The position numbers and the translations under genes were made by a program. This document shows positions 1-64,000 of a DNA stretch of 64,000 nt, piece after piece. This DNA is from Perkinsus marinus ATCC 50983 (lineage: Eukaryota; Perkinsozoa; Perkinsida; Perkinsidae), in the NCBI RefSeq assembly GCF_000006405.1, contig NW_003208445.1, forward strand, positions 43,932 through 107,931, given 5' to 3'. Below the pieces are notes generated by a model. The model saw only the letters and a program-made list of their open reading frames with translations, was not told the origin of the DNA and did not search any database. The stretch's first letter is position 1; every line of letters begins with the position of its first letter.

Positions 1-956
1 ATAGAGTAGAGGGTGAAGGATATTGATTAAACTAAAAGACTCTTTTTTTGATTAAACTAGATTTACACGTAAATTGAAAGTGGCCTTTTGTTTATGAGTT
101 AATCATTATCATATCGCACTTTCCACTTCCAACTTAGAAATTCCAAGGACTGGTTCAGTTCGCACTTCAGTTCATGGTGAAGCTAGTGTATAACGTGGTG
201 TCTTGTAGAACGTCATTAAGCATCGTACTGAACTCGCAAGATGTCGATCTGACGTGTATCTGTCCCTTCACAGACGGGTTGAAGTAGTAACCTTCGCAAG
301 TAACCTTCACCCGTGCATTCTGCTTCAACTCCAGTATGATAGGCAGACTGAATCGTAAAGAATGGCTGGGCTCAGTCATTTCGTCAGATTTCTGCATGAG
401 CGTCTGTATGTCAGCTCTGTGTCCTATGCGTCTTCGCATTCCTCGCACATGTTAAAACTTGAAAAGAACACGTGATATTTTGTCTAACCGAATTTCCTCA
501 GTCGGAACCGTCTTGCGTAAGAATATGATTCACGGAAGAATGTCGTCCCACAGCCAAACGCAACGCCAAATTCCCTTCTCCCAGCGATTGACGTTTTTCT
601 GGGGCTTATGACGTCCATTCGAATTATAATTTGTCTTCTCCCTCAATGCCTCTGCTATGCTGATAATCGCTCTCTATGCTCGTGAAAGGGAATGGTCATG
701 GTAAACGAAGCAGAACGAAGTTAACAGGGGAAAGAGCGGTATGCCATTCGAGTTAGGAAAGCCAATGACTGATCAGCTAGGACTTTCCCTCTGTCAAAAA
801 TCTGGTGCCATGCGACCTGTTCAGACCACCCCAAATTAACTCTTAAAAGATAGGAGTTCACTGTCAGTGAGCCGAACTCAAGATTAGATTGGCTCTGTAC
901 TGAAAGACTGATGAAGATACGAGACGTCCATAATATATACAATATGTACAATACGT
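1..956. other. gene-poor segment at window start
   Basis: No gene could be supported. A 93-codon minus-strand reading frame at 167-448 has no recognisable motif and no clear exon partners. The segment lies downstream of the eIF4E-family gene that ends at 957, so it probably holds that gene's 3' untranslated region plus spacer. Confidence 0.4.
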
Positions 957-3585
957 TCAAACTTCGATAGCATCGTTCCGCTCATGCCCTAGCGCTGTCG
1001 GCATCTTACTCGGAATACCTTCATCGTCGACATGCTCGTCCCCCTCTTGGTCCACCTCAGCCTCGTCATCTCCCATCATCCATTGATCATCGACATAATA
1101 GTAACCCTCCTCTCCATGCAAGGGGACCCCCTCCTCATTGTACTCTCCTTCCCAATACATAGCGGAATGATCCCATACGGGCGTCTCCATATAAAAGCTG
1201 TTGCTCGATCCAGTATCAGTCGATAGACCTGTCAGTTGACCGCAGCCAGCGCTACCCGGACAGAACTCGGGGGCATCTGCGTTGAACTCAGCATGAGGGT
1301 AATAGGCAGCCGCCTTGGGCGTAGTGTAAGGATCGTATAAAGTGTCGGGACATGTGATATCCTCGTTGGATGATGGTGTCATCATCATTGAACCAACGGC
1401 GTTCTCCATACCAGTGCACAGCCGCCAGTGAGAGGCACCGCTCCCTGAATAGCAACACCGTCATCAGATTAGTCGCGACCCGGCAAGTCCAAGAATGACT
1501 AAGATTCCTCTGATGACAAGTTCGGATACACAATTCGATACGATCACGACCACTGCTGGAAAAACCCAGGGAAGTGCTACCAAGCTTTCTCATGTTGTGA
1601 TTTATAGCTCCTCTGTGGTCCCTATACTCCACCTCAACCGTTTCTTGCATGTCCTCAGGGGCGATGGAACGTAGCTCCCAGTCTATGACCTATTCGAACG
1701 TCACTGCAATTACTGCCATTATTACGAAGCCTACCTCGAACAACTCGGGGTCAACCATAGTGTTCCAGAGAGCTATGGAATTGCCCCTGGGTCGAACTGA
1801 TAGTACAATACCGTTCTGAAGGCAACAACAATCAGTGACAATTTCCTGTATCAAATCGTGTCACCATCTTCTGAGGAGCCGTGAATAGATTTCCCAATAA
1901 GGCCAGGACACACGTGGAGTAGTACTCCTTACTATCCGATCGACAGAGGCCTTTAACAACCCAGCGGCCACCCTCCCTGAATGAGGAGGAAAGGATGCCT
2001 CCTGACACAGCTGCGTGTTGCGTTCGTACTGATTGTGTTCGTCCTCCCATGCGGGCTGGATACCATTCTTAAAAACAGATATAGTGCTGAACTTAGGCAA
2101 CTTCATGAGGTCGATGGAGTTCCAGAACTGCCAGAACCCCTCAACAGTGTCAACATCACCTAAGATCCCCAATAAAGATGTGTCTTGACAGGGCAGACGA
2201 CAGTGTGGCCTACCCAGACGTATAAGGCCCCGAGTATACTCCTCGGAATCTCGCGGTCCAGCTGGCTTGCATGAAGCGCCGCCGCCGCTCACCCCAGGAT
2301 CGTACCTAACCCAGACCCGTCTATGAGACAATTATCGCCCGATTCGAGAACTACCAAATCGTAAAAGTGTCGAACAGTGGAGTTCCTTCCTTTGCCTTTT
2401 CTTCAACTACTTCAACCTTGGCCGCCTCCTCCTCAACTACCTCAGTTGCTTTTTCAGTATCACCTACAATATGTCCATCCGATAGGGGATAATTCGATAC
2501 CGCACCTCCCGCAACAACAGGAGTCTCCTGTCGAGGCGTTGGTTCATTGTCAGTATTAATCTTATTCTCGCCATTAGTAGCGTTGTCACGAGCGACTTGC
2601 TCATCTATTCCTCCTGCCCCTTGCTGAACCTGCGTTGAGCATCACAGCGCACCCGCCACATTCAAGCCTACTTGACGGCCTCGTCTCCGCCTCCTATTCT
2701 TCAACACACTCACCGGTGCATGGTGAGTCTCATTTGCTGTGTCACCAACTTCTTGTGCGGGAATACCATTAGCTTTGTCGACCGCATGCTTTGACCGTGA
2801 CTTCTGTTTAGCCTGTAATAAGCATATCTCTACATAGCATGAAAAGGGAGCAGACCTTGAGTAGCTCCACTGCCTCCCTAGCCGCCGCGTTACCGCTTGT
2901 AGAGCCAAGCCATGGTGGAGGCATGTTGTAGGCACCAACAGTTGATGACGAAGAATCGGGATCCTTACGACTACTGAAGTCGAGGAGAAGGAGAAGTGAG
3001 CAGTTATTGTGGTGAGTGGAGACTTACTATTGCAGTACAGGAGATGGTTCCGCCTCAGAGTCGCTTCGAACACAGCTCCACAAGAGGTATCTAACACGGC
3101 ATTCTCATTCACTGTTCAGCGTGAGTGCCACGACCACCTGCTCTGAGGACATAGTGGTGGGCTAGCGCTGATGCCGGAGCGTCTGCGGGGGCGACTTGAA
3201 CTACGGCCTAGGCAGGACCGAGATGAGTAGGCAGAGGTGTAGTATGGCAAGTAGTACTCCTTTCACGTCTGGCAGCGGCCTCTTTGATTTGAGGTTCAGT
3301 GGCTTCATCGTCCGCTTCGAACTCGACTATAACGGAATCAGGCAGAATCTATAAGATACCAAACTGGTGACCGAAGAGAAGACGGACAGAGCCTTAGCTT
3401 ACAAACTGGCCATCTATAATATCCGGATCTGCTCCTGCTTCTTCGGCTCTGCTGTTATTACTACTACTACTGTTCTTACCATCCTGTTGTTCCTCCTCAG
3501 CATCATCAGTAGTAGTAGAGGGAGAGCGGATGGACGTGGTGACCACAGCTGCTGCCATACACTGGACAGGTACTGATCCAAACAA
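957..3585 (-). CDS. eIF4E-family mRNA cap-binding protein, multi-exon
   Basis: Translation initiation factor 4E family; binds the 7-methylguanosine cap. Read on the minus strand through short introns, the core is clear: an exon ending in FTIW joins WYDP (cap-binding-region Trp), then EEYTRGLIRLG joins DVDTVEGFWQFWNSID, then FKNGIQPAWEDEHN joins QEGGRWVVKG, and finally NGIVLSVRPRGNSIALW. These match the eIF4E signatures TVE-FW, WEDE-N-GG-W and VLSVR-IA-W. Introns near 2290-2350, 2160-2210 and 1980-2030 have GT-AG ends and restore frame. A long Ser/Glu-rich, low-complexity N-terminal extension runs from about 3585 to 2370. The C-terminal exon (1409-957) is acidic and Tyr-rich. The start at 3585 is the first ATG of the first exon I could chain and is less certain than the core. 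Both extensions make it much longer than canonical eIF4E; a divergent class is possible. Confidence 0.85.
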
Positions 3586-4836
3586 CTACTATTGGCACCA
3601 TATTCTAGTACTACAACGCAGTGCTCGATGAGGGAGAAGCAATAAGGTTATACTACTGCTAGAAACCATTTAATTCGATCACTACTACGGTATGTATTGT
3701 TCTGTTCGGGCGAGCGCGTTGTAGACGAAACGCATAACGATACCAGCATGGAATCTTGGGAAGTAATAAATCCTAACCCAGTGAGGTACAGGAGCCTCCT
3801 CAGAGAAGGTATGTGAGCACGAGCGACGCTCTAGTAAATGTTGTAGAGATCGATCTGCTACAAGAAGGAAGCACCGGAGTTATGATATAAAAGCCGCCCT
3901 CCCCTCAGAATGTGTATACAGATTGAAACAGTCCTTAATTACGAGCAATACATGAAGGCTGCGGCCATCGACTCGATTCCTTCACTCCTCTTGGCCTTCA
4001 TCCCTCAGCGAGTGTTTAGAACGGCTCCAGAATGTGTATACGGAGTATTTGAACTGATGTTGTGTTTGAAGTAGCAGAGACATCCGGAGAGGCCGACTCT
4101 GGAGGGTCGTGTATATCCTATACTTTGGCTACATCTGAGATCGGGTAGAAAGATTCACAATAAGCCCACTTTTGAACCACCCTGCAAAGGCACATAATAT
4201 GACCGCATTATGACAGCAAGTAGATGATATTTCTTCCTATCAGAATTCAATGATATTATTGACTTCCACACGTCTTTGTTGACCACGGAGAATCGAAATG
4301 GTCATTATCGTTAATGTACGTTTTCCATCGGGAAAGCGCTAAGTTCTGCATCGCTCCGCTAAGATCTGTCACTTTCCTGCAATAATTAGTGATATTTCCT
4401 GCATTTCTCCACCGCGCGCGCCCTATCGAATTCCTGTGTGCAGAGCAGGAGAGTCGAGTATATAATGCCCAAGGCCTATCTTAAATACAAAGGGGAGGGT
4501 ACACTAGGAGCTATCATTAGCCAACGAGGTAATACGGGGGAGGCTTCTACTACGGGCAATCTGGGATGCGGGGGGCTGGGTCGCGTCGTATAGCTGATTT
4601 TGGTATTCGAAAACTAACCCTTTTTCGAATAATATCAAAATTGTTTTCGAATTTTATTATTGCCATTTGGTAATTGTCGTAGTTGTTGTCGGGCTAGCTC
4701 CAGTGGAAGCTGTGTACCTTTTCGTGTACTTCCGCAGTAGAGGACTCTCTTTGTTTTCACTGGAACTCATAGGTTTCGCTATTATGAATTTTATAATACG
4801 CTTAGACTAGCAGTAAGGGGCAAAACGAGTTAGCAG
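3586..4836. promoter_or_regulatory. divergent intergenic region between eIF4E-like (-) and UTP12 (+) genes
   Basis: About 1.25 kb separates two divergently transcribed genes, so it should contain both promoters. I see no coding exon with conserved content. Visible features are an 11-base motif atcgctccgct at 4350-4360 and an alternating CG run, cgcgcgcgccc, at 4413-4423. Both recur upstream of the DDX54 gene near 34085-34116. The first exon of UTP12 may also lie near the right edge, because I could not place its usual N-terminal motif. Confidence 0.4.
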
Positions 4837-7800
4837 TTGGAAAGTCCTCCTACTCTCCCTAGATTCAATCTGATTGATATTTCATTATCAACTTTCAAGA
4901 TTGTGATAAATACCATCATTACTTGTAGTTGTCTCAGGCAATGTAGTGCTAACCAGTGGCAATCCCAGTACCTCATCATCCTCCCAAGCTGCAACCCCTC
5001 GATATGCTTTCTGTCCTACCAACGATACTGTTACTGTATGGGACATCAAGACTCAGACCATAAAGGGTGTTATGGAGGTCCCCTTGGGACGAGATGAACT
5101 CCACAAGAGATCACCTCAAGTACACTCCCTACATTGTGTTTCAAATACCTCATACCACACCTCAGGTAACTGCATTATCCGATCTGTTCATACCAAGTAC
5201 TACAGCCAATGGCTGGGCTGGCGCTAAGATGGCTGTTGGATATAGTGATGGTAGTAGTAGTACTACTACTATGTAGTTACTTTGGACTGTTGTTCACGTT
5301 TTGATGGTATAGGTTACATTCGAATATTTGCATTCGAGGAGAGCAAGCCAGGGTCTGTGGAAGGCATGTGGGTGCCTGAAGTATCCTTTATAGGACATCG
5401 ATCGGCTGTTAATGTCCTCAAGATCTCCCGAGGTGGCTTCCAACTCTGTAAGTGATGGCCTTCTGTGGTGGTGGAGGTATATAGTGGATGTTGTTCATTC
5501 CACCCTAGTATATGTTTCAACGCTGGTCATAGCGCTAAAGGCCATAATATATGTGTGTTCCTATAGGTAGCGGTGGAGCTGATAATGACGTCATTTTATG
5601 GGATGTAGTGGCAGAGGCTGGTATGTGCCGACTTAGTGGTCATAAGGATCAAGTCACTGGCCTGGTAGTAATAGTAGTAGGATACGAAATATGTGGAAAA
5701 GTTTTCTGTAGACACTACTGTATGATAACGAGTCTACCGATGCATCTATAGCATATGTAGTGAGTGTATCGAAGGATACTACCTGCAAGGTGTGGAGTGT
5801 GGGAACACAGATATGTGTTCAGACATGTAATGCTGCATTGTAGTGGCTTATGTAATATTCATTTCATACCATCAGGTGCTGAATCTCGAGGGGAGTTATG
5901 GTCAGTCGCATGTATGGTGATGTCATCGACGACAGCTGTTGATGTGGGCAGCTCTGCGAACAAGACTGTGCTCATAGTCACTGGTGGAGTTGATCAGAAG
6001 CTTTATATGTAATAGTTGAGGGAGGTGTGGTATAAGGATTTGGGACGAAGCAGAGAGTGTAAATCTTCTTGAGTGATTACAGGAGGCTAGGGAGGGGGTA
6101 TATGTAGGATAAAATAGTGCTTGAATGGAAGCGTTCAATATTGATCGGTCGTTGTTGTGGTAAGCAGTAATGGAGGAATGTTTGCTTCCCTCAGCTGAGC
6201 TCAGGAGTTTTCTCATCACATTATCACAAGTTACTAGTAGGCTTTAGTAGAAGTAAACAAGACTCAACAAAATTTCCAAAGTGTTTAGCCGAATTGTCAC
6301 CAACAAACGTAGTTGACCATGTTCATATGCTCTCTTCCCTAGGTACGCGGTGTCAGCCTTGTCACTGGTGTCTGGTGGAGGGCTGGACGCTAGTGGAGAT
6401 ATGATGAAGTTCCTTGGTCCTCTGGACAGGGGTAGTGGTGAATCTGGCATGAAGAAACGTGTTGGTAGGAGTAGTAGTGGAGTGGTTCAACAAGAGCTGT
6501 TATCATCAGCTACACTGGCATTTGCTGAAGACGGCACCAGACTGCTGGCTCAGGCGGTTGGTAGGACTGTGGAGGTGTTCGATGCGGTAGTAGTAGTAGG
6601 CAGAGGTGTGGTATGGGATTAGGAGTGATATGATAGATCACTGAGAAGGCTCGTAAGAGGGTACAGCGACGTAAACGTGAGAAAGCAGCTAAGAAGCAGA
6701 AGGCGGCGAAGGAAGGTAGGAAGGTTGTGTGGCGTTGTAGGATTGGACGGAGGTGTGGTATGACAGGTGGCGTGGAGGAGCCACAACAGGAGGGGGAGGA
6801 GGGCACTACTGAGAAGGTCATGACTGCAGCTGAGCTGTTCAAACTGCGCGATAAGGTGGAGTTGGTAGGAGTTGCCTGACGTCGCTCATGTGCTCTCTAG
6901 CTGATACATTTCCCTGGCAAGATCGGCTCGATGTCTGTGTGTAAGGACTCAGTTTGTGTTGGCCTGCTGGATAACTCTATCCACTTGGTAGCAACGATGA
7001 TAGTAGTGTGGAGTAGGAAGGTGCTGCTTGGTGGTAGATACCATCGCTTACGGTGGAGCTGCAGAGGTCGGGCCAGGATGATGAGGAAAGTGTCGAGGCT
7101 GCCGAGAAGGAGCGTATGAGTATCGTAACGAAGGGTCATCGTCAAGCTGTGCGGTAATAATGATAATGTGTTATATGGAGGGGGAGGAGGTCTTGTATTT
7201 AGGTTTGTATCCTTCTCAGCGGATAGCACAATGTTGTTGTCATGCTCGGGAGAGTCGTTGAGGGTATGGACTGCTCAGAGTAGCAAGCAGTGTGTGAGGC
7301 ATATAGACAATACAGGCTACAGTAAGGCGGCTTGGATCAAGTTTGGCTCGATTATGTTGTTGTTGTTTTTGATCAGTTCTATGTGGTCGTTGGTATGCTG
7401 GTAACCAGCATGTGGTGTGTGGAAGTAAAGATGGTTGTCTAGCACTGTACGACTTACAGACAGGGGAATGTAGATGTCGGGTAGTAGTAGTATATGGTTG
7501 TGGTAGAGTCAGTTGGTGAGTATGGCCAACGCCTCCTGTTATGTAGGTACTCGCCTCAGAGGGAGGACAGCCTCTGTATGGCATTTGTGATGATCCTGAT
7601 GGGGAAGGTGGTAAATGGGGTCGCTGGAAATGTGTTAGACTCCTGTGCGAGCGTTCGGGTGTGAATGTTTCATCAGAGTATCCCAGCTCGCTGAGAGCGC
7701 TCTATAATGACTCTGTCATCTTGTAGTAGTTATATGATAGTGTTATTAGCTTAGAATTTCTGGTTAATATAACTGTGATGTAGAGAGCTCGGGTTCATGC

Positions 7801-8597
7801 CATAGTACTACTACTACAGCAGTGCAAGAGTAGTACTATTCTAGTAGTAGTCGGCAATCCATGTGTTATGGCACGTTGAGTTCTTCGAGCTGCATCTCTC
7901 ACTCCTGATCAGATAACTTTATCACAGTTGGTGCCGATAAGACGTTACGCTACTACACCACTGACTTGGCTAATGTTGATGACGAGTCATCTATACTAAT
8001 AGAGGTAATAAGTTTGGTATGTCCGTCCGTTCGGGGGATAGTTGCCGTTCCAGGATGAGTCTAAACGCTTGACATTGAATGATGATGGCCTTTGTGTTGC
8101 GCTGTCTCCTAAGGATAAGAAGAAACCTGATGCTCCCAGGTAGTAGTATTATTACGGAAAATTTTACCCATTGTAAAACGTTGGGAGTATTAGGTTCTTG
8201 GCTATCGGCTTGCTTGACTCTACTATTACTGTTGTTTATGCTGATACTGGGAAGCAGTTCCTCACTTTGTATGGTCATCAACTACCTGTAAGGAACTCAG
8301 TGGGTTCATACGCTTTGTAGTGTTCAAACCGGTAGGTGCTCGCGGTTGCCTTTTCTGATGATGGACAACTCCTGGCCTCGGGTTCGGCTGATAAGAATAT
8401 CAAATTATGGCATCCTAAATTCGGTAAGCATTGAGAAAAGGTTGAAAATAATAACAATTATTTCCTTTAGGTAATTGTCTTCATTCCCTCCGAGCTCATG
8501 AGTCGTCGGTGACCAGCATTGCATGGTTACCGCAGACACACTACTTGGCCAGTGTGGGCAAGGTCGATGGTCTGTTGAAACTGTGGGATTGTGATAG

Positions 8598-8664
<67 letters not shown>

Positions 8665-9961
8665 CTTGTATGTGGCTTACATGGGAGGGTTGTTCAGATC
8701 GGAGGAGATAACATCGCTACCTGGTCATAATGGTGATGTATGGTCAGTAGCATGTGATGCTGATGGTGCATTGTTGGCGACTGGAGGGGCTGATAGATGT
8801 ATAAGGCTGTGGAAAAGGAGTGATGAACAGATGTTCATCGAGGAAGTAGTATATTATATAGTGTTTTCGTGAATACACAATTATACACGTCGCACGTGGT
8901 ACAATATACAAGTCGCAAATGAAACCTTTGTTAACGTTGAGGTGTGAACCAGGCGTTAGACAATCTTATGTTCCCGATCATTTTAATTTCGGCACGAGGT
9001 TGTTTCTGGGGACCATGTATAATATGTTGAAATATATTTGGAAGTAGTAGTATTTTTCAAGTTGATCATTGCCTTGTATGAAATGTTGTTCCGCGTTGTT
9101 GTGGTAGAGCATTGGTAGTCCAGTTGATAAAACGTTGATGATGTCAGGAGCAAGAGGAAGCCCTTGATAGACAGCTAGAGGAGGAGACCGCTAGAGAGGC
9201 AGCCGTAGTGACTATGGCCAGGCCTACTAGACGTACTACACTAAGGCGTGCTTACCTAGAGGAGCATGGTGGTGCTGTAGGTACTATGGAAACGGTGAAG
9301 TCCGCAGAGCGCTTGATGGAGGCTCTAGATGAGGTTAGAGAGGCTTCGGCTGAGGAGGGTGATGCTGAGGAGAGGAAATCAAGTCCGCAAGAGTCTATCA
9401 AGGTGAGTGTGTTGATGTAGTTATCAATGCATTCACTGATGCTCAGACACTACGTATAATGGCAGCTATCCCCGTAGCGGACATGCAGGAAGTTGTACTC
9501 GCTTTACCTGTCACGTAATAGAAATGTTCTCTACTCATTTTATGGCAATTTACNNNNNNNNNNNNNNNNNNNNNNNNNNNNNNNNNNNNNNNNNNNNNNN
9601 NNNNNNNNNNNNNNNNNNNNNNNNNNNNNNNNNNNNNNNNNNNNNNNNNNNNNGTACATGATCCCAGCAGCAGACGCTTGTTGGTCGACTTAGAGATCTC
9701 TGTAAGGCTATCTGCAGAAAGATGTAGGATAGATGGTTATGTGTGCTCCTTGTGGTAGGTATGATGTTGCAAGTACTGCTGTTGACGAGGCAGGTGTGGC
9801 TCGATCGGCTGCGATGATAGCCAGGCAAGAGTAAGTATTGTCATGCGTAGTACTAAAATTGCTAGTGTTGAGCTATTAGGTTGAAGAGACGTAAGGAGAT
9901 AGGAGATCTTGATGCAGAGGATAGAGCCTATCGGAAGTCCAGGAGAATAAGTGGCAAGTGA
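4837..9961 (+). CDS. UTP12: UTP12/WDR3 WD40 protein of the small-subunit processome
   Basis: Nucleolar tandem WD40 protein of the UTP-B complex needed for 18S pre-rRNA processing. Exons in order encode [29 protein letters not shown], the [12 protein letters not shown] repeat with [11 protein letters not shown], later repeats such as [56 protein letters not shown] and [14 protein letters not shown], then a charged linker and the family-specific segment [21 protein letters not shown] Utp12 C-terminal domain follows ([12 protein letters not shown]), is interrupted by the N gap at 9554-9653, and ends in KSRRISGK and TGA at 9959-9961. Order and content match WDR3/Utp12 over its length. More than ten introns of roughly 40-70 nt are present, many starting GTAGTAG. 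The true ATG is unresolved; the span starts at the earliest plausible exon. Confidence 0.9.
8598..8660 (+). repeat. (TAG)n / (GTA)n microsatellite at the 5' end of a UTP12 intron
   Basis: About twenty tandem TAG triplets directly follow the exon ending in WDCDR. The intron resumes with gtggcttgtatg and ends in gttgttcag before the exon encoding [14 protein letters not shown]. The first unit provides the GT donor, and every unit also carries an AG. Confidence 0.95.
9554..9653. other. scaffold gap (100 N) inside UTP12
   Basis: Exactly 100 Ns, the usual placeholder for a gap of unknown size. It removes part of the Utp12 C-terminal domain. Confidence 1.
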
Positions 9962-10773
9962 CTCGTATGCTACGATTTACCAAGTTCCTATTGTTATCAC
10001 TGCATCCAACGGCAACAGTGATGATGTCTATGACATACGTAAACTCCGTTATAATGGTTTCCATTGTTGGGCGTATCTTTGAATTCTTCGCGGTGCGCAT
10101 TATGGGAGGTAGATGCATTATCGGAAGTTGATCGATCTTTTCATGATGTCAAACTGTGGCGACTTCTTTTCTCACAGCATGGAGAATCGCAGTTTTGAAA
10201 GGTGAATTCATTTCCCAATCAACTTGTTTTTCACAAGTACATGTTAGGTATCGAGGACCTTGGTAGTGTCGATAATAAGAGCGTAATGGTGGCCTAGTGG
10301 GGGCTTCAGACTGATAAGAAGAAGTGATGTAATCACTGACCTTTTAGATGCCGATATATCTACTACAGGGAAGCCCCAGGTAGTGTTTTGGATCGGAAGG
10401 GTTGCGGTTGCTATGATGAAATTGAGTGCGTATTCAGTGGCTGGGTAGTAGTAGATCGTAGGTGCAGTTTTCTCCCGCAGGGCGGTTTCTTGTATAGGCA
10501 TAGTATGGCCGTATCAGGGTGATCGATGTTTGTGGAAACCTGTCAGGAATATCGGTATCTATGACAAAAGCGAACGGGTAAGTTGGGGTCGCCTTTAAGT
10601 GTCAGAATCTGTTACTACTCCTGCTATGGAATCGTACGCATAAAGTGTCTCGACGTAGCGACCTATATTGTAGCATATTATTATAGCAAATGTATCGGTT
10701 GGTCGAATGAGTCTTTCTTAAGTGTCCTCTGCCTTTGCTGGTCGGATTGTTATCATTGAATTGGTTGTTGCAG
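9962..10773. other. spacer between UTP12 and the UPF1-like exon
   Basis: No conserved coding content recognised. A plausible short exon (DADISTTGKPQ, around 10348-10380) sits between AG and GT dinucleotides, but it matches nothing I know, so I do not call it. If the UPF1-like exon belongs to a live gene, its N-terminal exons should be here. Confidence 0.3.
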
Positions 10774-10887
10774 GTACTGCTATTTGAGTTCTCCTGAGTG
10801 TGTGGTACAGTGCAACGTGTGTAGAGGTTGGTTCTGCAACTCACATCGTATTAGGAGTGCAAGTCATATCATCAGTCATTCAGCGCG
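10774..10887 (+). CDS. UPF1: orphan exon of a UPF1-type CH zinc-binding domain
   Basis: A 114-nt open exon is bounded by ttgcag and gtaagt. It encodes YCYLSSPECVVQCN followed by RGWFCNSHRI and SHIISH. This is the Cys/His-rich CH domain of UPF1, the nonsense-mediated-decay helicase: CxxCG-type pair, CVV-CN, WFCN, and SHI-H, in the right order and spacing. Splice phase is 1 at the acceptor and 2 at the donor. I could not find the rest of the CH domain upstream or any helicase motif (GTGKT, DEAD-like) in the following 2.3 kb, so it may be a fragment, a pseudogene, or a gene whose other exons are too diverged to read by eye. Confidence 0.65.
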
Positions 10888-13249
10888 GTAAGTGATTCGA
10901 ACTAGTAGTCGCTTGAGTGGTAAGATGTAACGAAGACATTCCATATCCTGGAATCCAGCGTTTTTCAATTCGATGCAATTGAATGGTGACTGCAGGACCA
11001 CTGTCTCACACATTGTGCGTTCAGTTGAACGCGCTCAGCACAGATTCTCGGCAACCTGTAGTTTCCTTGCGGTTACGATCAATACCGAGGAATAGGTCAC
11101 CTGGTCATGTGATCGCAAGCCTTCTCGCGGAGGTGGACGGAGGCCCAGAATTTTGCCGACACGCTCATGATCGACACGATCAAATTCTTGTTATTTAGCT
11201 TCCGTATTCTGAGCACACTGTGTGAACAGTTTGTGTTCTTGGTGATGCATGATGGGAAACCACACGCTTAAAATCTGTGTCGAGATCCAATTCTGATTCT
11301 CGATTTTCAAGCTCATATCAGCCGGTTACTATCAGTGGAGTCACAAGGCATCTATGGGAAGTTACTGATTTCTTACAACCGTATTGATTGCGCGTGTAAG
11401 CAGCAAAATTTGGTCTTCCCTGTCAGTCACCAGGGAAATCAACCAAATGTAGGCCCTGCAGTGACGCCAGCAAGTGGAACAGCGGGATACCTATGGCAAG
11501 CTATTTCGGATGGTTTTACACCTAGGGGGCTCACGATTAGGGGATGGTTTAGTATCTCACACTATCTGCTAGTTCATGGACATCAGCAAAGCGTTCTACC
11601 GCCTACACTTTGGCTGCCAGAAGTTACTTTGTCAGTACGGACGGAAACATATACTAGACTGACAGGATGGTTTTCGGCTTCAACATGGGCCCTGCGGCTT
11701 TGGAGGCAGGTTGGAATCTCGTCCATGCGTTTTGACTGTGTGAGAATGACACTCCCGTATGCGCAATCGGTTGTGTAGCAACATCACCGTGAGCGTTCCA
11801 GACTATGGTTCTTATTGGGAACAACGATTGTTGTGGTATGATCCACCTTACCCCGAAGTGAACCGTTGACCAGAGACAGTAGTATCACTGCATCTATGCG
11901 TAGCATAACTCTACTCGTTGCGTTGAAAGATTCATGTAAGTTCCATGCTGTGGTCACAGCCTGTGGACTCCACAGTGTGGAGTGTGTAGTTTCTGTGTGG
12001 CAGTCTTCCCGAATTGTAGACTGTAATAAGTCAGCACCTTTACGACGGGCATGCGCGAGCAGACCTCCGCTAGGCCCGTTCAAGTGGCAGAACTTGTGCC
12101 ACAGAGATCTCAAATGTGATCCCTTGTGCCGCACAATGGATCACATTTAAAATCTAACTCGCCGAGTTTTCGAAATTGAGACATTTTTGAAGCTCGATGC
12201 GAATGCTCATGGACGTCGGGATATTTTAGCTTAATTCATTGTTCCCTTCCCAGGTACCATTCGAAGTTCGATACCAGATAGAGATAGAGACTCTATCATA
12301 GAGTTTGAGAGTGTCGAGTAGACGCAGCTGTTTGACGGCTTATACTCCTCATTACTCCTGTTCAAGCGTGACATACTTCATCAGTGTGGTATTTTATTAC
12401 ACTGATTTATCACTGATGAACCATGTGGAACAGTTCTATAGAAGCATGCTAATTCTGCGTTTCATCGTAGATGACTCGTCGTTCTGTTTATATGATATTA
12501 AATTAGCGACTCGTTCAAGCGAAGTATGCGCTCACTTGAGGCCTCTGTTGTGGATTAAATGTTGATTGACGAGGAATATTAACACTTTTCTTTCCTGACA
12601 AACGGTGTCCGCATCATTCTCCCAATGTCCTGAATGAATGGTACGGGTGATTACTACCAAATTAGAAATATTTACTAACAATCGTTGTTATCATTTCCAA
12701 TGGTGCCTCTCCCGATCCCCATGCTCGGCCGCACAACAAGATTTGTAACAATTGAATGAAGCATATTTCAAACCAAACTATTATCGCTGTTTCGACTGTT
12801 ATCGCTACAGCAACGTAAGAAGAAAAGATGAGACGGCCGCGTTAGTGAGTGTTGACTCAACACTGTTGAGGGACGACGAAGCGTCAATGCAGATTTCTCG
12901 AGGGTGATATTGAGATCAAAATTGATTCCCGACCACCGCTTGCTGCAACCTTCCCACTGAGGTACTCTCGTAAATGAGCACAAAGATCAAACGCGTAGAC
13001 CTTTTACTGTGAGGGCTATCAAAGTCAATATACCAACCAGAGAAGGGTTGTTGACGACAGCAGCATTTCTGAGGGAGAGCTGGGAGGTCGGAAATGATAT
13101 TATACTCACTTTGGATGACTACTACTCGTAGTAGTACTAGGCGGAGTTGTGGTGATCGAAGCATTGGATACGTTTAATTTGGGATACCACGACAGTGTAT
13201 TGATACCACACATCCCTGGAAAATAGACCCACTAATCCCCCTTCGGAGC
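10888..13249. other. 2.3-kb segment without an identifiable gene
   Basis: A 147-codon plus-strand frame (11335-11778) overlaps no known family and has no motif, and minus-strand frames at 11784-12134 and 12768-13164 are equally anonymous. No helicase motifs expected for UPF1 were seen. I regard it as spacer, decayed coding sequence, or lineage-specific genes that cannot be judged by eye. Confidence 0.35.
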
Positions 13250-14665
13250 CTAGTGCCTACCAAATCCACCGGTATCTCTCTCAACTTTACCATATCCATT
13301 TTCGCCCCACTCCGTACCCCACGAGTTTTTGATGAGCCAGTACCTACTACTGGCATTATCTAACTATTATCGACAAAGCCTCGTACTTGATGCCTTCTGG
13401 AGTCTCTCCATAACCGACAATGACAACAATGTGTAAAGTGACTTTATCACAGACACCTGCCTCAAAAGTGGATCTCACCGAAACGGAGCATTGAAGTACC
13501 AGTGATAACACCAGATTTATAGTGCTGGAACGGTGGAGTAGTTCCATCGATCAAAGTGGCCACAGGTCCCTGGAATGCTACAGCCGACAGTAAACCTTGA
13601 TAGTCACCACCATTGATTGTGGTATAACCCGTGACTATACCAGGCTGAGACTCGACTTTACAGCAAGCAAGAACTGCTATCTGCACTACCTTGATAATCA
13701 GGTCATCTTTATCCAGCAGGTTAGTTTTACAAGGCTCGTTGTAGTCGCGGGATTTAGACGCCTCGTAGGGGTAGTTCTTCTCACTCGTTATTCCGTTGTC
13801 TTTCACGTAGGTGAAAATTCCGCTAGGCAGGCCACCATTGCAAGATCTATGCAGTTTCAATATTCTCCTGTGGCTCTATAACCTATATACGTTGTCAACT
13901 TACGCTGAAGCATAGCAGTCTAATATCTGTTGCTCAGACAGTGGCACTATAGAGTCGTTGGTATGGCCTGTGGCCATGGCATAATAGCTCTCCAATGCAC
14001 CTACACACATGAGCAGTGAGGCTGCAATTCAATGTCGTGACTTAGTGCTAACCTGCGGTAGCGAACGATGCACAAGAGCCGCATTCACCTTGGTCCTTCA
14101 CGGGACCAACCACCCCCCTCTTTACCCAGTTCACAGACTGGGGAGGAGCCTCTTTCACTGACTGAGCAGCAGATTGGAGAATCCCTTGACCTGGGATGAA
14201 TCAAGACCAAAGGGACCAAGATAGCATCTTACTTTTCAAGTCGTCTACTGAGCCCTCCAAGCCCGCAGCCGTACTCGTGAACTCTTCATTCGTCCTGTCG
14301 CAGAACCTAGTAACGCCGAGAACGTAAGGCAGGTCCCCTGAAGCGGAAAGATCGATGCATCGCTCCCGTTATGAGGGCATACCTCGAGCATTCTGCTCTT
14401 CGATCCATTGGAAATTGCGGCTAAACACTTCACGACGGTAGCTCTCCTCATTTGGTGCATACTGAACATTGTATCTACCGCAATAGTGGTTCATTTATAA
14501 GCCCTTCACTCTCTAGCAACTACGACGCTGACAATTACCGACCACGCGCCTACTGATCGACCCGCTGTACTTTTGCTTGAACTTCTCGAACTCTTGGTCC
14601 ACTCTCTCAGTGAATGAGCCAGCTAGACATTGCTGTACGAGTAGCATGGTGTAGACTATTTTCAT
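13250..14665 (-). CDS. papain-family (C1A) cysteine protease precursor
   Basis: Secreted or endolysosomal cathepsin-like protease. Exon 1 starts at 14665 with [18 protein letters not shown], a signal peptide. The next exons carry an I29 inhibitor propeptide ([19 protein letters not shown], then [11 protein letters not shown]). The mature enzyme has all papain landmarks: oxyanion Gln and catalytic Cys in [14 protein letters not shown] (about 14040-14110), [13 protein letters not shown], the catalytic His in [12 protein letters not shown], and the catalytic Asn in [18 protein letters not shown]. The stop is TAG at 13250-13252, after GGFGRH. It has at least six introns, one of them flanked by GTAGTAGGTA at about 13340. 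The catalytic triad is intact and no frameshift is needed, so the gene should be functional. The exact junction between exons 1 and 2 is not settled. Confidence 0.9.
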
Positions 14666-15653
14666 ACGAACGAGAGAACCTTAATATACTGCGAAACGTG
14701 GAAGTGATAAACCGCCGTTCCTCATCCATCTCGCGCGAGCTGCGAAGATTCGCTACTTGTGAGGTATCGTTTTTGAGTCACAGAATAGTCAACTCAGGAA
14801 GAGGTAGTTGTTAGTCTTCAAGACCCAGTATTGGACTCAAAGGCAACTCAGAAGAAGAGGATTATGAAAGACTCTGAAGTCTTTTCCAAATACGGAAATA
14901 AGAGTGCACTAGCTGCAAATTGAAATTTAGTAAAGTAGACCGTCTCGGGAGAGACAGTTTGAAAAGTCCTAGTGTAGAGATATTCATTGGAATTAGCATA
15001 GAGGAAAGAGGCCAGAGTATAAGTTCAAGTCCCCCAAGCGAGCACCGAACGCAACTCAATGGCGTACACCCCAGTGGACGATCAACTTACTTCATCAAAC
15101 GAATTGTTCTATCGTATGGAGTACAGAGCGCAACTCGAATAAAACGAGTTACGCGTAGGGTTTACGAATACACTTTGAGAGCTCGCAAGATTCGTAGACT
15201 TACAGTTGAGGAAAGGAGAGTTCCTGATTGTTGAACGAGACTATTTTACTCTTTCTAAGTCACCGTTTGTACTTTGAGGTTTGTAGTGCGTATAGACAAC
15301 AGGCTAGTAGAAGTTGGTTCCATCAGACGTCCTGTCTTTTGGGCTCAGCCTCTGGGGTTTTTTAGTGGGTATGGTCATGCGAGTCCCACAGTATCCTTCT
15401 GAGGGCCACACCTTCTAAGGTTCTCCATAACTGGATTTTCCCCCCACAGGCTGGTAAATGCGTCAAAAAAATAGACAACAGATAAGCTTATAGTAGGCAA
15501 GATACAGATTGATGATTAACCATTGACGCAAACAGTCGAGTTGATATAAAGGGATTAAACCTCCTCTATCAGAGGCATGAACACGGTACTACGTATAACA
15601 AGGGGTATAGTTAGTTCGTACTGTAATGATGACACTAACGCTTTGACGTGACA
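14666..15653. other. spacer between protease gene and retrotransposon
   Basis: Contains a 104-codon plus-strand frame (14920-15234) with no recognisable motif. It is probably the protease promoter followed by the insertion flank of the tyrosine-recombinase element. Confidence 0.35.
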
Positions 15654-15743
15654 TAAACTGACCGTCGCTCCTACAACGATGGGGGAGCAGAGCTCAGGTC
15701 AGTCGACCTCCTACATACCAGAGTAGGAGGACGGTGATCTCCC
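15654..15743 (-). repeat. 90-bp repeat A, terminal copy
   Basis: Starts taaactgaccgtcgctcc and ends ggacggtgatctccc on the plus strand. Identical by eye to the copies at 15928-16017 and 18477-18566. Its ends form an imperfect inverted repeat (ACCGTCGCTCCTAC against GTAGGAGGACGGT). Confidence 0.95.
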
Positions 15744-15756
15744 CCGGGTGGGAGGG

Positions 15757-15931
15757 AGGGAAAAGCAGAAGACAGATCGAGGACGCCATGTGAGCCATGA
15801 AGCCTCGCTGCTACCGATACCATCGAAGTCCCAGCTGTGGCTATCAATCGATCCTCTGATCGATGCACGCTATGACTTGATCACTTTACTCGCGCACACC
15901 AACGCTCCGGTTGCTGAGTGCGCTCTATAAA
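15757..15931 (-). repeat. 175-bp repeat B, 3' copy of the split direct repeats
   Basis: Matches 21221-21395 at a constant offset of 5464 bp, beginning agggaaaagcagaag and ending cgctctataaa. It abuts and slightly overlaps the next A copy through the shared bases taaa. Confidence 0.95.
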
Positions 15932-16017
15932 CTGACCGTCGCTCCTACAACGATGGGGGAGCAGAGCTCAGGTCAGTCGACCTCCTACATACCAGAGTAG
16001 GAGGACGGTGATCTCCC
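15928..16017 (-). repeat. 90-bp repeat A, second copy
   Basis: Second member of the A-B-A terminal block, lying just downstream of the tyrosine recombinase ORF. Confidence 0.95.
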
Positions 16018-16268
16018 ATCGGTGGACTGATCGGTGGACCGAGCGCGCGCCCCCATCGCTGAGGAAGAGACGGTGGTAGGAGTGAGCAAAGTTTATAAAA
16101 TAGAGAGATTCCCTTGTAGTGGTGACTCACCACTGGTGAGACCGAATGACTCAGCAACCTTGCAATCTTACTGAAACTATATAATTTCTTAAAAAGCCAA
16201 ATTGTGCCGATGTGACGCCGTCACACGGTGAAACGTTCGCGAAACTCGGTTTGCCCCGAGATGAAAAA

Positions 16269-17444
16269 TCAGGTGGAATCTTCGTCACTATCATCAATGA
16301 GCAACATGAGTGATCGCTTAGTAAGCAGACGTGTACCCGGTGTTGTGTATCGTAAAATGGCGTGACTTCTCCATCCGCCAGCCTGCATGATTATAGAGGC
16401 TGGGACTCTCTGAGTAACCAAGTCTCGAGCATGCCCTCTGCGGAAAGCATGTGCTGTGTAGGAAGCTGGGTTCGGACACCCGCAGTGTTGGAGGTGAAAT
16501 CGTACTCGAGAGATGAACTGTGAGAATGTTAAGCCAACGATGAGAGGCTCGGTGGATAAGAGGGATCTATTGCCCCGTAAGTAATGAAAGGCCACTACAG
16601 GGCAGGCTTGAGGTGCTTTGTCACAGGTACACCGTAACTGGATCGAGTGTCCCGAAGGCCAATTCTTCCGCCTACGGAAGTTGATGTACATGCATTGACC
16701 GCGAGGGGAAAGCAGAACATCAGATATCCGGAGTGAGAAGAGTTCAGATTGAACTCTAGTTAAGGCCTGGTAAGCTAACACAGCAATCGCTCTGGAAGTG
16801 AAGTCTTGTGTAGATTCCATGGATGCCAATAGAAGATCCATGAATGGGGCTGTGATAGCTAGGCGAGGCCGAGAAGAAGAGGCCCTATGGCGACGAAGAG
16901 ATAACATAATCGCAGACAACACCTCGTCGTGCTCTAATCGGAGGTAGCCTAACAACCTATGTATCTTTTTCACTGCCGCCAGATACGTATGAGCTGTACG
17001 TGGATTAGCGAAGGATGAGAGCCAAAGTGCCAACCGTGCAGAGTCAGCAGGGAAGTCTGCCACGTTACAAGACAGGATGACGTTGAGCTCGTGGTTGAAG
17101 CGGCTCCAGCTAGAGATGGCAGTGGAGTACGATGATCTAGTAGAGGGCGCTAGGGAGCATAGCAATGTCTCGACAATCTGTAGTAGGACATGTGGATAAT
17201 CAGAAGGTGAGTGTAGAACTCCATGCAACCACGTAGAGGCGGCAGCTGGGGTTTTTGCTGGTTCTAATAGGCGATGATCGCCCCGAAGAAGAGAGGCCAC
17301 AGTCGGAAGGATAGAATCGGTCGACGAGAAGGCTTGCCTCCAATCTTGGGCTGCCAACATCTGTAAGTACGATGAGGATTGTAAGAGGGATAAAAATGAG
17401 CGGTGAACTCTTATGCAGCTCTCCCGAAGATCCGGACATAACAC
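16269..17444 (-). CDS. tyrosine recombinase of the retrotransposon
   Basis: A 391-residue intronless ORF expected to integrate the circular cDNA. An N-terminal SAM-like core-binding region (about residues 85-170, including SSYSTAISSWSRFNHELNV) precedes the catalytic domain. Catalytic residues can be placed: Arg230 in YQALTRVQSELFSL, His332 and Arg335 in the HAFRRG box, Trp358 in GGWRSH at the His/Trp position, and the nucleophile Tyr366 in ILRYT. All are present, so the protein should be active. It follows the Gag-like ORF by about 185 bp and ends upstream of the A-B-A repeats, the usual terminal position of YR in DIRS-order elements. Confidence 0.92.
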   Translation of the reverse strand: MLCPDLRESCIRVHRSFLSLLQSSSYLQMLAAQDWRQAFSSTDSILPTVASLLRGDHRLLEPAKTPAAASTWLHGVLHSPSDYPHVLLQIVETLLCSLAPSTRSSYSTAISSWSRFNHELNVILSCNVADFPADSARLALWLSSFANPRTAHTYLAAVKKIHRLLGYLRLEHDEVLSAIMLSLRRHRASSSRPRLAITAPFMDLLLASMESTQDFTSRAIAVLAYQALTRVQSELFSLRISDVLLSPRGQCMYINFRRRKNWPSGHSIQLRCTCDKAPQACPVVAFHYLRGNRSLLSTEPLIVGLTFSQFISRVRFHLQHCGCPNPASYTAHAFRRGHARDLVTQRVPASIIMQAGGWRSHAILRYTTPGTRLLTKRSLMLLIDDSDEDST

Positions 17445-17629
17445 AACAGATGAAGAGCGGGCAGGATACCTACATCGACCACAAGTGGTCGAACCGAATA
17501 GGGGATATGATAGAAGTAGGTCAGAATTGCCCTTACAGGTTCAAGACTAATAAAGGTACCCCCGGAGCGGCCGCGGCAGAGCACTGAGGATACCCCACTA
17601 AGGGAGGAGGATAACTTTGAACATAATCA

Positions 17630-18307
17630 CTACGACTTCTTAGTAGTAGATGGGGCCGATGTGCCGGTATCAGCTTGTTTCCACCCCTTCCAATCTTTGT
17701 CATTTTTAGACCATGAATACCAGTCGTCATAAGGGGCACTCCTGTACTGTTGTCTATAGTTATAGTTGTAGTTGGTAGCACCGAAGTAGCGTCTCGGTTT
17801 AAATTGCGTGGTAGCTTTGCGTTGGGAGCTATCTAGCCGCTGCTTACATTCAAATGCTGTCAGGTTATTGAACTCTTTGATGGCAATGTCCACAGCAGGC
17901 TTACCCATGGACAATTCAATCGCAGCTTTAGCCGTTTGGTGACGATGATATGACAGAGCTACAGCCGTACCGTATAAATCGGCACAGTGCATGGTTGCAG
18001 CTACGTGGCTCAAGAGGAGACCTCTGGGTAAAGAACATATTAGAGAACCAGCCGTTACCCATTTGATCAAGGTAACACCCAGCAGAGCTAAGCGATTGGG
18101 TATACGGACTGTGGAGGCTTTTTTGTTCAGAGCATCTACCGATTTGAAAGCCGAAGAAGAACTGCTACCTTGAATCTGAACGATGTCCTCTTGACCGAGA
18201 AAGTCCTCAATGTCCGTAGACAAGAAATCCGTTTCCGCATTAGGTTTATTCAGGAAACGGTGGAACAACGTAATTGACGGGACTAAGGTGGGATCGATAC
18301 CGACCAA
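17630..18307 (-). CDS. Gag-like protein of the retrotransposon
   Basis: At least 225 residues from the first ATG. The frame stays open upstream to about 18476, giving roughly 55 more residues (beginning AQDPGIPQPPTTG) with no ATG. It ends in a basic, aromatic tail rich in Tyr, Asn, Lys and Trp (YNYNYRQQYR, WYSWSKNDKDW), as in many Gag-type RNA-binding C-termini; no CCHC knuckle is present. The identity is inferred mainly from position and composition. It lies between the RT and YR ORFs, whereas Gag normally precedes RT. The internal A repeat ends cagtttag exactly where the open frame begins, so the first residues could be supplied by splicing. Confidence 0.6.
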   Translation of the reverse strand: MVGIDPTLVPSITLFHRFLNKPNAETDFLSTDIEDFLGQEDIVQIQGSSSSSAFKSVDALNKKASTVRIPNRLALLGVTLIKWVTAGSLICSLPRGLLLSHVAATMHCADLYGTAVALSYHRHQTAKAAIELSMGKPAVDIAIKEFNNLTAFECKQRLDSSQRKATTQFKPRRYFGATNYNYNYRQQYRSAPYDDWYSWSKNDKDWKGWKQADTGTSAPSTTKKS

Positions 18308-18476
18308 CTGTGCATGTGCTAGGCGTTCTGTGAGGAAAGCTTGACCCTCCTTAGCAGAGGCTCCCTCCTGGAGGTCTTTGCCTTGAGCGAGAAGAGTTAA
18401 GACTTGGTGTAGAACATGCTCAGGAGGAGCCGAATCCCCTGTAGTAGGAGGCTGAGGTATGCCAGGATCCTGAGCC

Positions 18477-18566
18477 TAAACTGACCGTCGCTCCTACAAC
18501 GATGGGGGAGCAGAGCTCAGGTCAGTCGACCTCCTACATACCAGAGTAGGAGGACGGTGATCTCCC
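18477..18566 (-). repeat. 90-bp repeat A, internal copy between RT and Gag-like ORFs
   Basis: Identical by eye to the two terminal A copies but located in the middle of the element, which is not part of the standard split-repeat design. Confidence 0.95.
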
Positions 18567-18668
18567 ATCAAGATTGAACTGAGTAGGATCGAGCTTGACC
18601 CAAACCAATAACTATAGTATTAGTGATGATAAGGAGGGGCGATCTAGGCCCTGACTAAGAAGTGGTAC

Positions 18669-20885
18669 TTATTGATCAGATAGCAAGAATGAAGGTTGAG
18701 AGACTCGACAGCGATGCCATGTACAGCATTCCGACCATCTCATACGAGAAGGAGCATCAGCGGGGTTACTATGGGAACGAATATATTGAAACCAAATGTT
18801 CAGATTATGGTCGAGAATGAAACTCCATAATCTACCACACCATTGGTTAAGTAGAGGTTGGCTGGCGCTCCCTCTGCGTATGATATGCTTGACACACTGA
18901 GAATCCGTAAACAGAACAATAGGAATGTTATGTGTAGAACTAAGGTGACCAAAAGTAGCTAGAGACGCACACACAGCGAAAAATTCAAAGAAATGAATAA
19001 GCTGTGAGCATCGTGGGAGAATTGGTCTAATCCAATCAGGTATCACATCTGCGAAGTACCAGATACCCGCGGGAGACACACAGACTCCAGCGAAGCCACC
19101 ATGTTCGCCCTCTGCATCGGCATATAGGACAAGAGGACGGAGCTGGCTATCTAGCTCCCGAACCGATACGGAGCGGGTCTGGGCCCGAGCATGCTGTGTA
19201 GACGCAGGCTCTGTTGACAAGAGGGTATCCAAGAAGCGATGAATATCTCGTAGAGCTGACGATATCTCGGGCTGTGAGACTTCTACTGTGTACGTCGACC
19301 TAATTAAGGTGCGTATCTGCGATCGAAGTGCTCGCCCTCGTACTATACTGCACGCGAAAGCAAGCTTGCCGATGACTTTACGTGCATGAGCACTACCACC
19401 AAAATCGTCAACTGAGAGGAGGTCCTCGACACTACTAAGCAACGGCTGCAACTTCTCAGCTGAGAGACTCAATGAAACCATCGTGGGATCAGACAAGTTC
19501 AAGTCGATCCCAAGAATTGTAGCGTTGGCAGAGGGTTGAATCTCTTTCTCTGTCTTTAGCTGAAGACCACACAACTTGTTGAGTTCTTTCACATAGTTGA
19601 ATGTGTCATCACACGATGTCAACCAATCAAGCCCAATAAAATCATCCAGATATGAAATAAGGGGAATCCCCAGTAGAACTCTACAGATATGGGTCATGAG
19701 GCTGGACAACCGTAAGTAGTTGGTAACGGAAGAGACCGCACCAAACGGACATACCGTATGGTAGAAACCGAAGTATTGTTGTTGAGTTGTATTCCAAAGC
19801 AATACATTCGATAGATGGCGATGTTCCGGGCGGATGGGAACTTGTCTATAAGCGTCTTTATGATCTAATTTAAACACCCGGAGTGCTGGTAGCTGACCAG
19901 AGACCTTAGCCGCCGATGGAATGGGAAGTGATTCCCAAAGTGCTTTTATGGTGGCACAAACGGTAGAAACATCCGGCAATGTGATTTTATGGCCCACAGA
20001 TGTGGCCTGATTGATAAATGAACGGCGATAATCATCAACCGGACGAACTTTAGAAGGTGACACGACGACATGTCGCATCGTGGACCCCGGAACAGGAGTA
20101 GCATGAGTCAACTCCTGAATAGAAAAGGGACCCAAGAGGCGCCCGGAAGCCGTCTCCTGCTCAGCCATACTCCACAGCAGATCTGCCTGCTGAACGGAAG
20201 GTGTTGAGGGATGTTTCAGCTGGGTCAGGCGAGCCTTTGAATGCTTTTCTAATTCCTCCAAAGTGAGCAGGGGTCGGGTCGTCTTTTCGACGGGAGCAAA
20301 CAACGAACCTCCTACTGTCAAATTGCCCACTAGCGGAACGCCGCCGTGAGTACGGAGTTCATCAATAAAGGCCTTGTCTGGATAGTCCGTAATATGTGCT
20401 AGGAAGGCAAGGAATGGGAGATTCAGTTGTTTGCAACAAGTAGGGAGCTTTCTAGCCCATTCCCCTTGAAGAGGTGAGAGAATAGACTGTATTCGACGTA
20501 AAGTCTGCATAATGTGGTCTCGCCGAGAACGAATCCACAACGGCTCACAGGCCCCGCGGGCCGCCACCGATACTGCTGAGAGTAAGGAATCCGGAAGAGG
20601 GGGTGATTCCCATTGCGGTAAGTCCTGTGGATTCACTTCACGCATGTATTGAATGTGTTCTCGTGGTGACCACGAATCATTGATATGAAAGGACCATTCC
20701 AGTCTAGCATGACGCATCTTAGCGCTCTCGTAATAGTGCCGTAAGGCATGAGAAGAGTTCACTTCCGACCCCTGGCATCTGGCCAAAGGAGTTAGGAGAG
20801 GTAAGGAGAAACCTCCAAACCGAAGTCCGTAGGGACTGTCACGAGGCTTGAAGCCACTCGGCCGAGGCCGTGGTGCGTGAGGCAT
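18669..20885 (-). CDS. reverse transcriptase / RNase H polyprotein of the retrotransposon
   Basis: A 738-residue intronless ORF. RT motifs include FKLDHKDAYRQVP (first catalytic Asp), FGAVSSVTNYLR, and the YLDD box at residues 412-415 (19641-19652). An RNase H domain follows: LVLYADAEGEHGGFAG (first Asp), FEFFAVCASL (Glu), VLFTDSQCVKHIIRRG (Asp) and the end HSNPADAPSR (Asp). This matches DIRS/Ngaro RT-RH proteins and lacks protease and DDE integrase domains. The start is the first ATG (MPHAPRPRPSG), about 340 bp downstream of the 5' repeat B. No stop or frameshift is visible. Confidence 0.93.
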   Translation of the reverse strand: MPHAPRPRPSGFKPRDSPYGLRFGGFSLPLLTPLARCQGSEVNSSHALRHYYESAKMRHARLEWSFHINDSWSPREHIQYMREVNPQDLPQWESPPLPDSLLSAVSVAARGACEPLWIRSRRDHIMQTLRRIQSILSPLQGEWARKLPTCCKQLNLPFLAFLAHITDYPDKAFIDELRTHGGVPLVGNLTVGGSLFAPVEKTTRPLLTLEELEKHSKARLTQLKHPSTPSVQQADLLWSMAEQETASGRLLGPFSIQELTHATPVPGSTMRHVVVSPSKVRPVDDYRRSFINQATSVGHKITLPDVSTVCATIKALWESLPIPSAAKVSGQLPALRVFKLDHKDAYRQVPIRPEHRHLSNVLLWNTTQQQYFGFYHTVCPFGAVSSVTNYLRLSSLMTHICRVLLGIPLISYLDDFIGLDWLTSCDDTFNYVKELNKLCGLQLKTEKEIQPSANATILGIDLNLSDPTMVSLSLSAEKLQPLLSSVEDLLSVDDFGGSAHARKVIGKLAFACSIVRGRALRSQIRTLIRSTYTVEVSQPEISSALRDIHRFLDTLLSTEPASTQHARAQTRSVSVRELDSQLRPLVLYADAEGEHGGFAGVCVSPAGIWYFADVIPDWIRPILPRCSQLIHFFEFFAVCASLATFGHLSSTHNIPIVLFTDSQCVKHIIRRGSASQPLLNQWCGRLWSFILDHNLNIWFQYIRSHSNPADAPSRMRWSECCTWHRCRVSQPSFLLSDQ

Positions 20886-21220
20886 GGAATGCCAGGAGGG
20901 GTTACCGAAGTAACAAGGGCTTAAATATGACCAGTCGTTCAGAAGCTACCCTCCGAGAGGGGGGGAACCCCCGAGCCTCGAGCCAACTCAGTTCAAGGTG
21001 TGCTAAACAAGCTCTGTTGGCTTGGCTAAGATGAGGCTCTAACCCACACGGTACTAAAACACGTAACACTTACGAGAAGGAAACAATCAAATGCGATACC
21101 GCTGGATCGCCACAGCTAGGCGGCACAGCGGGGAGGGAACAGAAAGAGCCCCTACCTAAGCAGGGTAGAACTGCCTGAAGGAACCACTCTAAAGAAGCTA
21201 CAGCAAGGCAGCCTCGTTAG

Positions 21221-21395
21221 AGGGAAAAGCAGAAGACAGATCGAGGACGCCATGTGAGCCATGAAGCCTCGCTGCTACCGATACCATCGAAGTCCCAGCT
21301 GTGGCTATCAATCGATCCTCTGATCGATGCACGCTATGACTTGATCACTTTACTCGCGCACACCAACGCTCCGGTTGCTGAGTGCGCTCTATAAA
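21221..21395 (-). repeat. 175-bp repeat B, 5' copy of the split direct repeats
   Basis: Marks the 5' end of the element on the minus strand; matches 15757-15931 over 175 bp with no difference seen by eye. Confidence 0.95.
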
Positions 21396-21888
21396 AAATC
21401 TTGAGAACTTGATTTAACTTGTCTTTCCTCGCTTGAGGGCATGCGTGCAGAATAGGAAAGTGCTTCGTTTCTGACAGAGACTCTCTGTGTAGAAGATGGT
21501 GAACCGTGGACCTTCCGTAGGTTGAGAAAGTTGAGGGAGTTATGGTAGTATCTCGCATGCCACGGTGCAGGCAACCACTGTATACACTGTAAAGCTCATT
21601 AGTTACTGTACAACTAGGTTGCCCGGTTACCCTTGGTTCTCTAGAGAATACATCGGAGTTCCTCCTCATAAAAAGTTCTCGGTGTGCTCGCGCCTAAACC
21701 ATCCGAACTGACATATGCTGAAGACATCCACGACAGCATATACCTTCAGAGCACTCCCATTATGAGATCATCTGTAGAGGCTTACATCAATCCGCTCCTC
21801 GGATAACCAAACCAACGCAGTTCGCTCATGCACTGATCTCGTCATTCTTGGTATAATTACATCACTAACAGTTCATACTTGTCCCATC
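21396..21888. other. spacer between retrotransposon and FCP1 gene
   Basis: Contains only a minus-strand frame partly overlapping repeat B. It should hold the insertion flank and the FCP1 promoter; no specific motif recognised. Confidence 0.4.
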
Positions 21889-24305
21889 ATGGCAAACAGA
21901 GTGCCTGTAGAGGATCTCAAGCAAGAACTCCTTGCATGGTAGTAGCCGACACTCGGTGATCCTTGGAATCACATACTAGTTCCCACCTAGCTGGAGGAGT
22001 CTACAGAGTTATCATAGTACGATTAGGATTATTCTCTTAACAGGTACCTGAGTAGTTTGAAACTATCAGTAATACCGAATCCAGTGAGTCCATCCGATTT
22101 CGATATTGGTTCTCCCATCGTAACATCATCTGAACCGGATTTCCATATACTTGATGGAACCCCAGATGATGGTAAAACCACACCTCAGCCACCAGAGGAA
22201 ACTGGTAATGGCGAAATATGGCTGCGACAACTCCATTATAACTTGCTCAATATCGTTATGTCTCGGTGGTGTTTTTCAGAGTCTCCGCCACCATCAACGC
22301 CTCCGACCCCATCTGAGTCTATCTCTGATCGGTCCTCACAAGTGGCACAACTCTCACAGGATACAGATTCCGCCAAAAAGTTGGCTCTCGTCCTGGACCT
22401 CGATCATACATTGGTTAATGCCGTCCCACAGGTAGGCCCACGACTGTGTATGATAATGATGATACATGGTATTCACAGCCTCCTACTATGCCGCGGTATC
22501 CCGACAGAGTAGTCGAAGCCTTGGGCATAGATTTGCATCAGACGGAGCTCCCGATGCAGACTGGGAAGGAGCCTCATTTCGTCAAGTTACGGCCCGGTAC
22601 GTTATAGCTCGTCTTTGCAGTACGATCAGTTGGTATGTTGATCAGGTGTACATCAGTTCTTGGAAGCACTACAACCGATGTACGAGTTCTATATCCATAC
22701 TAAGGCTACGAGAGTGTATCTTGAATATGTGATGGAGGTAACGAAGTCACTTACGGTGTGTAATCCACAATATTGATGACTAGGCTCTTGATCCGCACAA
22801 GAAAGGCTTCTTCCGAAATGATAATGTATTCTCCCGTTGCGACGATATGAAACACGGGTCGAATGAAAACAAGGACATACGAGCGGTATGTTCCCGGCCT
22901 AGGGAGGAGGTTATCATCCTCGATGATAAGTATGGCGATTCGGAGATCTCATTTGGGATGAGGATTCAACTTTCAGGGATAAAATATGGTTAGACTTCCA
23001 ACCCAACGTCATCAAGTGCCCACCATATAAATATATGGACCAGAAACTACTCCAAGTCGTTCGAGCCCTCAAACAAACATCGGACTGGATAAAGGAGGGC
23101 GGCCCGGAGAGCGGATACCCTAAACCGGAATTGGATGATGCGTCAAAGAACTTCGATGGGTGAGTTGCATCACATTCTGATCACCTCCTTCCTCGTGGTG
23201 TTTTTTTAACTCAACCTCATGAGCAACTGTCTTTGGAGGAAGGGCGCTTATCCCTCAAGTCTCCATCACTTGAAATGTGCAAGTAGTTTCACGTGAATTC
23301 AGTGTTCAAACCGGACGGGGCTAAGCCGAGTCTGTGGAGTTATCACTTATCTGTTGCGATCGATGGATAATGAAGCCTTCCAGATACCTCCCTGCCATGG
23401 TTCGAGTCTTCACCGAGATCCATCATCGATATTGCAAGGCTTTGGTAGATGCAGCTGGTGATGGTTTCGTTGTTGATGTTAAAAACGTCATCGATGATAC
23501 TCGGAAGCAGACCTTCAAGAACTGCCGCATCATGCTCACTGGTAGTAGTAGTCGTATGGGTTTTTGTAAATCCACATTGCGGAACTGTCTTCATAGGGTT
23601 CAACCAGAATGAGGCATCCGAACGAGCTGAGATGATCGAAATGTACGGCGGCACAGTTATCAACAATGTGGAAGATGAACCAACTCATTTGGTCTGTGCT
23701 AAAGGCGGTACTGCTAAGGTACGTCAACCCCCGAGTCGAAAGCATCTAGATGAACCTTTTTAGTGTCACCTGATAGCAAAGGCAATGAAGGAGGATTCGT
23801 TAAAATGCAAGATTGTCCATCCATGTTGGTTGGATCATGGCTTCGCTACATGGAAACATCCTAGTGAATTCATATTCGAGGTGAGTGTATGTACTGCAAT
23901 TTCAGTGGCTTGTTACTCACGAGTTGTGAATCGTCAAGGATAGTGATCCACTGTGGATAAGCATCGAATTAACCTAAGGAAATTTTTGCTAAATTCGTAG
24001 TATTTGTTGCCGCGAGGCATGATATTGAGAATGCTAGTCGCGTTGCTGCATGTTAGATAATAGCTGCATTCTTGTTATCGACGACCCCATTTTATGACGA
24101 ATCTTATTTGTTGTTTCAGATTGGCAAATTTACTGCGGATCCTCGGACAGGACAGTATCCTGTTATGGATCATTTCTTCGTGAAGTACTTAGCCGATGCC
24201 CATGAGAAGATGGAAGAGAGAGCACATCGAAAGCGACGGGACGTAACTAATTCCAATAACAAAATAAATCAACAGCAGCAAGAACCACCAGTTTTAGATG
24301 TATAA
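21889..24305 (+). CDS. FCP1: FCP1-type RNA polymerase II CTD phosphatase with BRCT domain
   Basis: Dephosphorylates the RNA polymerase II C-terminal domain. It starts MANRVPVEDLKQELLAW and is spliced to YLSSLKLS. A Pro/Ser-rich linker leads to the catalytic motif ALVLDLDHTLVNAV (nucleophile and acid Asp of the DxDxT phosphatase fold). Next come the FCPH-like segment HQFLEALQPMYEFYIHTKAT, VIILDDKYGD with the third-motif Asp pair, and NVIKCPPYKYM. The C-terminal BRCT domain is split by introns: NCRIMLTG, then AEMIEMYGGTVINNVEDEPT, THLVCAKGGTAK and KIVHPCWLDHGFATWKHPSE. It stops with TAA at 24303-24305. One oddity: just after NAVPQ (about 22430) the conserved frame continues in another phase without a clean intron, which may be a sequencing indel or an unrecognised splice. 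Confidence 0.87.
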
Positions 24306-24666
24306 TTTTACACCGATTGTTTTGTTGTCGAGTTTGGGTGCAGAAGAATGGAGATATTATATCTAGTATTAATTCATATCTCAGATGTAAACTAATACTA
24401 CTTAGGGGGCTTTGATCCATTTCGAAAAGACATGAGGTCCGGTGGCCTTTTATGTTAGTCAAGCCTCTGGAAACTACATCAGGTCAGGGTCCGTTGACAA
24501 ACGTCTTCAATAGTTCACTTCCGATAGAGATTCATCGAAATCGGTCTTGATAGCATTTCCATTCCTTGTACAAAGGAAGCACGGTTAGATACGAAATGAT
24601 GATAGAACATACTGAACACTATCAACTATTTACATGCACAACGAGAAGCTTCCAATTCTGAAACCT
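24306..24666. other. convergent intergenic spacer
   Basis: Lies between the 3' ends of FCP1 (+) and the deaminase-fusion gene (-). No coding content or notable structure was seen. Confidence 0.5.
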
Positions 24667-26803
24667 TTACCCGAAACTGCCATGCACTAGAGAGGTATCA
24701 AGACCAGACTCTCGAGGCTCCGCGGATCCAACGAGGGGCTCACTCCCCGATGTCCACCACTCGTAAGACACTCGTACCTAATGAGAAATAAATAGGTACA
24801 TGGATGCACCTCTTGCACTCACCTGGATGTTAGGGAATGATCGACGGAATTGTTGAATTGCATAAATACAGGATAGACAAGGAAAATGTGATACATGCAA
24901 ATGAAGCCAACCAACTTCACTGTTGTCAGATAGGAAATTGGCAACACCATTGAGAGCAGATATCTCTGCATGGGTTGATCGATCATTCATAAGGTATAAC
25001 CCTGTGAAAGGCTCTCGTCGGTGACCTTCACTGAATTCACCGACAAACTCATCGTTGGTATCTTCAAAGCTGCACATCATTTGGGACCCGCCTCTGACGA
25101 CGAACACTCTCGTGTCTGTATCACCGATAGTTAGCTCGACTTCACAAGTGATGAATTTAGCGATGGGTTGTCGGAGGCCTCGATCCGTTCGCGTGATGTA
25201 TCGCGGAACATAAGGAGCATGATGAACCCCTAATGCTTCCAATAGTCTACCAGTACTAATCGGACCCACATGGCACACAGTCAATGTTGATTCTATCCGT
25301 TTTGAAGGATCGTCGCTCAAATATGTTATTAATTCACTCACATCGGGCTCACAAGGCATGTCTCTTTCTGGCACACCCGCGAGGGATGCGGAATCCCATA
25401 GCATCACTGAGTCTGCGAGAACCGGGTTGGTGCCAAATTCATCTCCGGTATCGACGTCCGACTGGAGCTTTCGTTGCTGCTGATTATAATAGCGTTTAAC
25501 GCAGTCCTGTATGAGCATCCTAGCGTCTCTCGATAACGCGTCACGAGATCCAAAACCGATGGCCAAAGCCCAAGAGAATTTAGGGAGATCGTTGACATCT
25601 ATCCGTACCGAGAGGGCTTGGAGCTCATCGATGAAGCCACTGAAGTTACCAACAGTCCTCGCAAGCGACCATACAATGAGAACGACGTCTCCTGATGGAG
25701 CTGTCGAGTCAGTAAGCAAATATGAGAGCACCAGCCCAGCTCTCTCAGGACTGACTGGGTTAGATGCTGTGAGAGCTGCGAGCCGTGAGATCGACCAGAG
25801 CAGCATCGCCAGGCTTCGAGATGTGGGTCGGATGGATAGGCTTGAAATTGTGATATTGGAGAGGAGGTCGGCGAGCTGAAGAGAGGACGACATACTCGTA
25901 ATTTTCGTACAGGTCTCACCTGAGGAATCCTCCATTCGAGCAGATTGGATGGAGCCAATGTCGCGAAGGCATGTGCTGCACTGGCCAACTTCATCAGCTC
26001 CGATGCAGTATACTTGAACCATGAATTCACCATCTTGGGGAACCTCAGGAGCACTTCATCAATTCTCGAGAGCGTCATAACTAATGATAACATTTGTATA
26101 TGACTACGTACAGGGAGTAGGCACCTCCTATGGCCTTGATATCCGCTAGAGTGCGGAGGACGAGGAGATCTAGAGTTCCATCCTGCTCATCAAGCGAAGT
26201 ATTGTCAAGGTAAGCCACTATAAGCATTTGAGCGACGCTTCGAATGTGCCTGTAAAAAGAGGCTTTAGTAACCCAGGGCAAGTGGTACATGACTCACTGT
26301 CTTGGACCAGAGAGAGCAATCATCTTGCATAGCGCTGGGACATCCCATCTCACGAGTATTCCCCGCTCGATCAGGAGCCACAGGAAATGATCAACTGCCG
26401 CATCATCATCATCATTGCACTTCGTTAATGCGGAGAGTATACAGAGAATATCTTTTGGGGCATCAAGGTAGGATACACATTCGACCGCACTCGGAAGGAT
26501 TCTCTTAGCATGTGGTTGCATCCCCTCCAACATGAGCTGTCGAATGAGCTCAGTCTGGTCTCTAAAGGTTAGCGAGTCGGGCAGGTGAGCCAATGCATTC
26601 ACAGTGACTTCTTGTGGTGCTCCAAGCCTCATGCCTAGCGTGAGCAGCTGAGTAAACACACCAGGGGAGAGGCCAGGACAGAGTGCTGCATGAATAGCCT
26701 CAGTAGCCAGGGGAACATCAACCATGGCCAGTGGTTCAGGCATGCGGAGGCGTTTACGCAGTAGCTTGAGGAGAAGGGATGGTGGCCTCATCGTGAGGGA
26801 CAT
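24667..26803 (-). CDS. helical-repeat protein fused to a C-terminal cytidine-deaminase-fold domain
   Basis: Starts MSLTMRPPSLLLKLLRKRLR at 26803 and is spliced by introns near 26250-26297 and 25876-25920 and one near 24781-24826. The N-terminal two-thirds is all-helical with repeated Leu/Trp motifs such as LAMLLWSISRL, VVLIVWSLAR and LPKFSWALA, reminiscent of FASTK/RAP, OPR or HPR organellar RNA-binding repeats. The C-terminus has a deaminase fold: strands in FITCEVELTIGDTDTRVFVV, the HAE zinc and proton-shuttle box in STHAEISAL (24964-24972), the second zinc pair in HFPCLSC (24868-24882), then FRRSFPNIQ joined to VRVSYEWW. Both zinc motifs are complete. The stop is TAA at 24667-24669. By analogy with plant PPR-DYW proteins, I infer an organellar C-to-U or A-to-I RNA editing factor; no substrate can be read from the sequence. 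Confidence 0.75.
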
Positions 26804-27108
26804 ATCGATGGGACTCTCATACAGCTATCAACATCGTATGACCACCTATACTAAACCGAAGAGGACCGCCCTAATGCCAACAGAGCATGTGCAAGGAGCT
26901 CATATGAGGCTGATCTGTGATAGGGGCCCTCCCTTACTTGATAGAACACTACGGCCAGAAAGTGGTAAGTAATGATACATATACTGTACAGCAATCAATG
27001 GCAAGAAACAGGCAGGAGACACTAACCTTGCCTTTGGCAAAAAATCACAACAACACTGAGGCAAAAGCACAGGGAGGAGTGGCGGCTTCCTAGTCCATGG
27101 GGTCGACC
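26804..27108. other. short spacer
   Basis: Promoter side of the deaminase-fusion gene and 3' side of the pantothenate kinase gene, both on the minus strand. Nothing specific seen. Confidence 0.4.
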
Positions 27109-29199
27109 TCAAACGCGAGAAGTCTTGCTCAAGTCTACAATAAGAGCACCGATTGCTCCAACATATCCCTCATGTTGGAGGAAGAGGACTTCTACTGGAT
27201 CACCGAGCCCAATAGAGGATGGTGGTAGAGCTGGTGTTGGCGCTAAGAAGGCAAGTCACTACATCATCCTATAAGCAGTGTATGATTGTTACATTTATCA
27301 TGACTACGTAAAGGTATAGGCAGGGTCATTGTAGTGGCATTGCATGTACCATCTTCACTTGCTTCAACTGATGATTGATGAATAAACCATCGAGCAATCA
27401 TCGTCCCGAGATGCAGCACCATACCTGGAGGCGGCCTTATATGGTCCGTCTGTCTATTCTGTTCTTGTGGTTGCCCCCATTGTTGATACCATTCGACTGC
27501 ATAGCTGAACAAGGAGGATAAGGATACGAATGACTTCACTCTCCTAGGCTTACCTAATGCTGGCCATCGTCGGCTCGTGCTTGTTGACGTATTTCCCTAA
27601 CCAACTGGTGATAACCAAACAGCCACCAATACGATGAGTCTATATCCTACCACTACAAAAGATAGTTCTGCACTTGTTGATTTTGGCAACCAGGTAAGAT
27701 ATGTAGCCTATGTTATAAGAGACCATTTGTATGAGGGATTGTGCTAGGTCCTCTCTAGCTGGCCGGGGACGCCCAACCTCACTAGCTGTGAACCCAGCAC
27801 ACAAGTTCCCTGACGATAAGTCCGGATGATGAGAAGTGTGGCCGCCTTCACCTCCACCTGGCAGCTCGTTTCCTTCTTTTGCTGTGGTCCTCGGACGGTC
27901 TGTTACAAAGAGTTTGCCCATAGAGCTAGCCAATGTATCATCTGACCACATGCCGTGCTCAGATCCAGGTTGGGTACCCATAAGATCACCAACTGAGAGA
28001 TCTGACCGACGGGCATCTCCCCACCTGAACCAAGGGTGATAATAGAAACAACGGTGCGGGTTCAAGCTCACCGGCTCAACTCGATGATCTCTTCAAAACT
28101 CTGGGCATTGAACATAAGAGAGCCGAGACCGAGTACCTACATAGTATCACATGGTACACTAACAACAACAACAACTCCACGACACGATCATCATGATCAT
28201 CTTTACGATAGCTCGCTATAATGACAACACCACTGGCTCCAACAACGGACAGATAATACTTGTGCTATCCCTCTTACCGTTCCTCCGCCTACTGATGTCC
28301 CCGACACACGCTGGTACTTACCAGGGCCCTCAACTTTTAATATAGATACACCCGATCCTGAACATGATGATGATGATCTAGAGGCAATACCATCACAAAG
28401 GATCACGGCGACAGCAGCAGCAGTAGCAGCCTACCTATGTTACATAGGAGGAAAGGGAAGAAGCCTCTGCCTTCGACACCCTCCATAGCACTAGTATCTA
28501 TCACTTGACGTCGTTTATGTTTAATGTTATATTGGAATAAGGAACCATCAGTATTGAGAAGTAGCGACAAGCCGCTGAGGAGGAGGAGGAGGCAAGCATG
28601 GGCATTCGAGAGGTGCTCCAGTAGTAGGAGTACCTCACTAGACTGTCCATTTCATCAACCTTAACGATATCAGCATCTAACCGTTCACGTATCACAGACG
28701 CGAACTTCACAGCACCACCTCCTACATGGTAAAGGGTAGCTGCAAGAAGGAGGAGTAGGGGTTTACCACTTACCAGTAGCTCGTATAGTAGGCCTGGGTA
28801 GTGTACCCAGAGGATAATGCTCCAACACTACGAGCTCGAGGAATGCCATCTTACAACAACAACATGTCGATGATTCAAGGCAGAGAGTTACTTACCGTAG
28901 TGCTTAGCTGACCTTCTCGACTGGAGAATAGGAAGAAAGCAAGAGACTTGCCACTAGATGTCTTCAGAGATCTCTCATCTCGACTCACTGAGAGCCCCGC
29001 TGCCTTAACACGTTCCACTGAGAGGGGTATCAATGTAGACCTTCTAGTCAGTGAATACGACCAGGCTGGCCTCACTACCTGGTATTCTATCCTCAACACA
29101 GGCGACCTTTGCAAGTGTCCCTCCAATATCAAGGGCTAGCCAATCAATTACCTCATAGGAGCGTCGATCACCACCACCATCGCCTCCACTACACCTCAT
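27109..29199 (-). CDS. PANK: eukaryotic (type II) pantothenate kinase
   Basis: Catalyses ATP-dependent phosphorylation of pantothenate, the first committed step of coenzyme A synthesis. Exon 1 (from ATG at 29199) has the ASKHA phosphate-1 motif in WLALDIGGTLAKVACVE. Later exons give KSLAFFLFSSREG, the GGGA-KF type segment FASVIRERLDADIVKVDEM with its catalytic-region Glu, GSGVSILKVEGPGKYQRV, and RVSGTSVGGGTVRGI with the conserved SGTS-GGGT loop. The last exon ends VEVLFLQHEGYVGAIGALIV, a hallmark PanK C-terminus, before TGA at 27109-27111. The gene contains about ten short introns. Order and identity of motifs match human PANK1-3 throughout. No broken motif was seen, though some central exons are hard to join exactly by eye. 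Confidence 0.9.
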
Positions 29200-29370
29200 C
29201 AATAGTAACACGCAACTTCTAATGTACAAACTCTCATTCTGTGAACACAACAGAAGGGGAAGAATGTAAGAAACGTATTGACGTTGTTGTTGATGGAAAA
29301 CAATGCCACAGTATACAGTTTGGTAAACAACTTTATTATTAGATTACTGCTGCCTGTACCCTCATCATCA

Positions 29371-32300
29371 TCATCGACGACGACCCCGACCTTTCCCTCC
29401 TGAAAAGGATCATAACTACTACTAGCATTGATAATCAGCAGTTGAGCAAACTGACCACTATTGTCTCCAATGGCGAAAGACCTCCTAGGAGCCCCACGAT
29501 GTGCTAACTTCTCAGCCTGTTTGGCTCGGAAAGCGGCCTAATAAGGTAGGACATAGTATAAGTGAAGTGGGTGTACATAGCATGATGATGGTGATGATGA
29601 CTATAAGAATATGTACCTTGCTCTTGGCTGCAAAGGCCTTCCTCCTCTTGGGGTCCTGCATGATCTTAGTCATCGTCTTCTTCTTGCGGTTCTTGGCAAT
29701 TCTAAATGTAACCACATCCATAATGAGGTGGTAATACAACTCTAGAGAGTAGATCTTACTGACTAGCATGCAATAGCTCATCCTTAGCATTATCGCCTCT
29801 TGACGTTACTCCAACCCTACCCATCACTCTATCTTGCTTAGCGAGATGTCGCTTCTGTTTATTCGTGAGGAACCTGAAACAACAAGTGAACCGAAATAGA
29901 GACAAGCTTCGAGTACTCCTTCTGGACTCCACCATGGAACTCCTTGACCATCCTAGCTCCCCCACCCGAGCCTGTCCCCCGATCCTCCTCATTATCATCC
30001 TCAATAGTGATAGCCTTCCTCGGTGCCGTGAATGATGTATTATTCTGTAGTGAAGATAGATCAAGATTGATAACGATGTATGTCCAACCTGCTTATCCTC
30101 CAACTCCCCGACCTTCTGTATCCTCTTATGACTTGACTTCAACCACTTAGAGTAGATATCACTCTTCTCCATCTCCCCACTCACCAACTGACAGCATTCA
30201 ACACAAGAGTACCATCCCTCCAGCAAATCCTGCTGGTTGATACCTTGCCAGCCTCGTTGCGCCTCTTCCTAGATGCAGCTATTGGAGCCCCGCCATCACC
30301 AGCGACCATCACAGGGAGATACCTGTCCTCCAGTTCATAGCGTGGGAAATATGCACATCATCAACCACATGTGTTGGCGACAATATGAAAATTCCGAGGA
30401 AATTTTGAGAAATTTTCGTAGTTAAACTCTACGATTAACGAGGAAACTCCTGAACTCAACTGAGGAAAGCGAACATATATTTCAAGACTGGCGGTTTGTG
30501 ATTGTTATCCAGCCCGAGCTTACTTCTTCTTCCTAGCATCCCATCGCATAACACTCTTCGCCTTAGTCATTGACTCTCGATCATCAGGTACCAAATCCAG
30601 CTGAGCCTTCTCTATGTCCAACTGCTTCTCCCTCTCCTTAGCCTCAATAGACTCTGGGTCAGCATCAACAGACCCTGAGGAGTAGTGAACCAGGGATGAG
30701 GAAGAGCCAACTTACCAAGGTAAAACTCGTTGGATCGACATGTGGTCTGGTTGAACACACTAACACCATCCTCAAGATGATAAGATGTTTTCTTTCTCCC
30801 ACCAGCAGCGAGGCCAGCCTCATTCGGCTGTGGTAAACAACCACCTGAAGCGACACTTATGACCCTGTGCGGTTGTTACCATTTACCATTCTTCTCGAGC
30901 TTCCTCCGAGCCCTCTTACTAAGCATACGATGAGTCTGCTTGTCATCAGTCGCCGCTCGCTGCGATGATGCCAGTGGCCTCTTCTGCCCAACTTGTACAT
31001 CCTCCATCTATACACGACATATCAATACTATGATACTCATTATGAGTAGTACCTCCCCCTCCCCAGTTACAGATCCCTCTACGTCGCTGTCTTCATCTTC
31101 CTGCTCTTGCGACTCCAGTTGTGTTTGTTGTTGCCTCACTCGCGACATCCTTTTGAGATCATGTCGTAGCTTTCTTGGTGCTACCTACAGTGAACATGTC
31201 CTAGCTAATGCCAAGGACAGCCATGAACTCACCACATGCTGAGAGATCTCAGCCATTGTTTCTGGTTTGATAACAGTAGTACTACTAGTTCCAGTCGACT
31301 TAGGCTGTTGAGAGGGACGGAAGGAGCCTATAGAGATCAACAACATGTTCAAGTGGCAATACTCCATACATGGCATTAACAGAAGAGAAAGGATCGAGAG
31401 GAACGTACGAAGCTGTGCTATCATATCGAGCTTCTCTTTCATATCCTCAACACTCTGTGAACCTGACGACCAACACTACCCTGCTCGCCGGCTGTACTCC
31501 TCTAAATAGGCAGCCATTACCAAGATCAGCAGCCGTCCTGAAAGCAGGATGCGGGGTGTCCAGAAGCCTTTGAGGCCCACCCGCCTCAGCTCTAAGGATC
31601 AACTTCGCTCGTCGAACCTGGACATGCACTGAGTGCATCAAATCGCAGGGTCGTTATTACACTCTGGTTGGAGGCTGCTGGTCGAGTTTTGTAGTAGAGA
31701 TGATATGCACTCATCATTGACCGCTGCAAGGAGGCCAGCTCAGCATCCCCAGATACAAGTCGGCGAACCTACGGAAAAGTACCATGACTGGGAATCGAAC
31801 CAGGAGTCTCGTGATGCTCACCGTCTCGACTTCTTCCTGTACACTAGGGATGCCGCCAATAACACACAGTCTCTTCTCGTCCACTTCACCCTCTCCCTCA
31901 CCCTCAGCAGGGATAGGATGGTCGCTACCTAAGGCCTGCAGGCCAAGCTTCCGACCTGCAACAATACCACCACTCCAATTCGAATCACTATGTATCAAAG
32001 CGAAGGATATTCACAGCTGATTAACACCAATAGAAGATGTATAATCCCCGATGACGGAGAAGGCAATACTCCCCAAGCTACCACCTAGGAACAGCATGAG
32101 TTCAACTGCATAAGGCATATCGTCGTGTGTGACCAGCGAGGCACATAACCCTTTGGCTCCAGCTCGGGCAGTTCCTATAATAACAACAACACAGCTATGA
32201 GATCCCCAAGTAGTTGAAGGATATCTCTAACCGTCGACCTACTCCCACATCTATGCACAAAGAGCTTGGAGCTTGAAGGGAAGTCATAGTTGATGACATA

Positions 32301-33929
32301 GTCCAACTGGGGTATATCAATACCTCTAGCGGCCACATCAGTCACCAACAACACCTGATGTAAGGATCTTCGTGTGGAGGGAGGGATATGAGCACTACTG
32401 ATGCCTTCCCCGATCGGAACTTAGATAGACTAGAAGTCCTCTGGGTCTGGTCCATAGACCCATAGATAGGGGCGTTAGTAATACCAACTTGAGTAAGCAG
32501 TGATGCGAAGAACTCTACGTTATGACGAGTCGCGACGAATACCTAGAGCGACGATGCCATAGACATTCGTCCCCCCACAGTGAGCCTACTATAGTCTTCG
32601 ATGACCGTGGTCCCTTCTTCCCACCCTTGCTTTTCCCCTCCACACCAGCGACCCCTGTCGCATCCCCAGTACTCTTATTACTCATCGATTGAAGCCTACC
32701 AGACGACATGAGCATACCCTAGTTAATAAACCATCCACTTCCCTACTTGCGGAGCAACGCTACTAGTGCCGCTGGCTTGGAGTCTGCAGTGGTATAGAGG
32801 AACCACAGATCAAGCGTGTCCGATATCGTATGCTCTACCTGGGAATGAATGTAACGGTGAATACGTTTATAACACAGCAGCACTCACGTCAAGACGGATG
32901 AACTGAGTAGATTCAGACCTTAGACCAGCTCTACTGAATTGTGTTAGCTGACTAGGTAGAGTAGCAGAGAATAGCAGACACTGTCGAGAGGGTGGAGTCG
33001 CCTTAAGGATACCTCAACATGAATAGCGTCTAGCCCATACAGGAGAATAGTAGTATTACTTTGCATATCATCAGCGAAACCCATCTCAAAGAGCCTATCA
33101 GCCTCATCGAAAACAATGTACTGTACACGCTGTAGAGATAGGTCCGCTTCCACCATGTGATGGACCTACCAAGGCTTCAATGAGGTATCGGACGACGACG
33201 CTTCGTGAGAATGGGTAAAACCAAGCCAACAGCTATTCGATCAGATTAGCATTGTTGAAGTATCCATTTAGTATAGCACCGCTACCCTTACTACCAGGCG
33301 TCCTGGTGTACAGATGAGCACATCGGGGTTACTAGAGAGCCTATCGAACTGAGACTCCATGCTGTGACCGCCAACGATGAGACATAATCGGAGGTCTGTG
33401 AATTTCCCTAAGAGAAGCTATTATCATGCATTCCCATTACGATGACCTTAGTCCTTCTTACCAAGCATCCTAGTGACCTTGATAGTCTGCATGGCTAGCT
33501 CACGAGTAGGCGATAGAATAACGGCTCTGGCTCCAACAACCTCACTATGACCCTTCAAGATTTGTATCTATTACAATCATGGGAGTTGATACAGAACCTC
33601 CTCTCCCGAGTAGTACCATTGGTATAACAAAAGCAGCCGTTTTACCACTCCCAGTTCTAGCCATAGCCACTACATCACTACCACCGAGGATCGCGGGTAT
33701 AGCCTTCCTCTGGATTGGCGTGGGCTGGTTGTATCTGAGGTCTCGACACTTACCAACAACCGCGTCCTCCAAGCGGTTATTACCCCATCTTCTGAATAGC
33801 CTTAAAGAGCGGATCTGACAGTCCCATCGTTTGGAAGGCACCACCACTGATCTTCTTGCCGCCGCTGGAAGTTGCAGTGGTGGTGGTATGACCAACGTCA
33901 CGGCCCTTGGCAGCACCCTCGAGGACCAT
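29371..33929 (-). CDS. DBP10: DEAD-box RNA helicase DDX54/DBP10
   Basis: Nucleolar ATP-dependent RNA helicase for 60S ribosome assembly. It starts [14 protein letters not shown] at 33929, followed by [18 protein letters not shown] joined to [18 protein letters not shown] (Q motif), then [14 protein letters not shown] (motif I), [10 protein letters not shown] (Ia), [15 protein letters not shown] (motif II, with the FEMGFA sequence typical of DDX54), [20 protein letters not shown] (V), and [19 protein letters not shown] (VI). The C-terminal part carries the DBP10-specific segment [18 protein letters not shown] (about 30530-30585) and basic tails such as [20 protein letters not shown]. The last exon ends GKGRGRRR and TGA at 29371-29373 if a 55-nt final intron is used. 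It has many introns, including one of about 150 nt near 30370-30520. Confidence 0.92.
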
Positions 33930-34633
33930 CACAGAGAATAATCTTCCCACAAAAAAATAACCATCATCGATTTTTCCCTCTGTATGCTTTCGGCTGAGTC
34001 CCTCCCTTGCACCCTCCCGGTAAATTTGGTGAACGACTTTGCAAAATTAATCACTTCGAGTGATACTTTCAAAACATGTGTCGAATCGCTCCGCTGACCG
34101 CTTATCGCGCGCGCCCCAATTATATGTGCTTTCCAAAGCTGCCCCAGCGAGGGCTCCTATCACGCTAGCCACGTAGGAGCGGTCTTCCCTACATCACAAA
34201 CTTAAGTATATCCAACCTCTTCACTCGGTAGCCTCTCCCCCCTAACCGACCTTATCGTCAGCGCGTCCCTGAGAACTATGCTTATGATCATTGCGTGAGT
34301 TGCCCAACTATACATGCCTTTGACTCGCAACACAAGTAGTTACAGTGTTAGGTGTTAAAGAGGTGTTGAGGTCTGCACATTCATCATTATCATACCATTC
34401 ATGTGCCGACCGTCACCTCCCCGCCGAGCCAGAAACTATATGTACCCCACACTGACCAGCGACATCCTACTCGGCAATTGAGTCCGACTATCATACCCCT
34501 GACATTTATCACGGATGAAAACTTTCTGCCCTCCTTGCCAATCCCCCCCCAGCTGCATAGTACCTGGGAACTGACGACTCTCTCTGATGAACGTCACGAT
34601 GCCGCGTACAGACATCAGGGTGGGGGAAGGCAT
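33930..34633. promoter_or_regulatory. promoter-side intergenic region of DDX54/DBP10
   Basis: Gene-free stretch upstream of the DDX54 start. It contains atcgctccgct at 34085-34095 and cgcgcgcgccc at 34106-34116, the same pair of motifs found in the eIF4E/UTP12 divergent region. No TATA box or coding content can be assigned. Confidence 0.4.
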
Positions 34634-36120
34634 TTACGCATCAAAGTAATCCTGATAAGCTGCGTATTCGTAGCCGTCGAAGAAGTGATCGTTATCATCG
34701 GAAGTAGCTGTGAGAGATTCCTCCAGCCTTACAATGGCTGATGGTCCTCATCCTGTACGTGATAACTCATAACCGAATAAGAGTACAGAAACCATTCCGG
34801 ACATCACTCGAAGTAGTAGAAATAGGCACCCCGAAGCCTATCCATCCATCTAACAGGCATGACACGTGTGGAGAAACCATCACCACCTTCACGAAAGTAT
34901 ATAACATCATAAGGTATTGGCACACCACATCTGAAGTATTAATAACCAAAGTATCGATGCAATGGAGACAATAATCACCTGCTAATTGTCCACCGTTCCT
35001 TCCGCAAAACCGTGAAGGGGTCCTTATCCCGTCGCGTGAACTTCTTGGTAGCAGCCCACGTAACCCAGTTGGTATCGGCATCACTAAGATGTCGGACTTC
35101 CTCAAGCCATCGGGACTTCTCCTCGCATTCTTTCTGCAGTGTTTGCACCTCCACGTTCTGAATCTTGAAAAGACAATGCCTGAGGCGAATGAGCGATGAC
35201 CCCTCACAAATCTTCAAGATGATCGTAAATGTTATCATATAGCTACTACGAACCGAAAGAGTGCCCGTTTGATCTGATCCTTCACATTGGCCACTTTAGA
35301 GGTGAAGAAGCCTGCTGTAGGGTCCTTGCTGAGGTAATCGGGGGTCATATCCGTGTCATCCAGAACTCCATCCTGAGGTGTCACCAGTCAATCATCGGCC
35401 GAATGAGACCGACGTTTACAGGCATTTGAAAGCCTTTCATTATCTTAGATATCCATCTTTTATCGCGGTATGCTGGGAACTCCATTCACGGATCAGCTGC
35501 CATAAGGCGGGCGCCTCTGTCAATAGCGCCTCACAAAAACTAAACAGCAGGGGTAGTAGCCGCGGAGCTCTCATTCAGACAACACGACACTTGACATCGA
35601 TGAAACTAGTAATACTTCAATGCAGCGAGCTTATCAGTTTCTGGTCCGTTGAGATCGACCTTCTGCCGGAATCTTTCGAAAACACACTTCACTCCAGCAA
35701 CTACGTCGCTACCAACTCCGTTATTTCCTGAGCTTCCTGCTGGAGGATCCACACATCGGTGAGTGATCATTACATTGGTCATTACCAAGCACATCGAGTC
35801 ATGGACAAACGGAGACGGAACGATGCTAGTAGCTCAAACACCTCCGTTAATTCTCTCAAATTAACCTTTATTGATAGAGACCTCGACCTAATCATCCCTC
35901 ATGCCGTTCAACAGCTCTCCCGAGCCGATATCTTTGGAACTTGTCAATACAAAATATCGAATTATTCTGGTCGATATATCGTATTATACTTGTTGGTCAT
36001 CCTCAGCTCCCACGCCCCTCACATCGGCCTCCTCCTCAACCTCGTAGAGTCTATCAGCACTCTTTCCAGACTGTCTCTATCCCTCCACGGCCTTTTCTTC
36101 GAGTTCCTCTAACCCTGTCA
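34634..36120 (-). CDS. unrecognised multi-exon gene with charged, coiled-coil-like segments
   Basis: I do not recognise the family. Several exons with GT-AG borders look truly coding: SGKSADRLYEVEEEAD (about 36000-36060), GVKCVFERFRQKVDLNGPET (about 35640-35710), VLDDTDMTPDYLSKDPTAGF continuing to KVANVKDQIKRALFRF (about 35260-35375), and a long exon ending near 34978 that includes VEVQTLQKECEEKSRWLEEV and TNWVTWAATKKFTRRDK. The final exon ends DDNDHFFDGYEYAAYQDYF and a stop near 34634. Glu/Lys-rich stretches suggest a coiled coil. Exon joins between 34740 and 34980 could not be resolved, and the start is uncertain. Confidence 0.45.
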
Positions 36121-36627
36121 TAATCAGGGGCTCTGGTTCCATCTTACCATAGGCGGTCCTAATAGGACGCCTCTCGACAAGCTCGAACTAACCCGGCCAT
36201 AACGTTATGTGGGGTTTATTCCCGGGTGCGAGGAGTAACCCACAGAAGAACTACATAGGACTCTAGCTAGCAAGCTAAGGCACTGATCTGCCAGAGCTTG
36301 TTGAGGCAAGATCGCTGTCATCTGATAAGGCATTGACACTCCCAGAAACCATGGCTATGCCACACAAGAGACTACAAAGGGAACAAACATGTTGATGGCT
36401 AAAACCGACCAGGGAGCAATTAGTGAAAGGAGGGATGGGCCGCCGACGATTGTGAAGAGGACCTGTAGTAATATACAAGAGTAAATTATACCGTATATGG
36501 TGCCGTGAGACAACATACTGTGGCAACTTATCGACAATGACTATGCTACACATAGCATTAGGCCTCACATAGAGAGTCTATTATTAGATGACATACACAA
36601 GAGGACTACAAATAGTTTATGGGTACT
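36121..36627. other. flank of the LTR element with membrane-type minus-strand frame
   Basis: A minus-strand frame at 36355-36537 encodes two hydrophobic stretches (GIIYSCILLQVLFTIVGG and LIAPWSVLAINMFVPFVVSC). It could be an exon of a membrane protein gene into which the LTR element inserted, but I could not chain it to other exons. Confidence 0.25.
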
Positions 36628-37105
36628 AATGCTGAGATGATACTCAGCTTGCACGCTTGCACATTAACGCACAATGCGTGAGCCCTATGTTGGTCGAGGC
36701 TAACGGAAATATATTGCGAAGTGAGCTATTATTCTTCTTACTCTGTGTTTCCTTATTCCACAATCTTGTTGTCGGTGCTTATAGCACTACTGATGGTACA
36801 TGAGAAGCAGTATCTCTGCATACTCTGTTTGTGCGCACTTCCAGCAGCTATGATAGAATCGATTAGGTTGGAGCGCACACAGTTGTCTGCATTATTGGTA
36901 TTAGTCATTTGATCTCGCTTGATGTAGTGTAACGGTACATCACGAGTATCAGTGCGTCTTTCACTCACTTCTATGACACCCCCTCTTGCGTCTACTAGTC
37001 AAAGGACAACTCGAGCATCTTCACGTACCCGTAGTCAGCCCCCCCGTACTCACGCTGTTTCTTCTTCGAACCTTTCCGACATCACTGATGGCGAGATCCA
37101 GCATT
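36628..37105 (+). repeat. left long terminal repeat of the retroelement
   Basis: 478 bp. The 5' end carries the small hairpin GCTGAG-atgata-CTCAGC. The ATG of the Gag-like ORF at 36973 lies inside this repeat. Confidence 0.88.
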
Positions 37106-37648
37106 ATCATCCGAGAAACGAGTTAGATGTCTTCAAGGACCTTGTTGAAGAAAGAATGACGGGGGTTACAGATGCTCTTGCTACTTTGACAAGTCTGGTC
37201 ACTACGCTCCAGGAGCAGGGGGCTCGGACTAGATCCGAGCGATCCCCGTCAGTTCAAGGAGCAACGCCGGAGGTCTTTGATGGCTCAGTTGTCCCACGTC
37301 GTCGAGGGGGAAANNNNNNNNNNNNNNNNNNNNNNNNNNNNNNNNNNNNNNNNNNNNNNNNNNNNNNNNNNNNNNNNNNNNNNNNNNNNNNNNNNNNNNN
37401 NNNNNNNNNNNNNTGCAAGCCTAAGAAATCATTCCGGTGAATTAAGTGTACAATTTTTATTCAATTTAGCTGTTGCTACCGATGTGGATCCCACCGAGTT
37501 GACCTTCTGTGCGAGGCCTACTGGGTTTAGGGCCCATAATTCTACTGTCTCTGTTCCTGTGTATCAACCCAGTAAGGTTGATCAAAGTAAAGCGCGGTTA
37601 GAGCGGCGAGAGCGTAGAGCTGCTCTTAGTGCTGGGGCCGGAGAATGC
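36973..37648 (+). CDS. Gag-like ORF starting inside the left LTR, interrupted by assembly gap
   Basis: From ATG 36973 the frame runs MTPPLASTSQRTTRASSRTR, leaves the LTR at 37105, and continues as NELDVFKDLVEERMTGVTDA, an amphipathic, coiled-coil-like segment typical of retroelement Gag N-termini. A 100-N gap (37314-37413) follows. Beyond it, an open frame includes VDPTELTFCARPTGFRAHNS and a basic Arg/Glu/Lys tail, ending with TGA at 37646-37648 at the border of the right LTR. No protease, RT or integrase is visible. Continuity of frame across the gap is unknown. Confidence 0.5.
37314..37413. other. scaffold gap (100 N) inside the LTR element
   Basis: Exactly 100 Ns of unknown true length; may conceal a much larger internal retroelement region. 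Confidence 1.
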
Positions 37649-38121
37649 TGAGATGATACTCAGCTTGCACGCTTGCACATTAACGCACAATGCGTGAGCC
37701 CTATGTTGGTCGAGGCTAACGGAAATATATTGCGAAGTGAGCTATTATTCTTCTTACTCTGTGTTTCCTTATTCCACAATCTTGTTGTCGGTTCTTATAG
37801 CACTACTGATGGTACATGAGAAGCAGTATCTCTGCATACTCTGTTTGTGCGCACTTCCAGCAGCTATGATAGAATCGATTAGGTTGGAGCGCACACAGTT
37901 GTCTGCATTATTGGTATTAGTCATTTGATCTCGCTTGATGTAGTGTAACGGTACATCACGAGTATCAGTGCGTCTTTCACTCACTTCTATGACACCCCCT
38001 CTTGCGTCTACTAGTCAAAGGACAACTCGAGCATCTTCACGTACCCGTAGTCAGCCCCCCCGTACTCACGCTGTTTCTTCTTCGAACCTTTCCGACATCA
38101 CTGATGGCGAGATCCAGCATT
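37644..38121 (+). repeat. right long terminal repeat of the retroelement
   Basis: 478-bp direct repeat of 36628-37105 with one visible substitution, followed directly by the TACT duplication at 38122-38125. Confidence 0.88.
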
Positions 38122-40178
<2,057 letters not shown>

Positions 40179-40658
40179 GATCACTCGGCAGCGGCCGCCG
40201 TAGTAGCAACAGTAAGCATCGATGATCTGTGGTAACTGATATGGGGTACTTTGGTGGTCTATCGATATGATGGCATCAACACTACAGTCACCATCTATCT
40301 GACAACCTACTCTTACTATGCATAACTCTGTTTATTTCTGTACCCACTCTCATTCTTCCAGAGATTATCATTGTTATTACTACTGTTATTGCTACGAGTC
40401 CGATGATCCCACCAGGTAGGCGTCGTGTGGTGTTGGCCGTGTTGTATTGGGTAGCATCAACACCCTCTAATTACCATCATCGTACTATACTACTTCCACA
40501 TACTTGACGAAGATGTCGCTATCAACATCATCAATGTCTCTTGCGTTCTTAGTGAATTAGTAGGTGTGGTGACGCGGCGTCGGCACTCAACCGTCTCGTC
40601 TCTGTCTCAGCCCAGCCTCTGTGGATCTTTGTAACAGCATTGTTGAGGCTTTCACTCC
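40179..40658. other. spacer upstream of the AP2 gene
   Basis: No coding exon recognised. Probably the 3' end of E2 copy 2 and the promoter of the AP2-domain gene. Confidence 0.45.
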
Positions 40659-42222
40659 ATGAATTCTGTGCCTCGACCAACGTCTTTACCATCACATAGT
40701 ATACCTCCCCCTCCACTATTTACCAGGAATGCTGCAGGAGGGGTTGATCTACTCAATGAGGTGGCCAACGCTAGGAGGAGCAGTAGCCCACGACCCATGG
40801 GATCAGCCGGGATCGCTAGAGTCGATGCACTAGTGAGGCTCCGTGGCTGTGGTGCATCAGCGTCGTTATCTTGTATTTTTGCAGACTTCCCTGGAGTCTA
40901 CGTTGGAGTCTTTAGCCAACCTCCTATTTGCCCTTCGTCAAGAGCGTCGACGTATACAACACGAGAAGCAGCAATTGAACGTTGAGTGGGCTAAGGTAGT
41001 GATGGTGAAGGTCCTCCTCCTCCTCCATATCATTGATGGTAGTTCCGAAGGATGTGTGCGGGATCCTATATGAGGATGTACGAGGCCTCCATGCAGCAGC
41101 AGCAGCAGCATTCGACAGCATCAGCATCTCAAGGAAGGTCCACCACATGTGAGCGTGCTCCTGCGCCCCCATCTACCCCACACGAGTCACTACGAGAGGC
41201 GATGAGGAGGTAGTTGTTGGGTCGTCGGTGGCGGTTACCAACAACCATTATCTTTTGCCTAGACATCCCGCCACGACCTCTACAATGGAAACACCATCGT
41301 GGACAGCCACACTCGACAAGATGACTGCAAATTGTGGAGATGAAATGCCGAACAATCTTCACTCGGTTGGATCTACTCTAGAATGCTTGTGGCTGACAGC
41401 TCTGATCCTCAGGCATGGCCCTATGCCTCCCAGCATGCTGCCAACCCTCGCTCTCAAGATATAGGGTATTAAGCTTCTGTCGGTTGTATCGTTGGGGAAT
41501 GTCCTCTCGATAGTCGTCGTCGTCTTCGGAGGCCCTTCCCTGACGAGGATGTAGATGATCATCGTCAAGCTAAGCTGGCGAGACTCGAAGGTCGACCGGG
41601 CAATAGGGTGGGTTCACTTGCTGCCCTCCTCCACTATCACTACTGCTGCTACCATCATTACATAGCTGATTCTATGTAGGATCATTATTCGTCCTTTCCA
41701 AAGCATGAAGGAGAGGTAGATGTTGGGATGATGATGAGCTCAAGCAAGTCTCGAACACCTCCATCACCACCACCGAGTGACCATCCGAGAGTGAAGGGCA
41801 TCACTTGGGTTGGCGGGAGTAATACCGACGTAGTTTGGCATCGATTCATATCATGCATTCTTAGCCCGGAGCTGGATGGCTCGATGGGTCGAAGATGGGA
41901 AGTTGAAGAGCAAGACGTTCTCTACTAAAAAGCAAGACCGTAATCTTGTAATGCTCAGTTGGGCTAACGGTGTGCTTAGGTACGGCTTTGCAGATGCCTA
42001 CAGGTTGGCGGAAGAATGCCGATTGCGGAAGATGGGTATCTCTCTAGAGGACCTCCCTCAGGTGAGATAACGTGTGCCGGCTCATGGTTGATCGGGCGTG
42101 ACCAGGGGTCTCGTTCAAAGGAGAGCAATGAGGAAAGATGGGATGAACATACTGAGCCACTTACAGAGGAGGCGCCAGAGAGCCATAGTGAGGCTGCTGA
42201 TTATGATAGTGCTTCGGTGTAA
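40659..42222 (+). CDS. AP2-domain (ApiAP2-like) putative transcription factor
   Basis: Probable nuclear DNA-binding protein. Exons: MNSVPRPTSLPSHSIPPPPL to RVDAL; a coiled-coil-like exon ESTLESLANLLFALRQERRR to NVEWAK; a Gln/Ser/Pro-rich region with MQQQQQHSTASASQG; further linker exons. The DNA-binding domain is split by two introns: VKGITWVGG, then TRSWMARWVEDGKLKSKTFS, then YGFADAYRLAEECRLRKMG. This matches the three strands and single helix of the AP2 fold, as found in apicomplexan, dinoflagellate and perkinsid regulators. An acidic C-terminal exon ends EAADYDSASV with a stop at 42220-42222. Only one AP2 domain was found. Exon joins between 41270 and 41740 are approximate. Confidence 0.75.
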
Positions 42223-43078
42223 GTGGTAATCCCGATCATCCCAATCGTCAAGAGTCGTATGCATCTGTGTTCGTCATTCAGAGAGAGTCCTTCCTCACCG
42301 GAGACCTTCGGTAACCCAGAAAGTGATACTCATGAATCTGCCAAGATGGAAGATGGTCTTCGAGCGGAAGCTACTGTAATACGACAGTGTAAGAGCATTG
42401 CCCCGCTTCGCCGATTCGTATCCGGTTTTCGCAGGAGGTCGCAGTCAGCGAACGTACTCAGCCGCGTTACTATCGTTCATTATAAGCAGTAACGCAATCT
42501 ATCACACATTCCAACTAAACTTGGGATAATCTCATCATAATCACTGCCAGATTCAACATACTATTCATCTAACTCAACCGCTTGAAAGTTACTTGACGAC
42601 GATACCTTGCCGCTGCCGCCGAACTACTGTTATCGTCTGTAAATGACCAGTACTACGTTCCCGAAACATACACTTGGCCGTGGTGTTGTGTTATACTAGT
42701 ACGGACAACTGCCTTATCAGAGAACAGATGTGTGTTGCTCTCGATAATAACGCAGACTTGTATGGCGCACAATTCAGCGCCTGATCAGACCTTCTGTACG
42801 CGAAGGATGTCCCATTCCCCGGTCGATACCCTGAGTGTTGTACGGACATATCGGTGGCAGAAGGTATATATATTCTCATCCACGATGAAACCAACAGAGT
42901 TGCCAATAGCTTTTGCTTGAGATGGATCATGTCTCCACGAGTGATGAGGAAGGCTTCCGCGACACATGGAATCAGTGATGGTATAAGGTCAAAGCTAGAC
43001 GAGCAGGTCCTTGACTTGACCGCCATAACAGGCGGTTCAACTGTGAAGATCCATGCAATGCGAGGCAGTCTGCCTCAG
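42223..43078. other. segment with weakly supported reading frames
   Basis: Overlapping frames occur on both strands at 42691-43084; the plus-strand one ends AMRGSLPQA with its stop inside the hairpin at 43079. None resembles a known family. Possibly lineage-specific coding or spacer. Confidence 0.3.
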
Positions 43079-43111
43079 GCGTAGCTCTCTGCTCGGGGCA
43101 GAGAGCTACGC
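43079..43111. terminator. perfect 14-bp hairpin between convergent reading frames
   Basis: gcgtagctctctgc pairs perfectly with gcagagagctacgc across the 5-nt loop tcggg, and is followed by cttttaag. A plus-strand frame stops at 43082-43084 and a minus-strand frame (ICRKLRA) stops just right of it. It may act as a 3'-end or boundary element; function is inferred from structure only. Confidence 0.4.
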
Positions 43112-43822
43112 TTTTAAGCGCGTAGCTTACGGCAGATGAGATTGATGTTCTTCGAAGGATGCGCATCAAAGGGCGCCCACTCTGCCTCAGTAAGACCATA
43201 GCCTGTCGACAGCGAGTGGTCATGTAGCTTAAGACTTGACCATCCACCTGGCCTGACAAGTTGTGTGCATGGCCGATGGTATCCATTGTCCAGGGGAGGA
43301 GGAGGCGATGTCAATCACAACCCGCATGAAGGGTCGAGGGTTGTTCCTAGCATAGCATCCTTAAATATGACTTACACGTCTTTTATAGAGATACTCAAGT
43401 GAGCGTTGTTAGACAGTCCCACCTGCCACATTCGATAGAACACAAGTCCCGACCATGCATGAATAAGGTGGATGAGGAGGGCAGCAATTGAGCAATGAGG
43501 TGGGATCGAGTTTTGTCTGAGCCGCCGCTTAGTTGAGTTAATATCCACTCGCTATTCAATCTTCAACAACAGGTAAATGATAAGGTCTACACCGTCTGTC
43601 AGGAAGACAATGGTGATTGTGTGTAAGCCATACGTTGATATCGAAGGCAAGAGGTTCTCATGGGCTACGATGGAGTGGGCCAGAGCCGAAGGGATCAAAG
43701 ACACCATTCCCTAACGGACTCACAGGATGAAGATTCTCCTGGAGTAGGAGCAATCAGAGGCGTTCACAGCGGCCCGGTACGCCGGAGTGGTAATTCGCAC
43801 AGTGTGTCGAAATGCTGAGCTC
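43112..43822. other. spacer downstream of the DMT-type transporter gene
   Basis: A short minus-strand frame at 43114-43314 (ending ICRKLRA) is unassigned. The rest shows no recognisable coding content. Confidence 0.35.
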
Positions 43823-45749
43823 TCATTCAAGTTTATCATCATCATCAGTCGACATCCCACTCTCGAGCTCGCTAGCAATCACTTCTTCCTTCTCGCTACC
43901 GTTTGACTTGAGAAGCTCCTCGTCGCATGGTGGCCGCCCATACGATACGAGTACAACACCGATGATCACGAACAGGTACATGCCAACCTGCTGATACACA
44001 TGCCATAACTTATTGGGAATGGGATAATATACTCTACCTGTGGAAGTGTGACGACTTGCCTGCCAGTCACCAAATATTGCAGTACACCGGTCCCGATAGG
44101 CTGGAGGGTTGCGAAACTTGCGACCTGGAGAGGCAAGATCTAAATTTAAGATCTGGAGAGAGGCAAGCATTCTCACCACAGAGGGAGAGGTCTGTCGATT
44201 GGCCCAGTTCATACTGCAGTAAAGGAAACAAGATATCAACAACACGCCGTAGAGTAACACCAGCCAACCTGAGAGAGCACACTCAGCACCTAGTAACGAC
44301 ACATGAAGGGAAGCCGGCATGGGAGCAATTGAGAACGACAAATACCTTCGAGATGGACCGCTCGGCCATCATCCCCGATGAGACCAAGGCCTAGTGTCAT
44401 GTCGGGGCAGGGGCTGGTCGAAGTAGAAGAAAACATGCAACCCAATCGTGAGCTGGGAGGAACCTATGTCAATGGATCCGGAGTAGAGCATTCCTACATG
44501 GCGATGAATATCAGAGTCGTCATAGAGGCAAAAAGGTAGGCATAACCTGAGAGGAATAGGAGGTTGAGATAACGCCTGAGTCCGACAAGAGACAACGACC
44601 TTCCACATATACAAAAGGTAAATGGATTGACTCCCTCTGATATACCACAATCGCTGCACCAAAAAATACTGCGGCAAAGACGATTAGCGAGCCCAATAGG
44701 ATGTCCCAATTCACAGAGTGAGTATCTACACAAGAAGCCTATTACTGGACAGGCCCATCGAGACCCGCCTCATTTACCACTGTAGAATTCCTCCCCAAGG
44801 ATTGAGGAGGCCATAGCAGCCCCGACACTCAGGACTACTCCGATGACTTTAGGACGAGAATAGACCTCACTTCCTTGAAGGATGCCCAAGGCATAACAGA
44901 AGGCTAGCAATGTCGGGTGAAGGAGGGCACAGATAAGTGGGGTAGTGAGCTTAACACCTGGCTATGGTCTGACACTATTGCTGCTGCTGTCTAGTGTACT
45001 GATTACCTTGTAAGAAGGATAAAATAGCCAGACTGGTGAGGACTCCTAGGATGACCAAAGGTATCACATCTTCCCTCCTTGGTAGCTTGAAAGAGCGATC
45101 AACTATTACTAGTAGTACTATACAACCGAAAACTGAGATGAGCACAGAGATGATTAATAAAGCGCGTGTAATACGTCGACTCACACTGCCGATAGAAGGC
45201 TAGAGTTAATAAATTTATATCCAACTTCGAAAGAACCAGTTTAGTGAGTACTTCCCAACCTGCGCTAATGAGTAAGTTAACGAATAATAGGGAATACGCC
45301 AAAGCCACTGGTGTGATTGGGCATTGCCTTTGGGAGAGGGCTGCCGTCCGGGACATAGGACGGCTAAAACTGGAATGAAAATTATGTATGCACCACATAG
45401 AGGCAAACACCGGCAGCACTACAGCCTGCAAATGTAAAGGAATGTACCACGGTGATATACTCATGCAACGGTACCACCTGCATGAGGTCAGGTGGTAGTA
45501 TTGCACCGTGCCCCTAGTGAGCGACTACACATACTAGATAGGCTAGCCGAATCAGAAAAATAGAAATGCGCTCGGAGGTGCACCGACAGAACACGCGGAG
45601 GTTTGTCAAAGCTGTGAGGTGGAGAGGGATGACACGCAGAATAGTAGTAGTAGGATGTGGAAGATTGACGCATGAGTATGCTTCGCAAGAGGATAACTAG
45701 GCCTACGAGGAAGACCACGAGGCCAGTCTACTCGTTTAGTATGGACATG
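43823..45749 (-). CDS. multi-spanning membrane transporter of the DMT/EamA (drug/metabolite) type
   Basis: Several exons encode hydrophobic segments separated by short introns: MVFLVGLVILLRSILMR, AYSLLFVNLLISAGWEVLTK (with LVLSKLDINLLTLAFYRQ), LLIISVLISVFGCIVLLVIV, VIPLVILGVLTSLAILSFLQ, and a C-terminal pair FATLQPIGTGVLQYLVTGR and QVGMYLFVIIGVVLVSYGRP. Small-residue pattern, FYRQ after the second helix and the penultimate TLQPIGTGVLQYL helix resemble the ten-helix DMT superfamily (EamA or plant WAT1-like). The acidic cytoplasmic tail ends GMSTDDDDKLE with a stop at 43823-43825. The start at 45749 (MSILN) is tentative. Substrate unknown. Confidence 0.6.
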
Positions 45750-46007
45750 CCAGTAGGCGGGAGCTACACGAATGTTAGGAGGCCGAATGATCCATGACCA
45801 TCAGGATGATGATCATGAATCGAAATGATGCATCAGGTACCATCATCATTACTGGTGATCAGAAATGTAGATACATACGGGCAAATGACACGATGCTGAA
45901 GACTGCCCATAAAGGTGTGGATGATCAAAGCGTGATGGTGAGAGCCTCCCTGCGGGCTAGGATCCCAATTTATGTCAACAAACACTTGAATGATAAAGAT
46001 ACTCTCC

Positions 46008-47760
46008 TTATGCTACTTCAGTTCGACGTTTCTTCCTTGCCTCTTCCTTTTCTAGAGCAGTCAAGTAACCACAAGTGCACATCTTCACACCGCACTTCGG
46101 GCAATAACGCTTCTTACTCAACAATCGATCACCCTGAACAACAACAAGCCAGAATGAGACAGAGAACAGGAAACTGGAGCGGAAATCGTTAAGAGGCCTT
46201 ACTGCACTCTTGACATCAGAGTAATCCAGTATATTCTGAGGTTGGGTTCTCGCATAGGCTTGATTGACGAAGGAATCACCCTTCTTAGTTTCAACAGCGA
46301 GGAGTGTCTGCCAAAGTACGCAAGTTCGAATCCCAACAAGAGCATTTCTACCATTTTACCTTCTGAGGGTCTTCATCAATATACTTCTCCTTTTCGATAC
46401 CCAGCTTATTAGAGAAGATCGTCTCCTCTGCCGTACTTTCTGGTGGAGGTGCGGCCGGTTTGATCTACAATACTGTCATCAACACCACCATCCTAGATCA
46501 TCAACGACCATCTTCCGTACCTTATGCTGCTCATCTGGATCAGGTATACCCATTCTCTCTCTACGCTGCTTATCTCGTCGTTTATCGGCATCCCTAGTCC
46601 GACGTAGCTTACCACTACGGGTCTCTCGGAATTGACCTCCCCTTTGGACCATCTCATCATAGTTATATACTTTCTGTGGCATATACTGTTCTTCGATATC
46701 CTTCTTTTTTGGTACACTATGCTGGGCGAAAAGCAAGGCACCTACAATCATCATCAGCTGTTCTGATGATCACCATCCGACCGTACTACTCACCATTTAC
46801 TGATTGATATCGATCATATAGGAAGTATGCATTACCATCACTGCAAGCCACTACGATCTGTTGAAGCACTGGATGCCAGAAGGTCTGACATGCAGCATGG
46901 ATGCACAGTAGGATACTCGTACGCCTTCAGAACGATGTAATACTCATGGATATAGCTCGACTGCACTACTTCTACTAGCACTATCATCATATTACCCTCA
47001 CAGCGCTCTGTGTTCGGAAGGTATAGCTCTTTAGCGGCTCTACAGCCTCTGATTGCAAGTCGTATACCACTACTCTTCCATCACCAGTACCTAGAATTAT
47101 ATGGTTATTACGGTGGTGGTAGAGGAAAGGGAATACCAGTGAGGGCCATAGACTCGTCCGGCGATATGGTGATGTCAGTGTGCTCGTCAGTACAAGGTAA
47201 GTTGTCCCAGGTCCGTACTGGGGTTGCAGCCCTAAGCTTACGACAGTCCCACATCTTCATCGTACCTGAAGGCGGCCCACGATATGGAGAGAGGAATCTA
47301 CTAAAGAATGCAAGCACTAGGCAATGATACGTTGCTATACAGCCAACGTTGGATGAGAATAACTCGATACTGTAATGGTCGAGTTTCGTCCCCAGAAGGC
47401 CGGACTCGATAATGGCTTACCATCCAAGCTTCTACTGAGCATCCTATGACCATCCTCTAGTACTTTAACAGCGGTAACCACATCGGTATGGGCTGTCCGA
47501 GCTATCATATCAGCCTTACCGTATCTGATAGTATGAGAGTNNNNNNNNNNNNNNNNNNNNNNNNNNNNNNNNNNNNNNNNNNNNNNNNNNNNNNNNNNNN
47601 NNNNNNNNNNNNNNNNNNNNNNNNNNNNNNNNNNNNNNNNGGCGAGAGAGGGTCTTATGGATGTTGGGATCATGAGCCAGCTCCAAACCAGTTGAATGGC
47701 AGAATTGTCCATCAACTCCCCGCGGTCCCAGTGAACTACAACAATGTCTGCCGCTAAGTC
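46008..47760 (-). CDS. WDR70: WDR70-like WD40 protein, partial across an assembly gap
   Basis: Nuclear WD40 protein family implicated in chromatin ubiquitination and DNA-damage response. Readable blocks: AHTDVVTAVKVLEDGHRMLS and SGTMKMWDCRKL, matching the WDR70 repeat with the LASRGGD/KLWDIRQF pattern; DEHTDITISPDESMALTGIP; then a basic C-terminal region VQRGGQFRETRSGKLRRTRD; and FVNQAYARTQPQNILDYSDV, matching the WDR70-specific PAYSKTQPKT segment. It ends with an extra Cys cluster, RYCPKCGVKMCTCGYL, and TAA at 46008-46010. The N gap at 47541-47640 removes part of the propeller, and the N-terminus was not found. The Cys-rich C-terminus is not in human WDR70. Confidence 0.7.
47541..47640. other. 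scaffold gap (100 N) inside the WDR70-like gene
   Basis: Exactly 100 Ns; true size unknown. Confidence 1.
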
Positions 47761-47798
47761 AATCACATAACGCTTTAAAGCATGTAAGAAGGAGACAT

Positions 47799-49080
47799 TT
47801 ACACTACAACCATCATCGCGTGACGAGCCTCTATTATACGTGTCATGTCCTCATACAACTGCTCCATGTCACTCGAGGAGACTATCATATTGCTCAAACA
47901 CCTGTTACTGGCAATAAGCAGGTACTTGGGGTAATCAGTAGGGAAACCGAAAAAGGTGCGGCATGGGAATCGACGGTTGGCCTCTAGAGCGTCATGACCA
48001 CAAACAGTCTGCACCTGTAACAGGGTATTTAGTGTAATAAGAAGGTAATACATACTAGCCTTACCATCATGATGTCTGTTATATCGTCTAGCATCGCTAT
48101 ATAATCAACAAGGGGAGTGGCGAGTATGATACGGTCAGATAATCGTACAAGGCGTATGGGTACGAAAAATCCCAAGACCACAAATATAGCGAACAGTATG
48201 GCGATGAAGGATATCAGTTGCCAAGACCATCCCTCGGTATCCCTTATCATGCCCGTCCATATGCCTGCTGTAGACCCAATGCAGATTAAAAGAATGTACA
48301 TCCAGAAGGATACCCCGTACCGTATCTACATAGTACTTATTGAATTTACCATAAAGTCCAATATTACCCTGTAGACCTTCGGGGTACATGCTATCCCAGG
48401 CAGGACCACTCCACCTTCGATTACGACCGCTGAGGACTGCGGACCACGATCATCATAGCTGTTCCCTACAGGCCTGCCAATCACCACACTTGAGGACCTC
48501 ATTCGCCCATAAAGTGGTACTGATCATGGTGGGACCCTATCCTAAACGCAACATCAATCCTTGCACGAAACATCTGTGGAAGAGTGTTGTTGGTAAGGGT
48601 AGCTATGTACAATGAATATTGAGTAGTCAATGAGTTGTCAACTATGTTTAATTGCCTCGATACCATGACTCCTGTACGTGGGTTCATTACTCTGATATCA
48701 TGACTATATCTGCCCTCTTCTCAAGCCCTAGCCATGATACCTAAGCCATCCCGGCTCTGCTTATCCACTCCACGACGGAATCATCCGTTGAGAGACAATA
48801 AGAAAAGCAAGGTAACGTAAGATTTGCCCTGGCTGGACGACGCCGGTCGGCTCTTCTCTCCATAAACTTTGGTTAAACGTGGTGGTTTAGAGCCCCTCGT
48901 AGTAGCATCGTGTGTTACATATTCTTTCTGAGTGCCCAAATCATTGATATGGAAGCGAACCTGATCTTAACCGTGATACTGTTCCCTCCAATGAGGAGGT
49001 CTCGTTGTTGGTAATGGGTCTCATCCACACACGACACTCCATGAACATCACGACAACAAGGAGCAATGTTACAGGCTACT
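47799..49080 (-). CDS. membrane protein of unknown family, multi-exon
   Basis: Not recognised. Coding exons inferred on the minus strand: RDLLIGGNSITVKI (about 48970-49010), EYVTHDATTRGSKPPRLTKV with a hydrophobic SYVTLLFLLSLNG (48800-48930), MNPRTGVMVSRQLNIVDNSL to RARIDVAFRI (48540-48687), LQGNIGLYGKFNKYYVDTVR (about 48330), two adjacent transmembrane segments LLICIGSTAGIWTGMI and FIAILFAIFVVLGFFVPIRL (48130-48300), and a C-terminal cytosolic exon with FPCRTFFGFPTDYPKYLLIA and MEQLYEDMTRIIEARHAM. It stops at 47799-47801. The layout suggests a luminal N-terminal domain, helical hairpin and short cytosolic tail. Start uncertain. Confidence 0.5.
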
Positions 49081-49294
49081 GCTGATGCTGTTGTTGGGAG
49101 TACCTAATACTACTAACTCTGTTGTATCGAGTACTCATCATATACATCATCAGTTATCAAAGGGTTGTTCTTGAGAAGAGCTTTATAGGTGTTACTCCAC
49201 CGGGGTGTGATGCTAATCCAAGACGTGCCTGCACCGCTGTTGTTGAGTTGATATAGCTGCTAAATTAATAATGGATGGGTAACTCAGTACACTA

Positions 49295-49876
49295 ATGCTC
49301 AACTTCCTCGACCCATTCTGGAAATGGTTATTTGTAGGAGTCAACTTAGACTACTTTATCAGCAGTGCATCATGGAGGAAAGTACGTATACTAACAGAGC
49401 CTGTTATCCATTCTACTTCAATCTGTATCCCCGACTCGATCGTGATGTATTGTGATAATGAAGTCAACGCTCTGATTCATTGAAACTGTTATTGACACCT
49501 GTCAGGGTTGGTGGGAGTACGCCACTAGTACCTATGCATTCTGGCTCATGGGTTTCGGTAAGGCCAGTTACCTAGGCCTTGGCTACTCTTCCTCAGGTGG
49601 GCTTATCATGATTGCTGCTTTGGTAGGGTTTGGAGCCTTATGTGGCACTCGTAAGTATCGTATGGTGCGGTACAAGAACGTATGTTATCAGGTCGGGCTA
49701 CATTTGTAACGCTACTACTCGTATTCCTCTTCATCTTAGCCATTACTATGCTTGGCGCACACTTGCTTCCCACCATATGGGACATGATTCAGAGATCCTT
49801 CAATAAGCAGGTCATGAAAATTGCCAAATACATTACATTGGAATTCATAGCGGATAAGCTGGAGATGTTAGGATAA
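49295..49876 (+). CDS. small membrane protein, tandem family member 1
   Basis: No known family recognised. Four exons: MLNFLDPFWKWLFVGVNLDY to SWRK (49295-49381); GWWEYATSTYAFWLMGF; GGLIMIAALVGFGALCGT; and RATFVTLLLVFLFILAITML ending IADKLEMLG. Introns follow the phase-1 MGF|G junction and the CGT|R junction. Predicted: an amphipathic Trp-rich N-terminus, two transmembrane helices and a short basic tail. It shares exon layout and motifs with the genes at 50139 and 51579, so all three arose by tandem duplication. Function unknown. Confidence 0.6.
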
Positions 49877-50138
49877 AACTACTGCTGCATCATCATTGTC
49901 ATCATCATCGAAGTATGAAGTTGTATCTATTGCATCCTCATAACTCTCCATGTCTAATGCGACATGAATAGTAGCTTGACGATATAAACTTGTCGAGTTA
50001 AACCTACGTTACCTACGTCATACCTGATAACTCTGTCAAGGTATATTACTGCTGCTTCAAGAACTCAATTGAAATCGGCTTGGCAGGACTAGACGGAGCT
50101 CAACTCAGCTAAAGGAGTTTGTATAGTCTTCCTTGTAC

Positions 50139-51293
50139 ATGGTGTCGACTCATCATCATGGTCGTCATCATCATCCAATGGGAGGGTCCAAGTCTCTTAT
50201 GCTACTATCATCTTTGATATTGGTCCTGGTAGGATTGGTGGAAGTAGTACATGAAGAAGCTACCCTGCATGATTACGTTGATAATAATATAGAGGAATGG
50301 GAGTACCACAGTCGAGTAAGGAGGGCACTAGTAAGGCAGTCATCTCACTGTGTACGCGTCGCCCACTTTCAGCAGCAGCAACAGCGGTTGAATGCGGTAA
50401 CCAAGGACATTATTGAAATACCTAGTTATGACGAGGGTCGCACAGTCGGATATGATGATGATGATGTTACTAACTCCACCGATGGACATGGCCATCTCCG
50501 TCGTCTCGGTGTGTGGAAATTTCTTGGTGATTATGTGGAGAAATATGCCATTGTAAAGTTGATAGGCTCAATCACATTGTCATCAATACTTGCCGTCTCA
50601 GAAAGCCTTTAACAAACGTCTCGGCGGTAAGTATTTGAAGATTTTGGCAGGTTTAACGTGGGATAAGAAGAAGAATAAGGTGAACCACCACGATCATCAT
50701 CATCACTGGCCTACTCATTACCACTTGATTGTTGTAGTTCTACTTGAAGTCCCTACGATGGATGAAGATTAAAGCTGAGAGAATGAAGCAACTGAAGATG
50801 AGGGAGGTCGTTGATAATGTGAGCCTATCTTAACGTTCATCGTCGTCGTCGTTCTCGCTGTGTGATCCTTTCCTTATTTTAGAATTGGTTCCTCGGATTC
50901 TTCTATAAATGGCCACACTGGATGACGGGCTTCGGTAAGTCTTATGCTAATTGTGCATCAGCTCTTCTTGGTGTACTCATTTCAGGGAGCTTTTTCTACA
51001 TCTTATTCCTAGTAGTTGTCTACAGGTTCTACGGTTTGAGTAAGTGGTAATCATCGTCATCAACATCACCTTACCTCCTCCTCCTCCTTCTCTCAGAACA
51101 CGTCGCTGCATTTATGGTTCTATGCATACTCTTGATATTCATCGGGGCATTCTTCCATCTCCAGCGTCTATTAGAGGATCTCCAATACAAGATTAAGCTG
51201 GCCAAAAACGTTGGTCTGTGGAGTCTTTTCATCGGCACCAACCCTATCGATGCCGTCAAGGATCTCGCTCGCATAATTGGACGGATTTTCTAA
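50139..51293 (+). CDS. small membrane protein, tandem family member 2 (extended form)
   Basis: Starts MVSTHHHGRHHH or at a downstream ATG (50177) leading to the hydrophobic signal-like segment LMLLSSLILVLVGLVEVVHE. A charged luminal region follows, including QQQQQRLNAVTKDIIEIPSY and YDDDDVTNSTDGHG, then GVWKFLGDYVEKYAI spliced to KAFNKRLGG, the basic exon FYLKSLRWMKIKAERMKQLK, the family core NWFLGFFYKWPHWMTGF, GSFFYILFLVVVYRFYGL, and a last exon with AAFMVLCILLIFIGAFFHLQ ending DLARIIGRIF, TAA at 51291-51293. Shares intron positions and the W-F/W...W-M-GF motif with its neighbours but has an N-terminal extension. Function unknown. Confidence 0.55.
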
Positions 51294-51578
51294 CGCATCC
51301 TACAACGTTGAGCTTTGCTCTACTACTGAACTCACCCTGTATCTAATTGCTGTCATTCCACTGCATATGTGCAATTAATGCTGCTTTGCTAACGACGCTA
51401 TTGCTGCTGCTGCTGATGATGTTGTCAATAATAACTCTAGTGGCCACCTGCTTGTGTAAGTTGTTATAGTGTACAACATGATGATGATAAACAACATTCA
51501 TCGGATCCTCATTGAATGGTATGGTTGGTGTTGGTGAACAATTAGTACTGCTCGTCTCAATAGTAGGGTAACTTTATA

Positions 51579-52129
51579 ATGCTAGACTTCCTCAACTCAT
51601 TCTGGAGATGGATGTTCAGAGGAGCTGATTTGGATCACTTCCTCCATAATTCAGAATATCGAGATGTAGCGAGAACCTTCTTCACCCTCGTTCGATTGCA
51701 TCCTCATGTGTTTTACTCTCATCTCATGGTGTCATGACTTCAGGGATGGTGGTACAACCTCGTGCAGACCTATGCAGGTTGGGCAATGGGAATTGGTAGT
51801 ACTCATTATCACTGAGTGCTCACCGATTCTTATACTAGTTTGTCACATCTTCAGAATCCATTTTCATGCTCGCTGGACTAGTAGTATTCGCAGTATTCTG
51901 TGGAGCTCGTAAGCAGTTGTTAGGGCGACAACAACAGGGGGTGCAGGAGCTCTGTTGTTGGTGGTGTTCAGGTCATGCCTCCTTCCTCACTATGATATTG
52001 ATATTCCTATTCATTCTTGCTGGAATAATGCTGTTTGATAATATGCTACCACAGTTTTGGGAAATGTTCAAGAAACTCGTCCGAGATAATTTTGGTATCG
52101 TCGGTAAGGTCCTTCTCGCCGCTGAATGA
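51579..52129 (+). CDS. small membrane protein, tandem family member 3
   Basis: Close relative of the gene at 49295, with the same four-exon plan: MLDFLNSFWRWMFRGADLDH, GWWYNLVQTYAGWAMGI, ESIFMLAGLVVFAVFCGA, and HASFLTMILIFLFILAGIML ending FGIVGKVLLAAE. Splice phases equal those of member 1. Two predicted transmembrane helices. Conserved features across members are MLxFLxxFW, GWW-Y, W-MG and ML-LP-W, which are worth a profile search. Function unknown. Confidence 0.6.
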
Positions 52130-52508
52130 CCACAATTGACATGAGCCATGAAACTGATGATCAGTGAAGCTATGGTCGTAAAGTATGAAGTTCACATTGT
52201 TACACTATTACATAACCTATGTGCTGATGTAATATACGACATTCAACACTTCACAATGCTAAGTGATCCCATCGAGTTGAGTTGCCATTATCTTCAGACG
52301 TCGTTAATCATGAGTTCATGAGTCTACACAAGTCCAACAGAATACCGTCATTCCCCTCTGCCCTCTCAGAACAGTTCGCTCGATTGTTATTCTTGATATC
52401 CAAGACCCGAATTTAGTAACACAATGAACTGCAGTCGGGCTGCATTTGGTTGTATTGGAATCCTATAGTAAAAGGACACGTCCATTCAACCAGTATCTAC
52501 TTGAAAGG
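52130..52508. other. convergent spacer
   Basis: Between the 3' ends of the membrane protein gene (+) and the GGACT-like gene (-). AT-rich; nothing else seen. Confidence 0.5.
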
Positions 52509-53069
52509 CTATGCACGCTTCGCGAGCCCGGCTACGTAGAATTGATCATGTTGTTCGAGAGAATACAAAGCATAGAAGGTCATTTTCTCCCAGTCCATAG
52601 GGCTCTCATCCAAATTACGCGTATAAACCGAAGCATAACGTAGTCGGCCATCGGAGCACTTCAGAGGAATGAGATGACGATCGTACCACTGAGGATAACC
52701 CTCAAGCGAGTCTAGTGACTGCAGGCATGAAGGGGTAACGGCAAAGACCTCTCTGATCGAGAACGAAGAGTATCAATAATTTAATTGATAAATACTAGAG
52801 CTTCTTACCCTTGGATATTGTGGCCTATACCTTCTTGGTTTATGAGAAAGGGTATTCCGTATGTCTCCTCAATTACTAGCGGGTACTTCTCAACAGTTTC
52901 TGCCGTTGCTGGAATAACCATAACCATGCAGTTGTAGACTCAAGGACGTACCGATGAACTCTGCTCCTAACTCGGGTCGTAAATACCTCTCCCAGTTATA
53001 GAAACCCCGTTTCAATGTGCCATAGACAAAAACGAGATCGGTGGCACTGTTTTCGGATTCTTCCATCAT
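52509..53069 (-). CDS. GGACT: gamma-glutamylcyclotransferase-like (GGACT/AIG2 family) enzyme
   Basis: Predicted to cleave gamma-glutamyl-amine bonds, releasing 5-oxoproline. Three exons: MMEESENSATDLVFVYGTLK to RGFYNWERYLRPELGAEFIG; VEKYPLVIEETYGIPFLINQ with EGIGHNIQ; and EVFAVTPSCLQSLDSLEGYP followed by QWYDRHLIPL, RYASVYTRNLDES and the end QFYVAGLAKRA, TAG at 52509-52511. The YGTLKRG substrate loop, YPLVI, GIPFL, G-G-I-GEVF-like strand and LDSLEGYP with the catalytic Glu match human GGACT in order. Introns are near 52910-52955 and 52755-52815. The length, about 160 residues, is normal for the family. Confidence 0.88.
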
Positions 53070-53780
53070 AAATGATGCTTGATCAAGGAAGCTGAGTGCA
53101 ACAGTATAAATGCCTCAAGCTAATCTATCACTTGACGATATATCCCTACGTGGTAACAGTATAAGCTAAGAATCATCGGATCTGTTAGAGTAAGATCAAA
53201 ATCTGAGCATGAGAGTGAGGCAGACTACAAATGTTTCCTCTCATACGACTCTCCATTTCTGTGCAGCACCTCAACTGGTATTCTCGAGGAAATACTCGAT
53301 AGCCGAGTAGTCGTCGCATCGCACTCGGCAACCCGTTATCTGCCAAGCGGCTCAAGCGCCCACCCGGCATAAGCAGGGCGACCCAGGTGATTATCGAGCA
53401 CTGCCTGGATAATCACCTATAGTCAGGCATTGGTTAGGCGTTATGTCTTTACGCAGAATCACTCTGAGTGTACCTTTGTGATCTTAGCATTTCCACTCAT
53501 CTGTTTAGTGTAAACAACCGAGAATGATTATCCTTGCCCTATTGATGTTGGCTGCGCTCTTGCACAGTTTGCGCATATACAAGAGGCTTTTCTGCGCCTT
53601 GAGTGAAGTTTAAGTTTTGGAGTCAACTCTGGCACAACAAGTAGGTTGGTAGTCCTTCGAATCGCACAACATTGCGAGGCTTTCCCCTGGTGTCTCTTGC
53701 ATCGCATCACTGAGGGCCGGATCAGCGATGCAAGTTGTAGCTCATCAGTACACACCGATAGAGAGTACTAGTTGTTGTGT
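53070..53780. other. spacer left of the MULE element
   Basis: Only an anonymous Cys-rich minus-strand frame at 53528-53755. A short inverted repeat aggtgattatcgagca / tggataatcacct lies at 53385-53418. No gene supported. Confidence 0.35.
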
Positions 53781-53796
53781 GCCTCAGGGCTCATAT

Positions 53797-54200
53797 ACAA
53801 AATAGCAAAGGAGCAAATAGCAAAAAAGTGCCAATTAGCTGGAATGTATATTTTCTGCGGCTTTTGCTGTTGTGCTAGTGTGTAAAAACGCTATGGCTGA
53901 TATACAAAGGAGCAAAGTAGCAAAATTCACTTTACAAATACGCAAATTTGCCGTTTTGTATAACAGAAACTGCTCGAATGAATATCGTTTGCTTGTTTAT
54001 ATTTCAGAAATTTGCTACAATGTATAAAAGTTGCTGCTATGTGAAGTGCTACTATGTAACAAAATTGAGCAATATTGCTCAAAAAAGGGGCAAACCAATA
54101 AATTGCCCCTTCTGCTATTGAGCACATTGCTACTTTTCAGAGGAGCAATTTGCCGCTTTACGAATGGGCAACCTCGCAATGGAGCAAATTTTTGCTGTTT
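53797..54200. repeat. left subterminal repeat block (GCAAA/TTTGC motifs)
   Basis: Repeated motifs include tacaaaatagcaaaggagcaaatagcaaaaaagtgcc (shortened here in words), atacaaaggagcaaagtagc, aatttgctacaatg and attgctacttttc, in both orientations. The same vocabulary recurs at 62040-62755. Confidence 0.6.
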
Positions 54201-54804
54201 TATAATCGGAAGAAATTTCGCACGCGAGATTCGAACTTTGGTGGGTTGTTGGTGATTGTGTTGTGCTCAACACTGTTGGGCATAACTATGCTCAGAGCAT
54301 TGCATATAGTTTCGAAGTCTCTGAGTGGTGACTCTTTTGCAAAGCTCTTTGGTTCTGTCGATATAGATAAGTATAATCTTAGTTGCAGCACTGGGAGAAG
54401 GATGGATGCAAGTGGTAGTAGGTCGTTAGTAAAGACTAAGGGTTCGTTGGATTTTCATATTTTCTACATCATGCAGTTCCCACATGGTCACAGAAGGGAC
54501 CGAGATCGCCGGAAAGAGATTCTCGAGTAACTCAGGAGGCTCAAAAGTGAACTCGAAAGTAGTGAACGTTGTGTCAGAAGTAGTGAACTGGGAATACTGG
54601 TGGTCTTGAGATTGTGTATTAAAACTTTTGCTATTATGCTTCGCGTATTATGTTTGCAAGTAGAGGATTTGTGTTTACATGGTAGGTCGTATTGGGTGGA
54701 ATCACTCGTACTGAGTGATCCGAGATCAATTATTTGGATCAACACGGATCACTCATCTGCAGTGCAGTGCTGTATTGCAGGCAACCCAGTGGTGCCCATG
54801 CGAG

Positions 54805-55290
54805 ATGCATAGCGAATGGCGACTGAACCCATCTCAAGTAAATAGGCTTCTTGCATCGGAGGCACTCTACTGGGAGAAGCAGGGAATCTTCAGCTCAGTT
54901 CTCTTGAGTTTAGCTGCATGTCTGCTAATGTCGGGTATTTCGGAGTATTATCAGTTTGATTTGAATCCTCTGGTTAATACCGAAGCACTCATGTCTTATA
55001 AGAGATGCGTGTTTTGCGGTGAAGATGAGGCAATTGACAACCCGGTCATCATATGTTTCACCTGTGGCGATATTTATCACAAACGTAATTGTGCGGGCTC
55101 AGCTGCACGTTTGATAAACGTTGGGGTGACGGATAAGTTTTTCTGTGACCACTGTGATAGAACACGTAAACGGTACAAAACCACTTCTTCTCTGTGCGGG
55201 CCCTTATTGGGGATATTTCGTAAACAGAGAATTCGATTGGAAAGTGGTTCCGCTATGAAGGTATTCCATCATTCATTCGACAGAAGTTAA
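54805..55290 (+). CDS. PHD-finger protein, accessory ORF of the MULE region
   Basis: ATG at 54805 opens MHSEWRLNPSQVNRLLASEA. About residues 65-125 hold a complete PHD finger, Cys4-His-Cys3: CVFCGEDEAIDNPVIICFTC, then DIYHKRNC and FFCDHC. PHD fingers read histone tails, and in this setting could target integration or protect the element from silencing; that role is inference. The region after 55290 seems to continue through an intron to an exon encoding FVEMGEYAGLSITEESLAII (about 55470-55565), so the gene may extend toward the next ORF. Confidence 0.6.
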   Translation: MHSEWRLNPSQVNRLLASEALYWEKQGIFSSVLLSLAACLLMSGISEYYQFDLNPLVNTEALMSYKRCVFCGEDEAIDNPVIICFTCGDIYHKRNCAGSAARLINVGVTDKFFCDHCDRTRKRYKTTSSLCGPLLGIFRKQRIRLESGSAMKVFHHSFDRS

Positions 55291-55632
55291 TCTGCTGGGT
55301 TACTTATTAGGAACTACTCTCGCGCTCTGCCTGTGACCCTTCAGTTGAAGACCAGCAATTGTTCTGGGAGCTCACGGGAGAGCAGCAGACGCTTGGATCA
55401 TTAATCAGGTAGGCGGAGTATCCGTATCGGATGTCCCAAATAAGGCTCAGGTATCTAAGAGCTCATTATGTTTTCAATGGCGTGGAATTCGTGGAAATGG
55501 GTGAATATGCTGGTCTGAGCATAACTGAGGAATCATTGGCGATCATAACGCGCATCAAGGAGCAAGTAAGAATTTTTACCGTGATGAAAAACTGATATCA
55601 ATTTCGGATAAATCTCGAGATCGGATATATTC

Positions 55633-56667
55633 ATGGTAACGCCATATGCATATATATTTAACCGTTTACCGGTTTGGTATTTATGTAACGTGTCGTATCC
55701 AACGCAGCTTTCTGGGAACATAATAGCGAGTGGATACCGAACTGGCTTATCGACTTTATTGAGAAGCCTAATATCATTTGGGAAACGCCTTCCATCTCAG
55801 GTGGTTCGAAAAGCACTAAATAAAATTGTACGCACCAAGTTAAAGCTTAGTGATGAGGCCACCACACCCAGCACAACAGCTGACAGGTGGCGTCTCTCAC
55901 CGGTTATGTGGTTGGTTCTCGAGCCAACTTTTTTGGTCAACTCGTCTACTACCGCTAGAAGACTTCAGCGTGCTACAGAGTCGATAAATGAGCTCATAAC
56001 GGAAGTCATCAGATCTTTCTGGGGTGAGCACTGTGCGCGCCAAGACTTCTACAACAAGGTTCGTGATAAAATGCACAGCACAGTGCTTGCAAGCGGTATG
56101 CCTTTCGTGCGTAAGCGAGATATGCTGGAACGGCTACAAGGAGGGTTGTCGGGCTTACCCACTCCCTGGGTTGATCTCAAGACACTCGAGCAACCCAGCA
56201 TTCTAATGGTATCGGCGTATGCTGGAGATGAGAGCAAAGAACGCACGGTTGAGAAAAATATAGAGACTGATGACAGTATATTGACGTTGAGGGCGTGTTT
56301 CAGCAACGGCGGGTCTATCATGAATATTCCCCGTGGTCAGGAGTTCCTTCGTGGACCCGTTGCTTTGGCCGTTTACCAGTGGGCTGACGCTACTACCTCT
56401 GTGTTATGCATAATATGTGGAACCGAAGTGGATCGTGATGATCCAGCTTTAACTTGGCGGTGTAATTGTAATGCGTGGTACTGCACCAATTGTGTGGCGG
56501 GCGTGATGCTTGACTCCGCATGTTGTCGCTCTTGGGAGGTCCGTGCTGCTGGTGGCCGCTGTTCCCAGTGCCGCGCTACCTGGACGCAACGTTCTGATCT
56601 GCGGTCTACGCGTGAAGCCGTTTACGCATATTATCATAATATTATTATGACGAGATACTGCAGTTGA
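55633..56667 (+). CDS. 344-residue protein with C-terminal RING-like zinc finger
   Basis: Intronless ORF starting MVTPYAYIFNRLPVWYLCNV. The middle is helical and unassigned. The C-terminus has CIICGTEVDRDDPALTWRCN, CNAWYCTNC and GRCSQCRATW: a Cys-x2-Cys, Cys-x-Cys, Cys-x2-Cys, Cys-x2-Cys series of RING or RING-like type. It overlaps the next ORF by 4 bp (ATGA-type junction at 56664), which is unusual for a eukaryotic gene and suggests an unseen splice or a shared transcript. It may be continuous with the PHD ORF upstream. Could encode a SUMO or ubiquitin ligase. Confidence 0.5.
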   Translation: MVTPYAYIFNRLPVWYLCNVSYPTQLSGNIIASGYRTGLSTLLRSLISFGKRLPSQVVRKALNKIVRTKLKLSDEATTPSTTADRWRLSPVMWLVLEPTFLVNSSTTARRLQRATESINELITEVIRSFWGEHCARQDFYNKVRDKMHSTVLASGMPFVRKRDMLERLQGGLSGLPTPWVDLKTLEQPSILMVSAYAGDESKERTVEKNIETDDSILTLRACFSNGGSIMNIPRGQEFLRGPVALAVYQWADATTSVLCIICGTEVDRDDPALTWRCNCNAWYCTNCVAGVMLDSACCRSWEVRAAGGRCSQCRATWTQRSDLRSTREAVYAYYHNIIMTRYCS

Positions 56668-57191
56668 ATAACTTCAAGTGTCCGCTATCTTTGACGGACT
56701 TTCGAATGGTCTCGATGGAGCAGTTCAATATTGGACGTGAACGTGCTTACTCACTACTACTGTGTCAAAGTGGCATTCCTCAGCTAGCGGCAGCATTGAG
56801 GGTGAACCATCCTTCTGACGCAGGGCTCTCAGATATTGATATTGTGGCACTGCTGGGTGCGCATTTGATCGACCCAGTCCAGCCCGTCTCTGTATCTCTT
56901 TTCACGGAGGAGGAACTCATTGCCACGGCTATTTCTCAGTCTCGGTTAGATCTAGAGATCACTCCGAATGAACCTGTATCCGAGTCCGAGGTTGAATATG
57001 ATCCGAGATTTGCCACCCCATCAGACGTATCTGAGTGGCTTGCGGATTTCTCCGTTCCCGCCAGCCCAGCTGTTGCTGCCACAATCGATCAATCACCTGG
57101 CACCCCAGTGAGCACAGACCCTTTGTCGGTCAGACTCGTTGACAGGCTTCAGGGTGTTCCGGAGAGCTCCCTCTCTTCAAGTAAGCGGTGA
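56664..57191 (+). CDS. 175-residue acidic, Ser/Pro-rich ORF, unassigned
   Basis: Starts with a non-ATG codon at the border with the RING-like ORF, so it is probably an exon and not a separate gene. Content such as IDIVALLGAHLIDPVQPVSV and ESEVEYDPRFATPSDVSEWL is acidic. After 57191 the sequence continues with similar Ser/Pro/Thr repeats (SPSPSTAENDHA in the next ORF), suggesting a single disordered linker joined by introns to the FLYWCH-like part. Confidence 0.35.
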   Translation: MNNFKCPLSLTDFRMVSMEQFNIGRERAYSLLLCQSGIPQLAAALRVNHPSDAGLSDIDIVALLGAHLIDPVQPVSVSLFTEEELIATAISQSRLDLEITPNEPVSESEVEYDPRFATPSDVSEWLADFSVPASPAVAATIDQSPGTPVSTDPLSVRLVDRLQGVPESSLSSSKR

Positions 57192-57329
57192 TGTTGTGGT
57201 GAGGGTTGGGAGTAAGGTGATCATCGGTAGGTCAACCATCTCCTTCGTCTGATTCACCGCCCCCCGAAGTGTCTACCGAAGGTCCTACAGTAGCATCACT
57301 TTCTTCGACTGGTTTATCATCTGCTGGGT

Positions 57330-57911
57330 ATGATCACCGCGGATCGACTGGTGATAATTTCAGAAGTTTTGTTTTTCAGAAATGAAGCGCGTCCAGGAGC
57401 GGTTATAACTTCGATACCTGGCTCCACGCTGTCACACGAGAATACAGCATCACCAGTTCAAGGTCCCACAGTCGCATCGCCTTCTCCATCCACCGCTGAA
57501 AATGATCACGCAGTAGTTGATATTTCGTTGAGTCAAGCTACTATTTCCAGCAACGCATCGGAGCAGGTATATGGTTTTCTAATATCTCACTGTGTCACAG
57601 ATTCTGCGATTTTCTATCAGGTCGTTGCCGTCGGGGAAATTATCCCAGCAGAGTGGTTCTCCGAGACTCAAATGGGCAAACAGAGCGTGTATATCAACCA
57701 CTTACAGTACAGGAGGATGAGCAAGGCTTCGGATGAACTTCAACGGTTCCGTTGCTGTGGCTGTACTCGGTCTTTGAGACTGAGGAGAGTGGGGTCACAT
57801 TTTGAGATGGACCGTTTACCAACGCATGCGGACAATTGTACGGCTACAAGCAGTAGCCGTATTGAAGAGCGAAATCGTAACAGGCGCAAGATTCACTCTG
57901 ACATGCGTTAG
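57330..57911 (+). CDS. FLYWCH-like zinc-finger N-terminal part of the MULE transposase
   Basis: 193 codons: a Ser/Thr/Pro-rich linker, then VYINHLQYRRMSKASDELQR, FRCCGCTRSLRLRRV and THADNC. The Y-R...F-R-C...C-R...H pattern resembles the FLYWCH/WRKY-GCM1 zinc finger found at the N-terminus of many MULE transposases. The frame ends in TAG at 57909-57911 immediately before an intron-like stretch (gtagggctctg to ttgtgcag, 57912-57950) that precedes the catalytic ORF. The joining phase does not come out cleanly, so the stop may be real or the donor may lie slightly upstream. Confidence 0.5.
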   Translation: MITADRLVIISEVLFFRNEARPGAVITSIPGSTLSHENTASPVQGPTVASPSPSTAENDHAVVDISLSQATISSNASEQVYGFLISHCVTDSAIFYQVVAVGEIIPAEWFSETQMGKQSVYINHLQYRRMSKASDELQRFRCCGCTRSLRLRRVGSHFEMDRLPTHADNCTATSSSRIEERNRNRRKIHSDMR

Positions 57912-57942
57912 GTAGGGCTCTGCGTCCACTGTCGCGGGTATT

Positions 57943-59100
57943 GTGCAGAGCCATGGTACCCGAACGAGTCATTCTGACCAAAGGAACCTGAATGCTGTAA
58001 GGACACGGCTAGCTCGTGCAAGTCGCAAGAAAATTCAGCTGCCTGACTTCCGAGTTGATCCGGTGGAGCATTACAAGCAGTTTGTGGAGCATGCAAAAGA
58101 GACCGAGGCATCGGATGTGCCCAACGAGCCCAGATTCCTACTCCACTATGATGCTGAGGATCCTCTTATGATATGGGCGTGTGACAGGAATATGCAGCTC
58201 ATCAATAAGGCCGATACTATGATCTTCGATGGGACATTTTATATCGCCCCAAAAAATTGGTCACAAGTGTGGATTGGTATGATTGCAGTGGAAGGATGGT
58301 ATATACCCGTATTTTATGCATTGATGAAGCAGAGGACCCAGGAAGAATATGAGAGGGTACTCAACATTATCCAACGGTACCTGATCCAACTGCAGCTATT
58401 TGACGTAGCTAGACTGTTGGACTATATTACTGATTTTGAAACTCCTATGAGAGCTGCATTGAAGAAGGTATTTAGCTTCCATGAATCCCAGCTTTTGGGC
58501 TGCTTATTCCATCTATGCAAATCCTGGATAAGGAAGATCCAGGATCTAGGACTTCAGACAGCTTACTGGACGCCGAAGCCAACCCGTGATGCCATCGGAC
58601 GGTGGTTACACCTACTCTGTGGTCTTCCATGGATGACAGTAGAAGAATGCAGTGCCTCCTGGAGTGTAGTGAAGGCCGATAAACCAGCAAATGACGCCAT
58701 CGACAAGCTGATATACTATATTGACACAACATATATGGGTTCTGGGGCCTTATTTCCACCAACTCAATGGTGCCGACCTCCGAGCAACGATAATCATTCT
58801 CAGAGAACCAGCAATCCTCTTGAAGGACATCATCGGGATCTTAATTCGAAGCTGGTGAAGAAGAATCCCGGAGTGGTGGACTTTGTGAAGATTCTAAAAT
58901 ACTCGCAGGGCAAATCCCGAACCAAAATGAACAGTGTCGATCTCGGCGAGTCTCCTCCTGCCTCCAGGAGCAATGAACAGCGACGTCTCCTTCACTACCA
59001 GTCCTGGAAGAGGCCAATGTCAGATGGCATCGGTATCTCGTTGTTTGACTATCTTGAGCGTGTCAGTGAGCTGTGTGGCGTAAAGGAGAGCATGATTTGA
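57943..59100 (+). CDS. Mutator-like (MULE) DDE transposase
   Basis: 385 residues, intronless. The catalytic RNase H-fold core can be read: first Asp in MIFDGTFYIAP (Asp96), the segment WYIPVFYALMKQRTQEEYER, second Asp in YITDFETPMR (Asp164), the MULE C/H signature in LLGCLFHLCKSW (Cys187 and His190), and the third acidic residue in RTSNPLEGHHRDLNSKL (Glu294). These match the MULE transposase domain used by Mutator, FLYWCH-MULE and FAR1-like proteins. No frame break is present. Ends TGA at 59098-59100, followed by a GGCACC hairpin 200 bp downstream. Confidence 0.92.
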   Translation: MQSHGTRTSHSDQRNLNAVRTRLARASRKKIQLPDFRVDPVEHYKQFVEHAKETEASDVPNEPRFLLHYDAEDPLMIWACDRNMQLINKADTMIFDGTFYIAPKNWSQVWIGMIAVEGWYIPVFYALMKQRTQEEYERVLNIIQRYLIQLQLFDVARLLDYITDFETPMRAALKKVFSFHESQLLGCLFHLCKSWIRKIQDLGLQTAYWTPKPTRDAIGRWLHLLCGLPWMTVEECSASWSVVKADKPANDAIDKLIYYIDTTYMGSGALFPPTQWCRPPSNDNHSQRTSNPLEGHHRDLNSKLVKKNPGVVDFVKILKYSQGKSRTKMNSVDLGESPPASRSNEQRRLLHYQSWKRPMSDGIGISLFDYLERVSELCGVKESMI

Positions 59101-59300
59101 TAGCTGTGTTCGGGGTCATAATTGTAGTGTATCCATGGCAGGCGACGTACCCTCGATTGGAGTATCTCATTTCTTATCTGTATGCTTTCCTTCGCTTGGA
59201 GTCTCTTTTGTTCCTCCGGAAATATTCAAATTTCGGAATATCTGTCTTTGACTGTTATAAGTAATAACTTAACCTACTGAGCTCGTTGTTATGGTAGGAA

Positions 59301-59317
59301 GGCACCTGCGTGGTGCC
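59301..59317. repeat. GGCACC-N5-GGTGCC hairpin, copy 1
   Basis: ggcacctgcgtggtgcc: perfect 6-bp stem and 5-nt loop in the 3' region of the transposase gene. A second copy follows the 616-codon ORF and a degenerate third lies at 54780-54796. Confidence 0.6.
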
Positions 59318-59534
59318 CGCTCATAACCTCAAGCGAATAATTCATATTTTATTACTGGTAGTCGGTTGTGATAACGATCGGAGTTTCTCATTCTAATGTA
59401 CAAGTCGACGTGTTGTTGGATGGGGTTGCTGTCTTCAAGTTAGTGTCGTTACAAGACACTGTCTTGGAACGGAGGATGTATGAGAGTTAATTTTTCAATA
59501 ACTCAGTTGTTGTTCATCACTGATCAAAAATCTC

Positions 59535-61385
59535 ATGATATCTGCAGAAGACCAACAATTCCGGCAACGCTTACTTCATCGCGATGATATCGCTTGGCTT
59601 CAGAGGGAAAAGCCTCATTGGGAAAGGTTCATTCAGTGGTGGAATGAAGACTCCCCGACCCAACCTGCACTTTGTGGTCATCTTTTCTCGTGCAATATTG
59701 CTGCTAGTATTGGCGACTTTGTGTTGCACGACATCGAGGGAGCTGTAGATAACAGTGGCACTGGCGCCGAACTTGGTACCACTGCGAGCTTATCCAAGGA
59801 GTTGTATGCTGCTTTTTGGAAAGAGCAGGACAGTCTGTGCCCAATGGCACCATGTCCATTGAATCATGAAATAGGAGCAGGCAACCAATTCTTCGATGCC
59901 CTTGAGGCTGATAGGAATGGCGAGCCGAAGTCGTTCGTGAATTACCAAAATCAGACCTTCTCGTCCTTTGCTCTATCAGGCTCCCGCCAAGATGCTGCGG
60001 CTGAATCGTCGCTCAATCAACTTGACGGTCACCTCCCCTACGGCGAAAAGCTGGATATAAGCAATGAGGAGTCTCTCAATAGGTTGAACTTGACTCTTAT
60101 GAACATGGTTTGGAGTCCCTTCCAAAAGTATCCGTCAGGCAAAGGATTGTCAAAAGAGTACGTGAGGAGTTTGAAAAAACGCATTCTCTTCAAGCCGCAT
60201 AATGTATTCGATCCTGCCGAGGTTGTCGCTAAAATGCGCCACCTGAGAGAGTGTTGTCGGAGAACTCGGGATAGGTTCCCTACTGTAAATGCATACTGGA
60301 GGCAAGCTTCGGTGATCTTGGAGGAGATAGATTTCGAGTCTCTCGACCACGAACTGTATAATTTCTTGTACACGACCATGCCGAAGGATCGACTGTTAAC
60401 AGCCGTTGTTATGTATTTTGAGGACCTTAATTCCGGGTCCTGGGCCACTGGCCTTGACCTTGGAAGATCTTATCGTAACCAGAAGTCGAAGAACCTCTCC
60501 CTAATCCACTATCTCGGCGATGGTTATTCATGGTTCTCTACTGACTGGGCCGTGAATGAGCTTCTCCATGCGACTCGAAGCTGTCCGACTCCGCAAGCTT
60601 TCAACCCGGTCTCGAACTGGGGATATTGCGTAATGCTGTGCAAATTGAGACGAAGTGTCGGTCTCTCTGCGGGTCTTCAAGCTGGACTGTACAAGCTTTT
60701 CTTCGAGAAAGGGTCGGATTTCCTCTCAGAGGCTCTCGGGGATACACTGGAGTTAATTGGAGGTCTAGCTGTGATGTATGGTAGAGCGAAGCTCTTCTCT
60801 CTGCTCGTGCAGAACTGCTTATATCTGGCCACGGTAGGTGGAGTAGCTCTCGACGATCCTAGACAGGAGCTCCGGGATCCCTGCGACCTTCCGCGAGTTT
60901 TTTGTGATGAGGAACACGGCCGTGGCTCTACTTCGAGTATTGAACAGTTCGATGCTGATTTGAACGATTGGGCTGGGGGTTTGGACGCGTGTAAAATGCC
61001 TCAGGGGTGGAAGAGGCAATGTAAGATATCGGCCAGCTCTGGAGCAACGGAGATATCGTGGCTATCATACTCGCATCCTGATCCTTACGTGGCCTATTGC
61101 ATGCGAACCAATATGCTCTTCCGTAGTCTGAGCAAATACTGGTCATTGCAAAAAGATGCCCCTCGCGAAAATCGAAACTATCGAGGAAAGAGGCAGGCTG
61201 GCTTAGCACTCCGCATCTACCCGGCGCTGAACAAGTTCTTCCGAGGTACCAAATGTGAGGAGATAGTGCGAAAGTACTCGCCTAACAACAATGCTATTTT
61301 ATTGGTAGAGGAGTATGAGAGCCACGCGGCAAAAGAATTGCAGCAGAAGCGGTCGAAAGAGGACGAGCGTGAGGAATCGAAGTAG
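59535..61385 (+). CDS. 616-residue intronless orphan ORF in the MULE region
   Basis: I do not recognise this protein. It begins MISAEDQQFRQRLLHRDDIA and ends in a charged tail QQKRSKEDEREESK. Composition is globular with many Trp and Cys (IQWWNEDSPTQPALCGHLFS, SLCPMAPCPLNHEIGAGNQF, WKRQCKISASSGATEISWLS). The central part is helical (DRLLTAVVMYFEDLNSGSWA, LSAGLQAGLYKLFFEKGSDF). No zinc finger, helicase, polymerase or transposase motif is evident. Absence of introns and co-orientation with the transposase suggest it is carried by the element. Length and lack of stops over 1.85 kb strongly support real coding. Confidence 0.75.
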   Translation: MISAEDQQFRQRLLHRDDIAWLQREKPHWERFIQWWNEDSPTQPALCGHLFSCNIAASIGDFVLHDIEGAVDNSGTGAELGTTASLSKELYAAFWKEQDSLCPMAPCPLNHEIGAGNQFFDALEADRNGEPKSFVNYQNQTFSSFALSGSRQDAAAESSLNQLDGHLPYGEKLDISNEESLNRLNLTLMNMVWSPFQKYPSGKGLSKEYVRSLKKRILFKPHNVFDPAEVVAKMRHLRECCRRTRDRFPTVNAYWRQASVILEEIDFESLDHELYNFLYTTMPKDRLLTAVVMYFEDLNSGSWATGLDLGRSYRNQKSKNLSLIHYLGDGYSWFSTDWAVNELLHATRSCPTPQAFNPVSNWGYCVMLCKLRRSVGLSAGLQAGLYKLFFEKGSDFLSEALGDTLELIGGLAVMYGRAKLFSLLVQNCLYLATVGGVALDDPRQELRDPCDLPRVFCDEEHGRGSTSSIEQFDADLNDWAGGLDACKMPQGWKRQCKISASSGATEISWLSYSHPDPYVAYCMRTNMLFRSLSKYWSLQKDAPRENRNYRGKRQAGLALRIYPALNKFFRGTKCEEIVRKYSPNNNAILLVEEYESHAAKELQQKRSKEDEREESK

Positions 61386-61436
61386 TTTCTCCCATCACTG
61401 GAGACTAGCGACCATGTACGCACTCGCAGTAAGGTA

Positions 61437-61453
61437 GGCACCTCAGTGGTGCC
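61437..61453. repeat. GGCACC-N5-GGTGCC hairpin, copy 2
   Basis: ggcacctcagtggtgcc, 52 bp after the stop of the 616-codon ORF. Same stem as the copy at 59301; loop tcagt. Confidence 0.6.
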
Positions 61454-62039
61454 CAGCTGTTGTAGCTGCTACGAGTAGCTGTCTCGGTGATTGGTAGAGA
61501 AAAATTTGGACGTTTCTAAATATGCTTCTCATCTGTAGAATTCATATCTAGTAATTCTATCCGTGTTGCGTTTCCCCTGTCCAATTCATCTACATCTCTG
61601 CACAGTCCATAACAATAGCTCCACAGAGGCACTCTGATGAGTCACTCATCATGAGTGACACTGCCCATGAGTGAACGTTTCTCGTGTAGAATGTCAAAGT
61701 TGCCCGTAATACTTGGCTAATGCCTGCTTAAGGATTTAACTTCTGAGTATTGTTGAGTCGTCAATACGTACGATCGTAGTGAACCATGGGACACAATTGA
61801 TACGATGCAAAAAAAAGAGGATACACGAAGATGGGGATTCAATTTAACTGTTATCTCATGTGATTCAATCGCGACATGCAAGAGCAATCATGTTTTTGGT
61901 ATTCAGCATTGATCATAACTCGCGCTGTCTTCAGAGTGAATGATATATCTCACTAGAGTGCTATCACGCTTTGATCCGGTACTAAGTTCCGGATATAAGA
62001 CGCAATACCATAATCGAACGAGAAATGCTATCCTATAAC
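61454..62039. other. 3' region of the orphan ORF
   Basis: No gene. Contains a small hairpin-forming stretch gatgagtcactcatcatgagtgac near 61636-61660. AT content rises toward the right subterminal block. Confidence 0.4.
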
Positions 62040-62755
62040 TATGTTTGCTCGATTGTATATTACTTGTACGAATAATGCAAAAGGGCAAGTTTGCTGATAA
62101 CGCTAGCAGAGACGGAGTTTGAACGAATGAGCAAAACGCTAGTATATATTCTCGCAGGGCGTAAGTTACAAGAGAGCAAATAGCCGAAACATAAAAGTAG
62201 CGCAGCGTTGTCACATACCGGCAACTGCCAATTTTTATATTTCATACAGGAACATCACACAAGAGCAAACCTCAAAAGGTGCCAGATTATATAATTACAA
62301 CGCGAAACATATTAAACAGCAAATGAGCACAACTTGCCAGAATAACGAAAATGTGCGGGCGAAGCACACGTGGGCAAAAGTGCCAGAGTGTAAAACATTC
62401 CGGAGTAATATACAATGCGGCAAAAAAAGAGCAAAAAAGGGCGCCTTGCTGGAAAACACTTTCGAATTTGCTACTTTCAACATTTGGTTGCTAAAACCTA
62501 TACCAGAAATTGCTAGGTTGTAAATGTGGTTGCTACTTTGTAACTGAGAAAGCAGCACATACAAAAGAGCAAAAAAGTGAGACTGTCAGGAATTATAGCA
62601 TTTGGCAAACCCGCAACATTAGCAAAAAGTTGCGATTGCCGGATTGTATTACACCGCCTCAGTTACTCCAACACCAAGAGGAACCGAAGGCGCGGAGAAC
62701 TTTTGTGTATGCGTGCAGCTGCGTAGAACGCATAGGACATAGCAAATAGTAGACA
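62040..62755. repeat. right subterminal repeat block (GCAAA/TTTGC motifs)
   Basis: Motifs include aagagagcaaatagccg, acaagagcaaacctcaaaag, aaaagagcaaaaaagtgag, gaatttgctactttc and ggttgctactttgt. They resemble the left block at 53797-54200 and mark the probable right end of the MULE region. Confidence 0.6.
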
Positions 62756-64000
62756 GCTCACTTTGGACAGACAGTACTTAGTGTATCGTTCTCAGTTCCT
62801 GGCATCATCATGTTATATAACTAATATATAATAGAGCACGTATACATTCTGTGATATGATTCTGTAATATTGTACCCAACAAAGCATGCAGGTACGCACA
62901 AGTCGTGCGTGCAGATATGAGGGTAATAAGCCAGTAACAAGCTAGTTCTCCCTAGCGCAACAGAGATGAGCATTCTCCGGACTCGTTAATTCTTTTCAAG
63001 AGCTTATGCTCTCTGAGGGCAGATCTTGAGACCTACTCTAATGATCTGTTCGTTCCGAATCAGTTGCACAGACATGTCATGATTGGCACTGCAATGTCGT
63101 ACGAGATCAGATTACAATACTCATTCAGTCGAGTAATGCCGCCTACTTCAGTGTGCTACCCGCCAATAACGGGCCCTCACTACCGGTGCGAGGTTTGATC
63201 AACTACACATAAAGCACTCCGTAGCGGAGGCCGAGTGGAACGCCCATAGCGTTCTCATCTACCAGGCAACTCAACAATAACACCATGCAGTGAAACTGCC
63301 AACTCTCGATCGATCAGATCTGATAGAGTAAGTAAAAACTTCAACTATGAGACTAGAACAGATTAGAAGTGTTTCGTCAGGCTGCGCGACTCATGCACGA
63401 CTGTATATCTCGTCCGCACTAGCAACCAAGGTGAGAGAAGTGACTCGATAATCTTCGTCGTGGGAGGGTTCGAAGACACGAGCCTATGAGACCAGCGGGT
63501 TCGGACGGCTTGCTATGCGGATTCGGGCATACCTGAATCCTGATTGATACCTCGAGCTTCATATCATCGTTGGTCGACCTCGATATCACACCTTCAACCA
63601 CTCGAGTAGCGTAAATCATTGACGTCACGTCGACAGTTCCAACGTTAGATCAGACACTTAGGTTACGATTCTATGAGGTGCGTTTCGGGAGTGAGGCTTG
63701 TGCGCAGACTACGTAGAAGATGCAAACAAGCAACACTTCCCTCAAGTTGAGCAGCCTCAAAGTGAGCAGACCCGAAACCAGATACATCTGCAAGGAGATA
63801 TTTGTGGTCTGCATCACGATGTCGGTTGCAGGTACAGATGTCCACATTCTGTGAAGTCATAGATGTACCATACAGTCTCCACACTTAGATGAGCCTTATA
63901 GCCACCAAGGCTTAGAACAACGATACATGTTGGGTAGTGAGTTAGAGTAACGTATCCCCACCCTCTGATTTACTAGAAATCAACAAAGACAAACTCTCGT
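62756..64000. other. right-hand segment with weak minus-strand exon candidates
   Basis: Minus-strand frames at 63663-63884 (YLLADVSGFGSAHFEAAQLE) and 63419-63628 (YATRVVEGVISRSTNDDMKL) look protein-like and may be exons of a gene extending beyond the window, but no family can be named. Confidence 0.3.

What the first reader, a model, noticed from the sequence alone, without database searches (positions are those of the whole stretch)
24667..26803. Helical-repeat protein fused to a deaminase-fold domain: candidate RNA editing factor
The C-terminus carries both zinc-binding motifs of the cytidine deaminase fold (HAE at 24964-24972 and PCLSC at 24868-24882) on expected strands. The N-terminal two-thirds is made of Leu/Trp helical repeats like those of organellar RNA-binding FASTK/OPR/HPR proteins. 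Plant organelles use an analogous design, PPR repeats plus DYW deaminase. Dinoflagellates, relatives of perkinsids, edit mitochondrial transcripts extensively, but an editing deaminase with this architecture is not one I know. The editing role is inference; the domain pairing is read directly.
Basis: partly seen in the sequence, partly recalled or inferred. Interest (0 to 1): 0.85.

Follow-up and report, generated by a model that had tools for sequence, protein, structure and literature searches.

The report
Repeat-protein deaminase fusion in Perkinsus
A gene of a Perkinsus-type marine parasite joins a helical repeat domain, of the kind that binds RNA in mitochondria, to an enzyme domain resembling APOBEC cytidine deaminases, which looks like an independently built counterpart of the plant RNA editing factors in a group whose mitochondrial messages are reported not to be edited.

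Summary
On the minus strand, 26803-24667 encodes 651 aa in five exons. Residues ~29-455 are predicted to form an alpha-solenoid with some FASTK/HPR-like Leu/Trp helices; the C-terminus carries a deaminase core, HAE-x27-PCLSC. The zinc-site residues are invariant in the window and three database orthologues (P. olseni, P. chesapeaki); a second genomic copy gives pN/pS 0.19. By fold and PDB-sequence search the core is nearest AID/APOBEC; by Pfam, BURPS668_1122 toxin deaminases, AID/APOBEC models and the general PF00383 model are close to each other, all under curated cut-offs; DYW is not matched. About 28 residues follow strand 4. A second gene of like design has a ruined active site. The proposed mitochondrial mRNA editing conflicts with published DNA/RNA comparisons in Perkinsus, which report no edits. 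The best remaining mechanism is a solenoid-guided C-to-U deaminase on a non-mRNA (rRNA fragment, imported tRNA) or non-organellar target. Localisation, substrate and activity are inferred. Novelty: new variant of a known kind. [quoted passage not shown]

The parts
24667..26803 (-). whole coding region, 5 exons, 651 aa
   Evidence: orthologous proteins
26298..26803 (-). exon 1
26125..26249 (-). exon 2
25920..26080 (-). exon 3
24823..25875 (-). exon 4, second half of solenoid and most of the deaminase domain
24667..24777 (-). exon 5, strand 4 (VRVSYEWW) and a variable tail
   Evidence: P0001 continues the same way (VRVSYEWWT), P0002 and P0003 do not; two longer C-termini by alternative splicing found resemble no orthologue
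26735..26788 (-). aa 6-23, basic amphipathic stretch RPPSLLLKLLRKRLRMPE, possible targeting presequence (inference)
   Evidence: hydrophobic moment 0.53, 6 K/R and 1 D/E in first 25 residues; no targeting predictor available
25303..26719 (-). aa ~29-455, alpha-solenoid (introns included in range)
   Evidence: model of P. olseni orthologue; fold matches
25947..26000 (-). HPR-like helix A, aa 238-255
   Evidence: PSSM score 4.3
25771..25824 (-). HPR-like helix A, aa 282-299, TSRSLAMLLWSISRLAAL
   Evidence: PSSM score 15.3
25645..25698 (-). HPR-like helix A, aa 324-341, PSGDVVLIVWSLARTVGN
   Evidence: PSSM score 4.9
24757..25272 (-). aa 466-622, deaminase core (helix-strand-strand-helix-strand-helix-strand)
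24964..24972 (-). HAE zinc/catalytic motif
   Evidence: invariant in 4 of 4 sequences of A1
24868..24882 (-). PCLSC zinc motif
   Evidence: invariant in 4 of 4 sequences of A1

Best explanation
It is a nuclear-encoded, solenoid-guided, zinc-dependent cytidine deaminase. Shown by sequence: one gene joins an alpha-helical repeat domain (predicted) to a C-terminal deaminase core with an intact zinc motif, kept in the window, P. olseni and P. chesapeaki and under purifying selection. Inferred: the repeats bind a specific single-stranded RNA and place one cytidine in the pocket; HAE and PCLSC hold zinc, the glutamate shuttles the proton, and C becomes U. Inferred: the protein works in the mitochondrion, where solenoids of this type usually act. 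Because mitochondrial mRNAs are reported unedited, the target is more likely an rRNA fragment or an imported tRNA, or an RNA elsewhere in the cell. It works like PPR-DYW but is built from other parts.
Against: No expression, localisation or activity data. All Pfam deaminase scores are below curated cut-offs, and in P0002 the general PF00383 model is the best. The structure model of the domain is poor (mean pLDDT 48.6; blocks of 43-64 for residues 541-600 of the full model), and VIA Z stays under 8. About 28 variable residues follow strand 4, so helix 4 and strand 5 of full APOBECs seem missing. No mitochondrial RNA editing is reported in Perkinsus. The like-designed gene on C154 has lost the active site, so the fold can be kept without catalysis. 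A repeat profile from that gene did not find the window's repeats, and the strongest single helix score, 15.3, was reached by 2 of 2000 shuffles.
Confidence: 0.42

Rival explanations
1. The deaminase fold is now a binding module. The protein is an organellar RNA or mitoribosome factor in which the deaminase domain holds RNA but does not deaminate it.
For: The C154 relative keeps repeats plus domain with HAE to EPD and PCLSC to PCVSS. Mitoribosome and trypanosome RESC solenoids lead the structure matches. No mitochondrial edits reported.
Against: All four catalytic residues are invariant in the window and three orthologue models at 51-65% identity; a mere binding module need not keep them.
Confidence: 0.2
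2. It is a DNA- or RNA-mutating defence enzyme against viruses or transposons, like APOBEC3; the repeats serve protein contacts or loose nucleic acid binding.
For: The nearest structures and PDB sequences are APOBEC3H/3G and the best Pfam model for the window protein is a bacterial toxin deaminase. The window carries a retroelement with recombinase and a MULE transposase.
Against: Strong constraint (pN/pS 0.19), not the fast evolution typical of such enzymes (recalled); HPR-like repeats point to organellar RNA.
Confidence: 0.15
3. It edits mitochondrial mRNA (cob, cox1, cox3) by C-to-U change.
For: Architecture analogous to PPR-DYW; dinoflagellate relatives edit.
Against: cDNA equals DNA for cob and cox1 (PMC3101222); RNA-seq, cDNA clones and assembled transcripts show no differences (PMC9550989).
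Confidence: 0.05
4. It is an adenosine (TadA-like) or tRNA deaminase, or acts on free nucleotides.
For: HAEI.AL and PCxxC resemble TadA and dCMP deaminase (recalled); PF00383 is 5.3e-4 for the window protein, second best for P0001 and best for P0002; ComEB 0.018; dCMP and nucleoside deaminases appear low. A Trypanosoma deaminase with a nucleic-acid-binding motif turned out cytosolic and shifts nucleotide pools (PMC12064671, passages).
Against: PDB sequence and fold searches favour APOBECs over nucleoside deaminases; the genome has three other PF00383 places over the cut-off (of 6 matches); a long solenoid suits no nucleotide enzyme known to me.
Confidence: 0.15

Closest known systems
Plant PPR-DYW editing factors (PF14432)
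   Same: Organellar-type helical repeats followed by a C-terminal HxE/CxxC zinc deaminase in one protein
   Different: Repeats look HPR/FASTK-like, not PPR; no PF14432 match; no DYW end; no mitochondrial editing reported in Perkinsus
AID/APOBEC-like deaminases (incl. SNAD4, NAD1, APOBEC3H)
   Same: HxE and PCxxC at matching spacing, best PDB-sequence and fold matches
   Different: Below curated cut-offs; ends soon after strand 4; fused to a long solenoid; found in an alveolate
BURPS668_1122 toxin deaminases (PF14424)
   Same: Best Pfam score of the window protein (3e-5), of P0001 (2.5e-4) and of the C154 relative (1.1e-3); C-terminal position
   Different: Below cut-off; P0002 only 0.019 and P0003 not listed at E<=1; no toxin delivery domains; nuclear, intron-containing, conserved gene
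HPR/RAP and FASTK proteins of alveolate mitochondria
   Same: Leu/Trp helical repeats at spacings of about 36-44 residues, possible N-terminal presequence
   Different: No C-terminal RAP domain found; a deaminase stands in its place
LmjF.36.5940-like deaminases (kinetoplastids, stramenopiles, chlorophytes, Perkinsus)
   Same: A Perkinsus member is reported (PMC12064671, passages, citing Iyer 2011); single-chain deaminase of similar length with nucleic-acid-binding parts
   Different: Described as a branch of the CDD/CDA-like clade with CCCH zinc fingers; no solenoid mentioned in the passages; no such Pfam family appeared at E<=10. Whether the reported Perkinsus member is this gene I could not check
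Mitochondrial tRNA-Trp C-to-U deaminase of Trypanosoma brucei
   Same: Would be the functional precedent for editing an imported tRNA to read UGA
   Different: Known to me here only from a title in a reference list; not compared

Membership tests
DYW deaminase / PPR-DYW | match to PF14432 DYW_deaminase | tested here: not met
   not among the 10 families at E<=10 (filters drop most matches above 0.1); 0 matches in own genome, (no control genome rang there, so one search is weak)
DYW deaminase / PPR-DYW | C-terminal DYW or similar tripeptide | tested here: not met
   protein ends SFG; P0001 ends KPV
DYW deaminase / PPR-DYW | PPR repeats | tested here: inconclusive
   no PPR family at E<=10; degenerate PPRs can be missed
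AID/APOBEC-like deaminases | HxE...PCxxC zinc site | tested here: met
AID/APOBEC-like deaminases | score above curated cut-off of an AID/APOBEC Pfam model | tested here: not met
   SNAD4 23.4 of 27 bits, NAD1 20.8 of 27, APOBEC2 19.2 of 26.8, APOBEC_N 18.6 of 25
AID/APOBEC-like deaminases | best fold match to AID/APOBEC | tested here: met
   on a low-confidence partial model
AID/APOBEC-like deaminases | helix 4 and strand 5 after strand 4 | tested here: inconclusive
   only about 28 residues follow strand 4 and they vary between species; longer splice variants resemble no orthologue
BURPS668_1122 (PF14424) | score above curated cut-off | tested here: not met
   24.6 of 29.6 bits
BURPS668_1122 (PF14424) | secreted polymorphic toxin architecture | tested here: not met
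   no toxin trafficking family; intron-containing gene
HPR/RAP proteins | tandem helical repeats of about 37 residues | tested here: inconclusive
   helix motif top-four sum 0 of 2000 shuffles, best single helix 2 of 2000, helix spacing median 36; a 38-position repeat profile from the C154 relative found nothing above shuffles
HPR/RAP proteins | C-terminal RAP domain | tested here: not met
   no RAP family; deaminase there instead
HPR/RAP proteins | mitochondrial localisation | not testable with these tools
   basic amphipathic N-terminus only
LmjF.36.5940-like deaminases | match to a model of that clade | tested here: inconclusive
   no such family among the 10 at E<=10; the own-genome search for PF14421 (accession recalled) did not complete

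The most novel reading that the evidence does not exclude
Perkinsozoa evolved their own base editor with a programmable-looking guide by setting a toxin/APOBEC-type cytidine deaminase where a mitochondrial HPR protein has its RAP domain, and use it on mitochondrial rRNA fragments or imported tRNAs (for example to adjust decoding in mitochondria that read UGA as tryptophan and shift frame 18 to 19 times). It would be an unrelated twin of PPR-DYW and a lead to the dinoflagellate editing enzymes.
Probability: 0.22. Interest if true: 0.88.

Novelty: new variant of a known kind. Interest (0 to 1): 0.62.

Why it matters
If it deaminates RNA, solenoid-plus-deaminase editing factors arose at least twice from unrelated parts, and a lineage thought free of organellar editing has an enzyme for it. 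It would give a concrete sequence to look for in dinoflagellates, where published candidates (PPR-DYW-like and ADAR-like) are called contentious or incomplete in the passages I saw (PMC5357065; PMC12787238), and a compact natural fusion of interest for targeted C-to-U editing.

Tried and rejected
DYW membership: rejected, no PF14432 match and no DYW end. Two separate genes: unlikely, since P. olseni and P. chesapeaki models also join the halves. Real fusion with pantothenate kinase, as in P0003: rejected as a probable annotation join. The kinase is the upstream neighbour here, P0003 lacks the N-terminus of the deaminase gene, and no kinase family is listed for P0001 and P0002. Need to edit tRNA-Trp for UGA decoding: not required, since PMC9550989 reports two nuclear Trp-like tRNAs with anticodon TCA.

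Repeat profile from the C154 relative (38 positions): no signal above shuffles in the window protein (E 0.79; the best shuffle 0.14; P0003 0.16). I then used an 18-residue helix motif from another protein; that choice followed the failure of the first. The shuffles were of the protein without its last 150 residues, the scan was of the whole protein. The only folded controls were one protein that I take for Vps11-like by eye (sum -7.7) and the kinase part of P0003 (-3.1). One of the window's four best places (468) lies at the start of the deaminase part, not in the solenoid.

Print: ten paper searches. Of the six papers (Perkinsus, deaminase, RNA editing) I read passages of four and saw PMC5009743 and PMC3210125 in the listing only; passages of both papers (deaminase fold, Perkinsus), (deaminase, RAP domain, dinoflagellate) and (Perkinsus, APOBEC); of the 15 listed (28 found), passages of two (PMC13126933, PMC8190603) were read. 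None of these passages describes this fusion. PMC12064671 says that Iyer et al. [quoted passage not shown] Iyer 2011 itself was not held, and Krishnan et al. 2018 on AID/APOBEC in algae is recalled, not seen. So prior mention of this gene cannot be excluded.

An earlier count said NTE stands in the C154 relative for HAE; the alignments show EPD.

Full report
Gene. The window belongs to an unnamed assembly of 54.5 Mb in 347 contigs. Its closest named protein relatives are from Perkinsus olseni and P. chesapeaki, so I treat it as nuclear DNA of a Perkinsus species (inference). The gene is on the minus strand: exons 26803-26298, 26249-26125, 26080-25920, 25875-24823, 24777-24667; introns of 48, 44, 44 and 45 nt with GT-AG ends; 651 aa. 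The splicing is predicted.

Deaminase domain. Pfam lists 10 families at E<=10, all deaminases, within residues 552-620: PF14424 BURPS668_1122 3e-5, SNAD4 6.6e-5, NAD1 4.6e-4, PF00383 5.3e-4, APOBEC2 1.3e-3, APOBEC_N 2.1e-3, and four at 0.028 to 0.1. None reaches its curated cut-off. In the orthologues the order differs: P0001 has PF14424 2.5e-4, PF00383 3.9e-4, SNAD4 4.3e-4; P0002 has PF00383 4.9e-4, SNAD4 0.002, PF14424 0.019; P0003 has SNAD4 0.0037 and PF00383 0.024, with PF14424 not listed. NCBIfam gave only ComEB at 0.018. Against PDB sequences the single protein gives APOBEC3H-type chains at 0.13, the four-sequence profile 0.0083, and the profile of the C-terminal domain with the in-genome relative 7.2e-5. 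The relative was chosen because it matched the same domain, which may help the last value a little. HAE and PCLSC are identical in 4 of 4 sequences (window, P. olseni twice, P. chesapeaki).

A small family. The own-genome search found a second copy on contig C157 (96% in its two largest pieces), collinear over 9.5 kb at 96.3% including non-coding DNA, most simply the other haplotype; more of the contig could not be compared (fetch from genomes busy). Between the copies 38 synonymous and 22 non-synonymous differences give pS 0.080, pN 0.015, ratio 0.19, so the protein is under constraint. The C157 copy has a one-base gap in exon 2 (assembly error or a null allele). A further hit, on C154 (E 0.0037), is a different gene: a 590-aa reading frame without evident introns, with Leu/Trp repeats (motif sum 74.7, 0 of 2000 shuffles) and a C-terminal domain that matches PF14424 at 1.1e-3 and the orthologue profile at 7.4e-5 against a best shuffle of 1.1 among 5000; hhalign aligns 56 columns at 1.2e-5, probability 81. 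There HAE reads EPD and PCLSC reads PCVSS, so it should not hold zinc in the usual way. PF14424 finds three places in the genome at E<=10, these three. PF00383 finds six: three over its cut-off and a weak one elsewhere, none examined further, and these two copies.

Mechanism. Shown: the fusion in one gene model, the intact zinc motif, its conservation, the relative with a lost site. Inferred: RNA binding by the solenoid, C-to-U deamination, mitochondrial location (basic amphipathic N-terminus, hydrophobic moment 0.53). [quoted passage not shown] The same paper reports UGA read as tryptophan, no tRNA genes in the mtDNA, and two nuclear Trp-like tRNAs with a TCA anticodon, so tRNA editing is possible but not needed for UGA; and 23 rRNA fragments over four species, for which no DNA/RNA comparison is mentioned in the passages I saw.

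Comparison. It works like PPR-DYW in layout (recalled; PMC12787238 passages) but fails DYW membership: no PF14432 match, no DYW end. It is closest to AID/APOBEC and BURPS668_1122 deaminases but misses their curated cut-offs, so I call it APOBEC-like and do not file it as a member. P. marinus is credited with 19 RAP proteins (PMC8190603, passages); here a deaminase occupies the place of RAP. [quoted passage not shown] the fold and motif results here point to another branch, but I could not check the sequence meant.

Novelty. The passages I read from the papers found (see Tried and rejected for which) describe no such fusion; the main deaminase survey was not held. The result is a new variant of a known kind, with its substrate open.

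Noticed in passing
L009 1990-3849 (minus), G000 C154: Second helical-repeat plus deaminase-fold gene, 590 aa, no evident intron, with active-site residues lost (EPD for HAE, PCVSS for PCLSC); no relative found in the protein database.
   Followed up: yes
L013 475-2466 (minus), G000 C281: A 663-aa repeat protein with nine LW-type helices, weak FAST_1 and DUF1601 matches and a RAP-like VEADGPSHF motif (recognised from memory), PF08373 not listed.
   Followed up: partly
L010 (G000 C157 58000-67500): Collinear 96.3% copy of the region; the deaminase gene there has a one-base gap in exon 2, either an assembly error or a null allele.
   Followed up: partly
window 16269-20945 (minus): Retroelement with reverse transcriptase (4e-5, below cut-off) next to a phage-integrase-type recombinase (1.3e-6), as in DIRS-like elements (DIRS recalled).
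   Followed up: no
window 57916-59100 (plus): MULE transposase domain, 1.4e-7.
   Followed up: no
window 27643-28092 (minus): Exon of a pantothenate kinase (Fumble, 2.3e-14) directly upstream; the P. chesapeaki database model P0003 joins it to the deaminase gene, probably an annotation error.
   Followed up: partly
window 23449-23760 (plus): BRCT domain (3e-6) on the opposite strand downstream of the deaminase gene.
   Followed up: no
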